Assembly (NCBI RefSeq): GCF_004762035.2
Contig: NZ_SIJK02000010.1
Location: 43,117-107,116, forward strand
Origin: Candidatus Chloroploca mongolica
GTDB lineage: Bacteria; Chloroflexota; Chloroflexia; Chloroflexales; Chloroflexaceae
Direction of reading: 5' to 3'
Length of the DNA: 64,000 nucleotides
The notes under the pieces were generated by a model, which worked only from the letters and a program-made list of their open reading frames with translations, made no database searches and had not been told where the DNA came from. Below, piece after piece: positions 1-64,000 of the stretch. Both the position numbers and the translations under genes were made by a program. How positions within the stretch are numbered: the stretch's first letter is position 1; every line of letters starts with the position of its first letter.

Positions 1-67
1 GGGTTTTAAGGATCCTGGGGGTAGCGGAGCGCTGTCTCGGCGCACACCTGGCAGGTTTCCCCGGGTT

Positions 68-823
68 TTACCCCTTTTGCTCCAGGGCGGCCACCAGCGC
101 TGGCAGCAGGCTTCCCGCCTGGCCGTTGAGGAGATAGAGTCGTTCTTCGTTGTGTGGGGTGACATCGAGGTTTAGCACCGCGACGGTTGCCCCGCGGTTG
201 TAGGCGAGCCGTGGCAGCGACGCGGCTGGCTCTACCAGCCCCGAGGTGCCGATCGAGAGCATGACATCACAGGTTGCGGCGGCGGCCCAGGCTCGCTCGA
301 GGGCAATGACGGGCAATTGTTCGCCAAACCAGACGACATCGGGGCGCAGGGGTGCGCCACAGGTTGGACAGGGTGGCGGCAACGTGCCATCCTCGCTCCA
401 GGTCGTATACCGCGTCGCCTCGAGCGCACAGCGTACGCGCATGATATTCCCATGCAACTCGATTGGCTCGCGGCTTCCGGCGGCTGCGTGCAAGCCATCA
501 ACATTCTGTGTAATCAGGGTAAAGGTCGGGACAAGGGTTTCGAGACGAGCTAGCGCAAGATGACCAGCGTTCGGCCTGGCTGCAGCAACCGTCTGTCGTC
601 GCCACGCATACCAGTCCCAGACGAGGCGCGGATTGCGTTGAAAGGCTTCGGGAGTGGCGAGTTCTTCGGCACTGTACTGCGCCCAGAGGCCCGTCTGCGC
701 ATCGCGAAAGGTCGGAATGCCACTCTCGGCTGAAATACCTGCCCCGGTAAGCACAACAACATGCTGGGCTGTGCGCAGCGCCTCAAGCAGACTATTTGGG
801 ATGGCTGGCTCTTCCTTGCTCAT
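68..823 (-). CDS. cobB: Sir2-family NAD-dependent protein deacylase, class III (desuccinylase-like)
   Basis: This is a sirtuin that removes acyl groups from lysines using NAD+. Visible motifs are the NAD-binding GAGISAESGIPTFRD near residues 27-41, TQNVDGLH, and ELHGN with the catalytic His. A YxxR motif (YAWR, encoded at 599-610), followed by PNAGH, matches the SIRT5/CobB class III signature that reads succinyl and malonyl lysine. The zinc module has CPTC, but the first pair is reduced to one Cys (RVRCALE), as in E. coli CobB. Length (251 aa) is typical of the family. Its ATG overlaps the stop codon of the upstream phosphatase by 4 nt (ATGA), so the two are probably translationally coupled. 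The family call is firm; desuccinylase preference is inferred from YxxR. Confidence 0.93.
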   Translation of the reverse strand: MSKEEPAIPNSLLEALRTAQHVVVLTGAGISAESGIPTFRDAQTGLWAQYSAEELATPEAFQRNPRLVWDWYAWRRQTVAAARPNAGHLALARLETLVPTFTLITQNVDGLHAAAGSREPIELHGNIMRVRCALEATRYTTWSEDGTLPPPCPTCGAPLRPDVVWFGEQLPVIALERAWAAAATCDVMLSIGTSGLVEPAASLPRLAYNRGATVAVLNLDVTPHNEERLYLLNGQAGSLLPALVAALEQKG

Positions 824-1335
824 GATGGTCGAAAGATGAGTTCAAAACGCTGCGTATGTTCGTCAACACGGTGAATATGCCAGATGCCACAGGTGGGGGC
901 GGGGTTCCCTCCCGCATAGACATGCTTGCTCAGATCGATCTTTTCACTGCTCATTTCGAGTAACAGTGCCCGGATCGGTGAACCGTGCGTCACCAGACCG
1001 ATGCGTTGATAGGGTGAGTCCTGTGTGGCCGCCAGTAACTCGCGGAGGCGCTCACGCACCTGCTCGAACGGCTCGTGGGGGCCATGCTCCTGCACGAGAC
1101 CAGTAAAGGTAACAGGGATATTCAGGTATTCGACAAGTACCTCGGCCGTCTGGGTGGTGCGGGCAAACGGCGAGACAAAGAGATGTTCCAGGCCCATTGT
1201 AGCAAGAAACGACGCTGCCTGACGCGCCTCTTCGCGCCCGCGTGGTGAAAGGTCAGGTCCAGGCAGTGTCTGATAGGGGACATCAGCTTTGCGTGCGGGT
1301 TCACCGTGACGAATCAAATAGAGATCAGTCAGCAC
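820..1335 (-). CDS. Histidine phosphatase family protein (phosphoglycerate mutase-like)
   Basis: This is a cytoplasmic phosphatase of the PGM superfamily. It has the N-terminal LIRHGE motif, whose His is phosphorylated, the SPFARTTQTAE Arg-containing segment, and the second catalytic His in VTHGSPIRALL. At 171 aa it is a short single-domain form, so a broad-specificity phosphatase is likelier than a glycolytic mutase; the substrate cannot be read from sequence. The start is GTG at 1335, preceded by GGAGAGG about 8 nt upstream. It is the first gene of a two-gene operon with the sirtuin. A possible promoter lies at 1377-1406 on the minus strand. Confidence 0.88.
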   Translation of the reverse strand: MLTDLYLIRHGEPARKADVPYQTLPGPDLSPRGREEARQAASFLATMGLEHLFVSPFARTTQTAEVLVEYLNIPVTFTGLVQEHGPHEPFEQVRERLRELLAATQDSPYQRIGLVTHGSPIRALLLEMSSEKIDLSKHVYAGGNPAPTCGIWHIHRVDEHTQRFELIFRPS

Positions 1336-1376
1336 TCCGTGCGCCTCTCCGCGTTGAACGAACGATATACACCTTC

Positions 1377-1406
1377 AGGGTAGCACAGCCTCTCACGCAC
1401 TGTCAA
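1377..1406 (-). promoter_or_regulatory. Putative sigma70 promoter of the phosphatase-sirtuin operon
   Basis: On the minus strand TTGACA (1406-1401) is followed after 18 bp by TACCCT (1382-1377), a perfect -35 with a poor -10. It lies back to back with the plus-strand -35 of arsA, 6 bp away, so the two operons share a compact divergent control region. Confidence 0.35.
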
Positions 1407-1411
1407 TCACG

Positions 1412-1456
1412 TTTGACGCCCTCTTATGCAACACGTACAATAGAAGAAGCGTCAAA
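1412..1456 (+). promoter_or_regulatory. Promoter of arsA-arginase operon with flanking inverted repeat
   Basis: TTGACG (1413-1418) and TACAAT (1436-1441) are separated by exactly 17 bp, a near-consensus sigma70 promoter. An 8-bp inverted repeat, TTTGACGC at 1412-1419 and GCGTCAAA at 1449-1456, encloses it, with one arm on the -35 and the other around +1. That placement would suit an operator, which is inference. Confidence 0.6.
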
Positions 1457-1509
1457 TGAAGAGAGCAAGCACTTCCATTGTATCTTAGTGGAGAGAGAGA
1501 ATAACACAT

Positions 1510-2709
1510 ATGCGGCTCATCCTCTATCTTGGCAAAGGCGGGGTTGGCAAGACGACCACAGCCGCCGCTACGGCCGTCCGGGCCGCCGAGTTAGGTTATC
1601 GTACCCTTGTTGTCAGTACTGATGTTGCGCACAGCCTTGCTGATGCCCTCGATGCGCCTCTTGGTTCTAGTCCTACCCCTTTGACTGATCGTCTCTGGGG
1701 CCAGGAGATTAATGTGCTTGACGAGGTGCGTGAGCATTGGGGCGAGTTGCGTAGCTACCTGTCAACCTTGCTGCGGCGGCGCGGGGTCGACGAAGTTGCT
1801 GCCGAAGAGTTGGCAATCATTCCAGGAATGGAAGAGGTTGTCAGTTTGCTCCATATTCGTCGCCAGGCCAAAACGGGCGAGTTTGATGTTGTGGTGGTTG
1901 ATGCCGCCCCGACCGGCGAGACGGTTCGCCTTTTGACGATGCCTGAAACCTTTACCTGGTATGCTGCGCGGGTGATGGACTGGGAGCCGCAAACGCTGAA
2001 GGCTGCCCGCCCCCTCGTCAAGCAGTTGATTCCGGCAACCGATATGTTTGCGACCCTCGAGCGCCTCTCGAAAGGGGTCGAAGCCTTGCGTGAAACGCTG
2101 ATTGATCCTGAAATCAGCTCGTATCGCCTCGTCATCAACCCTGAACGCATGGTGATCAAAGAGGCCCAGCGTGCGGCGACGTACCTTGCGCTCTTTGGCT
2201 ATCCGGTCGACGGGGTGGTTCTCAACCGGGTTTTGCCGGTTGACCAGGCCGAGGGCGCTTTTATGCAGGAACTCGCCCGTATCCAGCAGGGCTATCGCCA
2301 GATGGCTTACGATATTTTTCAACCACTGCCGATCTGGGAAAGCCCCCACTATGCCCGTGATCTTGCTGGTGTTGACGATCTTTCGATGGTTGGCCGGGCC
2401 CTTTTTGGTGAGACCGACCCGGTCAAAGTGCAGTTTCGGGGCAAGACTCAGGAGATTGTGCGTGAGGGCGAAGAGTATGTGATGCGTCTGCCCCTGCCGC
2501 ACGTCGAAATTGGCAAAGTCGCGATGACTAAGCGTGGCGATGAGCTCTTTATCGAAATTGGCAACTTCCGGCGCGATATGATCCTGCCGATGACCCTTGC
2601 CGAACGTCCTGCGCGCCGAGCAGTCTTCCGCAATGGTGTGCTCGAAGTGCGATTTGGTGTGCCTGAGGGGTTGCCGCTTGAGCCAGCTGCCAGTGCGAAT
2701 GAAGCCTGA
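1510..2709 (+). CDS. ArsA/TRC40-family ATPase with C-terminal Hsp20-like domain
   Basis: This is a P-loop ATPase of the ArsA/Get3 family. It opens with the deviant Walker A motif GKGGVGKTT at residues 8-16, then STDVAHSLADAL (switch I region) and VVVDAAPTGETVRLL (switch II). The last ~80 residues (from about PLPHVEIGKVAM) resemble the alpha-crystallin/Hsp20-like domain appended to many Chloroflexota and cyanobacterial ArsA homologues. No ArsB, ArsR or Cys metalloid-site cluster is visible, so arsenite export is not supported; a protein-targeting or chaperone-like role is more plausible. It is the first gene of an operon and overlaps the arginase start by 11 nt. The promoter is at 1413-1441. 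Confidence 0.88.
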   Translation: MRLILYLGKGGVGKTTTAAATAVRAAELGYRTLVVSTDVAHSLADALDAPLGSSPTPLTDRLWGQEINVLDEVREHWGELRSYLSTLLRRRGVDEVAAEELAIIPGMEEVVSLLHIRRQAKTGEFDVVVVDAAPTGETVRLLTMPETFTWYAARVMDWEPQTLKAARPLVKQLIPATDMFATLERLSKGVEALRETLIDPEISSYRLVINPERMVIKEAQRAATYLALFGYPVDGVVLNRVLPVDQAEGAFMQELARIQQGYRQMAYDIFQPLPIWESPHYARDLAGVDDLSMVGRALFGETDPVKVQFRGKTQEIVREGEEYVMRLPLPHVEIGKVAMTKRGDELFIEIGNFRRDMILPMTLAERPARRAVFRNGVLEVRFGVPEGLPLEPAASANEA

Positions 2710-3604
2710 GAAAATCGCCCTTATTGGGGTACCGCTTGACCTGGGGGCTGGACGACGTGGCGTTGACATGGGCCCAAGTGCGATGCGTTATACGGCCCTG
2801 CGTCGGCGCATCGAGGATCTTGGCTATCCGATTGTTGATCTTGGTAACCTTGTTACGCCGATGGTCGAGACGAGTGCGCCACCGGCCCCTGGTGAGTGCC
2901 TGCGGTATCTCGAGCCAATTGCCGAGGTGTGTGCGACCCTGGCTGCTACGGTTGAGGCGAGCATTGCCGACGGCTTTTTACCGCTCATCCTCGGCGGGGA
3001 TCATAGCCTCTCGCTCGGCTCGGCCAGTGGCAGTGCGCGTGGTTGTGCCCCCGGTCTTATCTGGATTGATGCTCACGCCGATTTCAATACCGCCGAGACG
3101 ACCCTCAGCGGCAACATCCACGGGATGCCGCTGGCTGCCCTGACGGGGCGTGGACATCCGTTGTTGACCGGGCTTGCCGGGCGAACCCCGGCGATCCAGC
3201 CGGGGCACGTTGCCCTCGTTGGCGTGCGCGATCTCGATCCGCTCGAGCGCGAAGCGTTGCTCCATGCCTCGATCCATGTCTTCACCATGCACGACATTGA
3301 TCGCCGAGGTATGGCGGCGGTCATTGAGGCCGCCGTCGCGATTGCCCAGCAAGGTACCGGTGGCTTTCACGTCAGCTTTGATCTTGATGTCATCGATCCC
3401 CGCGAGGCCCCCGGGGTTGGCACGCCGGTGGCGGGTGGCATTTCGCGTCGTGAGGCCCATCTCGCGCTCGAAATCATTGCCCACGCCGGTGGTATGCGCA
3501 GCCTCGATCTTGTTGAAGTCAACCCGATTCTCGATGAACGGAACGCTACTGCTGCCCTCGCCGTCGATCTGGCGCTCTCGGCGTTGGGGAAACGTATTTT
3601 GTGA
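2699..3604 (+). CDS. rocF: Arginase
   Basis: This ureohydrolase splits arginine into ornithine and urea with a binuclear manganese centre. The metal ligands are visible in GGDHSLSLGS, DAHADFNT and SFDLDVIDP. The run EAPGVGTPVAGG is characteristic of true arginases rather than agmatinases. The ATG at 2699 gives 301 aa, the usual arginase length, and a clean N-terminus (MKPEKIALIGVPLDLGAG); a longer in-frame extension inside arsA is rejected. The 11-nt overlap with arsA implies coupled translation. The ornithine produced could feed polyamines, proline or, speculatively, an ornithine-type peptidoglycan (see MurE). Confidence 0.93.
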   Translation: MKPEKIALIGVPLDLGAGRRGVDMGPSAMRYTALRRRIEDLGYPIVDLGNLVTPMVETSAPPAPGECLRYLEPIAEVCATLAATVEASIADGFLPLILGGDHSLSLGSASGSARGCAPGLIWIDAHADFNTAETTLSGNIHGMPLAALTGRGHPLLTGLAGRTPAIQPGHVALVGVRDLDPLEREALLHASIHVFTMHDIDRRGMAAVIEAAVAIAQQGTGGFHVSFDLDVIDPREAPGVGTPVAGGISRREAHLALEIIAHAGGMRSLDLVEVNPILDERNATAALAVDLALSALGKRIL

Positions 3605-3624
3605 CGGGCTGTCGACTCCGGAAG

Positions 3625-3689
3625 CGTGCGTAGGCTGGGGAAAACGGGCAGTAACGTGAGCCGTCTTTCGCAGCCTACGCACGAGTTTT
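3625..3689 (+). terminator. Putative terminator of arsA-arginase operon
   Basis: A 13-bp inverted repeat (3625-3637 and 3671-3683, core GTGCGTAGGCTG) with a 33-nt loop is followed by AGTTTTC. The long loop makes it a weak intrinsic terminator candidate. Confidence 0.4.
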
Positions 3690-3722
3690 CACCGCTGATA
3701 TGAAGCATGAACATGCGCCTAT

Positions 3723-3776
3723 GGGAGTGCCGACTTCAGTCGGCTTCTTGCTAAGCCGACTGAAGTCGGCACTCCC
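3723..3776. repeat. Nested palindromic element
   Basis: Two perfect 24-bp arms (3723-3746 and 3753-3776) flank the 6-nt loop CTTGCT. Each arm contains its own palindrome, GCCGACT-TC-AGTCGGC, so the element can fold as one long hairpin or two small ones. There is no T-tract, which argues against a simple terminator. The build resembles a dispersed REP-type element; copy number elsewhere in the genome is unknown. Confidence 0.75.
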
Positions 3777-3828
3777 TGATCCATTCTGAATAACCATCAG
3801 CCCTGATCAAAAAGAAGAAAGTAAAAGA

Positions 3829-4704
3829 ATGTCCACGTCACCAAACACAGATGGTTTTCGCCCAACCTTGCTTGCCGTGCTCGCGCATCCTGATGACGAG
3901 TCGTTTGGGATCGGCGGGACGCTGGCCGCCTATGCATGGATGGGGGCGCATGTTCACCTGATCTGTGCCACTGGTGGCGAAGAGGGTGCGGCTGACCCCG
4001 AGTTTCTGGTTGGCTATCCGTCACTTGCCGCACGCCGCGAGGCGGAACTTGCCTGTGCTGCGCAAGCACTTGGGTTGACCAGTGTCACGCTGCTCGGCTA
4101 TCGTGACTCGGGGATGCCCGATACCCCTGCGAACGACCATCCCGAGGCGTTGGCCGCACAACCACTTGAACAGGTGACAGACCGGGTGGTTCAGCATATC
4201 CGCCGCTTACGCCCCCATGTTGTTGTTACCTTTGATCCGATTGGCGGCTACCGGCATCCGGATCATATTGCTATTCATCAGGCGACCGTCGCTGCGTTCT
4301 ATGCTGCTGGCGATCCTGCCCGCTTCCCTGGGGATCTGCCTCCCTGGCAGCCACAAAAACTCTACTTTCAAACGATTCCCCGTCGTCTCTTGCGCATCTT
4401 TGTGCGGCTTATGCCCCTCTTTGGTCGTGATCCACGCCGGTTTGGACGGAACCACGATGTTGACCTTGCCTCGCTCGCCGAAGTCGATTTCCCGGTACAC
4501 GCCCAGATCGACTACCTCCCGATGGCCCAGGCGCGCATGGCCGCAGCGCGGTGCCACGCGAGTCAGGGCGGAACCAATTTTGGGGGCAGCTTCTTTGCCA
4601 TCTTTGCCCGCCTCTTTGGGGGCCGTGATACCTTTATGCGCGCCTATCCCGAGCCTGAAGCCAATCTGCATGAAACAGATCTTTTTGCCGGGGTCTCGAT
4701 CTGA
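3829..4704 (+). CDS. PIG-L/LmbE-family deacetylase
   Basis: This is a zinc-dependent N-acetylglucosamine deacetylase-like enzyme. The diagnostic AHPDDE motif, which supplies a metal-binding His and the catalytic Asp, sits at residues 19-24, and the second metal motif HPDHIAIH is near residue 144. The family includes MshB and BshB (mycothiol and bacillithiol synthesis) and GlcNAc-PI deacetylases. Length (291 aa) and the ATCATGGEEG segment suit the MshB/BshB-like branch, but no thiol-pathway partner is nearby. It stands alone between two hairpin elements. The start follows the purine-rich stretch AAGAAAGTAAAAGA. Confidence 0.88.
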   Translation: MSTSPNTDGFRPTLLAVLAHPDDESFGIGGTLAAYAWMGAHVHLICATGGEEGAADPEFLVGYPSLAARREAELACAAQALGLTSVTLLGYRDSGMPDTPANDHPEALAAQPLEQVTDRVVQHIRRLRPHVVVTFDPIGGYRHPDHIAIHQATVAAFYAAGDPARFPGDLPPWQPQKLYFQTIPRRLLRIFVRLMPLFGRDPRRFGRNHDVDLASLAEVDFPVHAQIDYLPMAQARMAAARCHASQGGTNFGGSFFAIFARLFGGRDTFMRAYPEPEANLHETDLFAGVSI

Positions 4705-4712
4705 AAGCCTAT

Positions 4713-4765
4713 GCGTATACTGACGCAAACAGCCAGCGCAGTTGGCTGTTTGCGTCAGTATACGC
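4713..4765. terminator. Long perfect hairpin after the PIG-L gene
   Basis: Arms of 23 bp (4713-4735 and 4743-4765) with a 7-nt loop begin 8 nt after the stop codon. The position suggests transcript 3'-end formation or stabilisation, although no run of T follows. Confidence 0.55.
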
Positions 4766-4911
4766 AAGCTTCTTGGATCCTGCGGCCCGCAAAACCCCAC
4801 CGGCAGGTGTATTGAGCCAGCTACCAGCTTCTTATCATCCAGGTTGAGCCTCGTGAGACGTTTGATTCAATACATATCCTTGGATCAAAGAGATAGCTAG
4901 AGGCTCATCCT

Positions 4912-5652
4912 ATGACAACGCGACGACAGTTTCTCCGCTTGATGCTCACCGCAGGGGCAATGGGCGCAGTGGTACAGCATCGTACGGCAGATGCTGCTTC
5001 AGCTTCGTCTCATCAAGCCTATCTGCCGTTGGTGCTGCAACCTGCTGACACACATTCGGGACCCTGGCCCAATGATGAGGGCTGGATCGTTGCTGGCCCG
5101 TCGGGGCGGTTTGATCAAGCAATCGCATGGTTCCATGCGCGTTCAACAATCTATACTCATTACGATCTGTTGCAGATTGTCGGGGCCTATGAGCGGATTG
5201 GCAACGAAGCTGGGGTTGACTGGTTTCTTGCACTTGCGCAGTGCGCCCATGAAACAGGCAGCCTGACCTCGTGGTGGTGTGATCGTCCGCGCCGTAATCC
5301 TGCTGGTATTGCCGTCACCGGAGCCATGCGTGATGGCACTCCCGAGAATCCTCCTGGGGTTAACTGGGCCTGGGATGGAACCCGCTGGCGCGAAGGGGCG
5401 AGTTTTGCCGCCTGGGATAGCTTCTCGGTGCGGGCACATCTGGGGCGCCTCCTTGCCTATGCCTTGCCTGATTGGGCGGCGACACCCTATCAGCGTGAAT
5501 TGATTGACTATGCGCTCGCCGTTAGACCACTCGCTGCGCAGATCCGTGGCATCGCCCCGACGATCATTGGTCTCAATGGTATCTGGGCTGTTCCTGGGAC
5601 TGAGTATGGGCAACGCATTCTCGATCTCGCCCGCCGTATGCGTCAAAGTTAA
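4912..5652 (+). CDS. Tat-exported glucosaminidase/lysozyme-like protein
   Basis: The N-terminus carries a twin-arginine signal (TTRRQFLRLML) followed by a hydrophobic stretch and Ala-rich cleavage region, so export in folded form is expected. Just after the signal comes AYLPLVL, a motif recurrent in secreted Chloroflexota proteins. The mature part has ALAQCAHETGSLTSWW followed by RNPAGI. This matches the catalytic-Glu region of the mannosyl-glycoprotein endo-beta-N-acetylglucosaminidase/FlgJ-like fold that cuts peptidoglycan glycans; the Glu of AHETG is the likely catalyst. There is no cell-wall binding module. The gene is monocistronic. The enzyme class is inferred from motif resemblance. 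Confidence 0.75.
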   Translation: MTTRRQFLRLMLTAGAMGAVVQHRTADAASASSHQAYLPLVLQPADTHSGPWPNDEGWIVAGPSGRFDQAIAWFHARSTIYTHYDLLQIVGAYERIGNEAGVDWFLALAQCAHETGSLTSWWCDRPRRNPAGIAVTGAMRDGTPENPPGVNWAWDGTRWREGASFAAWDSFSVRAHLGRLLAYALPDWAATPYQRELIDYALAVRPLAAQIRGIAPTIIGLNGIWAVPGTEYGQRILDLARRMRQS

Positions 5653-5765
5653 CGTCGGCCAACCGTTTAATGCGCAAATCTTCACTGATTATTCTGTCGT
5701 CTAGCGAGGCGTTGTCGCTCATTAGAAAGCTGGATGGCTTTCCTCTATGGTCGTTGAATTGCTCC

Positions 5766-5794
5766 TTGACGTGCCCCTCGCACACTCGTATAAT
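5766..5794 (+). promoter_or_regulatory. Strong sigma70 promoter of the leader ORF
   Basis: TTGACG (5766-5771), a 17-bp spacer and a perfect TATAAT (5789-5794) form one of the best promoters in the window. Transcription should start near 5801, just before a small hairpin GTTAAG-GGTTG-CTTAAC (5803-5819) that could protect the 5' end. Confidence 0.75.
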
Positions 5795-5838
5795 AAGTTT
5801 ATGTTAAGGGTTGCTTAACTTTTGATCAAGGAGCCACC

Positions 5839-5874
5839 ATGGGGGCAAAACTGACAAAAGAGCTGATTTCCTAA
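5839..5874 (+). CDS. Putative 11-residue leader peptide (MGAKLTKELIS)
   Basis: This is a short ORF with every mark of expression: a consensus promoter at 5766-5794, a strong ribosome-binding site AAGGAG (5828-5833) 5 nt before ATG, and a stop codon whose last A is the first base of a strong terminator stem. The peptide MGAKLTKELIS is slightly basic and amphipathic and has no run of one amino acid of the kind used in biosynthetic attenuators. It may be a regulatory leader for the SWIM gene 98 nt downstream, a small functional peptide, or part of a small RNA. I do not recognise it. Confidence 0.5.
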   Translation: MGAKLTKELIS

Positions 5875-5918
5875 GGGGCGGCGCGGGATAATGTCCTGCT
5901 GCCGCCCCTGTTGTTTTG
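5874..5918 (+). terminator. Intrinsic terminator/attenuator between leader ORF and SWIM gene
   Basis: AGGGGCGGC (5874-5882) pairs with GCCGCCCCT (5901-5909). The stem continues inward through GCGGGA/TCCTGC with one G-T pair, and GTTGTTTTGTTT follows. The stem overlaps the leader stop codon, so a ribosome finishing the leader would sit on it. No new promoter is evident before the SWIM gene, so its transcription may depend on read-through. Confidence 0.75.
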
Positions 5919-5972
5919 TTTACGCTCCGCATATCTGGACAATGGGAGTTCAGGAAGTACAGGAGGCACGAA

Positions 5973-6254
5973 ATGCAATCAGATCTGATCGGCAAGATTG
6001 AAAAGGCCCGCCGTTATGCTGCTGAACCTGATCGGGTGAAATTTATCGAGTTGCGTGCGAACTTTAACGGTGGCAATAGCAAGCACGAAGTGGTTCTGCG
6101 CGAAGGCCACTGGACTTGCGATTGTGCATTCTTTCAGACGTGGGGAACCTGCGCACACGTGATGGCGATGCAGCGCATGTTGAATCCGATGCTTGATGAA
6201 GAGGCTCGGCAGGCTGAATTGGCAATTGCCGCTTCTGCCGAGTTGTCGGTTTAG
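5973..6254 (+). CDS. Small SWIM zinc-finger protein
   Basis: This 93-aa protein contains a SWIM finger: CDC near residues 52-54 and CAH near residues 65-67, a CxC-Xn-CxH pattern that binds zinc and usually contacts DNA or protein. The preceding HEVVLREGHWTCDC and the following MAMQRML are typical of the core. There is no further domain, so it may be a partner subunit rather than an enzyme. The start at 5973 is set by a perfect AGGAGG at 5961-5966; the longer in-frame ORF runs back into the terminator tail and is rejected. Confidence 0.85.
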   Translation: MQSDLIGKIEKARRYAAEPDRVKFIELRANFNGGNSKHEVVLREGHWTCDCAFFQTWGTCAHVMAMQRMLNPMLDEEARQAELAIAASAELSV

Positions 6255-6274
6255 CGGCCTTCTCAATATATTTT

Positions 6275-6332
6275 AAGACCATGAAGTGTGTTGCGTTCGA
6301 TTTTTACTACGTTACACCTTCATGGTCTTTTT
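6275..6332 (+). terminator. Terminator after the SWIM gene
   Basis: AAGACCATGAAG (6275-6286) pairs with CTTCATGGTCTT (6318-6329) across a 31-nt loop and ends in a T-run. It lies just upstream of the GDPD start codon, so the two genes are probably separate units. Confidence 0.6.
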
Positions 6333-6341
6333 GTGCGCCTT

Positions 6342-7058
6342 ATGCCTATGCCACTGATTATTGCCCATCGTGGTGCCTCAGCCTATGCACCCGAGAATAC
6401 GATGGCTGCGTTCGAACTGGCCTATCGTCAGGGGGCCGGGATGATCGAACTGGATGTGCAACCCACCGCCGATGGGTTCCTTGCGGTCTTTCACGATGAT
6501 ACAACCGAGCGCTGGGATGGCCGCCCGCGTCCGGTTGCGACGTGTCGTTTGGCCGAATTGCAAGCGCTAGATATCGGCGGCGAACGTGTCCCCATCCTCG
6601 AGGAGGTGCTTGCTTTTGCCGCTACGACCGGCATTGCCCTGAACATTGAACTCAAGGCTGTCGGTACAGGAAGGCAGTGTGCCCATCTGGTGCGTCAGGC
6701 CCGCCTCGTTGATCAGGTGATCGTCTCTTCATTTGCCCCTGCCGCTCTGCGTGAGGTGCAAACGGCGGATCCGGTGTTGCGCCGGGCGTATTTGATGGGA
6801 ACCCGTACCTATCGCCCTGATGTACGCCTCCGCGAGTTTTGGCCTTTTCTGGCCCTGCGTCGCTTCGCTGTCGCCGCATGGCATCCCTCGCACGAATTGC
6901 CCCTCGTTGACCGGATTATTCCTCTTGTGTGCAAGGCTGGCTATCAGGTCAATGTCTGGACCGTTGATGCGCCTCAGCGTATGCGCCAACTTGCGGCCCT
7001 GGGTGTCCAGGGGATTATTACGAATCGCCCTGATCTCGCCAGCGCGACGTTGGCCTGA
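6342..7058 (+). CDS. ugpQ: Glycerophosphodiester phosphodiesterase
   Basis: This TIM-barrel phosphodiesterase hydrolyses deacylated phospholipids to glycerol-3-phosphate and an alcohol. The GDPD signature is complete: IIAHRGASAYAPENT at the N-terminus, with the catalytic His-Arg, then ELDVQPTADGFLAVFHDDT (Glu, Asp and the second catalytic His) and NIELKA. There is no signal peptide, so it is cytoplasmic. ATG 6342 is preferred (ATG 6348 is possible), because the longer frame begins inside the upstream terminator. The length of 238 aa is normal. A strong bidirectional terminator follows. Confidence 0.93.
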   Translation: MPMPLIIAHRGASAYAPENTMAAFELAYRQGAGMIELDVQPTADGFLAVFHDDTTERWDGRPRPVATCRLAELQALDIGGERVPILEEVLAFAATTGIALNIELKAVGTGRQCAHLVRQARLVDQVIVSSFAPAALREVQTADPVLRRAYLMGTRTYRPDVRLREFWPFLALRRFAVAAWHPSHELPLVDRIIPLVCKAGYQVNVWTVDAPQRMRQLAALGVQGIITNRPDLASATLA

Positions 7059-7079
7059 GCATACACCGGGCTATGTGCG

Positions 7080-7118
7080 AAACACAAAAAGGCCAGCAAA
7101 ACTGGCCTTTTTGTGTTT
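7080..7118. terminator. Bidirectional terminator
   Basis: Perfect 17-bp arms (7080-7096 and 7102-7118) have a CAAAA loop, a GGCCAG/CTGGCC core and A/T tracts on both sides. It separates two convergent genes. Confidence 0.85.
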
Positions 7119-7137
7119 CTGGAGGCCTTGATGCCCC

Positions 7138-7416
7138 CTATGCAGGTGGGGATGGGGCGGGTACCCCAACAGGGTGCGCCGAAGTTGCCTGAGGGGTCAG
7201 ACGCTCGCGGATGAGGCGAGCTAGCTCACAGGGCGCAACCTGTGGGTGATAGTCAGTTTCGATCATAATGGCTGGCACATCGTCACATGCTGCCATGCAG
7301 TCGAGTTCTTCAACTTCGACCTGGTTCGGAAACTCTTTGACGAGTTGGGCAACGGTGCGCTGCACTTCAGGTCGGCTGCGAATGCAGAACCTGCACATCG
7401 TAAGTTGAACGGGCAT
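7138..7416 (-). CDS. Small Cys-rich, thioredoxin-fold [2Fe-2S] ferredoxin-like protein
   Basis: A 92-aa protein with a CRFC pair near the N-terminus and LDCMAACDD about 30 residues later, the arrangement seen in thioredoxin-like [2Fe-2S] ferredoxins and the DUF1450/YuzB group. The continuation IETDYHPQVAPCELARLI fits that fold. It probably carries an Fe-S cluster or a redox-active thiol, but partner and pathway are unknown. The start at 7416 has AGGGA 8 nt upstream; the longer ATG at 7450-7452 lacks a ribosome site. The C-terminus is a Pro/Ala tail. It is monocistronic, with a promoter at 7514-7542. Confidence 0.65.
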   Translation of the reverse strand: MPVQLTMCRFCIRSRPEVQRTVAQLVKEFPNQVEVEELDCMAACDDVPAIMIETDYHPQVAPCELARLIRERLTPQATSAHPVGVPAPSPPA

Positions 7417-7513
7417 ACCATCCCTTCCCTGGTACCAGTCCGATGGTCTCATCAGGCTGAACTTCGAACGATCCTCTGTTGCTGATGAAGGTGGTGGTGG
7501 TGGTTGCGTGAGT

Positions 7514-7542
7514 ATTATAAGGAAGTTCTTTCGAAATCACAA
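7514..7542 (-). promoter_or_regulatory. Promoter of the ferredoxin-like gene
   Basis: On the minus strand TTGTGA (7542-7537), a 17-bp spacer and TATAAT (7519-7514) give an untranslated leader of roughly 90 nt. Confidence 0.5.
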
Positions 7543-7639
7543 CCCTACCGTTGTCTTTTTTTCTATTGTACACTGTCTGTCAATATTTTGCAATACTTTT
7601 GCACGGTTAATCATGATGGAGAGCGGAAGCCAGGCTTGT

Positions 7640-7645
7640 TATAAT
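7640..7645 (+). promoter_or_regulatory. -10 box directly upstream of a start codon
   Basis: TATAAT ends 7 nt before ATG 7653, so transcription should begin at or next to the start codon, the layout of a leaderless mRNA. The -35 region is weak. Confidence 0.4.
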
Positions 7646-7652
7646 GCAGCGT

Positions 7653-8522
7653 ATGGCTGCTCTCAATGACAACAATGTCCGTGTTCCACGGGCGGATCGG
7701 CCTCCGTCCGCAATCCAGGCGTGCCTGCATCCCCATCCTCGCCTTGCCTATCTCTGTGCCGGTGAGACTGGGCCGCCCGTCGTGATGCTGCACGGCTGGG
7801 GGGCGTTCAAGGAACTCTGGTGGAGCACGCTGCGTGGCCTGGGGCGTGATCACCGTTGTTTTGCCCTGGATGTTCCCGGTCACGGCGATTCCCCATTGGC
7901 AGGCGCGCACACGATTCCGCTGCTCGCCGATGTTGTGGCCCAGTTTTGCGCCGATCTCGGTCTGACCGAGATTATCTTGATGGGCCATTCGATGGGCGGG
8001 GCGATTGCTGCCGAGTTGACCCTGGCGCATCCCGACCTTGTCCAGCGCTTGGTGCTCGTGGATGCGGCGGTTGATGCCCATCTGATGCCTATCTATGCCC
8101 GAGTCTATCTCTTGCCACAACTTGGTTGGGGGCTGTTGCGCCTGACCCAGTTGATTGGGCGTCGTGCGCGCCCCCTCGGTCTCCGCATTCCCCACGAACA
8201 CGGAGGAGGCTGGATTCGCCCCTGGTTGCGCCGTTCGTCCTATCTGGCGATGTTTGAACCTGAAGGCTTGCACCGTGTCTATCGTTCGCTCTTTGCGACC
8301 CAGACTGGTGATCGCCTCGCCCGGATTACGGTACCTACGCTTGTGCTCTCAGGTCAATTTGATAGCCTGGTGCCTCCGGCGAATTCCCACCGCCTCGCTG
8401 AATTGATCCCCGGTGCCATCTATCATCAGGTTTCTGGTGCGTTGCATAATCCAATGGATGAACGCCCGTATGCTTTTGAAAAGGCTGTGCGGAAGTTTCT
8501 GCGCGCCGCAGCCGATGGCTGA
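7653..8522 (+). CDS. Alpha/beta-fold hydrolase
   Basis: This is a serine hydrolase of the alpha/beta fold. VVMLHGWGAFKELW carries the oxyanion-hole HG, LDVPGHGDS follows, and LMGHSMGGAIA is the nucleophile elbow with Ser. The Asp (SGQFDSLVPP) and His (GALHNPMDERP) complete the triad. The substrate is unknown; the pattern fits the broad esterase/lipase/haloalkane dehalogenase-like group. An ATG at 7644 lies inside a TATAAT box (7640-7645), so the ATG at 7653 is preferred and the mRNA may be leaderless. The SPFH gene starts 26 nt after its stop and may be co-transcribed. Confidence 0.85.
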   Translation: MAALNDNNVRVPRADRPPSAIQACLHPHPRLAYLCAGETGPPVVMLHGWGAFKELWWSTLRGLGRDHRCFALDVPGHGDSPLAGAHTIPLLADVVAQFCADLGLTEIILMGHSMGGAIAAELTLAHPDLVQRLVLVDAAVDAHLMPIYARVYLLPQLGWGLLRLTQLIGRRARPLGLRIPHEHGGGWIRPWLRRSSYLAMFEPEGLHRVYRSLFATQTGDRLARITVPTLVLSGQFDSLVPPANSHRLAELIPGAIYHQVSGALHNPMDERPYAFEKAVRKFLRAAADG

Positions 8523-8548
8523 GCCTGGATGTGTGGATGTGAGGTTTT

Positions 8549-10093
8549 ATGACAAACACAAACGCACGGCGTGTGCTCGATCTTGCTCAGGATCTGATCG
8601 GTACTGAGCAGATCGAGCAGTTTCGCCTTGACGCGGCTGATTTCCTGTCGCCCCGCAGTGCGGGTGAATCGGCAGGTACCCGTATCGAGCAGATGACGAC
8701 GCCACTCGATGAGGCTGCCGAGACGGTGAATCGTAGTTTTCCCCAGCGTGATATTGCGTCGGGTCAGTTTACGAATGTCATCTCGCCCGTCGTGATCCCG
8801 CGTGATCCACGGTCGCTCTTCTGGGTGCTGATCGCCGGTTTCTTTGCTTTGCTTGGGGTCGTTGGGTTGGCGATGACGGCGCTGGTTGATGCGGCAACCA
8901 ATCTTGTTTTTGGGCAGGGCAATCTGGGGTGGGCGCTCTTTGGCCCCCACTATTGGCTCGTGCTCTTTGGCTATGTCGCCTACAATCTCTGGCGCAATAG
9001 CTATGTGATGGTGCCCGATGGGTGTCAGGCCCTGATTACTCGCTTTGGTAAGCTCGAACGGGTGGCCCCCGCCGGTCGTACGATGATCCTCGATCCCTTT
9101 GCGCGGGTGAGCTATATCGTCAATACGACCCGTGAGTATCCCTACAATGCCCCGATCCGTGAGGCCCCGACGGCCAGTCGCGTCAATGCGTCGGTTGATC
9201 TTTTTTTGCAGTTCAAAATCGAGGATCCGCCTGCGTTTATCTTTACCCTCGGGGGCGCACGCGGCTTTCAAGAAAAGTTGCAGAGCGCCGTCAGCGAAGT
9301 GACCCGTGCCTTGATCTACGAGCAGAAGGCCGCCGCGATCTATGATCTCGTCGGCGAGAGTACCCAGACGGTCATTGATACGCTGAATCAGCAGTTTCTG
9401 CCGGCGGTGCGTTTTGTCAATGCGAATATTACCCACGCCGAGCCGTCAAGCCAAGAGTATCGCATGGATCTTGCGGCCCCCGAGATGGTGCGGGTCGCGA
9501 AAGAGGCGTATACCTATCAGTACGAGTTGCAGTTGCGCAAAGAACAGGACGAAGGCGATCTCAACCGCGAGCTCGCTGGTCTCCGTGAGCAGCTTTCGGC
9601 GATTCGCGCCGAGATTGCAACCTATCAGGCGCAAATTGATACGGCAGGCGAAAAAGAGAGCTATCGCGCCAGTGCTTATGCCAGTCAGTTGTTGAGTGAG
9701 GCCGAGAGTGCGGCCCGGGCGAATGCTGCGCTGCTCGAGGCGCAGGCGCTCGATATTCGTGCCGTTGGTGCCGCTGCCCATCCCGCGATTCTGCAGTACC
9801 GCTATCAGCGTGAGGTGCTCGACCGCCTCGAAGCCGTCGCTGAGCATTTGCCCCAGGTGATCCAGACGGGTGGCGATCATCAGGTGATTGATTTTCTTGA
9901 GACCGCCCGCAAGATGCTTGGCATTACCGATGATCCGCTCTATAGCCCCGAGGAAGTTCAGGCGATTACCCGGCGCCTCAATGAGATCAAGGCTCGTATC
10001 AAGACCAGGAATGCGCAGTTGCGCCAGTTGATTGCCGATGAGACAACGACGGCGATGGCTCCCCTGCCTGGAGGAGGTGAGTCCAGTGACTGA
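8549..10093 (+). CDS. SPFH/band 7 (flotillin/stomatin-like) membrane protein
   Basis: This 514-aa protein has two hydrophobic segments at about residues 90-118 and 130-150, followed by a band 7 domain beginning near MVPDGCQALITRFGKLERV. That domain shows the usual VDLFLQFKIEDPPAF core. Residues about 310-400 are Glu/Arg/Ala-rich and should form a coiled coil, typical of SPFH proteins that build large membrane rings or microdomains. There is no partner NfeD protease nearby. It overlaps the next SPFH gene by 8 nt, so the two are co-translated and may form a hetero-oligomer. The start has GTGAGG upstream. Confidence 0.85.
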   Translation: MTNTNARRVLDLAQDLIGTEQIEQFRLDAADFLSPRSAGESAGTRIEQMTTPLDEAAETVNRSFPQRDIASGQFTNVISPVVIPRDPRSLFWVLIAGFFALLGVVGLAMTALVDAATNLVFGQGNLGWALFGPHYWLVLFGYVAYNLWRNSYVMVPDGCQALITRFGKLERVAPAGRTMILDPFARVSYIVNTTREYPYNAPIREAPTASRVNASVDLFLQFKIEDPPAFIFTLGGARGFQEKLQSAVSEVTRALIYEQKAAAIYDLVGESTQTVIDTLNQQFLPAVRFVNANITHAEPSSQEYRMDLAAPEMVRVAKEAYTYQYELQLRKEQDEGDLNRELAGLREQLSAIRAEIATYQAQIDTAGEKESYRASAYASQLLSEAESAARANAALLEAQALDIRAVGAAAHPAILQYRYQREVLDRLEAVAEHLPQVIQTGGDHQVIDFLETARKMLGITDDPLYSPEEVQAITRRLNEIKARIKTRNAQLRQLIADETTTAMAPLPGGGESSD

Positions 10094-11321
10094 ACCACGA
10101 CGTGATTTTTCCAAAGTGCGCGAGGCCGTCGCTACCTGGGGGCATATTCGTGAGTTGCTTCGCTCGGGTGAGGGCGGCCAGGTGGTGCCGGTGGTCATTC
10201 CTAAGGATCGGCGGCGTGCGGTGTGGCTGGCCTGGTTGGCCGCAGGTCTTTATTTTGTAGGGGTTGCCCTGTTTGGTGGCCTTGCGTTGGCTATTCTCAC
10301 CGCTCCGCTTGCGTTGCTGTTCCTCTTGATCGCCGGGGTGACGCTCTGGCGTACGGCGATGATCGAGATCGAACAGGGTACCACGGCAGTCTATTCGCGC
10401 TGGGGCCGCATTGTTGGTACGCTCGATCCTGGGTTGCACTATCTCTGGTGGCCCTGGGAGAAGGTTGAGGCCGTTGTGGATACAAGCACCGAAATCCCCT
10501 ATACGGCCCCGGTGCTTTCGAGCCCGACCCGCGAAAATGTGCCGCTCAAGTCGATTGAATTCTTCCTGAAATTCCGCATCGAGGATCCAGTCGCTTTTGT
10601 GCGCAATATTGGGGCAAGCAATTTCGATATGGTGCTCAGTAGCGCGGTACAGGATGCGATCCGGCAGCGTTCACGTCAGGTTGAAACCGAGCGAGCCTAT
10701 GACCTGCGCGGCTCGGATGTTGGCGATATGCAACAGAGCCTGAATCGTCTGTTGGCCCGCTATGGTGTGCGCATTACCGGCGCGAACATCCCCGATGTGC
10801 AGTTGCCCGACCAGTACCAGCAGCACCTTGCGACGCGTGAGCGTGTTTCGAAGGAACTCGAAGCCTATGCCCGCGAATGGGAACTGGTACGTCGTCAGCG
10901 CGCCGATAGCCTGCTGATGGAGATCGAGCGGGCCAAAAAGGTGCGTGATGCCCGCCTCGTTGAGGTACGAGCTGCGATCAACAAAGCTCGTGAAGATGTG
11001 GCGCGTGCCATTCAGCAGAAAGAGACCGAGGCGCAACGCGTGCGCTGGGAGATCGAGGCCCGCGGGCGGGCCACCCTCAAGCAGGCCGAAAATGAAGCCC
11101 GCGGCCTCGAATATCTTGGTCAAGCGTATCAGGATAATCGCGCTGTCCTGCAGTACGAACTGGCCCTCCGGCGCATCCAGGTCGCCGAAGCCCTCGTGCG
11201 CAACGCACCACGCCCAGTTTTTATCCAGGGCAACAACGGCGAACAGTCTGCCCTGAGCACCCTCATCCTCGCTCAGATGCTACCCAAAATCCTGGCGGAG
11301 TCATCTTCCGAAGAGAGGTAG
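10086..11321 (+). CDS. Second SPFH/band 7 membrane protein
   Basis: This 411-aa protein has a transmembrane hairpin near residues 45-85 (rich in Leu, Ala and Gly) followed by a band 7 domain starting around MIEIEQGTTAVYSRWGRI and including LKSIEFFLKFRIEDPVAFVRNIG. A charged coiled-coil region covers about residues 255-345. GTG at 10086 is chosen because GGAGGAGGTGAG precedes it and it overlaps the previous stop codon; an upstream ATG within the first SPFH gene is less likely. It is the same size class as HflK/stomatin proteins. The pair probably arose by duplication, but the N-termini differ clearly. Confidence 0.85.
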   Translation: MTEPRRDFSKVREAVATWGHIRELLRSGEGGQVVPVVIPKDRRRAVWLAWLAAGLYFVGVALFGGLALAILTAPLALLFLLIAGVTLWRTAMIEIEQGTTAVYSRWGRIVGTLDPGLHYLWWPWEKVEAVVDTSTEIPYTAPVLSSPTRENVPLKSIEFFLKFRIEDPVAFVRNIGASNFDMVLSSAVQDAIRQRSRQVETERAYDLRGSDVGDMQQSLNRLLARYGVRITGANIPDVQLPDQYQQHLATRERVSKELEAYAREWELVRRQRADSLLMEIERAKKVRDARLVEVRAAINKAREDVARAIQQKETEAQRVRWEIEARGRATLKQAENEARGLEYLGQAYQDNRAVLQYELALRRIQVAEALVRNAPRPVFIQGNNGEQSALSTLILAQMLPKILAESSSEER

Positions 11322-11342
11322 GGCCGCAGCCCCCCTTCATCC

Positions 11343-11381
11343 GCCTACGTCAGAGAGTCCTCTAGCCCCTCTGATGTAGGC
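11343..11381. terminator. Hairpin between convergent SPFH and M16 genes
   Basis: GCCTACGTCAGAG (11343-11355) pairs with 11369-11381 with one G-T wobble, and the M16 stop codon lies inside the stem. There is no clear T-run, so terminator function is uncertain. Confidence 0.4.
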
Positions 11382-12640
11382 AGAAAAAACCCGGTCACAC
11401 TCCGCTTACTGGTCAGATAGGTCTGCGCGATACGTTGCACGTCGGCAGCCTCGACAGCGGCAAGTTCTTCGAGCAGGGTCTCGCCGCGCTGGTAGCTGTC
11501 GAGTACTTCCCACATGCCGATTTGCAAGGCTTGATTGGTCACGCTTTCGAGGCTATAGGCAATCTGGGCCCGCATCTGCTTGAGTACCCGTGCGAGTTCG
11601 TTGGGTGTGATGCCGTCCTGCTGGATCTTCACCAGTTCGTGCAGCAGCGCCGCTTCGACCTCTTCGGCGCTATGTGCTTCACTCACAATGGCACTCAGTT
11701 CAAAGAGATAGGGGTCGCGGGTGGGCATAAAACTGCTCCACGCGGCGGCAGCCAACTCGGTCTCGACAAGGGCCTGGTAGATCCGGGCACTCCGGTTGGT
11801 CGGAGCGCCGCCGCCCATAAAACTGGGCGCTTTTGCCCCGCTCAACACGGCATCAAGCACCACCGTAGCGGCAAAGTCGGGGTGATGGCAATCAGGCGCA
11901 AGAAAACCGATCTGCACATATTGGGCGGGCCCGGGGCGGCGGATCACAACGCGCCGTTCACCCTGGGGTTCTGGTTCGACTGCGCGTACCAAAGGCAGGG
12001 ACGGCCCTGACGGCAGTGACCCAAAATGGGTTTCGGCCTGACGCAGGATGGTGTCGGTGTCAACGTCGCCGACGATCACCAGCACCGCATTCTTGGGCAT
12101 ATAGAAGGTCTGGTAATAGGTGTAGAGTTCGTCACGGGTCATCGCGAGGAGATCGCTTTTGTAGCCAATGACCGGGTGACGGTACGGGTGAGCCGTGAAC
12201 GCACTGGCCTTCACCGCCTCATCGAGCCACGTTTCCGGGTAGTTCGCGGCCCCTTCGAGCTCGGCGATGATGACCGTGCGTTCGCTTTCAACTTCGTCAG
12301 GTTCAAAGAGAGCATTGACCATGCGGTCAGCTTCGAGACGCAGGGCGAGTTCGATGCGATCTGCCGGCAAAGTCTCGTAGTAGGCCGTATAATCCACCCA
12401 GGTAAACCCGTTGAAGGTACCGCCATTGCGGGCAATCAGGCGATCAAGTTCCCCCCTGGGCACGGCTGGCGTCCCCTTAAAGAGCATATGCTCAACCCAG
12501 TGCGAAATTCCCGTTTGACCCGTTGGCTCGTTGCGACTCCCCACGCGATACCAGATCCAACTGGTGGCGACTGGGGCGCTATGAACTTCGCGGATCAAGA
12601 CGAGCATGCCGTTGGCGAGGGTGTGCGCGTGAATTTTCAT
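11345..12640 (-). CDS. M16-family zinc metallopeptidase (insulinase/processing-peptidase type)
   Basis: The inverted zinc motif HxxEH is present as HWVEH near residue 47, followed by MLFKGT, exactly as in the active M16B subunit. The expected downstream Glu lies in the ERTVIIAELEGA stretch. The 431-aa length matches the PqqL/YmxG-like single-chain bacterial forms that degrade or process small peptides. There is no signal peptide. The ATG follows AAGGAAAAAAG. It is not overlapped by its neighbours, and a strong terminator lies just upstream at 12677-12727, so it is an independent unit. Confidence 0.92.
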   Translation of the reverse strand: MKIHAHTLANGMLVLIREVHSAPVATSWIWYRVGSRNEPTGQTGISHWVEHMLFKGTPAVPRGELDRLIARNGGTFNGFTWVDYTAYYETLPADRIELALRLEADRMVNALFEPDEVESERTVIIAELEGAANYPETWLDEAVKASAFTAHPYRHPVIGYKSDLLAMTRDELYTYYQTFYMPKNAVLVIVGDVDTDTILRQAETHFGSLPSGPSLPLVRAVEPEPQGERRVVIRRPGPAQYVQIGFLAPDCHHPDFAATVVLDAVLSGAKAPSFMGGGAPTNRSARIYQALVETELAAAAWSSFMPTRDPYLFELSAIVSEAHSAEEVEAALLHELVKIQQDGITPNELARVLKQMRAQIAYSLESVTNQALQIGMWEVLDSYQRGETLLEELAAVEAADVQRIAQTYLTSKRSVTGFFLPTSEGLEDSLT

Positions 12641-12676
12641 CTTTTTTCCTTATGAAGGCTGATGCCTCAAACCTCT

Positions 12677-12727
12677 TGCTGTGTTCAGAAAAAAGCCAGC
12701 GTAGCTGGCTTTTTTTTGAACACAGCA
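12677..12727. terminator. Long bidirectional terminator
   Basis: The 24-bp arms (12677-12700 and 12704-12727, one G-T pair) contain an AAGCCAGC-GTA-GCTGGCTT core with A/T runs. It ends the SelB-galK-hydrolase operon on the minus strand. Confidence 0.8.
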
Positions 12728-12751
12728 GAGCTACGTGTGGGCCGCAGGCCC

Positions 12752-13744
12752 CTACTTCCCGCTGGAAGGCACGCCCTGCTTGAGGGCAAATGAACGCACA
12801 AGGCGGACAAGTCGTCGCGGTTGTTCGCGTTGGGGCAGGTGGCCGGATCCTTTGAGGACGTGCAATTCGGCACGCGGCATGTTGTCACGGAAGAACTCAA
12901 ATGATCCTTCGGGTAAAAAACGGTCGCGGTCACCCCAGATGAGCATGGTTGGGGTGCTGATGCTTTGCAGGTCTTCGGAGGTGAAGAAGTCGTCTTCGCT
13001 CGCCGCCTCAATAAATTGGCGCACGGCATCGCGTGCGAAGAGATCGCGAAAGCTGGCTTGGCCCAGATAGAGCGCCAGCGGAACGCGCCCAAACATCTGG
13101 CGGTAGATACGACGTACCGTCACAAAATCGGGAACGCTCACGGTTGCAACAAAATGCTCCCACGAAGGTCGTCCGTTCAGTTGCGCTCCACCAGGATCAA
13201 GCAAGACGATGCCACGAGTCAACTCAGGCGATAGTTCGGCGACTCGCGCCGCGACCCATCCGCCCATCGAATTGCCCACCAGGATTGCGGGTTGGCCGAT
13301 TACCTCGCGGATCAGGGCCTGGATCACGGCTACCTGCTCGGCAATCGTGGCAAAACGACGCCCCGGTGGGTAGCCACTCTGGCCGAAGCCGGGGAGATCA
13401 ACCGCATAGACGGATCCGATTTTGGTCATGCCGCGCATGGTGAACGCCCAGGTCAGTGCATTATCGGCAATGCCGTGAATAAGCACCAGCGGGTGGCTCG
13501 TCACCGCTTTGCGGTGCGCAGGCGCGTAGTAGTAGTGGCTCAGAATGCCTGCCAGCCGGCGTTCGTGGCTGCTCACGCCAGCGCGGAGCAGGGCGCGTCG
13601 CGTGATCCCAAGGCTCAGCGGGATCAGAACACGCGAAAAGGCTCCGCCAATTTCGAGGCGACGGCGGAAAGCCTGGTCTTGTTGCGGGGTGATCTGGGGC
13701 ATAGGTACGGCTTTCATCTTGCAAAGCGCCATGTATTGGCGCAT
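12752..13744 (-). CDS. Alpha/beta-fold hydrolase, last gene of the selB-galK operon
   Basis: This 330-aa hydrolase has LVLIHGIADNALTW (oxyanion HG), AVDLPGFGQSG, and GNSMGGWVAA with the nucleophile Ser. WGDRDRFLPEGS supplies the Asp and GSGHLPQREQP the His. It resembles the MhpC/BphD-like esterase-hydrolase group; the substrate is unknown. Its ATG shares the A of the galactokinase TGA (TGATG), so it is translationally coupled. There is no obvious functional link to galactose metabolism. A GGGCCGCAGGCCC palindrome (12739-12751) touches its stop codon. Confidence 0.85.
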   Translation of the reverse strand: MRQYMALCKMKAVPMPQITPQQDQAFRRRLEIGGAFSRVLIPLSLGITRRALLRAGVSSHERRLAGILSHYYYAPAHRKAVTSHPLVLIHGIADNALTWAFTMRGMTKIGSVYAVDLPGFGQSGYPPGRRFATIAEQVAVIQALIREVIGQPAILVGNSMGGWVAARVAELSPELTRGIVLLDPGGAQLNGRPSWEHFVATVSVPDFVTVRRIYRQMFGRVPLALYLGQASFRDLFARDAVRQFIEAASEDDFFTSEDLQSISTPTMLIWGDRDRFLPEGSFEFFRDNMPRAELHVLKGSGHLPQREQPRRLVRLVRSFALKQGVPSSGK

Positions 13745-14907
13745 CAGGTAACAGCAATCAGGCGGACGCCCTCGGCGGGTGTGCAGACCAGGGTGTGTGC
13801 TTCGCGCCCGGTGCGCGCCTGGTATCCCGCCCGTAGTTCGGTTGCAAAGGCTGAAACCGCATCGTGGGCCACCAGGCTGACGGTGCTGCCTCCAAAGCCG
13901 CCCCCGGTCATGCGTGAACCGTAGCAGCCTGGCAAGGCGCAGGCCAGTTCAACCAGGGTATCAAGCTCGGCAATGCTCACCTCATAATCGTCGCGCAGGC
14001 TTGCGTGCGAGGCGTTCATCAGTTGCCCAAAGCTTGCCAGATCGTCGTGTTCCATCGCTGCGGCGGCATGAACCGTGCGACTGATCTCGCTGACAACATG
14101 GCGTACCCTGGGCAGCAGTTTCCCCGTGAGCAGATCGGCGTGTTCCTGCAATTGTGCCGGTGTGAGATCGCGGAGCGCCATCAGCCTGGGCAGACGGGTG
14201 CGCAAACGCCGTACGGCTTCGTGGCAGGCCTCGCGCCGTTCGTTGTACGCCGAAGCGACGAGTTGATGCCGCACCCCGCTATCACAGACAACCACCCTGG
14301 CCTCGGTGGGCAACGGGATGGTACGATAGCTCAGATCGCGACAATCGAGCAACATCGCGTGGCCTGCCCGCCCGAGCGTGACAATGAACTGATCCATAAT
14401 GCCGCACTGGGTACCCACAAAACTCTGTTCGGCCCCCTGGGCTAGCAGCGCCAGTTCTTCGCCGAGCAAGTTGAGATCGTTGAGCAACTGAAAAGTGTAG
14501 CCAACCCCGATCGCCAGGGACGCCGATGAAGAAAGCCCGCCACCGACCGGCAGATCGCCGGTGATCAGCAGATCCGCCCCCTGTAGATGCAGATCGCGGG
14601 CAAGCATCGACTTGAGCACCCCACGAATATAGTTGCTCCATGGGTGCGCCTGGCTTCGTTCGAGCGCCTCCAGGCTGAATTGGTCTTCGGCCTGCATACT
14701 GGTGCTATAGACTCGCACAATCTGGTCGCTACGGGGCCGGGCCACAACAAGGGTAGCCCGGTCAATCGCCATCGGCAAGACAAAGCCATCGTTATAATCG
14801 GTATGCTCACCAATCAGATTGACACGCCCAGGTGCGCGCACCAGCATCGCGGGTTCGCTGCCAAAATGGGCCGCAAACGCTTCACCAGGTTCCCCGAACG
14901 TGTCCAT
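13744..14907 (-). CDS. galK: Galactokinase
   Basis: This GHMP kinase phosphorylates galactose to galactose-1-phosphate in the Leloir pathway. It carries the galactokinase signature [19 protein letters not shown] near residues 32-50. The ATP-binding GHMP motif is present as [11 protein letters not shown], and [14 protein letters not shown] is near the C-terminus. Length is 387 aa from ATG 14907, which is preceded by AAGGGAGC; an ATG 36 nt upstream lacks a ribosome site. No galT, galE or sugar transporter is adjacent. It sits between SelB (47 nt gap) and a hydrolase (1-nt overlap). Confidence 0.95.
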
Positions 14908-14954
14908 GCCTTGCTCCCTTGTCAGCCCGTTGCCACACGGCATAGTCTACCACA

Positions 14955-16841
14955 TCACGCGAGCTCGCGTCGTTCGCCGACGCGGCGCGTCAGTTTGCGC
15001 TCGTCGAGATGCTCAAGCAGGGCCAGCGCATAACGGCGGGTGCTGCCAAAGTGGTCGCGCAACTGCCCTACTGTCAGGCTGCCCTCGGCCTGCAGCATCG
15101 TGAGCACCCAGTTGACCAGTTCGGCATAGGTTTCGGGGAGGAGGTAGAGGTCAGGGGCAATGCGCACGAGCATCTGCTGTTGAACCACCCATGCCAGCAC
15201 TTCGGGGTCAAGATCGGGGAGGGGCGGACTGTACGGGGTGCGCCGCATCGCTGCGAGCGTCGTTTCCACCGCACGTTGCTGATGCGCCGCGAGTTGCGGG
15301 TCGTGTCCCACCAGCCAGACGCTTGTTTCGTCGGCGGCAACGATCTGGCACCGGATGGCCTCGTCAACGATGCCACCGATCAGGCGCGGCGCGAGGCGCA
15401 ATTTTTGGCGAAGTTCTTCGCGGGGCATCCCTTGGCGCAGCGGAAAGCGCGTATGATAGGCGCGCATCGGTGGCACGAGACGAGTCGCGAGCACCTGCCA
15501 GCCTGCGGGTGTCACCAGCAACACGTCGGCGAAGGGGGCGGCTTTTTCACCTATATGAAGAGCCGGTATCGTCAGCACCCGTCCGCTCGCCACGAGATCG
15601 CTGACCAACGAGCGCATCTGCTCGTCGGGCAGGCCCACCGCTCTGGCGACCTCGTCCCAGGGGCGAGGCGGATCAGTGCCGAGCGTCTGAAGCACCAGTT
15701 CGGCGGGGTCGCCGCGAGCCAGCGTCTCGAGGGCGGCGATGACCTCGGTGCGAAAGCGCCGGTGGCGCACCGGAAACGGATCAACGACCATGCCCCCGGC
15801 GACGGTGCGGCTCGGCGAGGCAATGCGCAGGATGCAATGGTCATCACGCACGACGACGACTGGAGCTTCGAGGCGTACCTGGGCCCACCCGCTGCTGCCA
15901 GGCGCGAGTTGCTCGGTATCAAGCAGGGTCAGGCGACAGGGCACCTCACTTGCGCCAGTGAAGAGATCGAGGCTGCAATTCTGTTCGAGTGGCCCCGGCG
16001 CATCAGGGAGAACGCGCAGGTGCAGATCGATCAACCGCGTTGGCTGCAACGTCCCGGGGGGCACCAGGACATCACCACGCTTGACCTCGCTATGATGAAT
16101 ACCGGCTAGATTCACCGCGATGCGCGTCCCAGGCGCAACCGCTTCAACCTTATCATAATGGATCTGCAGACCACGAATGCGCCCGGTCAACCCGGAAGGC
16201 AAGACAACAACCTCGTCACCAACCCGTAACGAGCCATCGCGGAGGGTGCCTGTCACGACGGTGCCAAAGCCGCCAATTGTGAACGACCGATCAACTGGCA
16301 AGCGAGGAATGCCGTCGGCCTTCGCACGGGGAGGCAGGCTCTGTAGCACCTGTTCCAGCGTCTGCCGGAGCTGATCAAGCCCTGCCCCAGTTCGGGCGGA
16401 AACAGCCACCAGCGGAGCGTCAGCGAGGCTTGTTCCGGCCAGTTCACTCGTGACCTCCTCGCGCACCAGCGCCAGCCACTCGGCATCAACCAGATCGGCC
16501 TTGGTCAGCACCACCACCCCATGACGGACATCAAGCAGATCGAGGATCGCCAGATGTTCGCGAGTCTGGGGCATCAGTGACTCATCGGCGGCGATGATCA
16601 GCAGGGCCGCATCGAGTCCGCCGACGCCAGCGAGCATATTCTTGATAAAACGCTCGTGTCCAGGCACATCCACCACGCTGACCCTACGTCCGCCGGGGAG
16701 GGTCAACCAGGCAAACCCGAGATCAATGGTCATCTGGCGACGTTGTTCTTCTTCCCAGCGATCGGGATCGATGCCCGTCAAGGCTTTCACCAGCGTGGAT
16801 TTCCCGTGATCGACATGGCCTGCGGTTCCAACAACAAACAT
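14955..16841 (-). CDS. selB: Selenocysteine-specific translation elongation factor SelB
   Basis: This GTPase delivers selenocysteinyl-tRNA(Sec) to the ribosome at UGA codons. The G motifs are GHVDHGKST (residues 8-16), DVPGHE and TKAD. EF-Tu-like domains 2 and 3 follow (FTIGGFGTVVTGTLRDG), and the last ~250 residues show the winged-helix repeats that bind the SECIS RNA in SelB. At 628 aa it is full length and much longer than EF-Tu. The start follows GAGGGA. No SelA, SelD or tRNA-Sec is in the window, so whether the Sec pathway is complete cannot be judged here. Confidence 0.93.
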   Translation of the reverse strand: MFVVGTAGHVDHGKSTLVKALTGIDPDRWEEEQRRQMTIDLGFAWLTLPGGRRVSVVDVPGHERFIKNMLAGVGGLDAALLIIAADESLMPQTREHLAILDLLDVRHGVVVLTKADLVDAEWLALVREEVTSELAGTSLADAPLVAVSARTGAGLDQLRQTLEQVLQSLPPRAKADGIPRLPVDRSFTIGGFGTVVTGTLRDGSLRVGDEVVVLPSGLTGRIRGLQIHYDKVEAVAPGTRIAVNLAGIHHSEVKRGDVLVPPGTLQPTRLIDLHLRVLPDAPGPLEQNCSLDLFTGASEVPCRLTLLDTEQLAPGSSGWAQVRLEAPVVVVRDDHCILRIASPSRTVAGGMVVDPFPVRHRRFRTEVIAALETLARGDPAELVLQTLGTDPPRPWDEVARAVGLPDEQMRSLVSDLVASGRVLTIPALHIGEKAAPFADVLLVTPAGWQVLATRLVPPMRAYHTRFPLRQGMPREELRQKLRLAPRLIGGIVDEAIRCQIVAADETSVWLVGHDPQLAAHQQRAVETTLAAMRRTPYSPPLPDLDPEVLAWVVQQQMLVRIAPDLYLLPETYAELVNWVLTMLQAEGSLTVGQLRDHFGSTRRYALALLEHLDERKLTRRVGERRELA

Positions 16842-16882
16842 CGCTCGCGTCCCTCAAAAGCTTGCCTGCGGTTCCCAGTTTT

Positions 16883-16930
16883 CGTGCTGCACGAAAACCG
16901 CCACATAGCTAGCGGTTTTCGCGCAGCACG
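16883..16930. terminator. Hairpin between DUF4097 gene and selB
   Basis: CGTGCTGC-A-CGAAAACCGC (16883-16901) pairs with 16912-16930 with one A/C mismatch and a 10-nt loop. It probably ends the DUF4097 transcript on the minus strand. Confidence 0.5.
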
Positions 16931-16940
16931 GTCATGACGT

Positions 16941-18017
16941 TTATTCTAGCGTCTCAACCGAAATGTTGCCAGAGGCAGTCGTGATCGTCAAACGTGTCTC
17001 GCCGGTGCCCAGCGTACCACGCAAACTACGCCGTTCAAGCGCAAGGCCATCAATATTTGTCGCCACCGAACCGCTCGTAGTGGTGGCCTCAAGGCGGAGA
17101 TTCGCGCTCTCAGCCAGGCGTACCGTAATACTACCTGACGCATTGCTGATGGTATGCGCCGACCCTGGCATCAATGCGGTGCGGACATCGATGTCGCCAC
17201 TGGTATTTTCAAGCTGCAAACGCATTGGCCCCTGGCCGTTGATCTGTATATCACCCGAAATCGTCTGTACATCGACCAGTCCGGTTGCTCCATCAACCTC
17301 GACATCGCCACTGACGGTACGGACAAAGGGATCATCAAGTTGACCACTGATCTCCACATCGCCACTGACCCCATTGAGGTGCAGCTTGCCACGATGATTC
17401 TGCACGATCAGATCGCCCGACGTATTGCTGATCTGGATGGGGCCACTGGTATTGGTGACGGTAAGATCGCCACTGACGGTCGTCAAGGTCAATTCACCCT
17501 GCACTCCCTCGACCTGTACATCGCCACTCACCAATTCAGTCTGCACCTGCACCCCCTCGGGTACCCCGATGAGGAATTCGATATAGGGCGAGCGCCCGAA
17601 GGAGAGGCCATTCCATGGTGAACGACGTACTTCGAGGGTGAGCGTGCCATTCTCGAGTGAATCCTGCAATTCGAGGCGATCCAGCGCCCGACTTGCTGAC
17701 TGTTCGGTGAAGCCAAAGCCTCGGCGTAGTGCATTGACCTCGATCTGATTGCCCGCAATGCCCACCAGTTGCACCTGGTCATTGGCGCCACGGATCACCA
17801 CGGTGCTAGCCTCATAGCGTTGCTCAAGCATCACCTGACTACGTTCAGCGGTGCTGAGGATAAAGTTCCCGGGCCAGTTGCGGGCGCTGAGCGCAAAAAC
17901 GAGCCAGATCACACCGATGACGAGCAGCAGAACCCCCCAGCGTCGAGCCTGCTCACCGCGTCGGTCATAGCTTTCTTCTGACACTGAAGAGGATTGCGGT
18001 TCAGGATTGTCTTGCAC
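16941..18017 (-). CDS. Membrane-anchored DUF4097-type beta-helix protein
   Basis: This 358-aa protein has one transmembrane helix near residues 29-45 (VLLLVIGVIWLVFALS), then a long run of short repeats of the type VSGDVEVxGxxGxVxVxTxSGD. That is the DUF4097/LiaF 'toastrack' pattern that folds as a right-handed beta solenoid outside the membrane. Such proteins are often linked to envelope-stress sensing, but no kinase or regulator pair is adjacent. The start is GTG 18017 with GAGGTG 6 nt upstream. It is transcribed divergently from the NYN gene. Confidence 0.8.
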   Translation of the reverse strand: MQDNPEPQSSSVSEESYDRRGEQARRWGVLLLVIGVIWLVFALSARNWPGNFILSTAERSQVMLEQRYEASTVVIRGANDQVQLVGIAGNQIEVNALRRGFGFTEQSASRALDRLELQDSLENGTLTLEVRRSPWNGLSFGRSPYIEFLIGVPEGVQVQTELVSGDVQVEGVQGELTLTTVSGDLTVTNTSGPIQISNTSGDLIVQNHRGKLHLNGVSGDVEISGQLDDPFVRTVSGDVEVDGATGLVDVQTISGDIQINGQGPMRLQLENTSGDIDVRTALMPGSAHTISNASGSITVRLAESANLRLEATTTSGSVATNIDGLALERRSLRGTLGTGETRLTITTASGNISVETLE

Positions 18018-18076
18018 AGCACACCTCGTATTAAAGCATCTTCACTATGCATAGGACGCCTTGATCGGTCTGAGTG

Positions 18077-18107
18077 TTGCGTTACAACCGGCTCCTGATG
18101 GTACAAT
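18077..18107 (+). promoter_or_regulatory. Putative promoter giving a leaderless NYN mRNA
   Basis: TTGCGT (18077-18082) and TACAAT (18102-18107) are 19 bp apart, a long spacer. The -10 ends 5 nt before ATG 18113, so transcription would begin at about the start codon. Confidence 0.35.
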
Positions 18108-18112
18108 GCAAT

Positions 18113-18613
18113 ATGCCGATCCTTATTGATGGACACAACCTGATTGGTCAATTGCCTGGTTTCAGCCTCGCCGACCCCGATGACGAGGCGCGTCTGGTGA
18201 TGCTCTTGCGGCGCTATGCCACGCGCCGCCGTGGGCGCAAAATCGTGGTCGTCTTTGATGGTGGCGTCTATGGGCACCCCGATAATCTGAATGGCTATGG
18301 TGTGGAAGCCCATTTTGCGCGTTCGCCGTCTGATGCCGATACCCAGTTGATCCGGCGTATCCGAGGGATCAAACGGCGTGATGAATGGCTGGTTGTCAGT
18401 TCTGATCGGGCGGTGATTGGGGTTGCCCAGGCCCAGCGCATTCCGGTTATCTCGGCGCAAGCATTTGCGCGCCGTCTGGCCGCACTCGATCAGCCGCGGG
18501 CCTCGCTCCATGACAAACGCAATGATCGCCCTCTGACGGCGGCAGAAATTGAAGAATGGATGCGTCTGTTTGGTGTCGACGAAGATGACGCCGAAGATTT
18601 TGCAAATTATTGA
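18113..18613 (+). CDS. NYN/YacP-like PIN-fold RNA-binding or nuclease protein
   Basis: This 166-aa protein begins PILIDGHNLIG, the first acidic motif of NYN (PIN-like) nucleases. KIVVVFDGG and SDADTQLIRRIRG then supply the further conserved acidic residues, and VVSSDRAVIGVAQ the last motif. The layout fits the YacP/Rae1 family, which cleaves mRNA on ribosomes in Bacillus. The C-terminal 25 residues are strongly acidic. ATG 18113 is chosen because earlier in-frame starts overlap the -10 region. It is cytoplasmic and probably monocistronic. Confidence 0.8.
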   Translation: MPILIDGHNLIGQLPGFSLADPDDEARLVMLLRRYATRRRGRKIVVVFDGGVYGHPDNLNGYGVEAHFARSPSDADTQLIRRIRGIKRRDEWLVVSSDRAVIGVAQAQRIPVISAQAFARRLAALDQPRASLHDKRNDRPLTAAEIEEWMRLFGVDEDDAEDFANY

Positions 18614-18651
18614 CATGATCTTGAAAAAACCTGTGCAAAATACAAAAGATG

Positions 18652-18660
18652 TGATATACT
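18652..18660 (+). promoter_or_regulatory. Extended -10 promoter
   Basis: TG-A-TATACT is an extended -10, and a TGTGCA-like weak -35 lies 17 bp upstream. It would drive the small coiled-coil gene at 18761 with a leader of about 95 nt. Confidence 0.45.
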
Positions 18661-18760
18661 TTACCTAACAAACCCGGAATGCGGCGTGGCACTTCTGCGG
18701 GACGGTAGTAGTTCGGCCTCATGCTTTCGGGTGAGGCTGGGTTATGGAGCTTGCATCTTT

Positions 18761-19024
18761 ATGAACAAAGTCTATTTCGAGCGGCGTCTCGATGCGTTGC
18801 GCCTGCGCCTCAATGCGTTGGCTCCCAGCACCGAGCGAGCACGGCAGGCCGTCCGACGTCTTGAACGTGAGCAGGTACAGGTGCCAGCGGGGACTATTTC
18901 GGGTGCGCTGGCAGCCCAACTTTCGGCAGCGCGGGCGATGGCAACAACGCTCGAAGAGCGTGAACGCCAAGTGCGCGTGGCAATCGCGGCACTTCAGGCT
19001 GAACTCATGGCTGACCATTCTTGA
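18761..19024 (+). CDS. Small hypothetical coiled-coil protein
   Basis: This 87-aa protein is rich in Arg, Leu, Ala and Glu with heptad-like spacing (FERRLDALRLRLNAL, and ATTLEERERQVRVAIAALQAEL), so two helices or an alpha-helical hairpin are expected. I do not recognise a family. A plausible extended -10 promoter precedes it and a terminator (19064-19111) follows, which supports a real gene. The ribosome site (GGAG, about 11 nt away) is weak. There is no Cys and no signal peptide. Confidence 0.5.
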   Translation: MNKVYFERRLDALRLRLNALAPSTERARQAVRRLEREQVQVPAGTISGALAAQLSAARAMATTLEERERQVRVAIAALQAELMADHS

Positions 19025-19063
19025 ACAAGGCTGAGCCTGTGTCGGCCGTCCGATTCTGGAGTG

Positions 19064-19111
19064 ACTCAATAGGTGCTCAGGCAGAAGCCTGTGCTACTTG
19101 TTGAGTTTTTT
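19064..19111 (+). terminator. Intrinsic terminator
   Basis: ACTCAA (19064-19069) pairs with TTGAGT (19101-19106), with further imperfect inner pairing (CAGGC/GCCTG), followed by a T-run. It ends the coiled-coil gene. Confidence 0.6.
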
Positions 19112-19142
19112 CATATCTGTGGATTCTGTACCCATTCAGGTC

Positions 19143-19170
19143 TTGCTATTCTTGAAAAATATGCTATGAT
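19143..19170 (+). promoter_or_regulatory. Promoter of the RRM protein
   Basis: TTGCTA (19143-19148), a 16-bp spacer and an extended -10 TGC-TATGAT (19162-19170) set the start of transcription near 19177. Confidence 0.6.
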
Positions 19171-19176
19171 TGCGGT

Positions 19177-19412
19177 GTTTGCCAACGTTGCATAGCTGCC
19201 AGACTTGCATCAGAGACTCCTGATTAGTCCCCTGAGCGGTCGCGGGAACTTCTTCGCTCGAAGGGTGTGTTACGTTGTGATGGCCGGAGTGCGACAGCCG
19301 TTATGCTGGCTGCCGGTGGTACGGAAGGTGATAGGGAAGTAGGGTTTTAGACGACGGTGTCTGGTGCCGTACGTCGGTCAACACTGCGTAGAGACGCAGA
19401 GGAGTAGTTTTG
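19177..19412 (+). promoter_or_regulatory. Long structured 5' leader of the RRM gene
   Basis: About 235 nt separate the predicted transcription start from the ATG and contain no convincing ORF. Small hairpins are visible, including CTGCGT-AGAG-ACGCAG (19384-19399), whose last base is the first G of the ribosome site GAGGAG. Long leaders of this sort control cold-shock and RNA-binding protein genes in other bacteria; here regulation is an inference. Confidence 0.45.
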
Positions 19413-19787
19413 ATGCTGGTCAAGCTGTTTGTTGGGAATCTGCCCTGGAGTGTCGGTGACGAAGATCTAGCGCAAGTCTTTGCACCCCACGGGGATGTGC
19501 AGAGCGCTCGTGTGATCACTGATCGCGATACGGGCCGCTCACGTGGGTTTGGGTTTGTTGAGATTGAAGTTGATGATGTCAATACCGTGATCCGGGCAAC
19601 TGATGGCCAGGAGTTGAATGGCCGTCCGATCCGGGTGAACGAGTCTGAGGATCGTGACCGTGGCAGCCGTGGCGGTGGCGGTGGCGGTGGCCGTGGTGGT
19701 TACGGCGGCGGCGGCGGCGGTGGTTACGGCGGTGGTGGTGGCGGCGGCGGCCGTGGCGGCCGTGGTGGCTATGGCGACCGTTATTAG
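19413..19787 (+). CDS. RRM-type RNA-binding protein with Gly-rich tail
   Basis: One RNA recognition motif fills residues 1-80, with RNP2 (LFVGNL) and RNP1 (RGFGFVEI) both intact. A 40-residue tail of Gly, Arg and Tyr (GGRGGYGG type) follows, as in cyanobacterial and plant glycine-rich RNA-binding proteins that act as RNA chaperones in cold stress. ATG 19413 has GAGGAG 8 nt upstream; the TTG just before it is not needed. It is monocistronic, with its own long leader and a strong terminator, and is likely an abundant cytoplasmic protein. Confidence 0.93.
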   Translation: MLVKLFVGNLPWSVGDEDLAQVFAPHGDVQSARVITDRDTGRSRGFGFVEIEVDDVNTVIRATDGQELNGRPIRVNESEDRDRGSRGGGGGGGRGGYGGGGGGGYGGGGGGGGRGGRGGYGDRY

Positions 19788-19866
19788 CTCCTGTCGCCCG
19801 CTCCAGTGCAGGTGATCACGCAGCTTTTCGGTAGAGTCCTCGGGGCTACCGGGCCTCTCTCATGCG

Positions 19867-19904
19867 AGACGGGGGGTAGTTACCTCCCGTCTTGTGTTTG
19901 TGTT
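19867..19904 (+). terminator. Intrinsic terminator of the RRM gene
   Basis: AGACGGG and CCCGTCT form a stem over 19867-19892 with G-T pairs, followed by TGTGTTTGTGTTT. Confidence 0.75.
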
Positions 19905-19919
19905 TAAGTGGTACCCCAG

Positions 19920-20519
19920 ATGCAACGCATCGGCGAAGTGATTGAAGCGTCAACGACCCGTTTTACCGCAGGCGCCTATGAGTTGCTCGAGGCACCGCCT
20001 TTTGGTTCTCTGGTGCGGGCGGTGACCCGCGATCCCACCCTCGAAGTCTATGGTCTCGTCTATGAGATTCGTACCAGTAGCAAAGATCCTGGGGGCCGTG
20101 CGCTCGTACGTGGGCGTACCTATAGCGGGCGTGAGTTGTTTGACGAGGAGATCTATGCCGAACATCCTGACCTCGCTGAGGTGTTGCAAACCGAGTTTTC
20201 GGCGTTGACCGTTGGCTATGTTGCGGATGGTCAAATCTGCCACTATTTGCCTCCTCAGCCTCCGCCTGTGCATTATTCAGTTTATGCCGCAACCTCTATT
20301 GAGATGATCCGCTTTAGTGAGGTGACCAGTTTTTTTCGCGGGGTGCTCTTTGCTGCCCAGATCCCCGGTGACGAGCTGCTGGCTGCCTCGATTCGTGGCT
20401 TTGCCCGTGTGCGCCCCGATGGCGAACCCTACCTGCTTCGCGCTGGACGCGAAGTGGCCGGTCTGCTCAAAGATGATTACGACCGCCTGACGGCGTTGCT
20501 ACGACGCATTCGCCCATAG
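19920..20519 (+). CDS. HAS-barrel-like conserved protein
   Basis: The first ~100 residues (RIGEVIEASTTRFTAGAYELLEAPPFGSLVRA, shown here as two motifs RIGEVIEAST and PPFGSLVRA) resemble the HAS barrel found at the N-terminus of HerA helicases. In Chloroflexota and cyanobacteria this barrel also occurs in stand-alone proteins. No ATPase motor is present. The second half is unassigned. The start at 19920 is tentative; GTG at 19908 is in frame. It is the first gene of a three-gene operon with an F420-type oxidoreductase (9 nt gap) and an aminotransferase. Confidence 0.65.
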   Translation: MQRIGEVIEASTTRFTAGAYELLEAPPFGSLVRAVTRDPTLEVYGLVYEIRTSSKDPGGRALVRGRTYSGRELFDEEIYAEHPDLAEVLQTEFSALTVGYVADGQICHYLPPQPPPVHYSVYAATSIEMIRFSEVTSFFRGVLFAAQIPGDELLAASIRGFARVRPDGEPYLLRAGREVAGLLKDDYDRLTALLRRIRP

Positions 20520-20528
20520 GAGCAAGCT

Positions 20529-21551
20529 ATGTTGCTTGATGTTGCTGTTCCGGTAGATGCGAATCCTTTGCCTACCGCTGTTGAACTTGCCCGCGCCGCC
20601 GAGTCGATTGGTTTTGCTGCTCTCTGGACGCCCGAGACCGGGCATAATGGCTTTTTGCCTCTGGTGCTGGCGGCTGAACATACCAGCCGTATGACGCTTG
20701 GTACCGCTGTTGCGATTGCGTTTCCCCGTAGCCCGATGATTACGGCCCAGCTTGCCTGGGATCTCGCAGCCTATAGCCAGGGACGCTTTGTGCTTGGGCT
20801 TGGGACGCAGGTGCGTGCCCATATTGAGCGTCGCTTCAGTGCCAATTTTGATCAGCCGGTTGCGCGCCTCCGTGATTATATCCTTGCGCTCAGGGCGATC
20901 TGGACGTGCTGGCAAACTGGGGGACCCCTGCGGTATCGCGGTGAGTTCTATCAGCATACGCTGATGTCGCCCTTCTTTAACCCCGGCCCGATCGAGCATC
21001 CGATGATTCCGATCTATATTGCCGGCGTCAATAGCGGCCTTGCCCAACTTGCGGGTGAGCTCTGCGATGGCTTTCATGCCCATCCCCTCAATAGTGCGCG
21101 CTATCTCACCGAGGTTTTGCGCCCTCAGGTGGCCGCTGGCGCAGCGAAAGCGGGTCGCGATCCTTCGGCCTGTATGCTGGCAGGCAGTAGCTTTGTGATT
21201 ACTGGTGCCGAACCCAAGCAGCGCGAGCAGTTGCGCCATTTTGTGCGTCAGCAGCTTGCTTTCTATGGTTCAACGCCGTCGTATCGCCCGGTGCTCGAAT
21301 GCCACGGGTGGGGGGGCGTCGGTGAGCAACTCTCGCAACTCGCCAGTCAGCAGCGCTGGACAGAGATGCCCGCACTGATCACTGATGAGATGGTCGCAAC
21401 CTTTGCGGTTGAGGCTGACCCTGCCGATCTTGGGGCGGCGCTGCGCGCACGCTACGAGGGTCTCCTTGATCGCGTTGCTCTCTATATCCCTTTTGTCCCC
21501 GGGCAGATGGACGATTTCTGGCGTCAATTGGTGCAGACGGTGCATCGCTAA
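20529..21551 (+). CDS. LLM-class (luciferase-like) F420-dependent oxidoreductase
   Basis: This 340-aa TIM-barrel flavin/F420 oxidoreductase shows the bacterial luciferase-like pattern. Its segments include LARAAESIGFAALWTPETGHNGF, TLGTAVAIAFPRSPM, GRFVLGLGTQVRAHIERRFS and PIYIAGVNSGLAQLAGELCDGFHAHPL. This arrangement fits the TIGR03617-like family of predicted F420-dependent enzymes; the natural substrate is not known. Its stop codon shares a base with the next gene's ATG (TAATG), so the aminotransferase is co-translated. A nearby ribosome site GGAGCAAGCT supports ATG 20529. Confidence 0.85.
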   Translation: MLLDVAVPVDANPLPTAVELARAAESIGFAALWTPETGHNGFLPLVLAAEHTSRMTLGTAVAIAFPRSPMITAQLAWDLAAYSQGRFVLGLGTQVRAHIERRFSANFDQPVARLRDYILALRAIWTCWQTGGPLRYRGEFYQHTLMSPFFNPGPIEHPMIPIYIAGVNSGLAQLAGELCDGFHAHPLNSARYLTEVLRPQVAAGAAKAGRDPSACMLAGSSFVITGAEPKQREQLRHFVRQQLAFYGSTPSYRPVLECHGWGGVGEQLSQLASQQRWTEMPALITDEMVATFAVEADPADLGAALRARYEGLLDRVALYIPFVPGQMDDFWRQLVQTVHR

Positions 21552-22699
21552 TGCCGGGCGTCTATGACGATCTCGATCTGAGCCCGAATGAGTTGGAACT
21601 GGCCCGCCTGCACCAGCAGGCGTCCGGGGGCTACCTTGATCTCAGCAGTAGCAATCCGACGGAACACGGGCTCATCTTTCCACCCCAGGTGCTGCAGCAG
21701 GCTGCCGAGGGCTTCTGGGCGTCGCGACGTTATGCGCCTGACCCGCATGGCAGTGTGACTGCCCGTGCTGCGGTGGTGGCTTATTATGCGGGGCGTACGC
21801 CGGCGCTGCACCTGACCCTTGATGATCTCTTCATCACGGCCAGTACGAGCGAAGCCTACGCCTTGCTTTTTGCACTGCTTGCTGATCCGGGGGACAACCT
21901 GCTCGCCCCTGGTCTTTGCTATCCGCTCTTCGAATACCTGGCCGCCTTACGCAAGCTTGAGTTGCGCCCCTATCAACTCTGTGAAGAAGACGGCTGGCGT
22001 ATCGATGAGGCCTCACTCCGTGATGCAGTTGACCAGCGTACCCGTGCCATTCTCCTCATTTCGCCGCATAATCCTACTGGCTCGGTGATCCAGCAACCAG
22101 TGGCGGTGCTGCGCGAACTTGGGTTGCCACTCATTTGTGATGAGGTCTTTGCCGCCTTTACGTATGCCCAACCCCACGTGCCACCGCTCGCCGCGTTGCA
22201 TCCTGAATTGCCGGTCTTTACCCTGAATGGTATCTCGAAGTTCTTTGCCCTACCTGATCTCAAACTGGGTTGGATCGCACTCAATCCACCGGCGCGCCAC
22301 TTTCTCCCTCGGCTCGAATTGTTGAACGATACCTTTCTGGGGGCCAACAGCCTGACCCAGTATCTTGCACCTGCCCTCTTTGCCCAGGGTATGGATTTTG
22401 TCAACGCAATGGTTGCCCGGGTACGCGCCAACCTTGACCTGTTTTTCGCAACGATTCGTCAGGCTCCTCAGATCACGCTTCGCCCGCCTGATGGTGGCTA
22501 CTACCTCTTTCCGGCGGTACACGGCTGGGAGGATGAAGATGCGCTGGTGTTGCACTTGCTTGCGCATGGGGTGCTGGTCCATCCAGGCTATTTTTATGGC
22601 GAAGCAGCGGGCACGCATCTCCTCATTTCTGCCCTGACCGAGCCGACTCAGTTTGCCGATGGGCTTACACGTCTGATGCAAGCACTTACAAGATCGTGA
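21551..22699 (+). CDS. PLP-dependent aminotransferase, class I/II
   Basis: This 382-aa fold-type I aminotransferase has LISPHNPTGSV (Asn that orients PLP), CDEVFAAF (Asp for the pyridine nitrogen), and NGISKFFALPDLKLGW with the Schiff-base Lys. The C-terminal Arg region for the substrate carboxylate is less clear. The N-terminal YLDLSSSNPTEHG recalls valine-pyruvate and alanine aminotransferase relatives. Overlap by one base with the F420-type oxidoreductase suggests they act on one pathway, which cannot be named from the sequence. Confidence 0.87.
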   Translation: MPGVYDDLDLSPNELELARLHQQASGGYLDLSSSNPTEHGLIFPPQVLQQAAEGFWASRRYAPDPHGSVTARAAVVAYYAGRTPALHLTLDDLFITASTSEAYALLFALLADPGDNLLAPGLCYPLFEYLAALRKLELRPYQLCEEDGWRIDEASLRDAVDQRTRAILLISPHNPTGSVIQQPVAVLRELGLPLICDEVFAAFTYAQPHVPPLAALHPELPVFTLNGISKFFALPDLKLGWIALNPPARHFLPRLELLNDTFLGANSLTQYLAPALFAQGMDFVNAMVARVRANLDLFFATIRQAPQITLRPPDGGYYLFPAVHGWEDEDALVLHLLAHGVLVHPGYFYGEAAGTHLLISALTEPTQFADGLTRLMQALTRS

Positions 22700-22715
22700 T
22701 TTTCATGCGCTCCTA

Positions 22716-22744
22716 TTGCATCTGTACACACCTGGTTGTATAAT
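22716..22744 (+). promoter_or_regulatory. Promoter of the sortase operon
   Basis: TTGCAT (22716-22721), 17 bp and TATAAT (22739-22744). A 9-bp inverted repeat AAGACAAGG/CCTTGTCTT (22759-22767 and 22781-22789) lies in the leader. Confidence 0.65.
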
Positions 22745-22813
22745 CATTACCACGACGAAAGACAAGGCGACAGGCCATCACCTTGTCTTCAACCTCATCA
22801 GCCAGGCGTTTCC

Positions 22814-23716
22814 ATGCCGCGAATTGTTGCCTCGCCGGTCGCTCGGCCGGATGATCAAGATGCTCAGCTCCTGAGTACGTTGCTCACCAGTGACGTGCCG
22901 AGTCGCCGTGAGAGTCTGCGTGCGGCACGGGTGCGTTCTGTCTCACAGCAGCGTAATGAGGCCCTGCGCGGCTATCTTTTGCGTAACGGGGTTGACCGTG
23001 CCCTTTTTGTCGTTGAGCGGGTGCTCATCGTGGCGGCTTTTGTGGCGTTTGGCTACTGGTTGCTCGATGGCTATGGTCGCGATTGGCTCTATGTGTTGCG
23101 CCAGACCCAACCTGTTGCAGCGAGCCAGGTGGAGCTCGATCGCACCTCTGCCCCCGCACTCAGCACGCCGATGCCATCTGTTCCATCAGAGGCGCTGCCG
23201 GTCGCTCCCCTGCCCTTTATTCATCGGGATGAAGAGCCGTCGTCGTTTGCGTCCGATGACCAGTTTCTCGTGCCGCAGATGATGCGTGCGCCCCCGGTGG
23301 CTGATGATCCACGTCCGCAACGCCTCTTGATGCCCTCACTTGGGGCCGAGATGGAGGTCTATGAAGTCTTTGTGCGCAATAATGAATGGGAAGTAGCCGA
23401 GTACGCGGCTGGCTTTCATCATGGCAGTGCGCTGCCCGGTGAGGTAGGCAATACGGTGCTCTCGGGGCACGCTGGGCTCAGAGGGGCTGTGTTTCGGCAC
23501 CTTGGGCGCCTCAAGCCCGGTGATCAGGTTGTCATTGAAACGAGTAACTGGCGCTATACTTACCAGGTGCGCCATACCCACAATGTTTGGCCGCATCAAG
23601 TTGAAGTGATGGATCCGACTTCTATGCCAGTTTTGACCTTGATTACTTGTACCAACTGGGATACACAGCGTTTGATTGTCGTTGCCGATTTAATTGATGT
23701 AAGCCCTCTGTCTTGA
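22814..23716 (+). CDS. Sortase (LPXTG-type transpeptidase)
   Basis: This 300-aa membrane protein has one transmembrane helix near residues 70-90 and an extracytoplasmic sortase domain in the last 140 residues. The catalytic residues are visible: His in VLSGHAG, Cys in TLITCT, and Arg in WDTQRLIVVA. It should join sorting-signal proteins to the envelope. The following gene, 14 nt away, encodes a protein ending in LPETS plus a hydrophobic segment and basic tail, an obvious substrate. ATG 22814 is chosen because longer frames run into the -10 box. Confidence 0.92.
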   Translation: MPRIVASPVARPDDQDAQLLSTLLTSDVPSRRESLRAARVRSVSQQRNEALRGYLLRNGVDRALFVVERVLIVAAFVAFGYWLLDGYGRDWLYVLRQTQPVAASQVELDRTSAPALSTPMPSVPSEALPVAPLPFIHRDEEPSSFASDDQFLVPQMMRAPPVADDPRPQRLLMPSLGAEMEVYEVFVRNNEWEVAEYAAGFHHGSALPGEVGNTVLSGHAGLRGAVFRHLGRLKPGDQVVIETSNWRYTYQVRHTHNVWPHQVEVMDPTSMPVLTLITCTNWDTQRLIVVADLIDVSPLS

Positions 23717-23730
23717 GCCGAGGAGATAAT

Positions 23731-25902
23731 ATGAAACCTCCTGCACGGGGACGCCCCTCTCAACCAGGCCGTGGTCGCGGGCCTGTTCGCTGGACGGTAT
23801 GGGAGATCAGCCTGATTGTCCTCAGCATTGTGATGATCGCCTTTCCGCTCTACGCCGAAGCGACGCGCCTTGTTTTCGCGCCGGTTGCTCCGGCGCAGGA
23901 GAATCCTACGGCGACGCCTGATCTTGCGTTTCCGCCTACGAATACGCCGCTACCACCACCAACTGAGACACCACTGCCTGATTTGACACCAACCACTGAT
24001 CCGATTTCTCCTCAGCCTTCACCTTCGGGTACGGGGACAAATCAAGGGCCAACCCTGACGCCGACTAATACTCCGTTGGCCGGGACACCCAGTGCCACAA
24101 GTACAGGTGAACCTGCTACGCCAACGACTGAGCCAGGGTCGCCGACGCCAACGGCTGAGCCAGGGTCGCCGACGCCAACGGCTGAGCCAGGGTCGCCGAC
24201 GCCAACGGCTGAGCCAGGGTCGCCGACGGCCACGGCTGAGCCAGGGTCGCCGACGCCAACGGCTGAGCCAGTTTCACCAACAGCAACCTTTACGGTGATT
24301 CCTACGGTGGTGCCGAGTCCCACCAGTGACGTGCCGCCAACCGGCATCACTATTTTCAAGATTGCCTCATCGTCGCAGGTTGCCCAGGGGCAACAGTTCA
24401 GTTACAACATCTCGGTTGTTTCGACGAGCACGGCGAATCAGGCGGTACGGTTGCAAGACAATCTTGATGCCAACCTTGAATTCCTCGGGCTTGATGCTCG
24501 TGGTGGTTCATGTAGCGGCGGTCAGACGATTGTCTGTGATCTGACGGTGAACAGTGGCAACTCTGCGTCGATCACTTTGCAAGTGCGGGTTCGCCCGAGT
24601 GCTGCGGTTGGGACGACGATTAACAATGTTGCGACCGCACCGGGTGCCGAGACAAGTGGGGCTTCGATCAGGGTTCTTGGAGGCACGCCTGGGCCTTCGA
24701 CTACCCCTGTTGGCCCGTCGCCTACAGCGGCCTATCCTTTCCCGACGACGCCTGTAGTGCCGTCGCCCACGACGCCCGTTGGTCCGTCGCCCACGACGCC
24801 CGTTGGTCCGTCGCCTACGACGCCATTGCTGCCTTCACCGACCACGCCTCCAGTGGTTGTGCCCACCACGCCTCCAGGCGTTGATCCGACGGTACCGCCG
24901 GTCGTTGTTCCGCCTGCTGGTGAACCTGCGCCACCAGCCACGTCATTGCCGATAGCCCCGCCGGCTCCGCCAACACCTCAGCCTGCCGTGCCAACCGAGC
25001 CGCCAACGCCGGCCCCACCTCCACCTGGCCCGACGGTGATCCGCCCAACGGCGGCACCACGACCACCTTCTGGTGGGGGGAGTACCGGGGGAAGCAGTGC
25101 TGCGACAAGCACGCCCGTTCAAGTCACCGCCACTACTGCGGTGACTCCTTCGCCAGGGCTTGGGGGAAACCAGACAGGAAGCGATGTCTTCTTCCGCATG
25201 GCAAGTGACTGGGGGAGTGCTTATCCTGGTCAGATCATCAATTACACCCTGGTTGTGCGCAATACGCGCTCTGCTGCTGCAGGAGGTGCCAACGATCTGC
25301 GAACGGTGAACATGCGGACGCTCTTGCCAAGCAATCTTGAAGTGCTTGGCGCACGGGCCGACCGCGGCACTGATCCGACCATCACCGGGAACGAAATCCG
25401 TCATGCGGTCGAAGTGCTGCAACCCGGTGAGAGTGTCGAACTCACCATCAATACCCGCATCAAGACGAGCGTCACGGCTGGTACGTTGCTGGTGGCGCAG
25501 GGGCAACTCACCTATGCCGGACGACCGCAAGAGCTCTTCTCGAACATTGTTTCGGTGCAGGTTGTTGGCAGCACGCCACCGACGGTTGGACCGACCTTTA
25601 CGCCAACAGTTGATCCAACCAGTACCCCCGATCCGGGGCCATCGCCTGTCCCACCAGGGGCCACCGCCGTGCCAACCAGCACGCCAGCTCCGGGTGCGCC
25701 ATCGCCTACACCGGTCACGACCCCGCCAGCAGGTGGTCAACCCGATCCGCAGCCAACATCTGAACCAGGCGGCAAACCCCCAGGTGAGACCTCGCCGTTG
25801 CCTGAAACAAGCACGGGTGTCCCGCTGATTGGGGTGCTGATGCTTGGGCTGACCCTATTAACCAGGACATGGCGTTTGCACCGAGCCAAAGAACGTATTT
25901 AA
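23731..25902 (+). CDS. Sortase-anchored Thr/Pro-rich surface protein with two DUF11 domains
   Basis: The 723-aa product has an N-terminal hydrophobic segment (residues 25-50) and a Thr/Pro-rich stalk with six copies of a 9-residue repeat (TAEPGSPTP). A DUF11-like beta domain (about 205-310) follows, then a second Pro-rich stalk with VGPSPTTP repeats and a second DUF11-like domain (about 485-610). The C-terminus is LPETS, a hydrophobic stretch and RLHRAKERI, a sorting signal in which Ser replaces the usual Gly. ATG 23731 has GAGGAG 5 nt upstream. It was probably anchored by the sortase encoded just before it and is likely O-glycosylated on the Thr-rich stalks, which is inference. Confidence 0.87.
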   Translation: MKPPARGRPSQPGRGRGPVRWTVWEISLIVLSIVMIAFPLYAEATRLVFAPVAPAQENPTATPDLAFPPTNTPLPPPTETPLPDLTPTTDPISPQPSPSGTGTNQGPTLTPTNTPLAGTPSATSTGEPATPTTEPGSPTPTAEPGSPTPTAEPGSPTPTAEPGSPTATAEPGSPTPTAEPVSPTATFTVIPTVVPSPTSDVPPTGITIFKIASSSQVAQGQQFSYNISVVSTSTANQAVRLQDNLDANLEFLGLDARGGSCSGGQTIVCDLTVNSGNSASITLQVRVRPSAAVGTTINNVATAPGAETSGASIRVLGGTPGPSTTPVGPSPTAAYPFPTTPVVPSPTTPVGPSPTTPVGPSPTTPLLPSPTTPPVVVPTTPPGVDPTVPPVVVPPAGEPAPPATSLPIAPPAPPTPQPAVPTEPPTPAPPPPGPTVIRPTAAPRPPSGGGSTGGSSAATSTPVQVTATTAVTPSPGLGGNQTGSDVFFRMASDWGSAYPGQIINYTLVVRNTRSAAAGGANDLRTVNMRTLLPSNLEVLGARADRGTDPTITGNEIRHAVEVLQPGESVELTINTRIKTSVTAGTLLVAQGQLTYAGRPQELFSNIVSVQVVGSTPPTVGPTFTPTVDPTSTPDPGPSPVPPGATAVPTSTPAPGAPSPTPVTTPPAGGQPDPQPTSEPGGKPPGETSPLPETSTGVPLIGVLMLGLTLLTRTWRLHRAKERI
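24124..24285 (+). repeat. Six tandem 27-bp coding repeats
   Basis: Each unit encodes T(A/T)EPGSPT(P/A). The middle units are identical at the DNA level, so the number of copies can change by slippage without breaking the frame. Confidence 0.9.
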
Positions 25903-25917
25903 AGCGATACGCCCAAT

Positions 25918-25958
25918 GCCGTGGCCGATGGACAGCTTTGCTGTCCATCGGCCACGGC
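25918..25958. terminator. Convergent hairpin
   Basis: Perfect 19-bp arms (25918-25936 and 25940-25958) have a TTT loop and end 2 bp before the VWA stop codon. It separates the surface-protein gene from the convergent VWA gene. Confidence 0.65.
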
Positions 25959-25960
25959 GT

Positions 25961-28783
25961 TTATTCTTCGCCGGTGGTGCGTTTGCGGGCGCGTTCTTTG
26001 GCGGCCCGCAGGCGTTCGAGGGGATCGTCGTCAGGGGCCTCTGCGTCGGTTGACTGGCTGGCACCTCGGATGCGCGTGCTGGCCCGTGCCTTAGCCTGCT
26101 GGAGCCGTGCGAGCGTCGGGTCGGGTGGGGCAACCTCGGCGGCGGCGCGTTGAGCGGCAGCCCGCTGCTGCCGTGAACGCCAGAACTGGCTGAAGGGGAG
26201 GTCGCCGGGTTGCAGCATCAACCGACGGAGGGCGATGTCAAAGGGGAGCAGCATAAGGGCGAGCAAGAGCAGACTCAGCCCGATTTCGCGGGCCTGGGTG
26301 ACGCGCCCTGCGACCGGCAGAAAAGCGTCGGCAGGCTCGCTCAGGCGCTGGCCCCCGGTCAGGGCGGCCAGTTCGTCGAGTAGGGCCGGATTCCCCTGGC
26401 CGCCACGATATTCCGATGAGTAGGGTACAACCAGGCCCGCCATCTCTTGCAGGACAACGCGCTCGGCGGCAGCACCACTGATCTGGACAAGATACGTGCC
26501 AGGGGTTGGGCTTTCGACACGGCCCTGATAGGTCAAGGCCCCAACCTGGGGTAACGGCACGGCACGCCGTGAGCCATCGGTGCCAATCAAGGTTGCCGTG
26601 ACGGCCAGGTTTTCCTGGCCTGGCCCTGCATTCAGGCGGATCATCGTCTCGCCGCCGGCGACGAGCAGATCGGTGCTGATCTCCTGGCCGCCACGGACGG
26701 GCAAGATATCACCCACGACCTGCCCTGCAAAACGCGGAAAACCCTCCCAGGACATCCAGTCAATGGCCCATTTCCCTTTGGTATCGCTCAACCAGGCAGC
26801 GCTGCGTCCGAGGCCATACTGCCATGTTGCCAGCAGCGGTTGGGCATCATCGGTCTCCAACAAGACGCGAGCGCTATTCTTCAGGGTACTGCCATTGAAC
26901 CCGTAGAGCGGAGGCAAGCTGCCGAGCCCATTGAGCACCGGGCTACTGCCGATCATCACCGGGGTAAATGGGCGTTCGACAATATAGTTGCCCACGGCGC
27001 TGATCGTCTCTTGGACGAAGATCTGCGGCACAGTGGTAATATCTTCGGCGAAATAGTAACGGCCGCCGCCAGTAGTGGCGAGATTTTCGAGGAAGGTGGC
27101 CGACCCACTTCCGGCGGCAATTGTGGTCAGGGTCATGCCCTGTTCACGCATCCGGGCAGCGATCTCCAACTGATCCCCACCGGTGCCCCAACCATCGGTG
27201 AGCAGCACGACGTGTTTGAGCCGGGCATCAACCTGTTGCAACATTGCTTCGGCCTGGATCAAGCCAGAACGAATATTGGTGGCCCCACGCGGCTCAACGC
27301 CTGCCAGCGCATCGAGAATCTGATCAAGCGAGGCCCCAGTGGTTGCGGGCAGCGTATCGAAGGCCCGACTATCAAAGGTGACAATGCCAAGGGTATCTTG
27401 TGGCCCAAGCAGGGCTGAGGCTTGCGCGACCGCTTCTTTGGCAATATCAACTTTGCGCACCCCGCCAAGTTGCGAAGGGTTACTGCTCATATCGGGGCTG
27501 CTGCAGTGGCAAGCATCCATTGAACCTGATTTATCAATCACAAAGACCATCGCGAGATCGGGGCGTTCTTCGCGGTTGCGCACATCCATATAGACGGGCA
27601 TCGTCTCTTCGATCGGCGTGCGACCGTAGCCGCCAACGCCAAAACTATCGCCCCCACCAATCATCATCAAGCCGCGTCCGAGGTCGCGCACATACCCTGG
27701 CAAGGCGCGCATAGCGCCCACAGGCAAGGTGCGTGCAGGTGTATTGACGAGAATAACCGCATCATAGGTGATCATTCCCGCCAGATCCGAGGGCATCATC
27801 GCTGGCGAAAGTACCTCGGGATTCATATTGGTGGCTTCAAGGGCGCTGACGAGCGGTTGCGCATCAGCCTGATCTTGCGCCACAACGAGGATCCGTGGTG
27901 GCCCCTGGACTTGAATGAGCGCAGCGGCTTCATTATTCTGTGCTCGCCCATCGCGTTCGGGCTCGATCTGCACACGGAAGCGTTGAAAGCCATTGCCAGC
28001 AATCTCGACGGCAAACGTCACCTCGGTCAGACCGGGTTGCAGGGCGAGTTGTTGTTCGCTGATCGTGCCCCCATCGCCGATCAACCGCACCGTCGCCTGT
28101 TGCGCCACATTGCTCTCGATCATAGCAACAACCGTTGCCACCTGGCCCTCACGCACCTGAGCCGGGGCTTCGACGCTAGCAACGAGCGCCTCGGCTTCAC
28201 CGGCACCGATGGTTAACGCCACGACTTCAATTGGAATGCCACGACTTGCCGCGAGGCGCGCCGCATCAACGGCGCGTCCGGCATTCTCACCCCCATCCGA
28301 GAGCAAGACGAGGCGCCGCGAAGCATCGGCGGGAAAGAGAGCGAGGCCGAGTTGGATTGCCTGTTCAAGATTGCTACGGGTAGCAATTGGCACCGAACTG
28401 ATCCGTCCGAGGCGTTGTTCTTCGCTGGGTGTCCGTTCGACTAGGGCATTGCCGCCAAAGACCACAATTGCTGCCCGATCACGCTCGGGCATCGCCTGCA
28501 ATGCCTCCTGCATAAACGTCTCGGCCTGCGCTCGCGCCGATGCCGAGAGCGAGTCGCTGCCATCGAGCAAAAAGACGGTCGTCAGCCGATTGACTGGAAG
28601 TACCAGCTGCACCCCTGCGATCGCAAGAACGAGGGCAAGGGCGATGAGCGTGCGCACGGTCAGGCTTGACCAAAAACGCCACGGGGCCAGGCGGCGTGGG
28701 GTGAGCACAGCAATTGCCACCATCAACCCGATCAAGCCCAGCAACCAGAGCATCTCAGGATACACAAAGGAGAGACGAGGCAT
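25961..28783 (-). CDS. Large membrane protein with two VWA domains and a GATase-like domain
   Basis: The N-terminus has two transmembrane helices (LWLLGLIGLMVAIAVL, TLIALALVLAIAGVQL), as in BatA/aerotolerance proteins. A degenerate VWA domain follows (VFLLDGSDSLS), then a glutamine-amidotransferase-like domain (PRILVVAQDQAD, MIGGGDSFGVGGYG). A second VWA domain has an intact MIDAS (FVIDKSGSMD, and later VLLTDGWGTGGD). A last transmembrane helix sits before a basic cytoplasmic tail. This layout is known for large bacterial membrane proteins of unknown function. A Cys-rich insertion (CHCSSPD) follows the MIDAS. The start is uncertain: ATG 28783 or ATG 28813. Confidence 0.85.
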   Translation of the reverse strand: MPRLSFVYPEMLWLLGLIGLMVAIAVLTPRRLAPWRFWSSLTVRTLIALALVLAIAGVQLVLPVNRLTTVFLLDGSDSLSASARAQAETFMQEALQAMPERDRAAIVVFGGNALVERTPSEEQRLGRISSVPIATRSNLEQAIQLGLALFPADASRRLVLLSDGGENAGRAVDAARLAASRGIPIEVVALTIGAGEAEALVASVEAPAQVREGQVATVVAMIESNVAQQATVRLIGDGGTISEQQLALQPGLTEVTFAVEIAGNGFQRFRVQIEPERDGRAQNNEAAALIQVQGPPRILVVAQDQADAQPLVSALEATNMNPEVLSPAMMPSDLAGMITYDAVILVNTPARTLPVGAMRALPGYVRDLGRGLMMIGGGDSFGVGGYGRTPIEETMPVYMDVRNREERPDLAMVFVIDKSGSMDACHCSSPDMSSNPSQLGGVRKVDIAKEAVAQASALLGPQDTLGIVTFDSRAFDTLPATTGASLDQILDALAGVEPRGATNIRSGLIQAEAMLQQVDARLKHVVLLTDGWGTGGDQLEIAARMREQGMTLTTIAAGSGSATFLENLATTGGGRYYFAEDITTVPQIFVQETISAVGNYIVERPFTPVMIGSSPVLNGLGSLPPLYGFNGSTLKNSARVLLETDDAQPLLATWQYGLGRSAAWLSDTKGKWAIDWMSWEGFPRFAGQVVGDILPVRGGQEISTDLLVAGGETMIRLNAGPGQENLAVTATLIGTDGSRRAVPLPQVGALTYQGRVESPTPGTYLVQISGAAAERVVLQEMAGLVVPYSSEYRGGQGNPALLDELAALTGGQRLSEPADAFLPVAGRVTQAREIGLSLLLLALMLLPFDIALRRLMLQPGDLPFSQFWRSRQQRAAAQRAAAEVAPPDPTLARLQQAKARASTRIRGASQSTDAEAPDDDPLERLRAAKERARKRTTGEE

Positions 28784-28930
28784 AGGATCATTCTCAACTG
28801 TGGTGGCAGCCATAGAAGGCTGGCCGCAGCGTACAAACGTGGTTTGGTTATGCTAGAGGCATTGTACCCCATCGGCTGATGAGGGACAATCCCAATGACT
28901 TTGCTCATGCCCTGGCGAAGCAGCCGTACC

Positions 28931-28962
28931 TTGTACCAAATCCTGCAAGGATTTGGTACAAT
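28931..28962. promoter_or_regulatory. Palindrome overlapping the fbp promoter
   Basis: A perfect palindrome with 13-bp arms (28931-28943 and 28949-28961, TTGTACCAAATCC and its complement) and a 5-nt centre covers an extended -10 (TGG-TACAAT, 28954-28962). It lies between the divergent VWA and FBPase genes and is a good operator candidate. The regulator is unknown. Confidence 0.55.
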
Positions 28963-29000
28963 GGTAAAAATTCTCCCTCACCTCAACGAGATCAACCCCT

Positions 29001-30971
29001 ATGAGCTACAGTGACCAGGAACTCAGGCTTTTGCAGTTGCTCAGTCGTCGCTTCCCCTCCATTACAGCTGCCCACAACGAGATGATCAATCTCTACGCGA
29101 TTATGGCCTTGCCCAAGGGAACCGACCACTATCTCTCGGATATTCATGGGGCTTATGATCAGTTTGACCATATTCTGCGCCATGCCTCGGGTGCGGTGAG
29201 GCGCAAGCTTGCTCAGACCTTTGAAGGTGAACTGACTGATCAGGAACAGATCGAACTGGCGCTTCTCGTCTATCATCCCGAGCAGAAGCTCCGAGCGACC
29301 TTGCCTACACTTGATCAGCCAGCGACCTGGATTGCCGAGACGATTGTGCGGCTGGCACGGGTAGCCCGTACGTCAGCCCAGAAATACACGCGGAGCAAAG
29401 TGCGGAAACGGCTCGACTCCCAGCGTGCCTATGTGCTTGAAGAGCTATTGAGCGAGAGCGAAGTCGCCGAGACAGCCCAGAAGGAACAGTATTATCGGAG
29501 CATCGTAGCGACGATTGTTGAGCTAGGTGAAGGTGAGACTTTCATTGTAATGCTGGCGGATCTCATCCGTAGCCTGGTCATTGATCGTCTCTATGTCATT
29601 GGTGATATCTACGACCGTGGCCCGGCTGCCGAGAAGGTCATGGATCGTCTGATGCGTTACCACTATGTCTCGATCCAGTGGGGCAATCACGATGTCTCAT
29701 GGATGGGTGCAGCGAGTGGTTGCCCGGCTCTCGTGGCTAATGTGGTGCGCGTTGCCCTGCGTTATAGCACGCTCTCAACCCTGATTGATGGCTATGGCAT
29801 TAATTTGCGCGAACTCAGCCGTTTCGCCGATACCGTATACAGCCATGACCCGTGTCACGCCTTTCGCCCCAAAGTCGCTTCGCCAATTGAAGATTATACC
29901 CCCGCAGCGCTCGCCCGGATGCACAAAGCGATTGCCGCCATTCAATTCAAACTTGAAGCCCAGATCATCCGACGCCATCCTGAATACCAGATGGAGCACC
30001 GGTTGATTCTGGATGGCCTGGATCTTGCCGCCGGGACGGCAAGGATCGAGGGGCGTACCTATCAGTTGCTTGATGCAAACTGGCCGACGATGGGCGGGCG
30101 TGATCGTTCGGTTCTGACCCCTGGCGAGGCCGAGGTGATTGCCGATCTCTGTGCCCAGTTTCAACAGAGTACACGCTTGCAACGGCATATCCGCTTTCTT
30201 TATAGCTATGGCAATATGTTCCAGGTTCACGACGGCAACCTGAAATTCCACGGTTGTCTGCCGGTGGATGAAGGGGGTAATTTTATTCACTTTCTCCTTG
30301 GTGGTGAAGAACTCGCTGGCCCCGCCCTGCTGACCCGCTATGAACAAATGGCGCGTGAAGCCTTCTTTAACCGCGATCCACAGTTGCGCCGGGCTGGACA
30401 GGATGCCCTCTGGTATCTCTGGTGTGGTGAGCATTCGCCCCTCTATGGGCGTCTGCGGATGGCGACGTTCGAGCGGTATGTCATTGCCGATCCTGCGTCG
30501 CATGAAGAACCCAAGGGACCCTATTATGCGTTGCGTGACGATGAGGTTTTTTGTAGACGAGTGCTGGCCGCGTTCGGAGCTGATCCCGAACACGGTCATA
30601 TTATTAACGGTCACACGCCAGTCAAGACCAGGCGTGGTGAGCGTCCGCTGCTGGCGAATGGCAAGCTCATCATCATTGATGGCGGCATGAGCGAGGCCTA
30701 CCAGCACGAGACGGGGATCGCGGGTTATACCCTAGTTGGTAGCTCGCACGTCTTGATTCTTGCCGCCCACGAAGCTTTTACCAGTGCCGAAGCGATGATC
30801 CGCACCGGCCATGACCCGACGCCCCACACCGAGTATGTTCAGACCTTTCCTCGCCGTCTGCTGATTGGTGATACCGATACGGGTACGTTGCTCCGTGGTC
30901 AACTCGAAGACCTGCGAAAACTGGTTGCGGCTTATCGCGAAGGAGTGTTGATCGAGCAAGATCCTTTGTAG
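29001..30971 (+). CDS. fbp: Fructose-1,6-bisphosphatase class III
   Basis: This gluconeogenic phosphatase has the class III (Firmicutes-type) calcineurin-like fold. Metal and catalytic motifs are YLSDIHGAYDQF near residue 47, VIGDIYDRGP near residue 198, and WGNHDVSWMG near residue 228. The C-terminal part has NGHTPVKTRRGERP and IDGGMSEAY, both standard for the family. Length (656 aa) is typical. No clear Shine-Dalgarno sequence precedes ATG 29001. Expression is likely from the extended -10 at 28954-28962 under a palindrome. The subtilase gene begins 12 nt after its stop. Confidence 0.95.
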   Translation: MSYSDQELRLLQLLSRRFPSITAAHNEMINLYAIMALPKGTDHYLSDIHGAYDQFDHILRHASGAVRRKLAQTFEGELTDQEQIELALLVYHPEQKLRATLPTLDQPATWIAETIVRLARVARTSAQKYTRSKVRKRLDSQRAYVLEELLSESEVAETAQKEQYYRSIVATIVELGEGETFIVMLADLIRSLVIDRLYVIGDIYDRGPAAEKVMDRLMRYHYVSIQWGNHDVSWMGAASGCPALVANVVRVALRYSTLSTLIDGYGINLRELSRFADTVYSHDPCHAFRPKVASPIEDYTPAALARMHKAIAAIQFKLEAQIIRRHPEYQMEHRLILDGLDLAAGTARIEGRTYQLLDANWPTMGGRDRSVLTPGEAEVIADLCAQFQQSTRLQRHIRFLYSYGNMFQVHDGNLKFHGCLPVDEGGNFIHFLLGGEELAGPALLTRYEQMAREAFFNRDPQLRRAGQDALWYLWCGEHSPLYGRLRMATFERYVIADPASHEEPKGPYYALRDDEVFCRRVLAAFGADPEHGHIINGHTPVKTRRGERPLLANGKLIIIDGGMSEAYQHETGIAGYTLVGSSHVLILAAHEAFTSAEAMIRTGHDPTPHTEYVQTFPRRLLIGDTDTGTLLRGQLEDLRKLVAAYREGVLIEQDPL

Positions 30972-30983
30972 AGGAGGAATATT

Positions 30984-33900
30984 ATGCGGCGCTTCACTAC
31001 ATCTCTGGCCCTCTTTTTTGCCATCCTGCTGATGGTAGGCATGGTTTCGGTCGCAGAGAGTCGGCAGCCTGCGTTTCAGCAGCCGATCTATCTCCAGGCT
31101 GGTGTCTTTGATCCACTTGTTGATCGTGAACCCCATAGCCCGCTCTTGAGCGCGGTACAGGGTGGCGAAAATCCGTACTATCTTGTCCAGTTTACTGGGC
31201 CAGTGCAGGCGGACTGGCTGGCTCAGCTTGAACGCCTTGGGGCCGAGGTGCTCGGTTATCTGCCCGAGCATACGCACGTGATGCGCATTGCGCCGGAGGA
31301 TGTGGCGAAGGTGCGTGCCATGTATGCGGTGCGTTGGCTCGGAGCGTATCAACCGGCCTATAAACTTGCCCCGGCAATGACTGCCGTGATGACTGGCCCA
31401 CAACTTGCCGATGCACGCAGCCAGGTGACGATCATTGCGCATCCGGGCGAGTCGTTGCCCGCCTTGCGCATGTTTTTGCGCGGCCAGGGCGCCGTGATCG
31501 AGGATAGTGCTGCGCTTGCGACGGGTGCTGTTGTACGGGCGACGCTTCCTCTTGCCAGCCTCGCCGAGCTTGCTGCCCATCCCGCGATTGCCTGGATCGA
31601 GCCCTATCTGGTGCCTGAACTGACCAATGCCGAGGGCCGCAGGATCATGGGCGTCGAGGCGATCTGGCAGAGCCGCGGGCTGTATGGCGCGGGCCAGATT
31701 GTCGCGATCTCTGACTCGGGGTTGAGTGTCGGCCAGGGAAATAATGTCAGTCAGTTGAGCCCGGATTTCCAGGGCAGCCTGGTGCGAGCCTTTGCCCCCA
31801 GTGAGATGCTGCCAGGGGCACCGCAGTGTGCCGCGAAAACATCCTGGACCGACCTGAATGGTCACGGTACCCACGTCGCTGGTTCGGTGCTGGGCAATGG
31901 CTCGCAGTCGGGTGCAGTGCCGGCCAATAATCAGTATGGAACCTCAGAGGCTGGCCCGGCACCAAAGGCGCGCATGGTCTTTATGGCGATGAATACTGAT
32001 GGTTCGACGGGTATTCAATGTGTGCCGGTCAATGGGAATTATATTGCCCTCGGCTATGAGAATGGTGCCCGCATCTCGACCAATAGTTGGGGTTCGAATG
32101 CGCAGGGGGCCTATACCCAGAACTCGATGGTGGTTGATGACTATATCTGGCGCAACCAGAATTATCTGGTGCTCTACTCGGCGGGCAATGCCGGGCGCAA
32201 TGGCGCGCAGACAATTGGCTCGCCTGGTTCCGCTAAGAATACCTTGACCGTCGGGGCTTCGGAGAATAATCGCCCTGCGCTTGGATCTTCCTCGGATAAT
32301 CCCAATCAGGTCGCCGATTTTTCGTCGCGTGGGCCAACGGCTGATGGGCGGCTGAAGCCTGACCTTGTGGCCCCTGGCACCAACATTCTGTCGGTGCTCG
32401 GTGCTCAGGCGTCTGGCCTTGAGCCAGTGGCCCCCGGGGTGCCGTATGCCTATTCGAGTGGAACGTCGATGGCGACACCGCTGACCGCCGGGGTTGCGAC
32501 GCAGGTACGTGAGTGGGTGACGGGCGAACGTGGGGTGGCCGATCCGAGTGCCGCGTTGCTCAAGGCGTTGCTCATTCACGGGACGGCCCGTATGCCTGGG
32601 GCCTTGCCCAACTTTGATAGCGGCTGGGGCCGGGTTGATCTCAAGAATATTCTTGAGGCCAATTACGCCGTTTTTGAGGATAATCGCAGTGGCCTGACCA
32701 ATGGACAAGAGCGTGAGTTCACGGTGCAGGTCGCCGGGAGCACACCTGCCGGTACGCTCTTTGTCCAGTCACCGTCGCCTGTGCTGACCGAAAACCCTGC
32801 CGCTTATCTGACTGCCAGTGGCACTCCTGCTGTCCAGGGTCGTATGCGTTTTGGCGCTGGTGACGTGAGCCTCCAGACGGTGCCAGGTTACGATCAGCCG
32901 CCGGTCACTTCGCCTATTCCCGACAGCACGGGTACCGATAAAACTGGTCTGCCTGGTCTGAATAGCCCGCTTGCCGTGCCAGCGATCACGGGCCAGGGTG
33001 CCTTGAACCTGCAGATCACGCCGGCGGAGGATAGCCCTACCACCAGTGCATTTGCCTACAATGTGGTGCTTGGGGGTGATTTTGAAGATCCAGGTTGGCA
33101 GGTCTTCAATCAACTTTGGCTGGGCCAGGGGGCCCCGTTGCGCACCAGTCGTGCGCTTGGCGAGCCAGTGATCAATGGCGATGCCTCGATCTGGCTTGGC
33201 GGCACCCCGGTCAATGATGCGATCTTCTACCCGGTCAGTTTCCCGCGCACCATTGATAGTGCCAACGCCAGTGCCGTACAGTTCCTCTTTGCGATGGCGA
33301 ACTTTGATCTTGGATTCGATCAATTCTGCTTTGCGTTGCTCGATCCGTCAGGGGCTGTGATCGCCGGGATGTCGGCGTGTAGCGATGGTACCGGCCTCGA
33401 TCCCTTGACGATCTATCAAGTCCAAGTCGCCTTTACTGCCGATCAGCGTGCGGCACTTGCCGGTATGTCGGGCTACCTTGCCCTCTTTACCAATGGTGAT
33501 GGTGCGTCACCGCATATGTCAGCCTTCGTTGACGATGTGCTCTTGCAGATCGACTATCCCGATATGGCGATGGAGGCGGTGCCTGCGGCGGGTCCTCCTG
33601 GCTCGACCTTTATGCTGGCGGCGATCAATGCGGTACCCTATTTCCCGGTGCAGGTCTGCAATACGAGTTGTGCCAGCCCGGAGAATGTCCTTGGCACGGT
33701 CTATGCCGATGCACGCGGCGATGTGCTGGCCTATTTGCAGACCGACGCTGATATTGCGCCTGGACAGCGGACAGTGGTGATGAGCGATGTGGCGAGTCGA
33801 ACGGCGGGTACCACGCTGACCATTGTTGGGGGTGTGACGCCCGAAGTCACGATTACGCCTTCGACCGGGCCTGCCGGCACCGAGTTTGGGCTCACCGGGG

Positions 33901-34754
33901 CGGGCTTTAGCCCCAACGATGGCAATATCACGTTGGCTGTGAATGGCCAGAATCTTGGTACGGTGGGCAGCAATGTCAATGGCGAGCTTGGTGTCACCCT
34001 GCGCACCGCCTCGAATACCCCGGCTGGCACCTATCAAGTCGCACTCACCGATAGCGCCGGTCGCACTGCCTCGGCGCAGTTCCAGGTGACCGCTGTCAGC
34101 GGCGATCAACCGGTGATGACCGTTGCCCCTCAGACCGGTGCGCCGGGCTCGGGCTTTGTCTTCCAGGGCCGCGGCTTTGCGCCATCCCAGGCGATCCAGT
34201 TTGATCTTGATGGCGAGGCTATCGGTCAGCTTGCGGCTGGGCCTGATGGAACCTTTGAGGTTGCCCTGACGACCAATCCGAACATTCCGCCGGGAACCTA
34301 CACGCTACGCGCAACCCAGGGCCAACGCCAGGCGAGCGCGCAGTTCCAGATCACTGGTGGCGGTGGAGGTGGTGGTGGCACCGAGCCTCCGCCGAGTGGC
34401 AATGGGCTCTATGTGACCCTAGTCTGGACTGATCCGCCGGCACAGGCGAGTGCCGCCCGAACCCTCGTCAATAATCTCGATCTGGTTGTGATTGCCCCCG
34501 ATCAGACGCAGTTCCTCGGCAATGGCCAGGCTGATCAGATCAACAATGTCGAGGGCGTTCGGATCGAGAATCCGGCTGCCGGTACCTACCGCATCATCGT
34601 ACGGGCAACTGCACTCAATGCGGTCTTTGGCTCGCAACCCTTTGCCTTGATCGCCACGACCGGGCAGAGTTATAGCTCGAATACGGGCGATCGAAACCTT
34701 GGTGAGCGGCCACAATTGGATAACAAGGTCTTTGTGCCGTTGATCAAGCGCTGA
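30984..34754 (+). CDS. Large secreted subtilisin-like (S8) protease
   Basis: The 1256-aa precursor has a Sec signal peptide (residues 1-25), an inhibitor-like propeptide (about 50-215) and an S8 catalytic domain. The triad is Asp in VAISDSG (about 241), His in GHGTHVAG (about 296) and Ser in SSGTSMATP (about 493). A jelly-roll-like region (about 690-860) and two IPT/TIG-like repeats (PxxGPAGTEF..GAGFSPN; about 950-1130) follow. A Gly-rich linker leads to a P-domain-like segment with LVWTDPP and LVNNLDLVV, as in KP-43-type subtilases. It ends VFVPLIKR, a motif seen at the ends of secreted Chloroflexota proteins. GAGGAGG precedes the ATG. Confidence 0.92.
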   Translation: MRRFTTSLALFFAILLMVGMVSVAESRQPAFQQPIYLQAGVFDPLVDREPHSPLLSAVQGGENPYYLVQFTGPVQADWLAQLERLGAEVLGYLPEHTHVMRIAPEDVAKVRAMYAVRWLGAYQPAYKLAPAMTAVMTGPQLADARSQVTIIAHPGESLPALRMFLRGQGAVIEDSAALATGAVVRATLPLASLAELAAHPAIAWIEPYLVPELTNAEGRRIMGVEAIWQSRGLYGAGQIVAISDSGLSVGQGNNVSQLSPDFQGSLVRAFAPSEMLPGAPQCAAKTSWTDLNGHGTHVAGSVLGNGSQSGAVPANNQYGTSEAGPAPKARMVFMAMNTDGSTGIQCVPVNGNYIALGYENGARISTNSWGSNAQGAYTQNSMVVDDYIWRNQNYLVLYSAGNAGRNGAQTIGSPGSAKNTLTVGASENNRPALGSSSDNPNQVADFSSRGPTADGRLKPDLVAPGTNILSVLGAQASGLEPVAPGVPYAYSSGTSMATPLTAGVATQVREWVTGERGVADPSAALLKALLIHGTARMPGALPNFDSGWGRVDLKNILEANYAVFEDNRSGLTNGQEREFTVQVAGSTPAGTLFVQSPSPVLTENPAAYLTASGTPAVQGRMRFGAGDVSLQTVPGYDQPPVTSPIPDSTGTDKTGLPGLNSPLAVPAITGQGALNLQITPAEDSPTTSAFAYNVVLGGDFEDPGWQVFNQLWLGQGAPLRTSRALGEPVINGDASIWLGGTPVNDAIFYPVSFPRTIDSANASAVQFLFAMANFDLGFDQFCFALLDPSGAVIAGMSACSDGTGLDPLTIYQVQVAFTADQRAALAGMSGYLALFTNGDGASPHMSAFVDDVLLQIDYPDMAMEAVPAAGPPGSTFMLAAINAVPYFPVQVCNTSCASPENVLGTVYADARGDVLAYLQTDADIAPGQRTVVMSDVASRTAGTTLTIVGGVTPEVTITPSTGPAGTEFGLTGAGFSPNDGNITLAVNGQNLGTVGSNVNGELGVTLRTASNTPAGTYQVALTDSAGRTASAQFQVTAVSGDQPVMTVAPQTGAPGSGFVFQGRGFAPSQAIQFDLDGEAIGQLAAGPDGTFEVALTTNPNIPPGTYTLRATQGQRQASAQFQITGGGGGGGGTEPPPSGNGLYVTLVWTDPPAQASAARTLVNNLDLVVIAPDQTQFLGNGQADQINNVEGVRIENPAAGTYRIIVRATALNAVFGSQPFALIATTGQSYSSNTGDRNLGERPQLDNKVFVPLIKR

Positions 34755-34777
34755 TCGTTCGTTCTGGTGTATGATGG

Positions 34778-34816
34778 TGGCATCAGTTGCCAGGTTGTCT
34801 GGTGACTGATGCCACT
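34778..34816 (+). terminator. Terminator between subtilase and priA
   Basis: GTGGCATCAGT (34778-34788) pairs with 34806-34816, with an inner CCAG/CTGG helix, then TTCTTCGTGT. Confidence 0.55.
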
Positions 34817-34841
34817 TCTTCGTGTCTAGGGATACATTCAG

Positions 34842-37514
34842 ATGCCGTCGCTGATTGCCGACGTGGCCCTCAGGGCGCGTCTGGGCCTCGATAAGAGCCC
34901 TGTGCTCACCTACCTCGTGCCGCCTGCACTCCAGGCGTTGATTGCGCCCGGACGCCTTGTCTGGGTGCCGTTACGTCGTCGTCGGGTGCAGGGCGTTGTC
35001 TTGCGGGTTGCCCCTGCTGGAGGTGAAGCTACCGGGCTGCGCGAACTGGATGCGCTGGGTGATCCTGAAGGCTACCTGACCCCGGTGGGCCTGGAACTGG
35101 CCCAATGGGTTGCCACGACCTATCGTGCGCCTCTCTACGACGCCTTGAGTCTCTTGTTACCGCCGGGGGTGAGCCAGGAGGCCGAGTTGACCTGGCGGGC
35201 GACGCCAGCCGGCATGCTGGTGGATCTTGGCAGCCTGCCCGAAGGTGAGCGCTCGGTACTCTACTACTTGCGGCTGCATGGCGAGCAGCGTGAACGTGAT
35301 TTGCGGGCGGCCTTGCGTGGTGCCGACAGCGAACTACGCACCATCTATCGCGCCCTCTATGAACGAGGCCTCGTTGCGTCTGGGACGGCGCAGACACCGC
35401 CGGGGGCGCGGCCTCGCACGGTACGTTTTGCTCAACTCGCCATTGCCCCAGCGCAACTCGTCCCCACGCTGGAAACCCTGCGTCGTGCCCCCAGGCAGGC
35501 CGCCGTGATCGAGTGGATGGCTGATCAAGCAGGCTTTGCTTTGCCATCCCCTGCTTCACCGGCTGAAGCAACTGGGGAGCACAACCCGCCCGTGTACCCA
35601 ACGGCGGGCGAGCCGCCCGCATCCATTGCTGATGAGGCTTCGCCCGTCGCTTTGCCGGTCAGCGCGATCTATGCCGCAACCGGCACCAATGCCGCGCTCT
35701 TGCGAATGTTAGAGCAACGCGGCCTGATTGCCCTTGAGCAGCGCGAGGTGCGGCGCGATCCGCTGGCCGGTGATTATGTGGTACCTGATCAGCCTCCGGT
35801 GTTGAGTCCGGATCAACGTACTGCGTATGAAGCGATTGTCACGGAAATTGAAGATCCCGAGGGTTCAGCGGTCTTTTTGTTGCATGGCATCACTGGGAGT
35901 GGGAAGACCGAAATCTACCTGCGCACGATTGCGCGGGCGCTCCGGCTTGGGCATCAGGCTTTGGTGCTGGTACCTGAGATTGCCCTGACGACGCAGCTTG
36001 TGCGCCGGTTTGCGGCGCGTTTTCCGGGCCAGATCGCCGTGTTGCACAGCGGTTTGAGCCTCGGTGAACGCTACGACGAGTGGCGTCGCTTGCGGCGCGG
36101 CGAGGCTCGCCTTGCCATTGGGTCGCGTTCGGCGGTCTTTGCCCCCCTGCCGGATCTGGGCCTGATTGTGATTGATGAAGAACACGAGCTCACCTATAAA
36201 CACGATGCGGCCCCGCGTTACCATGCCCGTGATTGTGCGCTGCACCTCGCAACCTTGACCAAAAGTGTCGTCATTCTCGGGAGTGCAACGCCCGCAGTGG
36301 AAAGCTATCATCGGGCTACGCAAGGCACGTATCGGCTGCTCGAATTGCGTGAACGGGTCAGTGGCCTTGGCCCCAACGCGCAAGCCCGTTCAGCCCCGTT
36401 GCTGTTGCCGCCGGTGCGCCTCATTGACATGCGTCACGAATTGCAACAGGGCAACCGCTCGATCTTTAGCCGGGTCTTGCAACAGAGCCTGATCGCGACG
36501 GTTGAGCGGGGCGATCAGAGCATCCTCTTTCTCAATCGGCGTGGAGCGGCCAGTTTTGTGATGTGTCGTGACTGTGGGTATGTGGTCAATTGTGGCGTGT
36601 GCAGTGGCCCGATGACGCTGCATTACGAAGATGAACCGCCACTCTCCCCTGTCAATGAACGCCCCTCACACGAGGCTGCGCAAGCGGCGCAACCTGCCTC
36701 AATCCTGATCTGCCATTCGTGCGGGAGTCGCGGAGCGGTGCCGCTGGTCTGCCCCCAATGCATGAGCACACGAATTCGCCGCTTTGGCGTTGGCACCCAG
36801 CGCGTCGCCGAAGCGGTCGCCGAATTGCTTCCTGCGGCGCGTGTCCTGCGCTGGGATCGCGACACAGCCAGCGGCAAAGGAGCCCATGGGCGCATGCTAG
36901 ACCTGCTCTTGCGGCGCGAGGTTGATATCCTGGTGGGCACCCAGATGATCGCCAAGGGCCTCGATCTTCCCTTTGTTGCCCTCGTCGGCGTTGTTGCCGC
37001 CGACACCGGTCTGCACCTGCCCGATTTTCGCAGTGGCGAGCGGGCGTTTCAACTGCTGACCCAGGTGGCAGGCCGGGCGGGGCGCCGCACGTCTGGGGCG
37101 GAAGTGGTCATTCAGACCTACAATCCCGAGCATTACGCCTTGCTCGCCGCCCAGGAGCACGACTATCGGGCCTTTTTTATCCAGGAAATCGCCTATCGGC
37201 GTGAAATCGGCTACCCTCCGTTTAGCCGTTTGGTGCGTTTTGTCTATGCCAGTTCTGGTGAACCGGCCGCCAGGCGGGCCGCCGAACAACTTGCCGAACG
37301 CCTGCAGAACCTCATCACCAGCCAGCGTCTGGAAAACTGGAGTCTCATCGGCCCAGCACCAGCCTTTATCCAGCAGATCCGTGGGCGTTGGCGCTGGCAC
37401 CTCATTGTGCGCATTCCGCTCACCGTTGACGCCAGAGCGCTTGCCTGGCTGCTCGACACCCTTGGCCCCACGCAGGGTTGGAGCATTGATGTTGATCCGG
37501 TGCATGTGCTGTGA
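34842..37514 (+). CDS. priA: Primosomal protein N' (replication restart helicase PriA)
   Basis: This superfamily 2 DNA helicase reloads the replisome at stalled forks. It has an N-terminal DNA-binding region (PPALQALIAPGRLVWVPL), Walker A GITGSGKTE near residue 350 and Walker B with DEEH (VIDEEHE) near residue 445. A zinc-binding block (CRDCGYVVNCGVC, then CHSCGS and CPQC) follows, then helicase motifs GTQMIAKGLD and QVAGRAGRR. At 890 aa it is longer than E. coli PriA (732 aa). Two low-complexity Pro/Ala/Glu insertions, around residues 225-270 and inside the zinc region (PPLSPVNERPSHEAA), account for part of this. Confidence 0.95.
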   Translation: MPSLIADVALRARLGLDKSPVLTYLVPPALQALIAPGRLVWVPLRRRRVQGVVLRVAPAGGEATGLRELDALGDPEGYLTPVGLELAQWVATTYRAPLYDALSLLLPPGVSQEAELTWRATPAGMLVDLGSLPEGERSVLYYLRLHGEQRERDLRAALRGADSELRTIYRALYERGLVASGTAQTPPGARPRTVRFAQLAIAPAQLVPTLETLRRAPRQAAVIEWMADQAGFALPSPASPAEATGEHNPPVYPTAGEPPASIADEASPVALPVSAIYAATGTNAALLRMLEQRGLIALEQREVRRDPLAGDYVVPDQPPVLSPDQRTAYEAIVTEIEDPEGSAVFLLHGITGSGKTEIYLRTIARALRLGHQALVLVPEIALTTQLVRRFAARFPGQIAVLHSGLSLGERYDEWRRLRRGEARLAIGSRSAVFAPLPDLGLIVIDEEHELTYKHDAAPRYHARDCALHLATLTKSVVILGSATPAVESYHRATQGTYRLLELRERVSGLGPNAQARSAPLLLPPVRLIDMRHELQQGNRSIFSRVLQQSLIATVERGDQSILFLNRRGAASFVMCRDCGYVVNCGVCSGPMTLHYEDEPPLSPVNERPSHEAAQAAQPASILICHSCGSRGAVPLVCPQCMSTRIRRFGVGTQRVAEAVAELLPAARVLRWDRDTASGKGAHGRMLDLLLRREVDILVGTQMIAKGLDLPFVALVGVVAADTGLHLPDFRSGERAFQLLTQVAGRAGRRTSGAEVVIQTYNPEHYALLAAQEHDYRAFFIQEIAYRREIGYPPFSRLVRFVYASSGEPAARRAAEQLAERLQNLITSQRLENWSLIGPAPAFIQQIRGRWRWHLIVRIPLTVDARALAWLLDTLGPTQGWSIDVDPVHVL

Positions 37515-37571
37515 CTTTTGGGCCAGCACCAGTGAGCGACTAGCAGGCTGCAGTCCCGTGATTTTGCATGT

Positions 37572-37577
37572 TATAAT
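37572..37577 (+). promoter_or_regulatory. Possible -10 box upstream of def
   Basis: A perfect TATAAT, but the -35 region is poor. The def transcript would then have a leader of about 115 nt containing the hairpin at 37613-37651. Confidence 0.35.
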
Positions 37578-37612
37578 GTTATGCAGAAGCCCTTCATCAT
37601 TTGTGAAGGTGC

Positions 37613-37651
37613 TGTGTGCTGGCTCGCGGCGTAGTCGCGAGCCAGCACACA
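37613..37651. repeat. Perfect hairpin in the def leader
   Basis: Arms of 16 bp (37613-37628 and 37636-37651) with a 7-nt loop and no T-run. It might end priA transcription or act in the def leader; the sequence resembles the dispersed palindromes elsewhere in the window. Confidence 0.55.
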
Positions 37652-37700
37652 ACCACTAAACCTGTTAGGGTTGCTATAGCAAGCCAGAAGAAAGAAACCT

Positions 37701-38261
37701 ATGGCACAGCGTCGTATTTTTCGCATTGATCATCCAGAAGACAAAAAAGTTCTGAAGACGAACTGTCGTCCAGTCAAGCTTCCTGATCGGACGCTCAAGC
37801 AACTCGTTGGTGATATGTTTGAGACCATGGAGGCTGCCAATGGGGTTGGCCTGGCGGCGCCGCAGGTCGGCCTGCCCATTCAACTCTGCATTATTGAAGT
37901 CCCACCTGAATACGAGCAGCAAGAGGATGGCACCGAAGTCGAGGTTGCTCCCGCTCAGCGCTACGTACTCTGCAATCCCAAAATTGTCAAAACGAGTGGT
38001 GAAGAGATCATGCGTGATGAAGGTTGTCTGAGTCTGCCTGGTTGGTTTGGTCAGGTACCCCGCCAGACCTGGGTGACGGTCGAGTACCAGGAATTGAGTG
38101 GTAAAACGCGCCGTTTGCGCAAGGCTGACGGGTTGCTCGGCTGGGCACTTCAACACGAAATTGACCATCTGCAAGGCATTCTCTTTACCGAGCGCATCCG
38201 CGATCTCAACACCTTGCGCGATCTCACGAACGAGCCAGAAGAGATCCCCGCCTCAGCCTAA
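37701..38261 (+). CDS. def: Peptide deformylase
   Basis: This metalloenzyme removes the formyl group from the N-terminal Met of nascent proteins. All three motifs are present: [10 protein letters not shown] near residues 47-56, EGCLSLPG with the metal Cys, and HEIDHLQG with two metal His and the catalytic Glu. At 186 aa it is normal. A slightly longer insertion ([14 protein letters not shown]) lies between motifs 1 and 2. No methionyl-tRNA formyltransferase is adjacent. A terminator follows at 38272-38312. Confidence 0.96.
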
Positions 38262-38271
38262 CCACACTCGT

Positions 38272-38312
38272 GGCAGTGCCAAAGGCCAGTTTTGCTGGCC
38301 TTTTGTGCTGCC
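38272..38312 (+). terminator. Intrinsic terminator after def
   Basis: The core stem AAAGGCCAG/CTGGCCTTT (38281-38303) is extended by GGCAG/CTGCC flanks and has TTTTG on the 3' side. The core is shared with the 7080-7118 terminator. Confidence 0.8.
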
Positions 38313-38434
38313 AGCAGCAGGTCTACATGCGAAACCGTCAAGCCTCTGTCGGAACGCATCTACCCTATGTTACAATAATGAGCCGGGTCTGCGCACACAG
38401 GCTGCGCAAGCTCACGCCCCTGGCAGGAGGTTAT

Positions 38435-39280
38435 ATGCGAACAAACATCCTTGATATTCAGAAGCTCAAAGACCGGGGTGAACGTATCCCGATGGTGACT
38501 GCCTACGATTATACTTCGGCCCAGATGGCCGATCGGGCGGGGATTCCCATGATTCTCGTGGGCGATTCGCTCGGCATGGTGGTGCTCGGCTATGACTCAA
38601 CGGTGCATGTCACGCTCGATGACATGATCCATCATATCAAAGCTGTTGTACGCGGTAGCCGTCAGGCTCTGGTGATCGGCGATCTGCCGTTTCTGACCTA
38701 TACAACGGTTGACCAGGCCATTCAGAGCGCCGGCCGCATTATGCAGGAGTGTGGCGCTCACGCGGTCAAACTCGAAGGAGGCGCCGAGGTTGCCCCGATT
38801 GTGCGGCGTCTGGTGAACCTGGGCATTCCTGTGATGGGGCATATCGGCTTTACACCGCAGTCGGTGCATCAAATTGGTACCCGTGTTCAGGGCAAAACAT
38901 CTTCAGGGGCTGCACGCTTGATTGACGATGCTCTCGCCCTTGAAGCGGCAGGTGCGTTTGGGGTTGTGCTTGAATTGGTACCTGCCCCGCTGGCGCGTGA
39001 AATCACGACCCACCTGCGCATCCCCACCATTGGCATTGGGGCCGGCGTTCACTGCTCGGGTCAGGTGCAGGTCTGGCACGATATGCTCGGTCTCTACAGT
39101 GATTTCAAGCCCCGCCACGCCAAACGCTACGCGAGTCTGGTGGAGACCGTGGAGGCTGCGTTGCAAACGTATGCGACCGAAGTTCGTGAAGGTACCTTCC
39201 CCGGGGCCGAGCATAGCGCACGCATGGATGAGGCTGAGCTGCAGGCGGCCCTGAGCCAGAGCACTGCAGGAAAGCCGTAA
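38435..39280 (+). CDS. panB: 3-methyl-2-oxobutanoate hydroxymethyltransferase
   Basis: This enzyme makes ketopantoate from 2-oxoisovalerate and methylene-tetrahydrofolate, the first step of pantothenate synthesis. Typical segments are [34 protein letters not shown] with the Mg-binding Asp, and [26 protein letters not shown] and [24 protein letters not shown] follow. The start at 38435 is fixed by AGGAGG (38425-38430); the longer frame reaches into the def terminator and is rejected. It runs with panC (17 nt gap) in an operon. A TACAAT at 38371-38376 is a possible -10. Confidence 0.96.
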
Positions 39281-39297
39281 GGCTAGGATAGCAACGC

Positions 39298-40131
39298 ATG
39301 CACGTATTGACAACAATTGACGCCGTACGTACGGCGCGGGCCAAGTTTGACCAGATCGGCCTTGTCCCGACGATGGGCTATCTTCACGAGGGGCACCTTA
39401 GTCTTGTTCGCCGTGCGCGTGAAGAATGTGGCGCTGTGGCGGTGAGTATCTTTGTCAACCCGACGCAGTTTAGCCCGCGCGAAGATTTTTCGCGTTACCC
39501 GCGGGATCCCGAACGCGATCTGCGCATGCTCGAAGCCGAAGGGGTTGACCTGGTCTTTACGCCTGCCCCAGGCGAGATGTATCCCGAAGGCTTTGGTACC
39601 TATGTCGTGTTGCCTGCCGCCGATGAAGTGCTTGAAGGCGCGGCCCGCCCGGCCCATTTTCGCGGGGTGGCAACGGTGGTTTGCAAGCTCCTCAACATTG
39701 TGCAACCGACGCAGGCCTATTTTGGGCAGAAAGACGCGCAACAGACGGTTGTGGTACGCCAGATGGTGCGTGACCTGAACATACCCACTACGATTGTCGT
39801 CGCGCCTACTGTCCGTGAACCCGACGGGTTAGCGATGAGCAGTCGCAATACCTACCTTACCAGTGAGCAACGAGCGGTTGCGCCCGTGATCTACCGTGCG
39901 TTGCGTGCGGCCGCGCAGGCCTATCAGGCGGGTGAACGCGATGCAACGCACTTGCGTCAGCAGATCGCCGCTCTCCTGGCAAGTGAACCACTCGTGAAAC
40001 CAGAGTATATCAGTCTTGCCGATCCGCTGACCTTGCTCGAACTCGACACGATCGGATCGCGTGGGGCGCTGATTTCACTTGCGGCACGCCTCGGCAGTGT
40101 GCGTTTGATTGATAATCTGCTGCTTGATTAG
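39298..40131 (+). CDS. panC: Pantothenate synthetase (pantoate-beta-alanine ligase)
   Basis: This enzyme joins pantoate and beta-alanine using ATP, the last step of pantothenate synthesis. The HIGH-like motif is present as PTMGYLHEGHLSLVR, with FVNPTQFSPREDFSRYPRD as pantoate-binding region and YFGQKDAQQ plus AMSSRNTYL as the KMSKS-like part. At 277 aa it is full length. It follows panB directly, so the two steps are co-expressed; panD is not in the window. A palindromic element lies immediately downstream. Confidence 0.97.
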   Translation: MHVLTTIDAVRTARAKFDQIGLVPTMGYLHEGHLSLVRRAREECGAVAVSIFVNPTQFSPREDFSRYPRDPERDLRMLEAEGVDLVFTPAPGEMYPEGFGTYVVLPAADEVLEGAARPAHFRGVATVVCKLLNIVQPTQAYFGQKDAQQTVVVRQMVRDLNIPTTIVVAPTVREPDGLAMSSRNTYLTSEQRAVAPVIYRALRAAAQAYQAGERDATHLRQQIAALLASEPLVKPEYISLADPLTLLELDTIGSRGALISLAARLGSVRLIDNLLLD

Positions 40132-40162
40132 TGGCTTGCCAAGCAGAGCGTGCGGGCCAACT

Positions 40163-40309
40163 AGGGCGATTGCATCATACGAAACCGGATACAAAAATAC
40201 GCTCTATCAGGGCACCCGCAAGGGGTGCCCCTACAGGGCCGGATCCGGTGTACGGGCACCCCTTGCGGGTGCCCTTGCGGGGTGCATACACGGAAGATGC
40301 AATCGCCCT
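40163..40309. repeat. Nested palindromic element (MITE/REP-like)
   Basis: The ends are 14-bp inverted repeats, AGGGCGATTGCATC at 40163-40176 and its complement at 40296-40309. Inside is a second pair of 21-bp perfect inverted arms (40210-40230 and 40254-40274), each of which is itself a palindrome of the form GGGCACCC-N4-GGGGTGCCC. No coding sequence is visible. The architecture suggests a miniature dispersed element, but no direct target repeat was identified. Confidence 0.7.
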
Positions 40310-40310
40310 G

Positions 40311-40349
40311 GCGTGCCAACCACGTAGCGCAGCTACGTGGTTGGCACGC
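40311..40349. terminator. Perfect hairpin between panC and lon
   Basis: Arms of 18 bp (40311-40328 and 40332-40349) with a GCA loop, lying 20 bp before the lon stop codon in a convergent region. It may be a bidirectional transcription end; there is no T-run. Confidence 0.5.
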
Positions 40350-40369
40350 CCTCTCTTCTTGCTATCGCG

Positions 40370-42805
40370 TTAGCGGGAACGAGCCAGTACCGAGCGAATG
40401 GTTCGTTTTTCGGGTTCAGGTGGGGGCGGGCCAAGGACAAGCTCAAGTACCTGGTCAAGATGGTTGACGAGGTGGATCGTCAGGCGCGAGCGGGTCGTTG
40501 CAGGAACTTCGACCAGATCACGGCTATTCTTTTGTGGCAAGATGACCTCGGTAATGCCTGCCCGCAATGCGCCGAGCAGTTTCTCTTTGACGCCGCCGAT
40601 TGGCAAGACATTGCCCCGCAGCGTGATTTCGCCGGTCATGGCAAGATCATGGCGTACTGTGCGCCCGGTCAGCGCCGAGATCAGCGCGACAGCAATGGTC
40701 ATCCCTGCTGAAGGCCCCTCTTTCGGGGTGGCCCCTTCAGGGACGTGGATATGAATATCGATCTTCTCGAAGCGCCGTACATCAATGCCCAGTGCTGCCG
40801 CATTGGCTCGCGTATACGACAGTGCCGCCTGCGCTGACTCTTGCATCACCTCACCAAGTTGGCCGGTCAGCGTCAGCACCCCTTTACCCTCCATCAACGA
40901 CACTTCAACCGGCATCGTATCGCCACCAGCACCGGTGTAAACCATGCCTGTCGCCAGCCCGATCTGCGCACTGCTCTCGGCGGTATTCGTCTCATAACGC
41001 GGCGGCCCGAGCAACTTCTCGACCAATTTTGGTGTAATCACCCGTGGATACGTCCGGCCTTCCGCAATGCGGCGCGCCGTCTTGCGACAGATCGATCCGA
41101 TTTCACGCTCGAGGTTACGCACCCCTGCTTCATAGGTGTAGCTACGTATGAGGGTCGTCAGGGTTGGTTGCCCAAAGCGTAGCGGGGTATCAACAAGCCC
41201 GCTCGCAACCTGCTGGCGTGGTACGAGAAAACGGCGGGCAATCTGTAATTTCTCGTCTTCGGTATAGCCAGGGAGGGTAATCACTTCCATACGGTCGAGC
41301 AACGGCTCGGGGATGTCATCAAGATAGTTGGCTGTTGTGACAAAAAAGACCCGTGAAAGATCGAAGGGTAGATCGAGATAATGATCGGAAAACGATGAAT
41401 TTTGTTCAGGATCAAGGACTTCCAGCAGAGCATCAGCGGGATCGCCGCGGAAATCGGCCCCGAGTTTATCGACTTCATCGAGCATAAAGACGGGATTCAG
41501 CGTTCCGGCTTCTTTCATCCGTTGGAGAATACGTCCGGGCATAGCGCCGATATACGTGCGCCGATGGCCGCGAATTTCGGCCTCATCGCGTACGCCGCCG
41601 AGGCTCAAGCGCACAAATGCGCAGCCAATAGCTTCCGCAATGCTGCGCCCGAGGCTAGTCTTCCCGACGCCTGGTGGTCCTACAAGGCAGAGGATGGGGG
41701 CGCGCTGATTATGACCGGCCAACTGCCGGACGGCAATAAACTCAAGAATGCGATCCTTCACCTTGGCGAGCCCATGGTGATGTTCATCAAGCACCTTGGC
41801 TGCCTTGCGCAGATCAATCGCTTCCTCAGTGGTGATTGACCATGGCAAATTCAGGATCCACTCAACATATGTGCGGATGACCGCATATTCAGGCGTTACC
41901 GGCGACATTGCCTCGAGGCGACCAAGCTCCTCTTCGGCCCGTGCGCGGGCCTTGACAGGAAGATGCGTTGCCGCCATGCGTGACCGCAACGAGGCCATTT
42001 CACGCTGGGTCGGATCTTCTTGCCCAAGCTCACGCTGGATCACCTTGAGTTGTTCACGCAAGAAGAACTCGCGCTGACTCCGGTCAACTTCTTTTTGTAC
42101 CTGAGATTGGATCCGGCTCTCCAACTCAAGCAGATCAAGCTCTTGCGTGAGCAGGGTACTGATGCGATGGAGGCGTTCTTCGGGATCAACTGTTTCAAGA
42201 ATCTGCTGGCGATTAGCGATGCTGATCGGCAGGGTTGACGCAATAAGATCGGCCAGTCCGCCGGGGTCATCGACATTCAAGGCCATCATATAGGCATCAT
42301 CGGGCAACGTGCGTGACAGACGCACAACCTTCTCGAAGAGCGACCGCACCGCACGCATCATCGCTTCGATGGCGATTGTGTGTTCACCGTGATGTTCAAT
42401 GGCGACCGCGCGTACGCGCAGCGCCTGGTCGTGATCGAGCGCACTTACAATACGCATGCGCCGTCGACCTTCGAGCACCACACTGGTCGTCCCATCAGGC
42501 ATTTTGCGCGAACGCTGAATAACGGCCTCTACCCCGATTGTGTAGAGATCATTGAGCCCAGTCGTTCCGAGGGTGAGCTCACGGCGGGCCAGGGCCAGGA
42601 CGGTACGATCCCCGTCGAGGGCCAGGTCGGTCGCCGCAAGTGCTGCATCGTCCACCAGAAAGATCGGGGCCAGCATGTGTGGAAAGAGCACAGTATCAGA
42701 AAGCGGCAACACGATCAGATCGCGCTCTACGGGAGAGGAATCGTACAGCGTGCTATCGGGTTTCGATGAAGGAAAATTGAAGAGAACTGGTGTCTCCTCG
42801 TGCAC
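40370..42805 (-). CDS. lon: ATP-dependent Lon protease
   Basis: This cytoplasmic AAA+ protease degrades misfolded and regulatory proteins. It has the N-terminal LON substrate domain (IVLPLSDTVLFPHMLAPIFL), Walker A GPPGVGKTSLG, Walker B with PVFMLDEVDKLG, and the protease domain. The latter carries the Ser of PKEGPSAGMTIA and the Lys of GGVKEKLLGALRAG. GTG at 42805 has GGGAGGG upstream and gives 811 aa, the normal size; the upstream ATG frame overlaps the -10. It is monocistronic. No CIRCE or other heat-shock operator was seen. Confidence 0.96.
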   Translation of the reverse strand: MHEETPVLFNFPSSKPDSTLYDSSPVERDLIVLPLSDTVLFPHMLAPIFLVDDAALAATDLALDGDRTVLALARRELTLGTTGLNDLYTIGVEAVIQRSRKMPDGTTSVVLEGRRRMRIVSALDHDQALRVRAVAIEHHGEHTIAIEAMMRAVRSLFEKVVRLSRTLPDDAYMMALNVDDPGGLADLIASTLPISIANRQQILETVDPEERLHRISTLLTQELDLLELESRIQSQVQKEVDRSQREFFLREQLKVIQRELGQEDPTQREMASLRSRMAATHLPVKARARAEEELGRLEAMSPVTPEYAVIRTYVEWILNLPWSITTEEAIDLRKAAKVLDEHHHGLAKVKDRILEFIAVRQLAGHNQRAPILCLVGPPGVGKTSLGRSIAEAIGCAFVRLSLGGVRDEAEIRGHRRTYIGAMPGRILQRMKEAGTLNPVFMLDEVDKLGADFRGDPADALLEVLDPEQNSSFSDHYLDLPFDLSRVFFVTTANYLDDIPEPLLDRMEVITLPGYTEDEKLQIARRFLVPRQQVASGLVDTPLRFGQPTLTTLIRSYTYEAGVRNLEREIGSICRKTARRIAEGRTYPRVITPKLVEKLLGPPRYETNTAESSAQIGLATGMVYTGAGGDTMPVEVSLMEGKGVLTLTGQLGEVMQESAQAALSYTRANAAALGIDVRRFEKIDIHIHVPEGATPKEGPSAGMTIAVALISALTGRTVRHDLAMTGEITLRGNVLPIGGVKEKLLGALRAGITEVILPQKNSRDLVEVPATTRSRLTIHLVNHLDQVLELVLGPPPPEPEKRTIRSVLARSR

Positions 42806-42862
42806 AGACCCTCCCTGACGCCCGATCGTGATCGTTGATCGCGGCGTATAGATAGTATTTTG

Positions 42863-42871
42863 ATTATAGCA
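42863..42871 (-). promoter_or_regulatory. Extended -10 promoter of lon
   Basis: On the minus strand TGC-TATAAT is a perfect extended -10, with a weak -35. The leader to GTG 42805 would be about 50 nt. Confidence 0.55.
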
Positions 42872-42946
42872 CACCAGGCCAGGTGAAAATGCCTGGGAAG
42901 GTGACGCGAAAGCTGTGCATTCAGTTGCGTTGTTACAGTAGACGGC

Positions 42947-42975
42947 TTGACAGGCATCGCATTTACCGCTACAAT
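42947..42975 (+). promoter_or_regulatory. Promoter of tRNA-Thr
   Basis: Consensus TTGACA (42947-42952), 17 bp and TACAAT (42970-42975), about 30 bp before the mature tRNA 5' end. Confidence 0.75.
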
Positions 42976-43004
42976 CTTTATGCTTGTGGCCGTGTCATCC
43001 GCAT

Positions 43005-43080
43005 GCCAATGTAGCTCAGTTGGTAGAGCAGCTGTTTCGTAAACAGCAGGTCAGGGGTTCGAGCCCCCTCATTGGCTCCA
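43005..43080 (+). tRNA. tRNA-Thr (anticodon CGT)
   Basis: The cloverleaf is complete. The acceptor is GCCAATG/CATTGGC, the D arm GCTC...GAGC and the anticodon arm GCTGT-TTCGTAA-ACAGC, giving anticodon CGT (codon ACG). The T arm AGGGG-TTCGAGC-CCCCT follows, with discriminator T and an encoded CCA. U36 and A37 make it a substrate for t6A modification, and the t6A enzyme gene lies 560 bp downstream. Confidence 0.97.
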
Positions 43081-43087
43081 CACCCGT

Positions 43088-43126
43088 AAAACCGTTATGA
43101 TGGGTTTCCCCATCGTAACGGTTTTT
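43088..43126 (+). terminator. Terminator of the tRNA gene
   Basis: AAAACCGTTATGATGGG and its near-complement (43088-43126) form a stem with one mismatch and a TTTC loop, ending in a T-run. Confidence 0.8.
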
Positions 43127-43152
43127 GCTTCACGGATAGCCTGGAGGTGAGT

Positions 43153-43629
43153 ATGACGCGACGCGAGAGTTTCGATGCGGCTGAGTGGGCGTTGCTTGGC
43201 GATGCTCCGCTCGCCGCCGGCGCTGCGGTGGCGCTGGCTTCGCCTGGCGGCGGTCGCAGCGAGGCCGCAGCAATGCTGAAGGGGTGGCGTGCTGCTGGTG
43301 AGCATTTTGCCCAGATTGAACTTGGCGCTGAGATTGTGGCCTGGCTTGATCCCGAGCGCCGAACCGAGAGTGGTGGTGCACGGTATGCCTATGCCAGCAT
43401 TGTCGAAGAGGCGGTGTATCTCTGTGATCGCGCCGTTGCGCTGCTGCGCGAGCGTGCGACGCCTGAAGAACTGGACGCCTACCGTGAGTTTGTGATCAAC
43501 CTTGCTGAACACGTTGCTTGGGCTCACAATGAAGCGGGGCTCTTTGGTGTCGCTGCGCAGTCGATGAGCCTCGATGAACGTGCCATGATGAGTACCATCG
43601 CCCGTGCCCTGGGCTATGGACGCCCGTAG
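43153..43629 (+). CDS. Conserved hypothetical protein upstream of Sua5
   Basis: This 158-aa, largely helical, acidic and Ala-rich protein has no signal peptide or transmembrane segment. I do not recognise a family. Motif-like stretches are FAQIELGAEIVAWLDPE and NLAEHVAWAHNEAG. ATG 43153 is chosen from GGAGG 5 nt upstream. It is followed after 9 nt by the threonylcarbamoyl-AMP synthase gene, so the two are co-transcribed. No catalytic residues can be picked out. Confidence 0.7.
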   Translation: MTRRESFDAAEWALLGDAPLAAGAAVALASPGGGRSEAAAMLKGWRAAGEHFAQIELGAEIVAWLDPERRTESGGARYAYASIVEEAVYLCDRAVALLRERATPEELDAYREFVINLAEHVAWAHNEAGLFGVAAQSMSLDERAMMSTIARALGYGRP

Positions 43630-43638
43630 TTTTCTGCC

Positions 43639-44700
43639 ATGCGCAATCTGACCCGAATCTTGCCGGTTGATGCCGATGGTCTTGCGACAGCCGCTGCGCT
43701 GTTGCGGGCCGGTTGGCTGGTGGCCTTTCCTACCGAGACGGTGTATGGCCTCGGTGGGTCGGCGCTTGATGAGGCGGCTGTGGCCCGTATTTTTGCGGCC
43801 AAGGGTCGTCCCGCCGAGGATCCGCTCATTGTGCATCTCGCTGATGTCGCTGAGCTTCCCCGGGTCACAACGGCGCTGCCTGTGTCGGTGACGCTGCTTG
43901 CCGAGGCTTTCTGGCCGGGTCCGTTGACGCTGATTGTGCCACGTGGCCCTGATATTCCCCTTTCAGTGACCGCTGGTCGTCCAACAGTGGCGGTGCGCAT
44001 TCCGGCGCATCCAGTGGCGCGTGCGTTACTGAGGGAGGTTGGCCTGCCGATTGCCGCTCCGAGCGCGAATCGTTTTGGTTATACGAGTCCGACAACGGCG
44101 GCGCATGTGCTTGCTGATCTTGATGGGCGCATTGACGCGATCCTTGATGGTGGGCCAACGATGATTGGGGTTGAGTCGACGGTGCTCGATCTGACGACGC
44201 CGATCCCGACGCTGCTTCGCCCCGGTGGAATCAGTCTCGAAGCCCTGCGCGATCGACTTGGTTCGGTGCTTGTTGGTCAACGTCAGCCCGCAGGATCAGG
44301 CGCCGGCCTTGCCTCGCCTGGCCTCCTCGAACGCCACTACGCCCCGGTGACGCCGCTCTGGTTTGTGCGTGGTTCACCCGAGGCGATGCAGATCTGGTTG
44401 CGCGAGCGTGTGTGTGCCGAGCTTGCCCTGGGGCATCGGGTGGGGTTGCTGGTGCCTGATGAAGATGCGGCTGCCCTGGCTGATCTTGAGGTTGATTGTG
44501 AACCACTTGGGCCAGCAGGTGATGTTTCCCAGATCGCCCGCCACCTCTATGCGGCGCTCCGTGCCCTTGATCAGCGTCAACCGACCTTGATCCTTGCCCG
44601 TGATCTGGGGGCGATTGGGCTTGCCCTGGCGATCCGTGACCGCCTCACCCGTGCCGCCGCCGGGCGAGTGGTAGAGCTAGAGCCAATGCTTGGCACATAA
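43639..44700 (+). CDS. Threonylcarbamoyl-AMP synthase (Sua5/TsaC)
   Basis: This enzyme makes threonylcarbamoyl-AMP from Thr, bicarbonate and ATP for t6A37 of tRNAs that read ANN codons. The YrdC core is clear: GWLVAFPTETVYGLGG, IFAAKGRPAEDPLIVHL, FWPGPLTLIVPR, VAVRIPAHPVARALL, PIAAPSANRFGYTSPT. The C-terminal ~130 residues form the extra Sua5 domain, so the Sua5 rather than the short TsaC type is present (353 aa). It lies downstream of tRNA-Thr(CGT), itself a t6A substrate. Confidence 0.94.
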   Translation: MRNLTRILPVDADGLATAAALLRAGWLVAFPTETVYGLGGSALDEAAVARIFAAKGRPAEDPLIVHLADVAELPRVTTALPVSVTLLAEAFWPGPLTLIVPRGPDIPLSVTAGRPTVAVRIPAHPVARALLREVGLPIAAPSANRFGYTSPTTAAHVLADLDGRIDAILDGGPTMIGVESTVLDLTTPIPTLLRPGGISLEALRDRLGSVLVGQRQPAGSGAGLASPGLLERHYAPVTPLWFVRGSPEAMQIWLRERVCAELALGHRVGLLVPDEDAAALADLEVDCEPLGPAGDVSQIARHLYAALRALDQRQPTLILARDLGAIGLALAIRDRLTRAAAGRVVELEPMLGT

Positions 44701-44713
44701 GACTGGTTTTTTG

Positions 44714-44769
44714 ACGCAAAGGCGCAAAGTTTTTAGCGTATGTGAGCGTAACCCTTTGCGCCTTCGCGT
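44714..44769. repeat. Inverted repeat between convergent genes
   Basis: Arms of 16 bp (44714-44729 and 44754-44769; ACGCAAAGGCGCAAAG) with one mismatch and a 24-nt loop. The CTTTGCG(C/T)CTTTGCG motif is a common dispersed repeat in many bacterial genomes. Confidence 0.6.
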
Positions 44770-44773
44770 GAGC

Positions 44774-45796
44774 TTAGGTGACACGCATCCGCATCCAGCC
44801 ACTCGTATTGTGAAAGTTGACGACGGCGGTGCCCGGCGGTACCAGTTCGTCACAGGCGGCGCGGAGCTCGTCGCTGAGTTGCATGGTCGCCACTGGGAGC
44901 ATCGCTTCGAGTTGCGCCAGGGTGCGCGGGCCGAAGATTGGTGCCGTGATGCCTGGCTGATCTTTGACCCAGAGCAAGGCCAGGTGGGCCGGGGCAATGC
45001 TGTGTGCTTCGGCCAGGGCGACAAAACGCTTGCCTATCTCGACGCCAGCAGCCGTCACTCGCTCGGCGTAGATGCCTCCCCGTAAGGCCGCCCGTGAGTC
45101 GGTTGGTACGGCTTGGGCATCGTGGTAGCGCCCGGCCAGTACCCCCTGCGCCATTGGTGACCAGGGCATGAGCGCAAGATTGTGCGCCTGGCATAGCGGC
45201 ACCAATTCATTTTCGATCCGCCGATCAAGCAGGTTGTACGGCGGTTGCTCCGAGACATAACGCGCCAACCCCTTCATCTCGCTGATCATCAGTGCTTCCA
45301 TCACGCGCCAGGCGGGATGCGTCGAGCAGCCAATGTAGCGTACTTTGCCCTGGCGCACCAGATCGGTCAGGACGCCTAGGGTCTCTTCGACCGGCACGGT
45401 GGGATCAGGCCGATGGATCTGATAGAGATCGATATAGTCGGTCTTCAAGCGCCGCAACGAATCCTCGCAGGCTCGTAGCAGGTGCAAGCGGGAATTGCCG
45501 CGCTCGTTTGGGCCTGGCCCGGTGGGATAGTGGGCTTTGGTTGCCAGGATAACCTCGTGGCGCCGTCCGCTGGCGGCCAGGGCGCGACCGATAATCGCTT
45601 CACTTTCGCCGGCGTTGTAGCTGTTCGCCGTATCAAAGAAATTGAGTCCGGCATCAAACGCCCAATCAAGCATGCGTACTGCTTCATCCTCTGGGGTTGG
45701 ATTGCCAAAATTCATCGTTCCAATACAGATTGGCGCTACGCGCACCCCGGTGCGGCCCAGCAAACGGTATTCGATCAACGCGTTTCTCCCTCTCAT
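44774..45796 (-). CDS. Aldo/keto reductase
   Basis: This NADPH-dependent oxidoreductase has the AKR TIM barrel. The tetrad is visible: Asp and Tyr in FFDTANSYN, Lys in LATKAHYP, and His in YQIHRPDP. The C-terminal [13 protein letters not shown] contacts the cofactor. At 340 aa it resembles the YhdN/AKR11-like group; the substrate is unknown. Its ATG overlaps the murE stop by 4 nt (ATGA), so it is co-translated with MurE, although no link to cell-wall synthesis is known. Confidence 0.92.
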
Positions 45797-47340
45797 GCTT
45801 CAGTAAGTCCATACCCAAGTTCGCGTAGCGCTTGCTGTGCCTCGGCTGCTTCATGCCACGGGATGGCATGATCGGCGTAGATAATGTTACCTTCGTGTCC
45901 TTTGCCAAGCAGCAAAACCAGGTCGCCTGGGCATGCTCGGGCCAGCGCGGTACGCAGCGCCTGCGCACGATCGGGGATGCTCAGATACCCTTCATTGGGG
46001 CGCAGACCCGCCTGACGGGCCCCTGCGGCAATCTCTTCGATGATTGCTTCGCGGTCTTCGCCACGTGGATCTTCATCGGTGAGGATCAGCAGGTCACAGT
46101 AACGCCCGGCAATCGCGCCCTGGAGGCTACGTTTGGCGATATCACGTTCGCCAGCGCTGCCAAAGACCGCAATCATCCGCCCCGTCACGAGGGGGCGGAG
46201 CATGCCCATCACCTGCTCGAACGAACCTGGGCTGTGCGCATAATCAACAATGATTTCAAATGGTTGGCCTAATTCAACTGGTTCCATGCGCCCACGCGGG
46301 GCATGGGTGGTGCTGAGGGCGGCCAGCGCTTGTTCCAGGGGCACCTCCTGACTGAGCGTGACACTGAGGGCGGCTAGCGCGTTACTGATGTTGAAGGTGC
46401 CCGGTAACCGCAAACTCAATTCGCCTTCACCCCACGGGGTACACACGTGTACGAGCGAGCCGGTCGGCCCACTGCGCACAATGGTGCCTTTGACCTCAGC
46501 CGGTTTGAGGATGCCGTAGGTGAGTTGGTGTGCCTTCGCCGGAGCCTCCTCAAGGAAAAACTGGTGCTGTGGATCATCAGCATTGACAATGGCCCAGGAC
46601 AGGCTCGTGGATCGGGTCTCTCCAACCTCTGGTTCATCGAGCATGGCAAAAAGGCGGGCTTTGTCGGCGCGATACTGCTCAAACGTGCCATGATAATCGA
46701 GGTGCTCGTGGCTGAGATTAAGAAAGACAGCCACATCAAAATAGCATCCGCTCAGGCGGTTCCAACTGGCTGACAAGGCGTGAGACGTTGCCTCGATGAC
46801 CGCTGTATCACACCCGTTCGCTACCATCTCGGTCAATAATGCCTGGACATCAGGGGCCTCGGGCGTGCTCTGACGGGTAGTATTTGCCCAGCGGCGGTTC
46901 CCTATTTTGAAATCAACCGTACTGATGAGCCCGGTCGTCTTGCCACACGCATCAAGTAGCTGACTTACGAGATCGGTGGTGGTGCTCTTGCCTTTGGTTC
47001 CCGTCACTCCGATCGTGCGCAACCGGGTTGCGGGATAGTCGTAAAAAGCCGCTGCCAGGGGTGCCAGGGCCACCCGACTATCAATCACTTTGATCAGAGT
47101 GGCACCCTCCAAGGCATGCTCACTCTGATGACGTGCATCAACGACGATAGCCCGCGCCCCACGGGCAAGTGCCTGTAAAATGTAGGCATGCCCATCAACA
47201 TGGTGGCCTGCGATGGCGACAAAGAGGCCTCCTGGCACCACCTGACGCGAGTCATAGGCCAACCCAGCGATGGGGAGATCCAGTGAGCCAATGATCTGGA
47301 CGACCGCAACATGGGCGAGTAATTCACGTAATGTTTTCAT
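45793..47340 (-). CDS. murE: UDP-MurNAc-tripeptide synthetase (MurE)
   Basis: This ATP-dependent ligase adds the third amino acid of the peptidoglycan stem peptide. It has [10 protein letters not shown] (residues 111-120, ATP loop), [16 protein letters not shown] with catalytic His, and [14 protein letters not shown]. The specificity loop that reads DNPR in DAP-adding enzymes reads EDPR here (encoded at 46063-46074, inside [10 protein letters not shown]). That differs from the DAP motif and also from the DDPR of the Lys-type Thermotoga enzyme. Addition of ornithine or another diamino acid is therefore possible. It lies in an operon with a cyclase-like gene and an aldo/keto reductase, not in a dcw cluster. 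Confidence 0.93.
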
Positions 47341-47367
47341 CTTCTCATCCCAAGAATCTTCTCACTT

Positions 47368-48546
47368 TTAGGGTAACACATATGCAAGAACGCGATTCAC
47401 AGGAATGCCTTGACGATGACCTTTTGTCCTGATCATCTCTGGCTCACTGGTCGGATAACAACCCATCATATCGCTACGGACCCGTCCTGAAACGAAAATG
47501 TCACCAGAGCGAGCCTGTTGCATCAAATGGGCTGCCAGGTTCATCTCTTCACCCTGCGCCGTATAGACACGCCGCCGTGTATTCCCCACCGCCCCAACAA
47601 AGAGTTGCCCAAGCGTGATGCCTGCGCATGTAATCAGACCGCGTTGGCGCAACTCAAGGCAGCATCCTACCGCCTGGCACGATCCTTGCTCGGGGAGACC
47701 GTTGCGTCCAAACAGGAGCACAAAAATTGGCCCTTTATCCCCAAGCTCAATTTCGTTGAGTTCCCCACCCCATCGTGCAACGACGACCTGAACGTCGCGC
47801 ACAACCAGATGGAGGTTGCCGAGCTTTGGGGGAACTTCAAAGGCCGCAAACACCGGAAGGCAACGGCGATAGCCTGCAACGAGTTGATTCCTAGCCAACT
47901 GTTGCGCGATTGGCCGTGGCAGAAAGTGGTGCCATGCGATGCTGGGTGTTGTTGACTCGGGCGAAAGCTCGGCTTCACCGGCTTCTTCCGGGGCAAGGGC
48001 GTACCGGAGTTGCTTGGGTGGACAGGTCTGCCTGGCTTCAATTGCAGCGCGGAGTCCTGGCCCCGCCAGCAGGAAATGACAGCCATATTCAGGTGTTCCT
48101 ACCACGAGGCCGTTGATCAAGCCCGTGCTTACGCCGATGCGCAGGTGTAGCTTGATCGAACCATGTGGCGTTATGATCGCGGGAAGCTGCGTGATCGTGT
48201 CGAGTAAGGCTTTTCCACAGGTACATCCGAGTTCGCGATCACTTATCTCAGGCCACCAGGCGGTCAGCGCGTCACCTGCAATTGAGGTCACATCCCCACC
48301 ATAAGCCCCGATGGTGTCAATCAAGGTCGCGTAATACTGGTTCAACGTGTCATGCAGTTGGCTTGCCCCGTCGGGTTGATCGGCAAAGGCACTGGTGAGT
48401 TGCGTAAACCCGCTCACATCGGCATAGAGGGTGGTGGCTTGTGTGGAAACGACCATACCTTGCTGAACCCGGCCTCTGGCAAGCTGTTGGGAGAGCCAGG
48501 TCGAGAGAAAGGAGTTCAGTGTCAGTGGTATTGCGTCGTTGCTCAT
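47368..48546 (-). CDS. Class III nucleotide cyclase-domain protein, compact form
   Basis: This 392-aa protein has a first cyclase-like domain (TTLYADVSGFTQLTSAF with the metal Asp, then TSIAGDALTAWWPE). A second, degenerate one (VVARWGGELNEIELGDKGPIFVLLFG) comes with ITLGQLFVGAVGNTRRRVYTAQG. The same paired domains usually head much longer ATPase-TPR proteins; here nothing follows. The second Asp context is intact in the first domain, so activity is possible, while the second domain may be regulatory. There is no transmembrane helix. It lies 27 nt upstream of MurE in the same direction. Confidence 0.85.
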   Translation of the reverse strand: MSNDAIPLTLNSFLSTWLSQQLARGRVQQGMVVSTQATTLYADVSGFTQLTSAFADQPDGASQLHDTLNQYYATLIDTIGAYGGDVTSIAGDALTAWWPEISDRELGCTCGKALLDTITQLPAIITPHGSIKLHLRIGVSTGLINGLVVGTPEYGCHFLLAGPGLRAAIEARQTCPPKQLRYALAPEEAGEAELSPESTTPSIAWHHFLPRPIAQQLARNQLVAGYRRCLPVFAAFEVPPKLGNLHLVVRDVQVVVARWGGELNEIELGDKGPIFVLLFGRNGLPEQGSCQAVGCCLELRQRGLITCAGITLGQLFVGAVGNTRRRVYTAQGEEMNLAAHLMQQARSGDIFVSGRVRSDMMGCYPTSEPEMIRTKGHRQGIPVNRVLAYVLP

Positions 48547-48607
48547 ACAGGTTGACTTTTCCTCCTCTACCAGAGGATTGGTCGCTTCTTCTGGAACAGG
48601 ATGAGTA

Positions 48608-48624
48608 TGCTATACTACATTGTA
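48608..48624. promoter_or_regulatory. Overlapping divergent -10 boxes (cyclase and pseudouridine synthase)
   Basis: On the plus strand TGC-TATACT (48608-48616) is an extended -10 for the pseudouridine synthase. On the minus strand TACAAT (48624-48619) could serve the cyclase operon. The two face each other within 17 bp. Confidence 0.4.
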
Positions 48625-48746
48625 CATTGCGAACGAACCAGAAAGAGCAATGTCTCTGTGTGCTCGCCTGAGCGCCCCGGCGTGAGGCCGCGGCGATGGC
48701 CAGCACGTTCTTGACGTGACCTGAAAAGGTCGGAAGAAGGTGTGTT

Positions 48747-51197
48747 TTGGGTGCAGAACGTCTGCAAAAAGTGCTGGCGGGTGCTGGCATTGCTTCGCGT
48801 CGCGATAGCGAAGGGTTGATTGCTGCCGGACGGGTGACCGTTAATGGTCGTGTAGTGCAAGAGCCAGGTTTGAGGGTTGATCCAGAACAGGATGTGATTA
48901 TGCTTGATGGCGAGCCGGTACGGCAGCCCGGTCGTCGTACGTATGTGTTGTTACATAAACCGGTCGGGGTGGTTTCAACCGTGGAAGACCCCCACGGTCG
49001 CCCGACGGTAATCGATCTGGTGCAAGTGCCTGCACGGATCTTTCCAGTTGGCCGCCTTGATGTTGATAGTGAGGGGCTGTTATTATTGACTGATGATGGT
49101 GAACTAACCCATCATTTGACGCATCCCCGCTTTGAGGTTGAGAAAGAATATCGCGTTCTGCTTGATCGTCCCCTCGAGACCGTTGCCCTCCGCGATTGGC
49201 GGAATGGGTTGTTGCTTCAGGGCGAAATGACCGCTCCGGCCAAGGTCGCTCTCGCCGAAACAACCGAGGAAGGTGTCTGGTATTCTGTAGTGCTTCGTGA
49301 AGGCCGTAAACGTCAGATCCGTGAAACAGCAAAAACGCTGGGCTACGAGGTGCGACGCCTGATCCGTGTGCGCGAAGGTAAACTCACTCTTGGTACTTTG
49401 CCCATCCGTGAGTATCGTACCCTTACCGATGAAGAAATTGCCGAGTTGCGCACCCATGTGCCGCCGACATCATTTGCTGATGAGGCGCGTGCGGAAGATC
49501 GTTCGATGCACCGTGAGGCCGAGCATTCTGATGAGACCGGTTCATCGCGTCGTGCGGCTGCGGGGGTTGCGGCGGGTGCGGCGGGTGTGGTTGGCGTGAA
49601 GAAAGTTTCTGGCGATCGTGAAGATCGTGCCGCCAAACGGCATGACGATGATCGGACTTCGCCTCATGCTCGTCGCGATCAGCGCGATGCCCGCAGCTAT
49701 GGTGGCCCCGGACGTGACGATGAGCGCGGCGGCCGTGGGTACGAGCGGAGCGAGCGGAGCTACGGTGGCCCTGGGCGTGATGAGCGCGGCGGCCGTGGCG
49801 ATGAGCGTGGCTATGGTGCCGGGCGTGATGAGCGTGGTGGCCGTGGGTACGAGCGCAGTGAGCGGAGCTACGGTGGCCCTGGACGCGGCGATGAGCGCGG
49901 CGGACGCGGCGATGAGCGTGGCTATGGTGCCGGGCGTGACGAGCGTGGCGGTCGTGGGTACGAGCGGAGTGAGCGCAGCTACGGTGGCCCCGGACGCGGC
50001 GATGAGCGGAGCAACGCCCCCGGGCGTGACGAGCGTGGCGGTCGTGGGTACGAGCGGAGTGAGCGCAGCTACGGTGGCCCCGGACGCGGCGATGAGCGGA
50101 GCAACGCCCCCGGGCGTGACGAGCGCGGCGGTCGTGGGTACGAGCGGAGTGAGCGGAGCTATGGTGGCCCCGGACGCGGCGATGAGCGGAGCAACGCCCC
50201 CGGGCGTGACGAGCGCGGCGGTCGTGGGTACGAGCGCAGCGAGCGGAGCTACGGTGGCCCCGGACGTGACGAGCGTGGCGGACGCGGCGAGGAGCGTGGC
50301 GGACGCGGCGAGGAGCGTGGCGGACGGAGTTACGGTGGCCCGGGACGTGACGAACCCGGCGGACGCAGTTATGGTGCTGGCCCGGGGCGTGATGAGCGCG
50401 GCGGACGCGGCGAGGAGCGTGGCGGACGGAGTTACGGTGGCCCGGGACGTGACGAACCCGGCGGACGCAGTTATGGTGCTGGCCCGGGGCGTGATGAGCG
50501 CGGCGGACGCGGCGAGGAGCGCGGCGGACGCAGTTACGGTGGCCCGGGGCGTGATGAGCGTGGCGGACGCAGTTATGGTGCTGGCCCGGGGCGTGACGAG
50601 CGCGGCGGACGCGGTGACGAGCGCGGCGGACGCAGTTACGGTGGCCCGGGACGTGACGAGCGCGGCGGACGCGGTGACGAGCGCGGCTACGGTGCCGGGC
50701 GTGATGAGCGTGGTGGCCGTGGGTACGAGCGGAGCGAGCGCAGTTATGGTGGCCCGGGACGTGACGAGCGCGGCGGACGCGGCGAGGAGCGCGGCGGACG
50801 CAGTTACGGTGCCGGGCGTGATGAGCGTGGTGGCCGTGGATACGAGCGGAGTGAGCGGAGCTACGGTGGCCCGGGACGGAACGAGCGCGGTGCCTCCGCG
50901 CCAAACGAGCCTCGTCCCGAGTTGCGTGGTAACGAGCGGAAGCAGGCATATAGTGAGCGTACGGAGAACCTTGAACGAGCAACCGTCTCGTCAGGTGAAC
51001 AACACGCGCCTCAACAATCCCGGCAAGATACACCCGAGGTTCCAGCACAGCAGCAGGATCGATCGTTGCAACAGGATAATCAGCGTGAGAGCCGGAAACC
51101 TGTACGTAGCGCCCGACCTGTTACCAGGCGAGGCCGGGGCAGCTTCCAGATGCGACCCGGTGGACGTCCCAACTTCGACCTTCACCCGAAAAAATAA
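48747..51197 (+). CDS. RsuA/RluB-family pseudouridine synthase with giant Arg/Gly repeat tail
   Basis: Residues 1-240 are an rRNA pseudouridine synthase: an S4 RNA-binding domain (RLQKVLAGAGIASRRDSEGLI) and the catalytic GRLDVDSEGLLLLT with Asp near residue 105. EGRKRQIRETAKTLGYEVRRLIRV is also present. Residues about 310-720 are repeats of Gly, Arg, Glu, Asp, Ser and Tyr such as DERGGRGYERSERSYGGPGR. The end is basic and Gln-rich (PVTRRGRGSFQMRPGGRP). The TTG at 48747 follows GAAGAAGG. At 816 aa it is over three times the usual ~250 aa. The tail looks disordered and RNA-binding, comparable with RGG boxes. Confidence 0.9.
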   Translation: MGAERLQKVLAGAGIASRRDSEGLIAAGRVTVNGRVVQEPGLRVDPEQDVIMLDGEPVRQPGRRTYVLLHKPVGVVSTVEDPHGRPTVIDLVQVPARIFPVGRLDVDSEGLLLLTDDGELTHHLTHPRFEVEKEYRVLLDRPLETVALRDWRNGLLLQGEMTAPAKVALAETTEEGVWYSVVLREGRKRQIRETAKTLGYEVRRLIRVREGKLTLGTLPIREYRTLTDEEIAELRTHVPPTSFADEARAEDRSMHREAEHSDETGSSRRAAAGVAAGAAGVVGVKKVSGDREDRAAKRHDDDRTSPHARRDQRDARSYGGPGRDDERGGRGYERSERSYGGPGRDERGGRGDERGYGAGRDERGGRGYERSERSYGGPGRGDERGGRGDERGYGAGRDERGGRGYERSERSYGGPGRGDERSNAPGRDERGGRGYERSERSYGGPGRGDERSNAPGRDERGGRGYERSERSYGGPGRGDERSNAPGRDERGGRGYERSERSYGGPGRDERGGRGEERGGRGEERGGRSYGGPGRDEPGGRSYGAGPGRDERGGRGEERGGRSYGGPGRDEPGGRSYGAGPGRDERGGRGEERGGRSYGGPGRDERGGRSYGAGPGRDERGGRGDERGGRSYGGPGRDERGGRGDERGYGAGRDERGGRGYERSERSYGGPGRDERGGRGEERGGRSYGAGRDERGGRGYERSERSYGGPGRNERGASAPNEPRPELRGNERKQAYSERTENLERATVSSGEQHAPQQSRQDTPEVPAQQQDRSLQQDNQRESRKPVRSARPVTRRGRGSFQMRPGGRPNFDLHPKK
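49693..50889 (+). repeat. Tandem repeat array inside the pseudouridine synthase gene
   Basis: Short units (GRDERGGRG, YERSERSYGGP) are arranged in larger blocks. A 90-bp block occurs at least three times with exact 90-bp period (49981, 50071, 50161), and a 102-bp block repeats at 50329 and 50431. The repeats keep the frame, so block gain or loss would lengthen or shorten the tail without a frameshift. Confidence 0.9.
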
Positions 51198-51277
51198 GTT
51201 TACGACGGTGTAAGCCTGAAGCTAGCGCACCTTGTGCTACACTTATGATGGTGTCAACAGACTGAAAGGAGTGGTCA

Positions 51278-51706
51278 GTGGAAGCCCACAAGTCATATGT
51301 GCGCGATTGGATGACAAAGCAACCGATCGTTGTTGCGCCAGATACCTCAGCTGTCGAGGCGTACGAACGCATGCGCGATCATAACGTTCACCGCTTGCCG
51401 GTGGTTGAGTCCGATGGTCGTCTTGTTGGCATGATCACGCGGAGCGATATCGAAGGTGCTGTCTCATTTCAACGCAGCGAGAAAGGTTGGCACGAGGCAC
51501 GCTTTGCTCTGGCCGGCACAGTGGTGGAGGAAGTGATGACAAAGCAACCAGTCAGTGTTCTTGCTGATGCCTCGATGAAAGAAGCGGTGTCAATCCTGCT
51601 TCAGCGACACCTGAGTGGTTTACCAGTGGTTGAGGGCGATGTGCTTGTTGGCATTATCAGCGAAACCGATGTCTATCGTCTGGTGTTGAAGTTGTGTGAA
51701 GAGTAA
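51278..51706 (+). CDS. Tandem CBS-domain protein
   Basis: This 142-aa protein consists of two CBS motifs: VRDWMTKQPIVVAPDTSAVEAYERMRDHNVHRLPVV and a second starting VEEVMTKQPVSVLADAS. Paired CBS motifs (Bateman module) bind adenine nucleotides or similar ligands. No enzyme domain is attached, so it may act as a separate sensor subunit. GTG 51278 is chosen from AAAGGAG 5 nt upstream. A very strong bidirectional terminator follows. The partner is unknown. Confidence 0.92.
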   Translation: MEAHKSYVRDWMTKQPIVVAPDTSAVEAYERMRDHNVHRLPVVESDGRLVGMITRSDIEGAVSFQRSEKGWHEARFALAGTVVEEVMTKQPVSVLADASMKEAVSILLQRHLSGLPVVEGDVLVGIISETDVYRLVLKLCEE

Positions 51707-51717
51707 GACAGCAAGCC

Positions 51718-51777
51718 GAAGGACAAAAAGAAAGGCTGCCGAGACGATCATCTCGGCAGCCTTTCTTTTTGTCCTTC
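51718..51777. terminator. Very long bidirectional terminator
   Basis: Perfect 27-bp arms (51718-51744 and 51751-51777) with a 6-nt loop and A/T tracts. It separates the convergent CBS and VanW genes, and its last base is the first base of the VanW stop codon. Confidence 0.88.
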
Positions 51778-53927
51778 TATCCTTCGGGCAGGGGAGTTGG
51801 TTCTGGTGCTGGCGGAGGTTCTGGCGCTGGCGGAGGTTCTGGTGCCGGTTCCGGTGCCGGTTCTAGTGGTGGGGGAACCTCTTCGCCCGGCGGCGGTGGG
51901 GGAACCTCCTCGGGCTCAGGCGTTGGCGTCTCGCGTGGGAGCGGACGACCATCCGGGCCAAGATCGGCAGGATTGGCTTCAAAAATATTAGGCCAGGGCC
52001 GGAACTTCGTTTCAAACGTACGGCGCTCAAGGGTCTCGCCATCGCGCTCGATAATGCGGGTAAAGTTAATCGTCATGCCACCGCGTGCGGTATCGCTCTG
52101 GCGCATGCGGCCCCGTGGTTGTTCAGGTACCGCAACATAGACAGGCTCGGTTGGGGCTGGCAGGCGATCCGTAATTTCGGGGCCAGCCATACGCACCGTG
52201 CGACCGTCATCGGTGCCGTAAATACGCACCTCGGCCAGCGAGCGGCTCGTATCAACATTGGTCTGGATCAAGATCCAGTTCCCTGTATCGTTAATGAACT
52301 TGAAATCGAGGGCACCGGTGAAGATCGCGGCATCCATCCCTGGTCCATTGCCATACTCACCGAAGCCGTATTTGTCATACCAGCTAATATAGAACGAATG
52401 GCCCCAGCGCTCGGTAATGGGCAAGCCGGCCCAGAAGGCGGCCCGGAACATCGTGGTCGAGTCCTGGCAGATACCGCCGCCCCATTCAAGTTGCGTACGA
52501 TTGCGGACAATCGCATAGCCTTCAACAAAACCATTCGAGGCATCAATACGCCCGATCGTCTTATTGAACGAGAACTCTTCATCAGGGGCGACCAGAACCC
52601 CATCGAGCAGACGCATCCCGGCCTGGATATTGGTAATGCGGTAGGCCGCCGAGCCACTGAAATCACTGCGTCCAACTGACAGCAACTCACGAATGCCCAG
52701 TTGTCCAAGATTAGCACCGGTCACTGGCGCGGCTGTTTCGCGCATCGGCAGGTTCAGATTGCGCTGCTCATCGGCCTTGAACAAGGCACTCGTGACCATT
52801 TCTTGCGCTACCACCGTATCAAGGCGCTGTCCACTCGTCCCTTCGCGGGTAATGCGCAGAGCGCCACCATTCCAGGCTACCCGCGGATAGCGGCCAAGCT
52901 TTTCGGTCGTCGCGCCAATCTGCTCGAGTGACGCCTTGATGAGATCCTGATCGAGGGAAACGACGAGCGTGTCACCTTCAGCCCCATTCACCCGTTCAAT
53001 GCGAATCAGGCGCGCAATATCTTCGCGTGACCAGACAAATGGTGTTGACCATCCTTCAACCGTCAAGGTCAAAGGTGCAGCGAGCAATGCATCAATAGTT
53101 GCCTGAGCCTCTTGCACCGCTACGTCACTCAAACTTGGCTGGAGCGTGCGTGTACGCAGGGCGATCATCTGGGGATCAAGGGCCTGGATTGCTGCGGTAA
53201 TCTCTTGCAGCGTATCTCCTACCAGTACCTGTTGACCGGTCGCTGAAGGTTCGGTCGCGAGGGTCGTTCCATTAAGGGTCAGGGTTGCATCAATGGCAGG
53301 TTGCTCAACCTCGGCGACGCGAGCAAGCAGGTATTCCTGCATCCTGGACTGATTCACCGTCACGTGGAGCGGCAGTTCCATACCTTGATCATAGATCGCC
53401 AGGATAGAGCGTACGTTGGTAAAAAGCCCTTGATCGCGGCCAAGTGCCATCGCCTCAGTAACGGCTCGTTCTGTCTCGAGGCGAACACCTAGTTCGGCCA
53501 TCGTAGGCATCCACGCCTGATCGCCATAGGTAAGCACCACAGGCTGGGCCAGGAACGAGGCAAACCGTGCTTGGATCACCTCTTCAGCCTCTGCGACAGT
53601 CAATTCACCGACCTGCACCCCACGAATGCTGACATTCGGATAGATGCGCCCGTCGTAGCTCTGATTCAAGAAATAAAGCCCGGTGCTCGTCCCAATAATG
53701 GTAAGCAACAAGACGCCTACCAGGGCTACGATGAGCATTCGGCCACGGCGACGGGGTGGTCGGGCTTTTGGCCGGGTTCTGGTTTCCGGCGCTGTCACCT
53801 GAGGGTCAGCCGACCAGTCGGCCCCCTCAGGAATGGCGGTCATACGATACAACTGATCCTGGCCATCACCAGTTGTTGAACGCGAGGATGAAGGAAAATC
53901 AACCGACACCAAAACCTCCTGAGCCAT
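51777..53927 (-). CDS. VanW-family membrane protein with PG-binding-4-like domains
   Basis: This 716-aa protein has a cytoplasmic N-terminus (about 60 residues), one transmembrane helix (LIVALVGVLLLTIIGTSTGLYFL) and two extracytoplasmic PG-binding-4-like modules (YoaR-type). The VanW domain follows (EFSFNKTIGRIDASNGFVEG, WGGGICQDSTTMFRAAFWAGLP, ERWGHSFYISWYDKYG). It ends in a Glu/Pro-rich tail. VanW is found in vancomycin-resistance clusters of enterococci and, more widely, in peptidoglycan-related proteins; its biochemistry is unsettled. No resistance genes accompany it here. Confidence 0.92.
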   Translation of the reverse strand: MAQEVLVSVDFPSSSRSTTGDGQDQLYRMTAIPEGADWSADPQVTAPETRTRPKARPPRRRGRMLIVALVGVLLLTIIGTSTGLYFLNQSYDGRIYPNVSIRGVQVGELTVAEAEEVIQARFASFLAQPVVLTYGDQAWMPTMAELGVRLETERAVTEAMALGRDQGLFTNVRSILAIYDQGMELPLHVTVNQSRMQEYLLARVAEVEQPAIDATLTLNGTTLATEPSATGQQVLVGDTLQEITAAIQALDPQMIALRTRTLQPSLSDVAVQEAQATIDALLAAPLTLTVEGWSTPFVWSREDIARLIRIERVNGAEGDTLVVSLDQDLIKASLEQIGATTEKLGRYPRVAWNGGALRITREGTSGQRLDTVVAQEMVTSALFKADEQRNLNLPMRETAAPVTGANLGQLGIRELLSVGRSDFSGSAAYRITNIQAGMRLLDGVLVAPDEEFSFNKTIGRIDASNGFVEGYAIVRNRTQLEWGGGICQDSTTMFRAAFWAGLPITERWGHSFYISWYDKYGFGEYGNGPGMDAAIFTGALDFKFINDTGNWILIQTNVDTSRSLAEVRIYGTDDGRTVRMAGPEITDRLPAPTEPVYVAVPEQPRGRMRQSDTARGGMTINFTRIIERDGETLERRTFETKFRPWPNIFEANPADLGPDGRPLPRETPTPEPEEVPPPPPGEEVPPPLEPAPEPAPEPPPAPEPPPAPEPTPLPEG

Positions 53928-54054
53928 AGTCAGGGCACATATAGCCCCTCTTACGCACTATACGTGGATAGAGGGAACCTTGTCAATGAGGATTGTCTGA
54001 TGAAAAGGTCTGTCGAATCTTTATGTATCAGACCGTTCATTATAGGATAGAAAG

Positions 54055-54086
54055 CTCTATGTTACAATTCTCATTGTAACATAGAG
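54055..54086. promoter_or_regulatory. Palindrome carrying divergent -10 boxes
   Basis: Perfect 14-bp arms (54055-54068 and 54073-54086) with a TCTC centre contain TACAAT on both strands. It lies between VanW (minus) and the Ser/Thr kinase (plus) and would be an operator or a terminator-like hairpin. The plus-strand -35 is poor. Confidence 0.45.
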
Positions 54087-54122
54087 TACGCCTCTATCCC
54101 CACGTATGTGGGGATGGGTTTG

Positions 54123-54171
54123 GGGGCCGCAGGCCCCAAAAATCTTCACTCGTATGAGGCCGCAGGCCCTC
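54123..54171. repeat. Two GGCCGCAGGCC palindromes
   Basis: GGGGCCGCAGGCCCC (54123-54137) and GAGGCCGCAGGCCCTC (54156-54171) are short hairpins in the kinase leader. The same core occurs at 12739-12751 and, with GTA in the loop, at 61500-61516. Confidence 0.65.
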
Positions 54172-54223
54172 AACACAAACACAGAGTTGCAGGGCGATAG
54201 CCCGGCAAGTGGTAGGTACAGTG

Positions 54224-56272
54224 ATGGTAGGATCACTGCTTTATCAGCGCATTGGGCGCTATGAGACAAAAGCGTTGCTTGGCCGCGGGGGTATGGCGGC
54301 GGTCTATCGTGCAACCGATACTCTGTTGCAGCGTGATGTTGCGCTGAAGCTACTCTATCCACAGTATGGCGACGATCAGGCTCTGGTGGCCCGTTTTACG
54401 CGTGAGGCGGTTACCGCCGCGAGCCTGGAACATCCTGGCATTGTGGCGGTGTACGATGTCGGTGAGCATAATGGGCTGACCTATATTGCGATGCAGTTGT
54501 TGACCGGGCGTACGCTGCAAGAGTATCTGCAAGAAGTTGGTACGGTCGATCTGCCTACGCTGGTTCAACTGCTGGAACCGCTTGTTGATGCCCTCGACTA
54601 TGCCCATCGGCGTGGTGTGATCCATCGGGATATCAAACCAGGCAATATTTTTCTTAGTACGACACCCGAAGGCCAGCGAGCGGTCTTGACTGACTTTGGC
54701 ATTGCACGACAACTTGACTCCCCTGGTCTGACAACCACCGGGACGTTGCTTGGTACGCCCGATTATATGGCCCCCGAGCAGATCGCTGGGCGTGCTGTTG
54801 ACGTGCGGGTTGATGTCTATGCCCTTGGGATCGTGATCTTTCGGGCCTTGACGGGACGTCGGGCTTTTGAAGGGACGACTCAGGATGTGTTGATGGGCCA
54901 TCTCTATGGTCAGGTGCCTGCCCCTTCGCGCTTGAATCCTGCGTTGTCGCCTGCGGTTGATGCTGTGGTTGCCCAGGCAACCGCAACTGACCCGGCGCAA
55001 CGCTTTGCTTCGGTTAAATTGCTCTTTGCCGCCCTGAAACAAGCTCTGGCTGTGCCTTTGCTGGCGTCTGACCAACCGACGTTCGGTGGCGCTTCACCAC
55101 GAGACGGAGTAGGCTCGCCAGTTGGATGGCTGCCCCCGCTGGCCTCGTCTGACCGTGAAGCGGCTACGCTCGTTGCCCCAGGCGTACAGCGGGCACCGAA
55201 CCAGGATGCGCGGCCTGGATCGGGGACAGGCGACGATGCTCAGGGCATTGCCTTGACGCGGCCCTCGGCGCAGCGGCGGGTTGCGCGCCCGCCAGGGGCA
55301 CCGGCGCGTGGTTCGTTGGCTGCGATGCTGCTGGTATTCCTGGTCGTGATGCTGACCTTGCTCGCCGGAGGGGGGCTCTTTGCCTTCTGGGCGGTCTTTG
55401 CCCAGACCGATCAGGGAACTCCTCCCCCGCTGCCACCAGTTGTTGGTGAAGCAACGTCCCTTCCTGCGGCGACAGCAGAAGTCTTCGCAACGGTGACGGA
55501 ACCTGCCTCAACCGCCGAACCATCGCCCGAGGCCCCTGAGCCAACAGGCGTGCCTGCGCCCACGGGTATGCCTGAGCCAACAGGCGTGCCTGTGGCTACC
55601 GGTGCGCCCGAGCCAACGCCTGCCCCGGCACCGACTGAGGTGCCACTCCCAACGCCGCTGCCGACGATCACGCCGGTTCCAACTGAGGTGCCAGCAACAC
55701 CAACCGACGTTCCCGCAACGCCGACTGAGGTTGAGCCAACACCGCTGGCGGATTGCCCGAATGGTTTGCCAGTGAGGGGTTTTGGTAAACTGTATGCCGA
55801 GAATGTAGGGGTGCGCACCGGGCTTGGTTGTCCAGTTGCCCCTGAAAGTGCCGGGATTGCTGCCCAACAATTCTTTGAGTCTGGTACCATGTATTACTGG
55901 GATCTCACGAATCGTGATATAAAGCGGGACCATATTTTTGTCTTTTATGGTAGCAATGGGGGCAACTATACCCAGTTGTCGGCACAGGAAGTTGCTGATC
56001 TTGGGCCAGAACCAACCCCTGGGACTGACCCGAATCAGCCGGTGCGCGGCTTTGGGCGGGTCTATTTCCATAAGAGCGGTGTGCGCGAGCAACTTGGTAT
56101 ACCAACGACCCCTGAGTTGGAGTTAAAAGGTAGTCAGTTGGGGGTGATCCAATTCTTTGACCGTGGCTTGATGATCTGGACCCCTGATTACCGGCCAACC
56201 GGGGGGAGTAGTATTTTTGTGCTCTATGATACCGGACGGTTTGAGCGTTTCCGTGATGCATTTGTGGGTTAG
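54224..56272 (+). CDS. Transmembrane Ser/Thr protein kinase with repeated extracellular sensor domain
   Basis: Residues 1-270 form a Hanks-type kinase: LGRGGMAAVYRA (Gly loop), Lys in VALKLL, HRDIKPGN, TDFGIA and MAPEQ. A basic linker leads to a transmembrane helix near residues 365-390, then a Pro/Thr-rich stalk. Outside lie two related ~70-residue modules with consensus PVRGFG(K/R)(L/V)Y..VR..LG(C/I)P, then QFF(E/D)(S/R)G.M, likely a sensor. There is no PASTA repeat. GTG 54209 is another possible start. The large STAND regulator follows 72 nt after its stop. Confidence 0.92.
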   Translation: MVGSLLYQRIGRYETKALLGRGGMAAVYRATDTLLQRDVALKLLYPQYGDDQALVARFTREAVTAASLEHPGIVAVYDVGEHNGLTYIAMQLLTGRTLQEYLQEVGTVDLPTLVQLLEPLVDALDYAHRRGVIHRDIKPGNIFLSTTPEGQRAVLTDFGIARQLDSPGLTTTGTLLGTPDYMAPEQIAGRAVDVRVDVYALGIVIFRALTGRRAFEGTTQDVLMGHLYGQVPAPSRLNPALSPAVDAVVAQATATDPAQRFASVKLLFAALKQALAVPLLASDQPTFGGASPRDGVGSPVGWLPPLASSDREAATLVAPGVQRAPNQDARPGSGTGDDAQGIALTRPSAQRRVARPPGAPARGSLAAMLLVFLVVMLTLLAGGGLFAFWAVFAQTDQGTPPPLPPVVGEATSLPAATAEVFATVTEPASTAEPSPEAPEPTGVPAPTGMPEPTGVPVATGAPEPTPAPAPTEVPLPTPLPTITPVPTEVPATPTDVPATPTEVEPTPLADCPNGLPVRGFGKLYAENVGVRTGLGCPVAPESAGIAAQQFFESGTMYYWDLTNRDIKRDHIFVFYGSNGGNYTQLSAQEVADLGPEPTPGTDPNQPVRGFGRVYFHKSGVREQLGIPTTPELELKGSQLGVIQFFDRGLMIWTPDYRPTGGSSIFVLYDTGRFERFRDAFVG

Positions 56273-56344
56273 GGTGCTGGTGGGATAAACTGCTCGGGCT
56301 TTGGATAGTGGTGGTGTTGTGCTGATGCGTGGGGTGACACAGAT

Positions 56345-59300
56345 ATGATCCAGGTAGCCTATATTCAACAAGCTGCTGCAGCTGGAATGGCTTTGCTCCC
56401 GCTGAAATTGACCGCCCCTACCCCACGGAGTCACGCGTTGTTACGGCCTGATCTTCAGGCGCTGCTTGCCGAGGTGCGCTTGCGCCCGGTGACGCTGGTG
56501 GTGGCCCCGGCGGGCTATGGCAAAACGACGCTCCTGGCCCAGTGGATTGCTGATCTCAGGCGAACCGGGGCTGCGGTAGCATGGCTGGGGCTTGAGACCG
56601 ATGATCAGGCCCCTGCGATGTTGCTGGCCTATCTTGTGCGGGCGTTTCAACGACTCTTGCCCAATGTTGGTGAAGAGTCGTGGCGTATTCTGCACTCGGC
56701 GGCTGATCTGGAACGCGACTGGCCGTTGGTGGCCGGGGCGTTGTTGAGTGATCTCCAGAATCACCTGACGATGCCGAGCTTTCTGGTGATCGATGATTAT
56801 CATCAGATTGCGTCTGGCCCGATTACGAATGCCCTGCTTGCCTATCTGCTTCGAGCGGCTCCTCCGTCACTGCATGTGGTGATTGCCTCGCGCCGTCGGA
56901 TTGAAATTCCCCCGTTGTTACGGATGCGTGCCGAAGGGGCGCTGGTTGAGGTTGAACAGAGTGATCTGTTGTTGACCAGGGACGAGACGGCGGAACTGGC
57001 GGTGCGGGTCGGGGTGACGTTGAGCGATGAAGAACTTGATCTCTTGCTTGAACGGACTGCAGGCTGGGTGTTGAGTGTCCAGATGGCTGTGCGTACCCTG
57101 GTACGCCAGGCTCCAGCCCAACGCCTGATCTATCTCACCAACCTTGACAGCAATCAGCGCAGCCTCTTTGATTACCTGGCGTCTGAGGTGCTTGGGAGTC
57201 TGTCGGCGGAGGTGATCGATTTTCTTGCGCGCGCCGCGTTGACAGAACAGTTTGATGTGCATCTGCTGGATGACGTATTAGAGCGTACTGATGCTCAGGA
57301 TCTGCTTGAGCGAAGTGTGCAGATGGGCTTGCCGCTGGCTGAGGTAGAGCCACATGCGATGCCGACGCATACCTATCGGTTCCATCCCTTGTGGCGCATG
57401 CTGCTGCGCGAGCGTGCCGAGCAACTTTTTGCTCCCGAGACTCTTGCGGCACTGCATCAACGGTATGGAGAAGCCTTTGAGCGCCTGGGCATGCTTGAAG
57501 CCGCGATGAGCCATTATGCGGTGGCTGGCAATGATGAGGCGCTGGTGGGTGCCTTGCGTCGGCGGGCGTGGCCGCTAATTGATACGCCGCGCCGTGATAG
57601 TATTCGCGCCTGGCTTGAGCGTTTACCTGCTGCGCAACGTGAAAGCGATCCAGAATTGTTGCACATGTGGGGCTGGAGTATGGCGTCGAGTGCGCGTGAC
57701 CAGGCCCTGCAGGCGATCAGCCAGGCTGCTGAACTCTATCGGCAAGAGGGCAATTATCAGCGTGAGTTGCGGGCTCTGAGTGACATGGCTTCGCTGATCT
57801 TCTGGGAAGATCGCCCCGGTGACTTTGCCGGGGTCTGCATTCGTGCGGTACACGCAGCGAATCATGTGCGTGATGCCTGGGCACGAGGGGCGGCGCTGGC
57901 TTCGACGGCAGCATTGCTCTATAGTCGGGGGCGCTATGCGGCGGCGTTGCGGGTGGCTGAACATGCGTCGCATCATCCGCGGAGTGTCTTCTGGCAGTGG
58001 CTGCTGGCGATGATTGTCGCCTCGATCCATACGCAGCAGGGCTATCCTCATGCGGCGATTGTGGCGATTACGCAGGCGCTTGAAATGCCTCAGTTTGATC
58101 GTGACGATCGCCTCCACCAGAGTCTGCTCTTGCTGAAAGCGCTGGCGCTCTATCAGCAGGGCCGCATCAGCGAGGCCGTTAATATGGCCCTTGATGCCCA
58201 TCGTCGCCTCAGTGCCTATGCCCAAGAGAGTGTGATCGGGGTGAGTGGGGCGTATCTGGCGTTGTTGCTGGTTGAGCAGGGGCGTCTCGATGAAGCGGCA
58301 ACGTACACGGCGCGTGCCCGGAGTGCTGCGCATACGAGCGGCACGGCGTCGTTGCTTGCGCGTACGCAGGTGATTGACACCTATACCTGTTTGCAGACTG
58401 GTCAGGAGAGTAGCGCCGCCGCCGCAGCGCTGGATCTGGTGCGCCTTGCTCGGGTTGTTGGCGAGCATCAGGTTGAGAGTGTCGCTGCCATGCGTACCGG
58501 CAATTTGCCGAATGCAGGCCCACTCGCTCTCTCGTCCTTTGGTACCCACGATCTCTGGTTGCAACTCTACCTGTTGGTGACGCTTGGCGAAGGTGGCGAA
58601 CTGGAACGTGCGGCTTTGCTTGCCAATGACCTGACTTCCGAGATGATCCGGCGTGGGGACGGGCTCTTTCTGGCGGCAGCCCAGATCTATCGCTCGTCGC
58701 TTGCCGCCCGTCGTGGGGTGGAGGCTGTACGCCTGAATGCGCTCCAGAGTGGGTGGGAGTTGTGTGAGTTGCACGACTTCCGCTTTTTGCCGGCGTTGCC
58801 CAACCATGTTGTGGTTGAAGCCGTCATTGGCGCGATTCGCCTTGATCTTGCCCCCAATGCGGTGCGTGCGGTGCTTGCGAACCAGTTGCACGACGAAGCT
58901 CCGGCGTTGCTGCTGAGTATCCTGGATCGGCAGCAGCCACCGGCGATGCGTGCCCGGATTGCCGGGTTGCTCGGCGATCTTGGTGCCGCTACGGCTTATG
59001 CCGCGTTGCGTTCGATGGCCCGCGACCGTCAACCCCTCGTGCGCCGTGCAGCCGAACTCGCCCTCGAACGCCTTGTCTATCGTCCCGCGTATCGCTTGCA
59101 TATTCGGACGATGGGGGCGTTTGGCGTCTGGCGGGGTGAGGTAGAGATCCGTGATCGTGATTGGCGAAGCATCAAGGCCCGCCAGTTGCTCCAGCTTTTG
59201 CTGGTGGAGCGTGGGCGGATGTTGCCCCGCGAACGCATTATGGATATGCTCTGGCCCGGGTTGGAAGTAGAGTCGGCGGCGAATAATCTGCGGGTCACTT

Positions 59301-59860
59301 TTAGTCGCTTGATCAAAGCAATTGAACCACAACGACCGGATGGGGCGCCCACCTACTATATCCTGCAACAGGGCGACACCTATGGCTTCAATAGTGACAG
59401 TGACCACACCTACGATGCAGCTGAATTTACGGCAGCAGTCGAAGAAGGCCGGCGTGCCCTCTATCGTCAGCAACCCGAAGAGGCTATGCATGCCTTCCGG
59501 ACAGCTCTTTCGCTCTATGGGGGCACCTTCTTGCCTGATTGTCTCTACGAGGACTGGTCTGTTGTCGAGCGCGAGCGCTTGGGTTTACTCTTTACCGAAG
59601 CTTCGCTTCACCTCGGCAAACTATTGATTGCCGATGGGCTGGCGCATGAGGCCATCGGTCTGGCGTGGCGGGTGCTTGAGTATGATAAAGCCCAGGAAGA
59701 AGCGTATCAGTTACTGATGCGTGCCTACAGTGGTCTCGGTGAACGGACAACGGCGTTGCGCCTCTATGCACGCTGTGTAGCTGTTCTGGCTGATGAACTC
59801 GGGGTTGAACCACTTCCTGAAACGGTTGAGTTCTATGAAATGATCCGCAGTGGCGCATAA
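56345..59860 (+). CDS. STAND ATPase regulator with C-terminal winged helix and BTAD domain
   Basis: The 1171-aa protein opens with a MalT-like STAND NTPase (VAPAGYGKTTLLAQW near residues 53-67, then FLVIDDYHQI as Walker B). The large middle is made of helical TPR-like repeats, with a short HEAT-like segment (AGLLGDLGAATAYAALRSMARD) before the C-terminus. The end has an OmpR/SARP-type winged helix (GAFGVWRGEVEIRDRDWRS, LPRERIMDMLWPG) and a BTAD. It is probably a signal-integrating transcription activator; the target is unknown. The neighbouring kinase could phosphorylate it, which is inference. Confidence 0.9.
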   Translation: MIQVAYIQQAAAAGMALLPLKLTAPTPRSHALLRPDLQALLAEVRLRPVTLVVAPAGYGKTTLLAQWIADLRRTGAAVAWLGLETDDQAPAMLLAYLVRAFQRLLPNVGEESWRILHSAADLERDWPLVAGALLSDLQNHLTMPSFLVIDDYHQIASGPITNALLAYLLRAAPPSLHVVIASRRRIEIPPLLRMRAEGALVEVEQSDLLLTRDETAELAVRVGVTLSDEELDLLLERTAGWVLSVQMAVRTLVRQAPAQRLIYLTNLDSNQRSLFDYLASEVLGSLSAEVIDFLARAALTEQFDVHLLDDVLERTDAQDLLERSVQMGLPLAEVEPHAMPTHTYRFHPLWRMLLRERAEQLFAPETLAALHQRYGEAFERLGMLEAAMSHYAVAGNDEALVGALRRRAWPLIDTPRRDSIRAWLERLPAAQRESDPELLHMWGWSMASSARDQALQAISQAAELYRQEGNYQRELRALSDMASLIFWEDRPGDFAGVCIRAVHAANHVRDAWARGAALASTAALLYSRGRYAAALRVAEHASHHPRSVFWQWLLAMIVASIHTQQGYPHAAIVAITQALEMPQFDRDDRLHQSLLLLKALALYQQGRISEAVNMALDAHRRLSAYAQESVIGVSGAYLALLLVEQGRLDEAATYTARARSAAHTSGTASLLARTQVIDTYTCLQTGQESSAAAAALDLVRLARVVGEHQVESVAAMRTGNLPNAGPLALSSFGTHDLWLQLYLLVTLGEGGELERAALLANDLTSEMIRRGDGLFLAAAQIYRSSLAARRGVEAVRLNALQSGWELCELHDFRFLPALPNHVVVEAVIGAIRLDLAPNAVRAVLANQLHDEAPALLLSILDRQQPPAMRARIAGLLGDLGAATAYAALRSMARDRQPLVRRAAELALERLVYRPAYRLHIRTMGAFGVWRGEVEIRDRDWRSIKARQLLQLLLVERGRMLPRERIMDMLWPGLEVESAANNLRVTFSRLIKAIEPQRPDGAPTYYILQQGDTYGFNSDSDHTYDAAEFTAAVEEGRRALYRQQPEEAMHAFRTALSLYGGTFLPDCLYEDWSVVERERLGLLFTEASLHLGKLLIADGLAHEAIGLAWRVLEYDKAQEEAYQLLMRAYSGLGERTTALRLYARCVAVLADELGVEPLPETVEFYEMIRSGA

Positions 59861-59890
59861 TGGTGGCCTGGTGTTACATTGACATAACTA

Positions 59891-60118
59891 TTATGGTGTA
59901 TGATGGTTCTGCGGTGGATGCTCGATCTCCAGCAGAAATTCGCGCATGGGGCAGAGGTGTTCACTCATAAAGGTAATCGCCTGGGCTATTTCGTTGATCT
60001 GCTGTTCTTCGCCACTGGCAACGTGCTGAATGCGCCCACGCCATCGTTCGGGTAACTGGGCTTCGTCAGATGGGACGACGATGCGTAGCAGAAATGACTC
60101 GACCCTACGTGTACTCAT
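59891..60118 (-). CDS. Small conserved hypothetical protein
   Basis: This 75-aa protein has an RVESFLLRIVVPSDEAQL start, then WRGRIQHVASGEEQQINEIAQAITFMSEHL. The WxGRIQHVxSG segment recurs, to my recollection, in small proteins of Chloroflexota and cyanobacteria, but no function is known to me. It lies between two plus-strand genes, on the other strand, with its stop 30 bp after the stop of the regulator gene. The two Cys/Met near the end (LCPM) are not a recognised metal motif. No convincing promoter was found. Confidence 0.6.
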   Translation of the reverse strand: MSTRRVESFLLRIVVPSDEAQLPERWRGRIQHVASGEEQQINEIAQAITFMSEHLCPMREFLLEIEHPPQNHHTP

Positions 60119-60214
60119 AGAACTTCCCCTGTGGTGACGGCCTCTCGTACCTAATCATATATCGTGCTAGCGTTGTATCCTGTTGCTTTCGCCTTGCTCT
60201 GCGCATCGGGTATG

Positions 60215-60284
60215 TAGATTGTTTCCCCGGCCCTCTGGGAAGATCCGCGCTGCACAGGAAACCTTGCTCTTAGGATACAATCTA
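60215..60284 (+). promoter_or_regulatory. Inverted repeat and possible -10 in the leuB leader
   Basis: TAGATTGT (60215-60222) and ACAATCTA (60277-60284) form an inverted repeat, and the inner pairs GTTTCC and GGAAAC are also complementary. A TACAAT (60276-60281) lies in the right arm and may be the leuB -10; the -35 is not clear. Confidence 0.35.
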
Positions 60285-60358
60285 CCTGTAACGGTGGTAT
60301 TACCAGGATGAGGGTGTGGGAAACGCAGGTTTCTCACAAATCAGAGCGAGAGGTTTCT

Positions 60359-61450
60359 GTGAAGGCAACAATTGCGGTTCTGGCGGGGGATGGGATTGGG
60401 CCTGAGGTCGTGGCCGAGGGGGTGAAGGTGCTGCAGGCAGTTGGTCAGGGCTTTGGGCATACGTTTGCGTTGCACGAGGCGCTGATTGGCGGCATTGCCA
60501 TTGATGAGACTGGCGTTGCCCTGCCACCTGCGACGGTCGAGACGTGTGTTGCGGCTGATGCAGTGTTGCTCGGGGCGGTGGGAGGCCCAAAGTGGGACGA
60601 TCCGACCGCGAAGGTGCGCCCTGAACAGGGCCTGCTGGGCATTCGCAAAGCGCTGGGTCTCTTTGCAAATCTGCGTCCAGTGACTGTGCATCCGTTGCTG
60701 ATGGATGCGTCGCCGTTGCGTCGCGAACGCCTGGAGGGGGTTGATCTGCTGGTGGTGCGCGAGTTGACCGGCGGGATCTATTTTGGTGAGAAACGCCGTG
60801 AGCGCGATGCCGCTGGCGAGTGGGCAAGCGATCTCTGTATCTATAGCGAAGCCGAGATTGTGCGTGTGGTGCGGGTTGCGGCTGAACTGGCGCGCAAGCG
60901 TCGCGGCCACCTGACGCTGGTGGATAAAGCCAATGTCCTCGAAACGAGCCGGCTTTGGCGGAGTGTGACGACCCAATTGATGCAGACGGAGTTTGCCGAT
61001 CTTCAGTTTGATTGGATGCTGGTGGATGCCTGTGCCATGCACCTGATGCGCCGTCCGTCAGATTTTGATGTGATTGTCACCGAGAATATGTTTGGTGATA
61101 TCCTGACCGACGAGGCGAGCATGCTGGCCGGCTCGATGGGGATGCTGCCGTCGGCCTCACTTGGCGAGGGCAATAAGGGTCTCTATGAACCGATCCATGG
61201 TTCGGCCCCAGATATTGCTGGTCAGGGCAAGGCGAATCCGCTGGCCATGATTTTGAGTGTTGCGCTCTTGTTGCGCCATTCACTCGGCCTGGAAGACGAA
61301 GCCCGTGCGGTTGAGGCAGCGGTGAGTGCGGTGCTTGAAGAGGGTCTGGTGACGGGTGATATTGCTCGTTCTGGGCAATTGCCTCAGTCTACGGCTGCTG
61401 TCGGTGACGCGGTGGCGGCGCGCCTCGTTGTGCAGGCCCAGGCCAGGTAA
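60359..61450 (+). CDS. leuB: 3-isopropylmalate dehydrogenase
   Basis: This NAD-dependent oxidative decarboxylase catalyses the third step of leucine synthesis. It begins [21 protein letters not shown]. The substrate-binding Arg cluster is in [22 protein letters not shown]. Metal-binding Asp residues lie in the [27 protein letters not shown] region, which is cut here into [13 protein letters not shown] and [15 protein letters not shown] 60359 follows GAGAGG and yields 363 aa, the family norm; the ATG 51 nt upstream would add an odd extension. leuA, leuC and leuD are not nearby. A hairpin with GGGGGCC-GTA-GGCCCCC follows. Confidence 0.95.
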
Positions 61451-61488
61451 GTGGGGCCTGTGATCGCCTTCGTTTCTTCACTGGCACA

Positions 61489-61527
61489 GGAAACGCTCAG
61501 GGGGCCGTAGGCCCCCTGAGCGTTTCC
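61489..61527 (+). terminator. Hairpin terminator after leuB
   Basis: Perfect 18-bp arms (61489-61506 and 61510-61527) with a GTA loop, then AATCTTTCTCTC. Confidence 0.7.
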
Positions 61528-61548
61528 AATCTTTCTCTCACCAACTTG

Positions 61549-61557
61549 TGGTATAGT
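61549..61557 (+). promoter_or_regulatory. Extended -10 promoter of the parvulin gene
   Basis: TGG-TATAGT is an extended -10, giving a transcription start near 61564 and a leader of about 27 nt before the TTG start at 61591. Confidence 0.5.
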
Positions 61558-61590
61558 CTCTGCGATAACAGGTTTATGAGGGAGTAGATC

Positions 61591-62781
61591 TTGACTGACG
61601 ATCAATCAACAGAACCCGGCTTTGAGCCGGATGGGACGCCGGAGCATGATGCACCTGGGGCAGATCAGGGCACGTCACGGCGAGGGTTTGCGTATGATGG
61701 AAGTGCGCGTTCGACCTCGTATGAGGACGAGACAGATGCTGGGCCTGAGCCAGAAACAGGTGGCTCGTCACGTCCACCGGTGGCAATCATCCTGGTTGCG
61801 ATTGTGGTGCTGATTGCAGTTGGTGTGGGGATTGCTTTTCTGATGTCGCCGGGCACACCCACCGAAACGGCGCAGGCGACACCGACGGTTGAAGAGGTTG
61901 CCCCTGAAGGTTCATTGCCTGAAGGTTCATTGCCCGAACAGATGCCTTTGCTGACCGCGATTGGCAGTGCTGATAGCACTGAAGTGATTGTTGAGGTAGG
62001 CGAAGGGGTGATCACGCGGGGCGATTTTGTCCGGCTCTACCAACCCGGTTCCGAGCCTGAGTTGCTGCTTGAGCAGTTGATCCAGATCGAACTGGTGGTG
62101 CAGCAGGCGAGTCAAGAGGGGGTTGTGATTGATGAGGCTGCGATTGATCAGCAGGTGGAAGACATCAAGCAATCGCAGGCTGGTGGGGACGACGCTCTCT
62201 TTCAGGAATTTCTCGTCGCGGTAGAGGTTGGTGACGAGGAGAATCTGCGTCGTCTGTTGGCGCGTGATTACATTGTTGAACAGATGATCCTCAAGCATAC
62301 GGTGTCTGAGCAGGCGCGGGCACGCCATATTTTGCTTGCCAGCGATGGCGTGACTGATACCACCGGGCTCAAGGCCGAGGCTGAGGCCCTGATTGTGCAG
62401 TTGAACGAGGGTGCCGACTTTGTCGCGCTGGCCGCCGAGCGCTCGGATGATCCTGGCTCGAAAGATGCTGGTGGTGAATTAGGTTGGGCCCCGCGTGGCG
62501 TTTTTGTGCCCGAGTTTGAAGAGGCCATCTTTAGCATGCAGGCTGGCGAAATTCGCCTGGTCGAGAGTGACTTTGGCTGGCACATCATCCAGTTGCTCGA
62601 CGCGGCCGAGGTTCGCCCGTTTGAAAGTGCTGATTTCCTTCAGTCGATGGGTGGGCAACAAGCCTTTGCCGAGAGCTTTATTCCTTGGATTGAGGAATTG
62701 CAAGCGAACGCCGAGGCGAATCAGTTGATCAGGATCATTGTCCCTGCGGATCAACTAGTGAGTTTGCCCGAGACGCAGTAA
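61591..62781 (+). CDS. Membrane-anchored parvulin-type peptidyl-prolyl isomerase
   Basis: The 396-aa product has an acidic cytoplasmic N-terminus, one transmembrane helix (residues about 67-90, VAIILVAIVVLIAVGVGIAFL region) and an extracytoplasmic SurA/PrsA-like part. A SurA_N-like helical region covers about 120-230. The parvulin domain begins at RARHILLASDG (about 245) and contains FVALAAERSDDPGSKDAGGELGW and VESDFGWHIIQLL. It probably assists folding of exported proteins such as the subtilase and surface proteins. A perfect 5-residue repeat, EGSLP, occurs near residues 104-113. TTG 61591 has GAGGGAG upstream. Confidence 0.9.
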   Translation: MTDDQSTEPGFEPDGTPEHDAPGADQGTSRRGFAYDGSARSTSYEDETDAGPEPETGGSSRPPVAIILVAIVVLIAVGVGIAFLMSPGTPTETAQATPTVEEVAPEGSLPEGSLPEQMPLLTAIGSADSTEVIVEVGEGVITRGDFVRLYQPGSEPELLLEQLIQIELVVQQASQEGVVIDEAAIDQQVEDIKQSQAGGDDALFQEFLVAVEVGDEENLRRLLARDYIVEQMILKHTVSEQARARHILLASDGVTDTTGLKAEAEALIVQLNEGADFVALAAERSDDPGSKDAGGELGWAPRGVFVPEFEEAIFSMQAGEIRLVESDFGWHIIQLLDAAEVRPFESADFLQSMGGQQAFAESFIPWIEELQANAEANQLIRIIVPADQLVSLPETQ

Positions 62782-62783
62782 GT

Positions 62784-62838
62784 TTATGAGGAAACGGAAA
62801 AAAGCCAGCTAAGCTGGCTTTTTTCCGTTTCCTCATAA
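62784..62838. terminator. Bidirectional terminator
   Basis: Perfect 26-bp arms (62784-62809 and 62813-62838) with TAA loop. The AAAAAAGCCAGC/GCTGGCTTTTTT core is the same as in the 12677-12727 terminator. It separates the parvulin and MFS genes. Confidence 0.88.
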
Positions 62839-62848
62839 TGCTCTGCAC

Positions 62849-64000
62849 CTATTTCCGGCGGATAAGCCGGATCAGCGGCAGGCCAAGGCCGATGCTCATG
62901 AGGCCGCCGAGGGCAAAGACGGAGCCCCAGCCGAGGTTCAGGTCGAGCATCCAGCCGGCGACAATCGGGGCAAGGATTGTTGCGCCAAAGCCAATGAAGG
63001 CTTGCAGCGCCTGGGCTGAGCCGAGGCGTTCACGGGGGGCGAGTTCGGTGATCGCAGTCGAATAGATCGCCGAGTCAGCCGAGATGAGAAAGCCGTAGAG
63101 GCACCCGATGGCGACCAGGAACCCCCACGATGCGCCACCGAGAAAGCCAAAGCCGAGCGAGATGACCCCGCTGGCGAGCGCGATGCTGAGGGCGGCCTGG
63201 GGACGCCCGATGCGATCCGAGAACCAGCCGCCAAAGAAGACCCCGGGCATGCCGAGCCCGGCCATTAAGGCAGCCCACTGACTACCTTGGGCGGTTGCTT
63301 CGGTTGGTTCGAGCCCCTGGGCAACCAGGGCTGCCGCGAGAAACGCCGCCATCCAGCCACGTGAAATATAGAGTTCCCAGGCGTGCCCGGTATAGCCAAG
63401 GATGGTGCGGGTAACGGGTCCCTCGCGTAAGACGCGCGGATCAAGGCGCCCGCTTTGGCCTGTCGGGGCGGCTACCCCACGGGTGGCAACGAGGGCGAGG
63501 GGCAGGGCGATGAACGAAAGCAAGCCGAGTACCAGGGACGCCTGGCGCCAGGGCATCCAGCCGAGCAAAAAGCCACTCGCCCAGAGCGAGATAGCCCCCC
63601 CCAGGTAAAACGACGATACATACGACCCGACGAAGAGCCCTCGTCGTTCAGGGGGGGCACTGGCGGCCACGACACGGGTACCGGGCATATAGATCCCGGC
63701 GAGGCCCAACCCCGCGACGAACCGTATGGCCGACGCACTCCAGACATCGGTGGCGACAAAAGGGAAGAGCACAAAGGCAAGGCTCGTTGCCACCGTACAG
63801 CCCCCGATGACCACCCCGGACGGTAGGCGGTCGGTCAGGGGCAAGATGATCAGCACGCTCAGCACATACCCCGCCTGATAGGCGGCAAAGACCCAGCCAA
63901 TCCCGGCGGCACTGGTTGCCCACTCATCACGGAGGAGGGGCAGCGCAGCGGCGGTAAAACTTGATGGCAAGAGCGCCAGGGCCAGCACTGGCCCCAGCAA
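62849..64000 (-). CDS. MFS transporter, 5' end outside the window
   Basis: The visible 383 residues contain about eleven hydrophobic segments of the major facilitator fold, with the MFS motif A-like loop PLTDRLPSG after TM2 and a second copy GGWFSDRIGRPQAAL in the second half. The first visible segment (LLGPVLALALLPSSF) already lies in TM1, and the frame is open to the window edge, so the true start is probably beyond 64000. The substrate cannot be told; the drug/sugar-type architecture is usual. A bidirectional terminator marks its end. Confidence 0.85.
   Translation of the reverse strand: MLGPVLALALLPSSFTAAALPLLRDEWATSAAGIGWVFAAYQAGYVLSVLIILPLTDRLPSGVVIGGCTVATSLAFVLFPFVATDVWSASAIRFVAGLGLAGIYMPGTRVVAASAPPERRGLFVGSYVSSFYLGGAISLWASGFLLGWMPWRQASLVLGLLSFIALPLALVATRGVAAPTGQSGRLDPRVLREGPVTRTILGYTGHAWELYISRGWMAAFLAAALVAQGLEPTEATAQGSQWAALMAGLGMPGVFFGGWFSDRIGRPQAALSIALASGVISLGFGFLGGASWGFLVAIGCLYGFLISADSAIYSTAITELAPRERLGSAQALQAFIGFGATILAPIVAGWMLDLNLGWGSVFALGGLMSIGLGLPLIRLIRRK

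Follow-up and report, generated by a model that had tools for sequence, protein, structure and literature searches.

Disordered ends are already known from rRNA pseudouridine synthases of the RsuA/RluB family. In E. coli RluB the last 40 residues are predicted to be disordered, are poorly conserved and were omitted from the stem-loop crystals, and the homologous C-terminal end of RluF is disordered in the presence of the isolated stem-loop (PMC3919597). The protein analysed here, encoded in a stretch of 64,000 nucleotides that we call the window, belongs to the same family and likewise carries a disordered, poorly conserved extension after its catalytic domain. The E. coli RluB tail, however, has about 40 residues and a net charge of +0.23 over the last 43, while the window tail has 567 residues, is built of repeats and has a net charge of +0.04.

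Three further systems resemble the window tail in part. In yeast, the charged disordered domains of Cbf5 and other snoRNP proteins act in accumulation near nascent rRNA, as an aid to modification and in compaction of the nucleolus under stress (PMC11528048). These KKE/D domains share with the window tail the placing of a highly charged polyampholyte at the N or C terminus of an rRNA pseudouridine synthase, but the Cbf5 domain uses Lys and has a kappa of 0.1-0.4 (PMC11528048), whereas the window tail uses Arg, aromatics and Gly and has an approximate kappa of 0.057; guide RNA and nucleolus are absent here, and we take the two as unrelated by descent. The closest man-made look-alike is the resilin-like polypeptide (GRGDSPYS)n, a tandem array of Arg, Asp, Gly, Ser, Pro and Tyr with mixed charges, of which 40- and 80-mers undergo phase separation when cooled below a critical temperature, a reversible behaviour that a Tyr-to-Val version did not show (PMC10491311). 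It is artificial, whereas the natural tails are more charged, contain more Glu and are known here from sequence alone. Like the window protein, Bacteroides thetaiotaomicron Rho is an RNA enzyme conserved in bacteria to which a long, charged and disordered region has been added, the KE-rich part of this region driving RNA-dependent condensation; it differs by its Lys/Glu-rich and prion-like subdomains and its conserved charge-dense motifs, being another enzyme from another phylum (PMC13269538; see also PMC10284900). Arg-rich low-complexity regions of bacteria are known from a survey of prokaryotes (PMC6821194), the main text of which does not contain the word 'pseudouridine'. Our literature search, which mostly left subscription papers outside its coverage, returned no account of a repeat-built tail on an RsuA/RluB-type enzyme or of a role for one.

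An ordinary catalytic core with a repeat-built tail

The catalytic core scores above the Pfam gathering scores for S4 (6.9e-12) and PseudoU_synth_2 (4e-17) and reaches 151 bits with TIGR00093 (2.4e-44; cut-off 109.3). Among solved structures it is closest in sequence to E. coli RluB (1.5e-38, PDB) and in fold to the RluB-RNA complex 4lgt (Foldseek, E 1.9e-24, TMt 0.81). G102-R103-L104-D105, Y135, R189 and R192 are invariant across 21 aligned homologues. By our own residue matching, the Asp of the GRLD motif, Y135 and R189-R192 would correspond to the catalytic Asp110 (in the GRLD motif), the conserved Tyr140 and Arg194 of E. coli RluB (PMC3919597). By domains, motif and fold the protein is a member of the RsuA/RluB/RluE/RluF family, in agreement with the sequence-only reading. 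The core obtains 141.8, 136.2 and 131.5 bits with the NCBIfam equivalogs RluF, RluB and RsuA, the cut-offs of which (318, 290 and 275) are all far higher. It is 99% identical to the core of Khr17 and 97% identical to that of C. asiatica, which places the genome close to Candidatus Chloroploca. The features of the locus are collected in Table 1.

Table 1. Features of the pseudouridine synthase locus, numbered from the first nucleotide of the window.
Feature	Position	Strand	Basis or remark
Shine-Dalgarno-like GGAAGAAGG, six bases upstream of the TTG start	48732..48740	+	read from the sequence
RsuA/RluB-type pseudouridine synthase ORF, 816 aa, TTG start	48747-51197	+	ORF list, translation
Catalytic core, residues 1-249, S4 domain then PseudoU_synth_2	48747..49493	+	Pfam, TIGR00093, PDB match
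C-terminal disordered tail, residues 250-816, 567 aa	49494..51194	+	composition, partial AlphaFold model; stop codon 51195-51197
Ala/Gly-rich segment AAAGVAAGAAGVVGVKK between core and array	49554..49604	+	hydropathy peak 1.23
Repeat array, residues 317-714, ~398 aa, DERGGRGYERSERSYGGPGR-like units	49695..50888	+	Tandem Repeats Finder, self-similarity
111-bp period block, 2.6 copies, 91% matches	49719-50008	+	Tandem Repeats Finder
90-bp period block, 4.1 copies, 95% matches	49901-50266	+	Tandem Repeats Finder
102-bp period block, 4.7 copies, 89% matches	50292-50780	+	Tandem Repeats Finder
C-terminal motif RRGRGSFQMRPGGRPNFDLHPKK	51126..51194	+	similar ends in L010, L012, L018, L080 (by eye)

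The tail is long, disordered and built of repeats, as judged from its composition and from an AlphaFold model of residues 1-330, in which 172 residues reach a pLDDT of 90 and the values fall below 50 at residues 242-249 and 251-328. The sequence-only reading had counted about 560 extra residues, close to the 567 found here, and had given the coordinates 49693-50889, which fit the repeat array itself; the 90- and 102-bp periods it had reported were recovered together with one of 111 bp. Its description of the tail as strongly charged holds for the charged fraction (0.42) but not for the net charge, which is nearly neutral at +0.04 per residue. The tail contains 23 RGG and 51 RG motifs and eight copies of GYERSERSYGGPGR, the copy number of the array being that of a draft assembly of 160 contigs. 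The RRM protein that the same reading had named as a second RGG-type protein of the window is present at 19410-19787 and has a Gly-rich tail.

Two long frames overlap the gene, one of 541 aa in antisense (49423-51048) and one of 531 aa in another forward frame; we attribute both to biased codon use, since the repeat copies vary chiefly at the third codon positions in the main frame. A membrane anchor formed by the Ala/Gly-rich segment is not supported, its hydropathy peaking at 1.23 in the window and at no more than 1.43 in ten relatives, with the usual transmembrane limit lying at 1.6. Segments resembling it are seen by eye in several genera of the family.

Distribution of the tails

We found a core match in 37 of 41 genomes of the family and in 360 of 399 genomes of the phylum sample. 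Within the order, 55 genomes have a match (37 from the family search and 18 from the phylum search), of which 32 could be read to a stop codon and 16 to a contig end, two (G010, G029) end inside the core and five were dropped: L017 with an N gap followed by another frame, L027 with a tail running by eye into unrelated sequence, L074 with a cut core, and L078 and L079 with frame-shifted cores. L014 is a shorter reading of L080, and the first 110 aa past the match of L075 were counted as core. The phylum search gave no core match for G035, G039, G165, G333, G345, G372 and G399 of the order, and the family search gave none for G001 and G016. Of the 32 order homologues followed to their stop codon, 30 have tails of 152-567 aa; the remaining two, G038 and G017, extend four and six residues past the core, and the tail is therefore dispensable or replaceable.

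Among the matches listed, long tails are rare elsewhere in the phylum: in 89 of 109 rows outside the order the open frame does not exceed 350 codons, which leaves no room for a tail of 150 aa. When the 20 larger frames were read, disordered-looking tails of more than 100 aa appeared in G387 (371 aa), G195 (228), G393 (115) and G309 (104), so that only G195 and G387, among the matches listed, exceed 150 aa. By eye, another protein from outside the order (G381) is a fusion to an apparent cytidylate kinase. A quick core tree groups the rows of the order in a single clade (47 rows, SH-aLRT 96). On this tree the tail state, set at 100 aa or more, changes at least six times, a count blind to gain versus loss (41 rows long, 32 short, nine not counted). 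The outgroup sample consisted chiefly of the best-scoring rows from outside the order and some rows picked for their long open frames, and was enlarged by 13 rows whose open frames exceed 350.

Among the 36 further genomes of the family that gave a match, 13 have a contig end inside the tail, where contig numbers lead us to expect 2.4-4.0 (hand count). Such breaks could speak for an artefact of assembly or gene calling, a possibility which we regard as very unlikely and practically negligible: stop-terminated repeat tails occur in the single-contig genomes G006 (327 aa), G007 (289 aa) and G009 (184 aa), and the frame is kept throughout the arrays with a bias of differences toward third positions. 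The tails break short-read assemblies, so that databases under-record repeat tails of this kind. The two findings that the sequence-only reading had named as speaking against its claim, an assembly artefact and a tail of fixed length with a described role, were not encountered; the comparison of homologues which it had suggested reveals widely varying lengths, and the literature search returned no described role.

The tail is restricted to one paralogue in the five genomes in which the 16 PF00849 places were compared, being found on the RluB-type enzyme in each (5/5). Ten of the other 11 places have open frames of 300-348 codons, and the remaining one, L204 (565), was read and has no such tail; by eye its frame continues into a methyltransferase-like stretch. 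None was found either at 20 SpoU methylase places, 19 of which have open frames of 239-337 codons and one of which, L226 (458), has an extra part that is N-terminal and by eye non-repetitive, nor on L179, the best-scoring of 29 DEAD-box helicase matches.

Look-alikes exist in a second phylum. RsuA/RluB family members were found in 99 of 99 Bacteroidota genomes, and long frames were read at seven loci, four further long rows (L167, L171-L173) being left out. Three Pontibacter genomes carry N-terminal arrays of 340-383 aa with GERRSFGGDRERKPYGDRRE-like units on a member of the enzyme family; these arrays have a charged fraction of 0.56-0.58, a net charge of +0.05 to +0.06 and a kappa of 0.045-0.047; the N-terminal arrays of L168 and L170 are similar with more Lys, and L169 and L119 fit less well. 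The arrays of L116-L118, L168 and L170 share with the window tail the repeats of Arg/Lys, Asp/Glu, Gly and Phe/Tyr, a net charge of +0.05 to +0.09 and a kappa of 0.04-0.07, but sit at the opposite terminus and are in some cases Lys-rich. Their terminus and phylum suggest that they arose independently. We found no paper on N-terminal repeat extensions of RluB-type enzymes in Bacteroidota in our literature search.

Steady composition, array turnover and selection on the repeat peptide

The repeat units differ from genome to genome, being DERGGRGYERSERSYGGPGR-like in the window, EFEREPRARRDSGERGR in G007, RRDERGGGYRERREERGANGPRDF in G186, RREGGGFGERGP in G135, DFGDRPQRSFGDRPQRDERPR in G283 and GDRPSFGDRSGPPR in G382, while composition remains steady over the 44 tails that are no shorter than 50 aa. 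Their medians are 24% Arg (17-33), 1% Lys (0-7), 18.5% Asp plus Glu, 5% aromatics (0-9) and 3% Ile/Leu/Val/Met, at a median net charge of +0.07 (0.01-0.13), and the charged fraction exceeds 0.35, the limit for strong polyampholytes, in 40 of the 44. The bias for Arg over Lys is higher in the tail than in the core of the same protein (0.95 versus 0.81 in the window, for example), with L030 as an exception (tail 0.70, core 0.81). Aromatics are scarce in L020 (1%), L028 (2%) and L031 (2%). Kappa, computed with an approximate maximum and eight shuffles per tail for 25 of the 44 tails, lies below the shuffle mean in all 25 (median 0.086, range 0.04-0.16; shuffle means 0.14-0.18), i.e. plus and minus charges alternate closely and are better mixed than in shuffled sequences. 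The conserved feature is a slightly positive, well-mixed polyampholyte preferring Arg over Lys, with spaced aromatics in most tails.

These data bear on the view of the sequence-only reading that the protein is an RGG-type RNA binder, here taken to mean a classical RGG/RG RNA-binding (RNA-chaperone) tail. The RGG and RG motifs of the window and the 10-21 RGG copies in L004, L067 (G097), L018 (G032) and L083 (G186) are in line with it, as is the enrichment of Arg and Gly in low-complexity regions of prokaryotic RNA-binding proteins reported in a survey (PMC6821194). RGG is, however, missing from 26 of the 44 orthologous tails, and Asp/Glu nearly balance Arg throughout, leaving a net charge that is not clearly positive (+0.04 in the window, +0.07 in the median) and unlike that of polycationic RGG/GAR domains. 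RGG motifs are lineage-specific, and because they are absent from 26 of 44 tails the label of an RGG-type RNA binder is too narrow; we consider such a function quite improbable. The first observation is confirmed, and its first interpretation is supported in part. In comparison with the KKE/D domains, the window tail shares a charged fraction above 0.35 with a small positive net charge (0.42 and +0.04) but not the block-like charge pattern (kappa 0.1-0.4), its own kappa being 0.057 and the median of 25 tails 0.086; the low kappa speaks against a KKE/D-like self-association.

The arrays change rapidly in length. In six Herpetosiphon-like genomes the array measures 189-330 aa while the flanks of the tail are nearly fixed, those on both sides of the array being 97-100% identical in pairs of equal length. 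Between L068 and L069 the cores and N-flanks are identical and the arrays measure 189 and 272 aa, bearing out the suggestion of a recent expansion made from the window alone in so far as array length has changed recently. Nearly fixed flanks would also be expected of a scaffold for protein partners, in which repeats and conserved short ends dock ribosome-assembly or RNA-decay proteins, and the Ala/Gly segment and the C-terminal motif are by eye common to several genera. The flanks are nevertheless not shared by eye between the families of the order, array sequences differ from genus to genus and no partner was found, the array query returning only itself and no second place in the genome of the window at E 1 or better. 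We attach little likelihood to a scaffold of this kind.

Differences between repeat copies point to selection on the peptide. All self-similar lags of the window array are multiples of 3, and similarity is in frame in all 13 arrays tested, that of the window and those of 12 relatives. When copies are compared, 47-84% of the mismatches in these arrays, and 62% in the window, fall on third positions, where 33% is expected. Codons with a single difference, the only ones classed, are 68-85% synonymous in the 13 arrays, expectations being 23-28% for all changes and 32-33% for transitions, with the comparisons within an array not independent of each other. With one lag at a time the synonymous excess of the window is modest (lag 90, 8/13, p 0.03; lag 102, 11/14, p 0.0007; lag 111, 9/10, p 0.0004; lag 60, 2/3, not significant), and single lags of six relatives give p values of 4e-5 to 3e-16. 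The dominance of third-position and synonymous differences between copies therefore indicates that the repeat peptide, and not the DNA alone, is under selection.

This selection has to be set against another explanation of the tails, a tolerated expansion in which slippage-prone repeats lengthen a naturally disordered end and selection purges only aggregation-prone or toxic variants, leaving a harmless soluble bristle. The fast array turnover and the tail-less relatives agree with it, near-neutral and well-mixed charges fit a soluble inert coil, and RluB tails are usually short and of poor conservation (PMC3919597). What it accounts for less well is that long tails persist in the order (30/32) and are rare elsewhere in the phylum among the matches listed, that differences among copies are biased toward third positions and synonymous changes, and that Arg is kept while Lys and aliphatics are avoided. 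We judge tolerated expansion to be somewhat unlikely.

A proposed tether near the assembling ribosome

We tentatively favour, with confidence falling a little short of even, a disordered tail that is rebuilt by in-frame tandem duplication, is selected for its physical chemistry and serves as a soluble multivalent tether near the pre-50S substrate. The tail would have been built, and rebuilt, on an ordinary RsuA/RluB-family rRNA pseudouridine synthase, selection acting on its make-up, i.e. Arg and not Lys in alternation with Asp/Glu, Gly/Pro/Ser spacers, few aliphatics and, in the majority of tails, aromatics spaced ~7-20 residues apart, and neither on a fixed sequence nor on copy number. Many weak contacts of Arg and aromatic residues with rRNA, pre-50S particles and other tails might then hold the enzyme close to a substrate that is present briefly at the assembly stage (nascent 23S rRNA or pre-50S), and clusters or condensates could form. 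Binding of the tail to pre-ribosomes and any self-association are suggested here by analogy. A hint in favour of the model is the cryo-EM entry 9cl9 ('WT 12C IM fraction, B-b3 with RluB bound'), for which the fold library has 278 residues of the RluB chain, a length suggesting that the C-terminal end of RluB may be ordered on the pre-50S particle.

Several findings count against parts of this tether model. A net charge near neutral is weak for an RNA tether, kappa values lie mostly below the 0.1-0.4 range that has been linked to electrostatic self-association (PMC11528048), two relatives do without the tail, and aromatics are scarce in L020, L028 and L031. In an E. coli strain without ten rRNA modification enzymes, restoring RluB did not change growth significantly (PMC11194073). 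According to a study of Arg-rich with Tyr-rich chains, cation-pi contacts may not dominate (PMC13339138).

A bolder version, which we regard as speculative and unlikely, would see in these tails the repeated evolution, at either terminus, of a resilin-like condensate scaffold that gathers one 23S rRNA pseudouridine synthase with the pre-50S particle, free in sequence and conserved in composition. In function it would be the bacterial equivalent of the disordered domains that the eukaryotic rRNA pseudouridine synthase carries in the nucleolus.

The tails offer a natural experiment on selection in disordered regions, the repeats having been replaced many times across the order while make-up, charge balance and mixing stay constant, and some members of a second phylum have reached a similar make-up at the opposite terminus of an enzyme of this type. 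The tails also allow the need of rRNA-modifying enzymes for a disordered tether to be addressed in culturable bacteria.

Core-tail junction

Reading the homologous loci by eye, we identified a short Arg-rich motif, RRLRxI/V, closely following the catalytic core in L066, L081, L083, L059 and L060, from two families of the order Chloroflexales, with a looser form, RRQVRRI, being present at the L069 junction. At the core-tail junction within the window's own genus, RRLRxI/V was not found by eye.

Overlapping frames and other features of the window

Two long open frames overlapping the synthase gene across its repeat array are probably by-products of codon bias.

Further features of the window
Feature	Position	Strand
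Overlapping open frame, 541 aa, spanning array	49423-51048	-
Overlapping open frame, 531 aa, spanning array	49618-51213	+
Tandem repeat, 27 bp x 5.7 (96%), period divisible by three	24118-24271	
Tandem repeat, 24/48-bp units, period divisible by three	24742-24848	
Large protein with C-terminal Pro/Glu/Ala repeats (PEPAPEPPPAPEP)	51777-53927	-
RRM protein (125 aa), tail rich in Gly/Arg/Tyr	19410-19787	

RRM genes and synthase fusions in other genomes

No RRM genes were found in the relatives G135 and G186; the window's genome has four and the relative G007 two. Inspection by eye showed a cytidylate kinase-like domain joined in frame to an RsuA/RluB-type synthase in G381, a genome of the same phylum outside the order (L102, 1-1455), occupying the place of the disordered tail, and a single frame of 565 codons in G135 (L204) encoding an RluA-type pseudouridine synthase domain followed by methyltransferase-like sequence.
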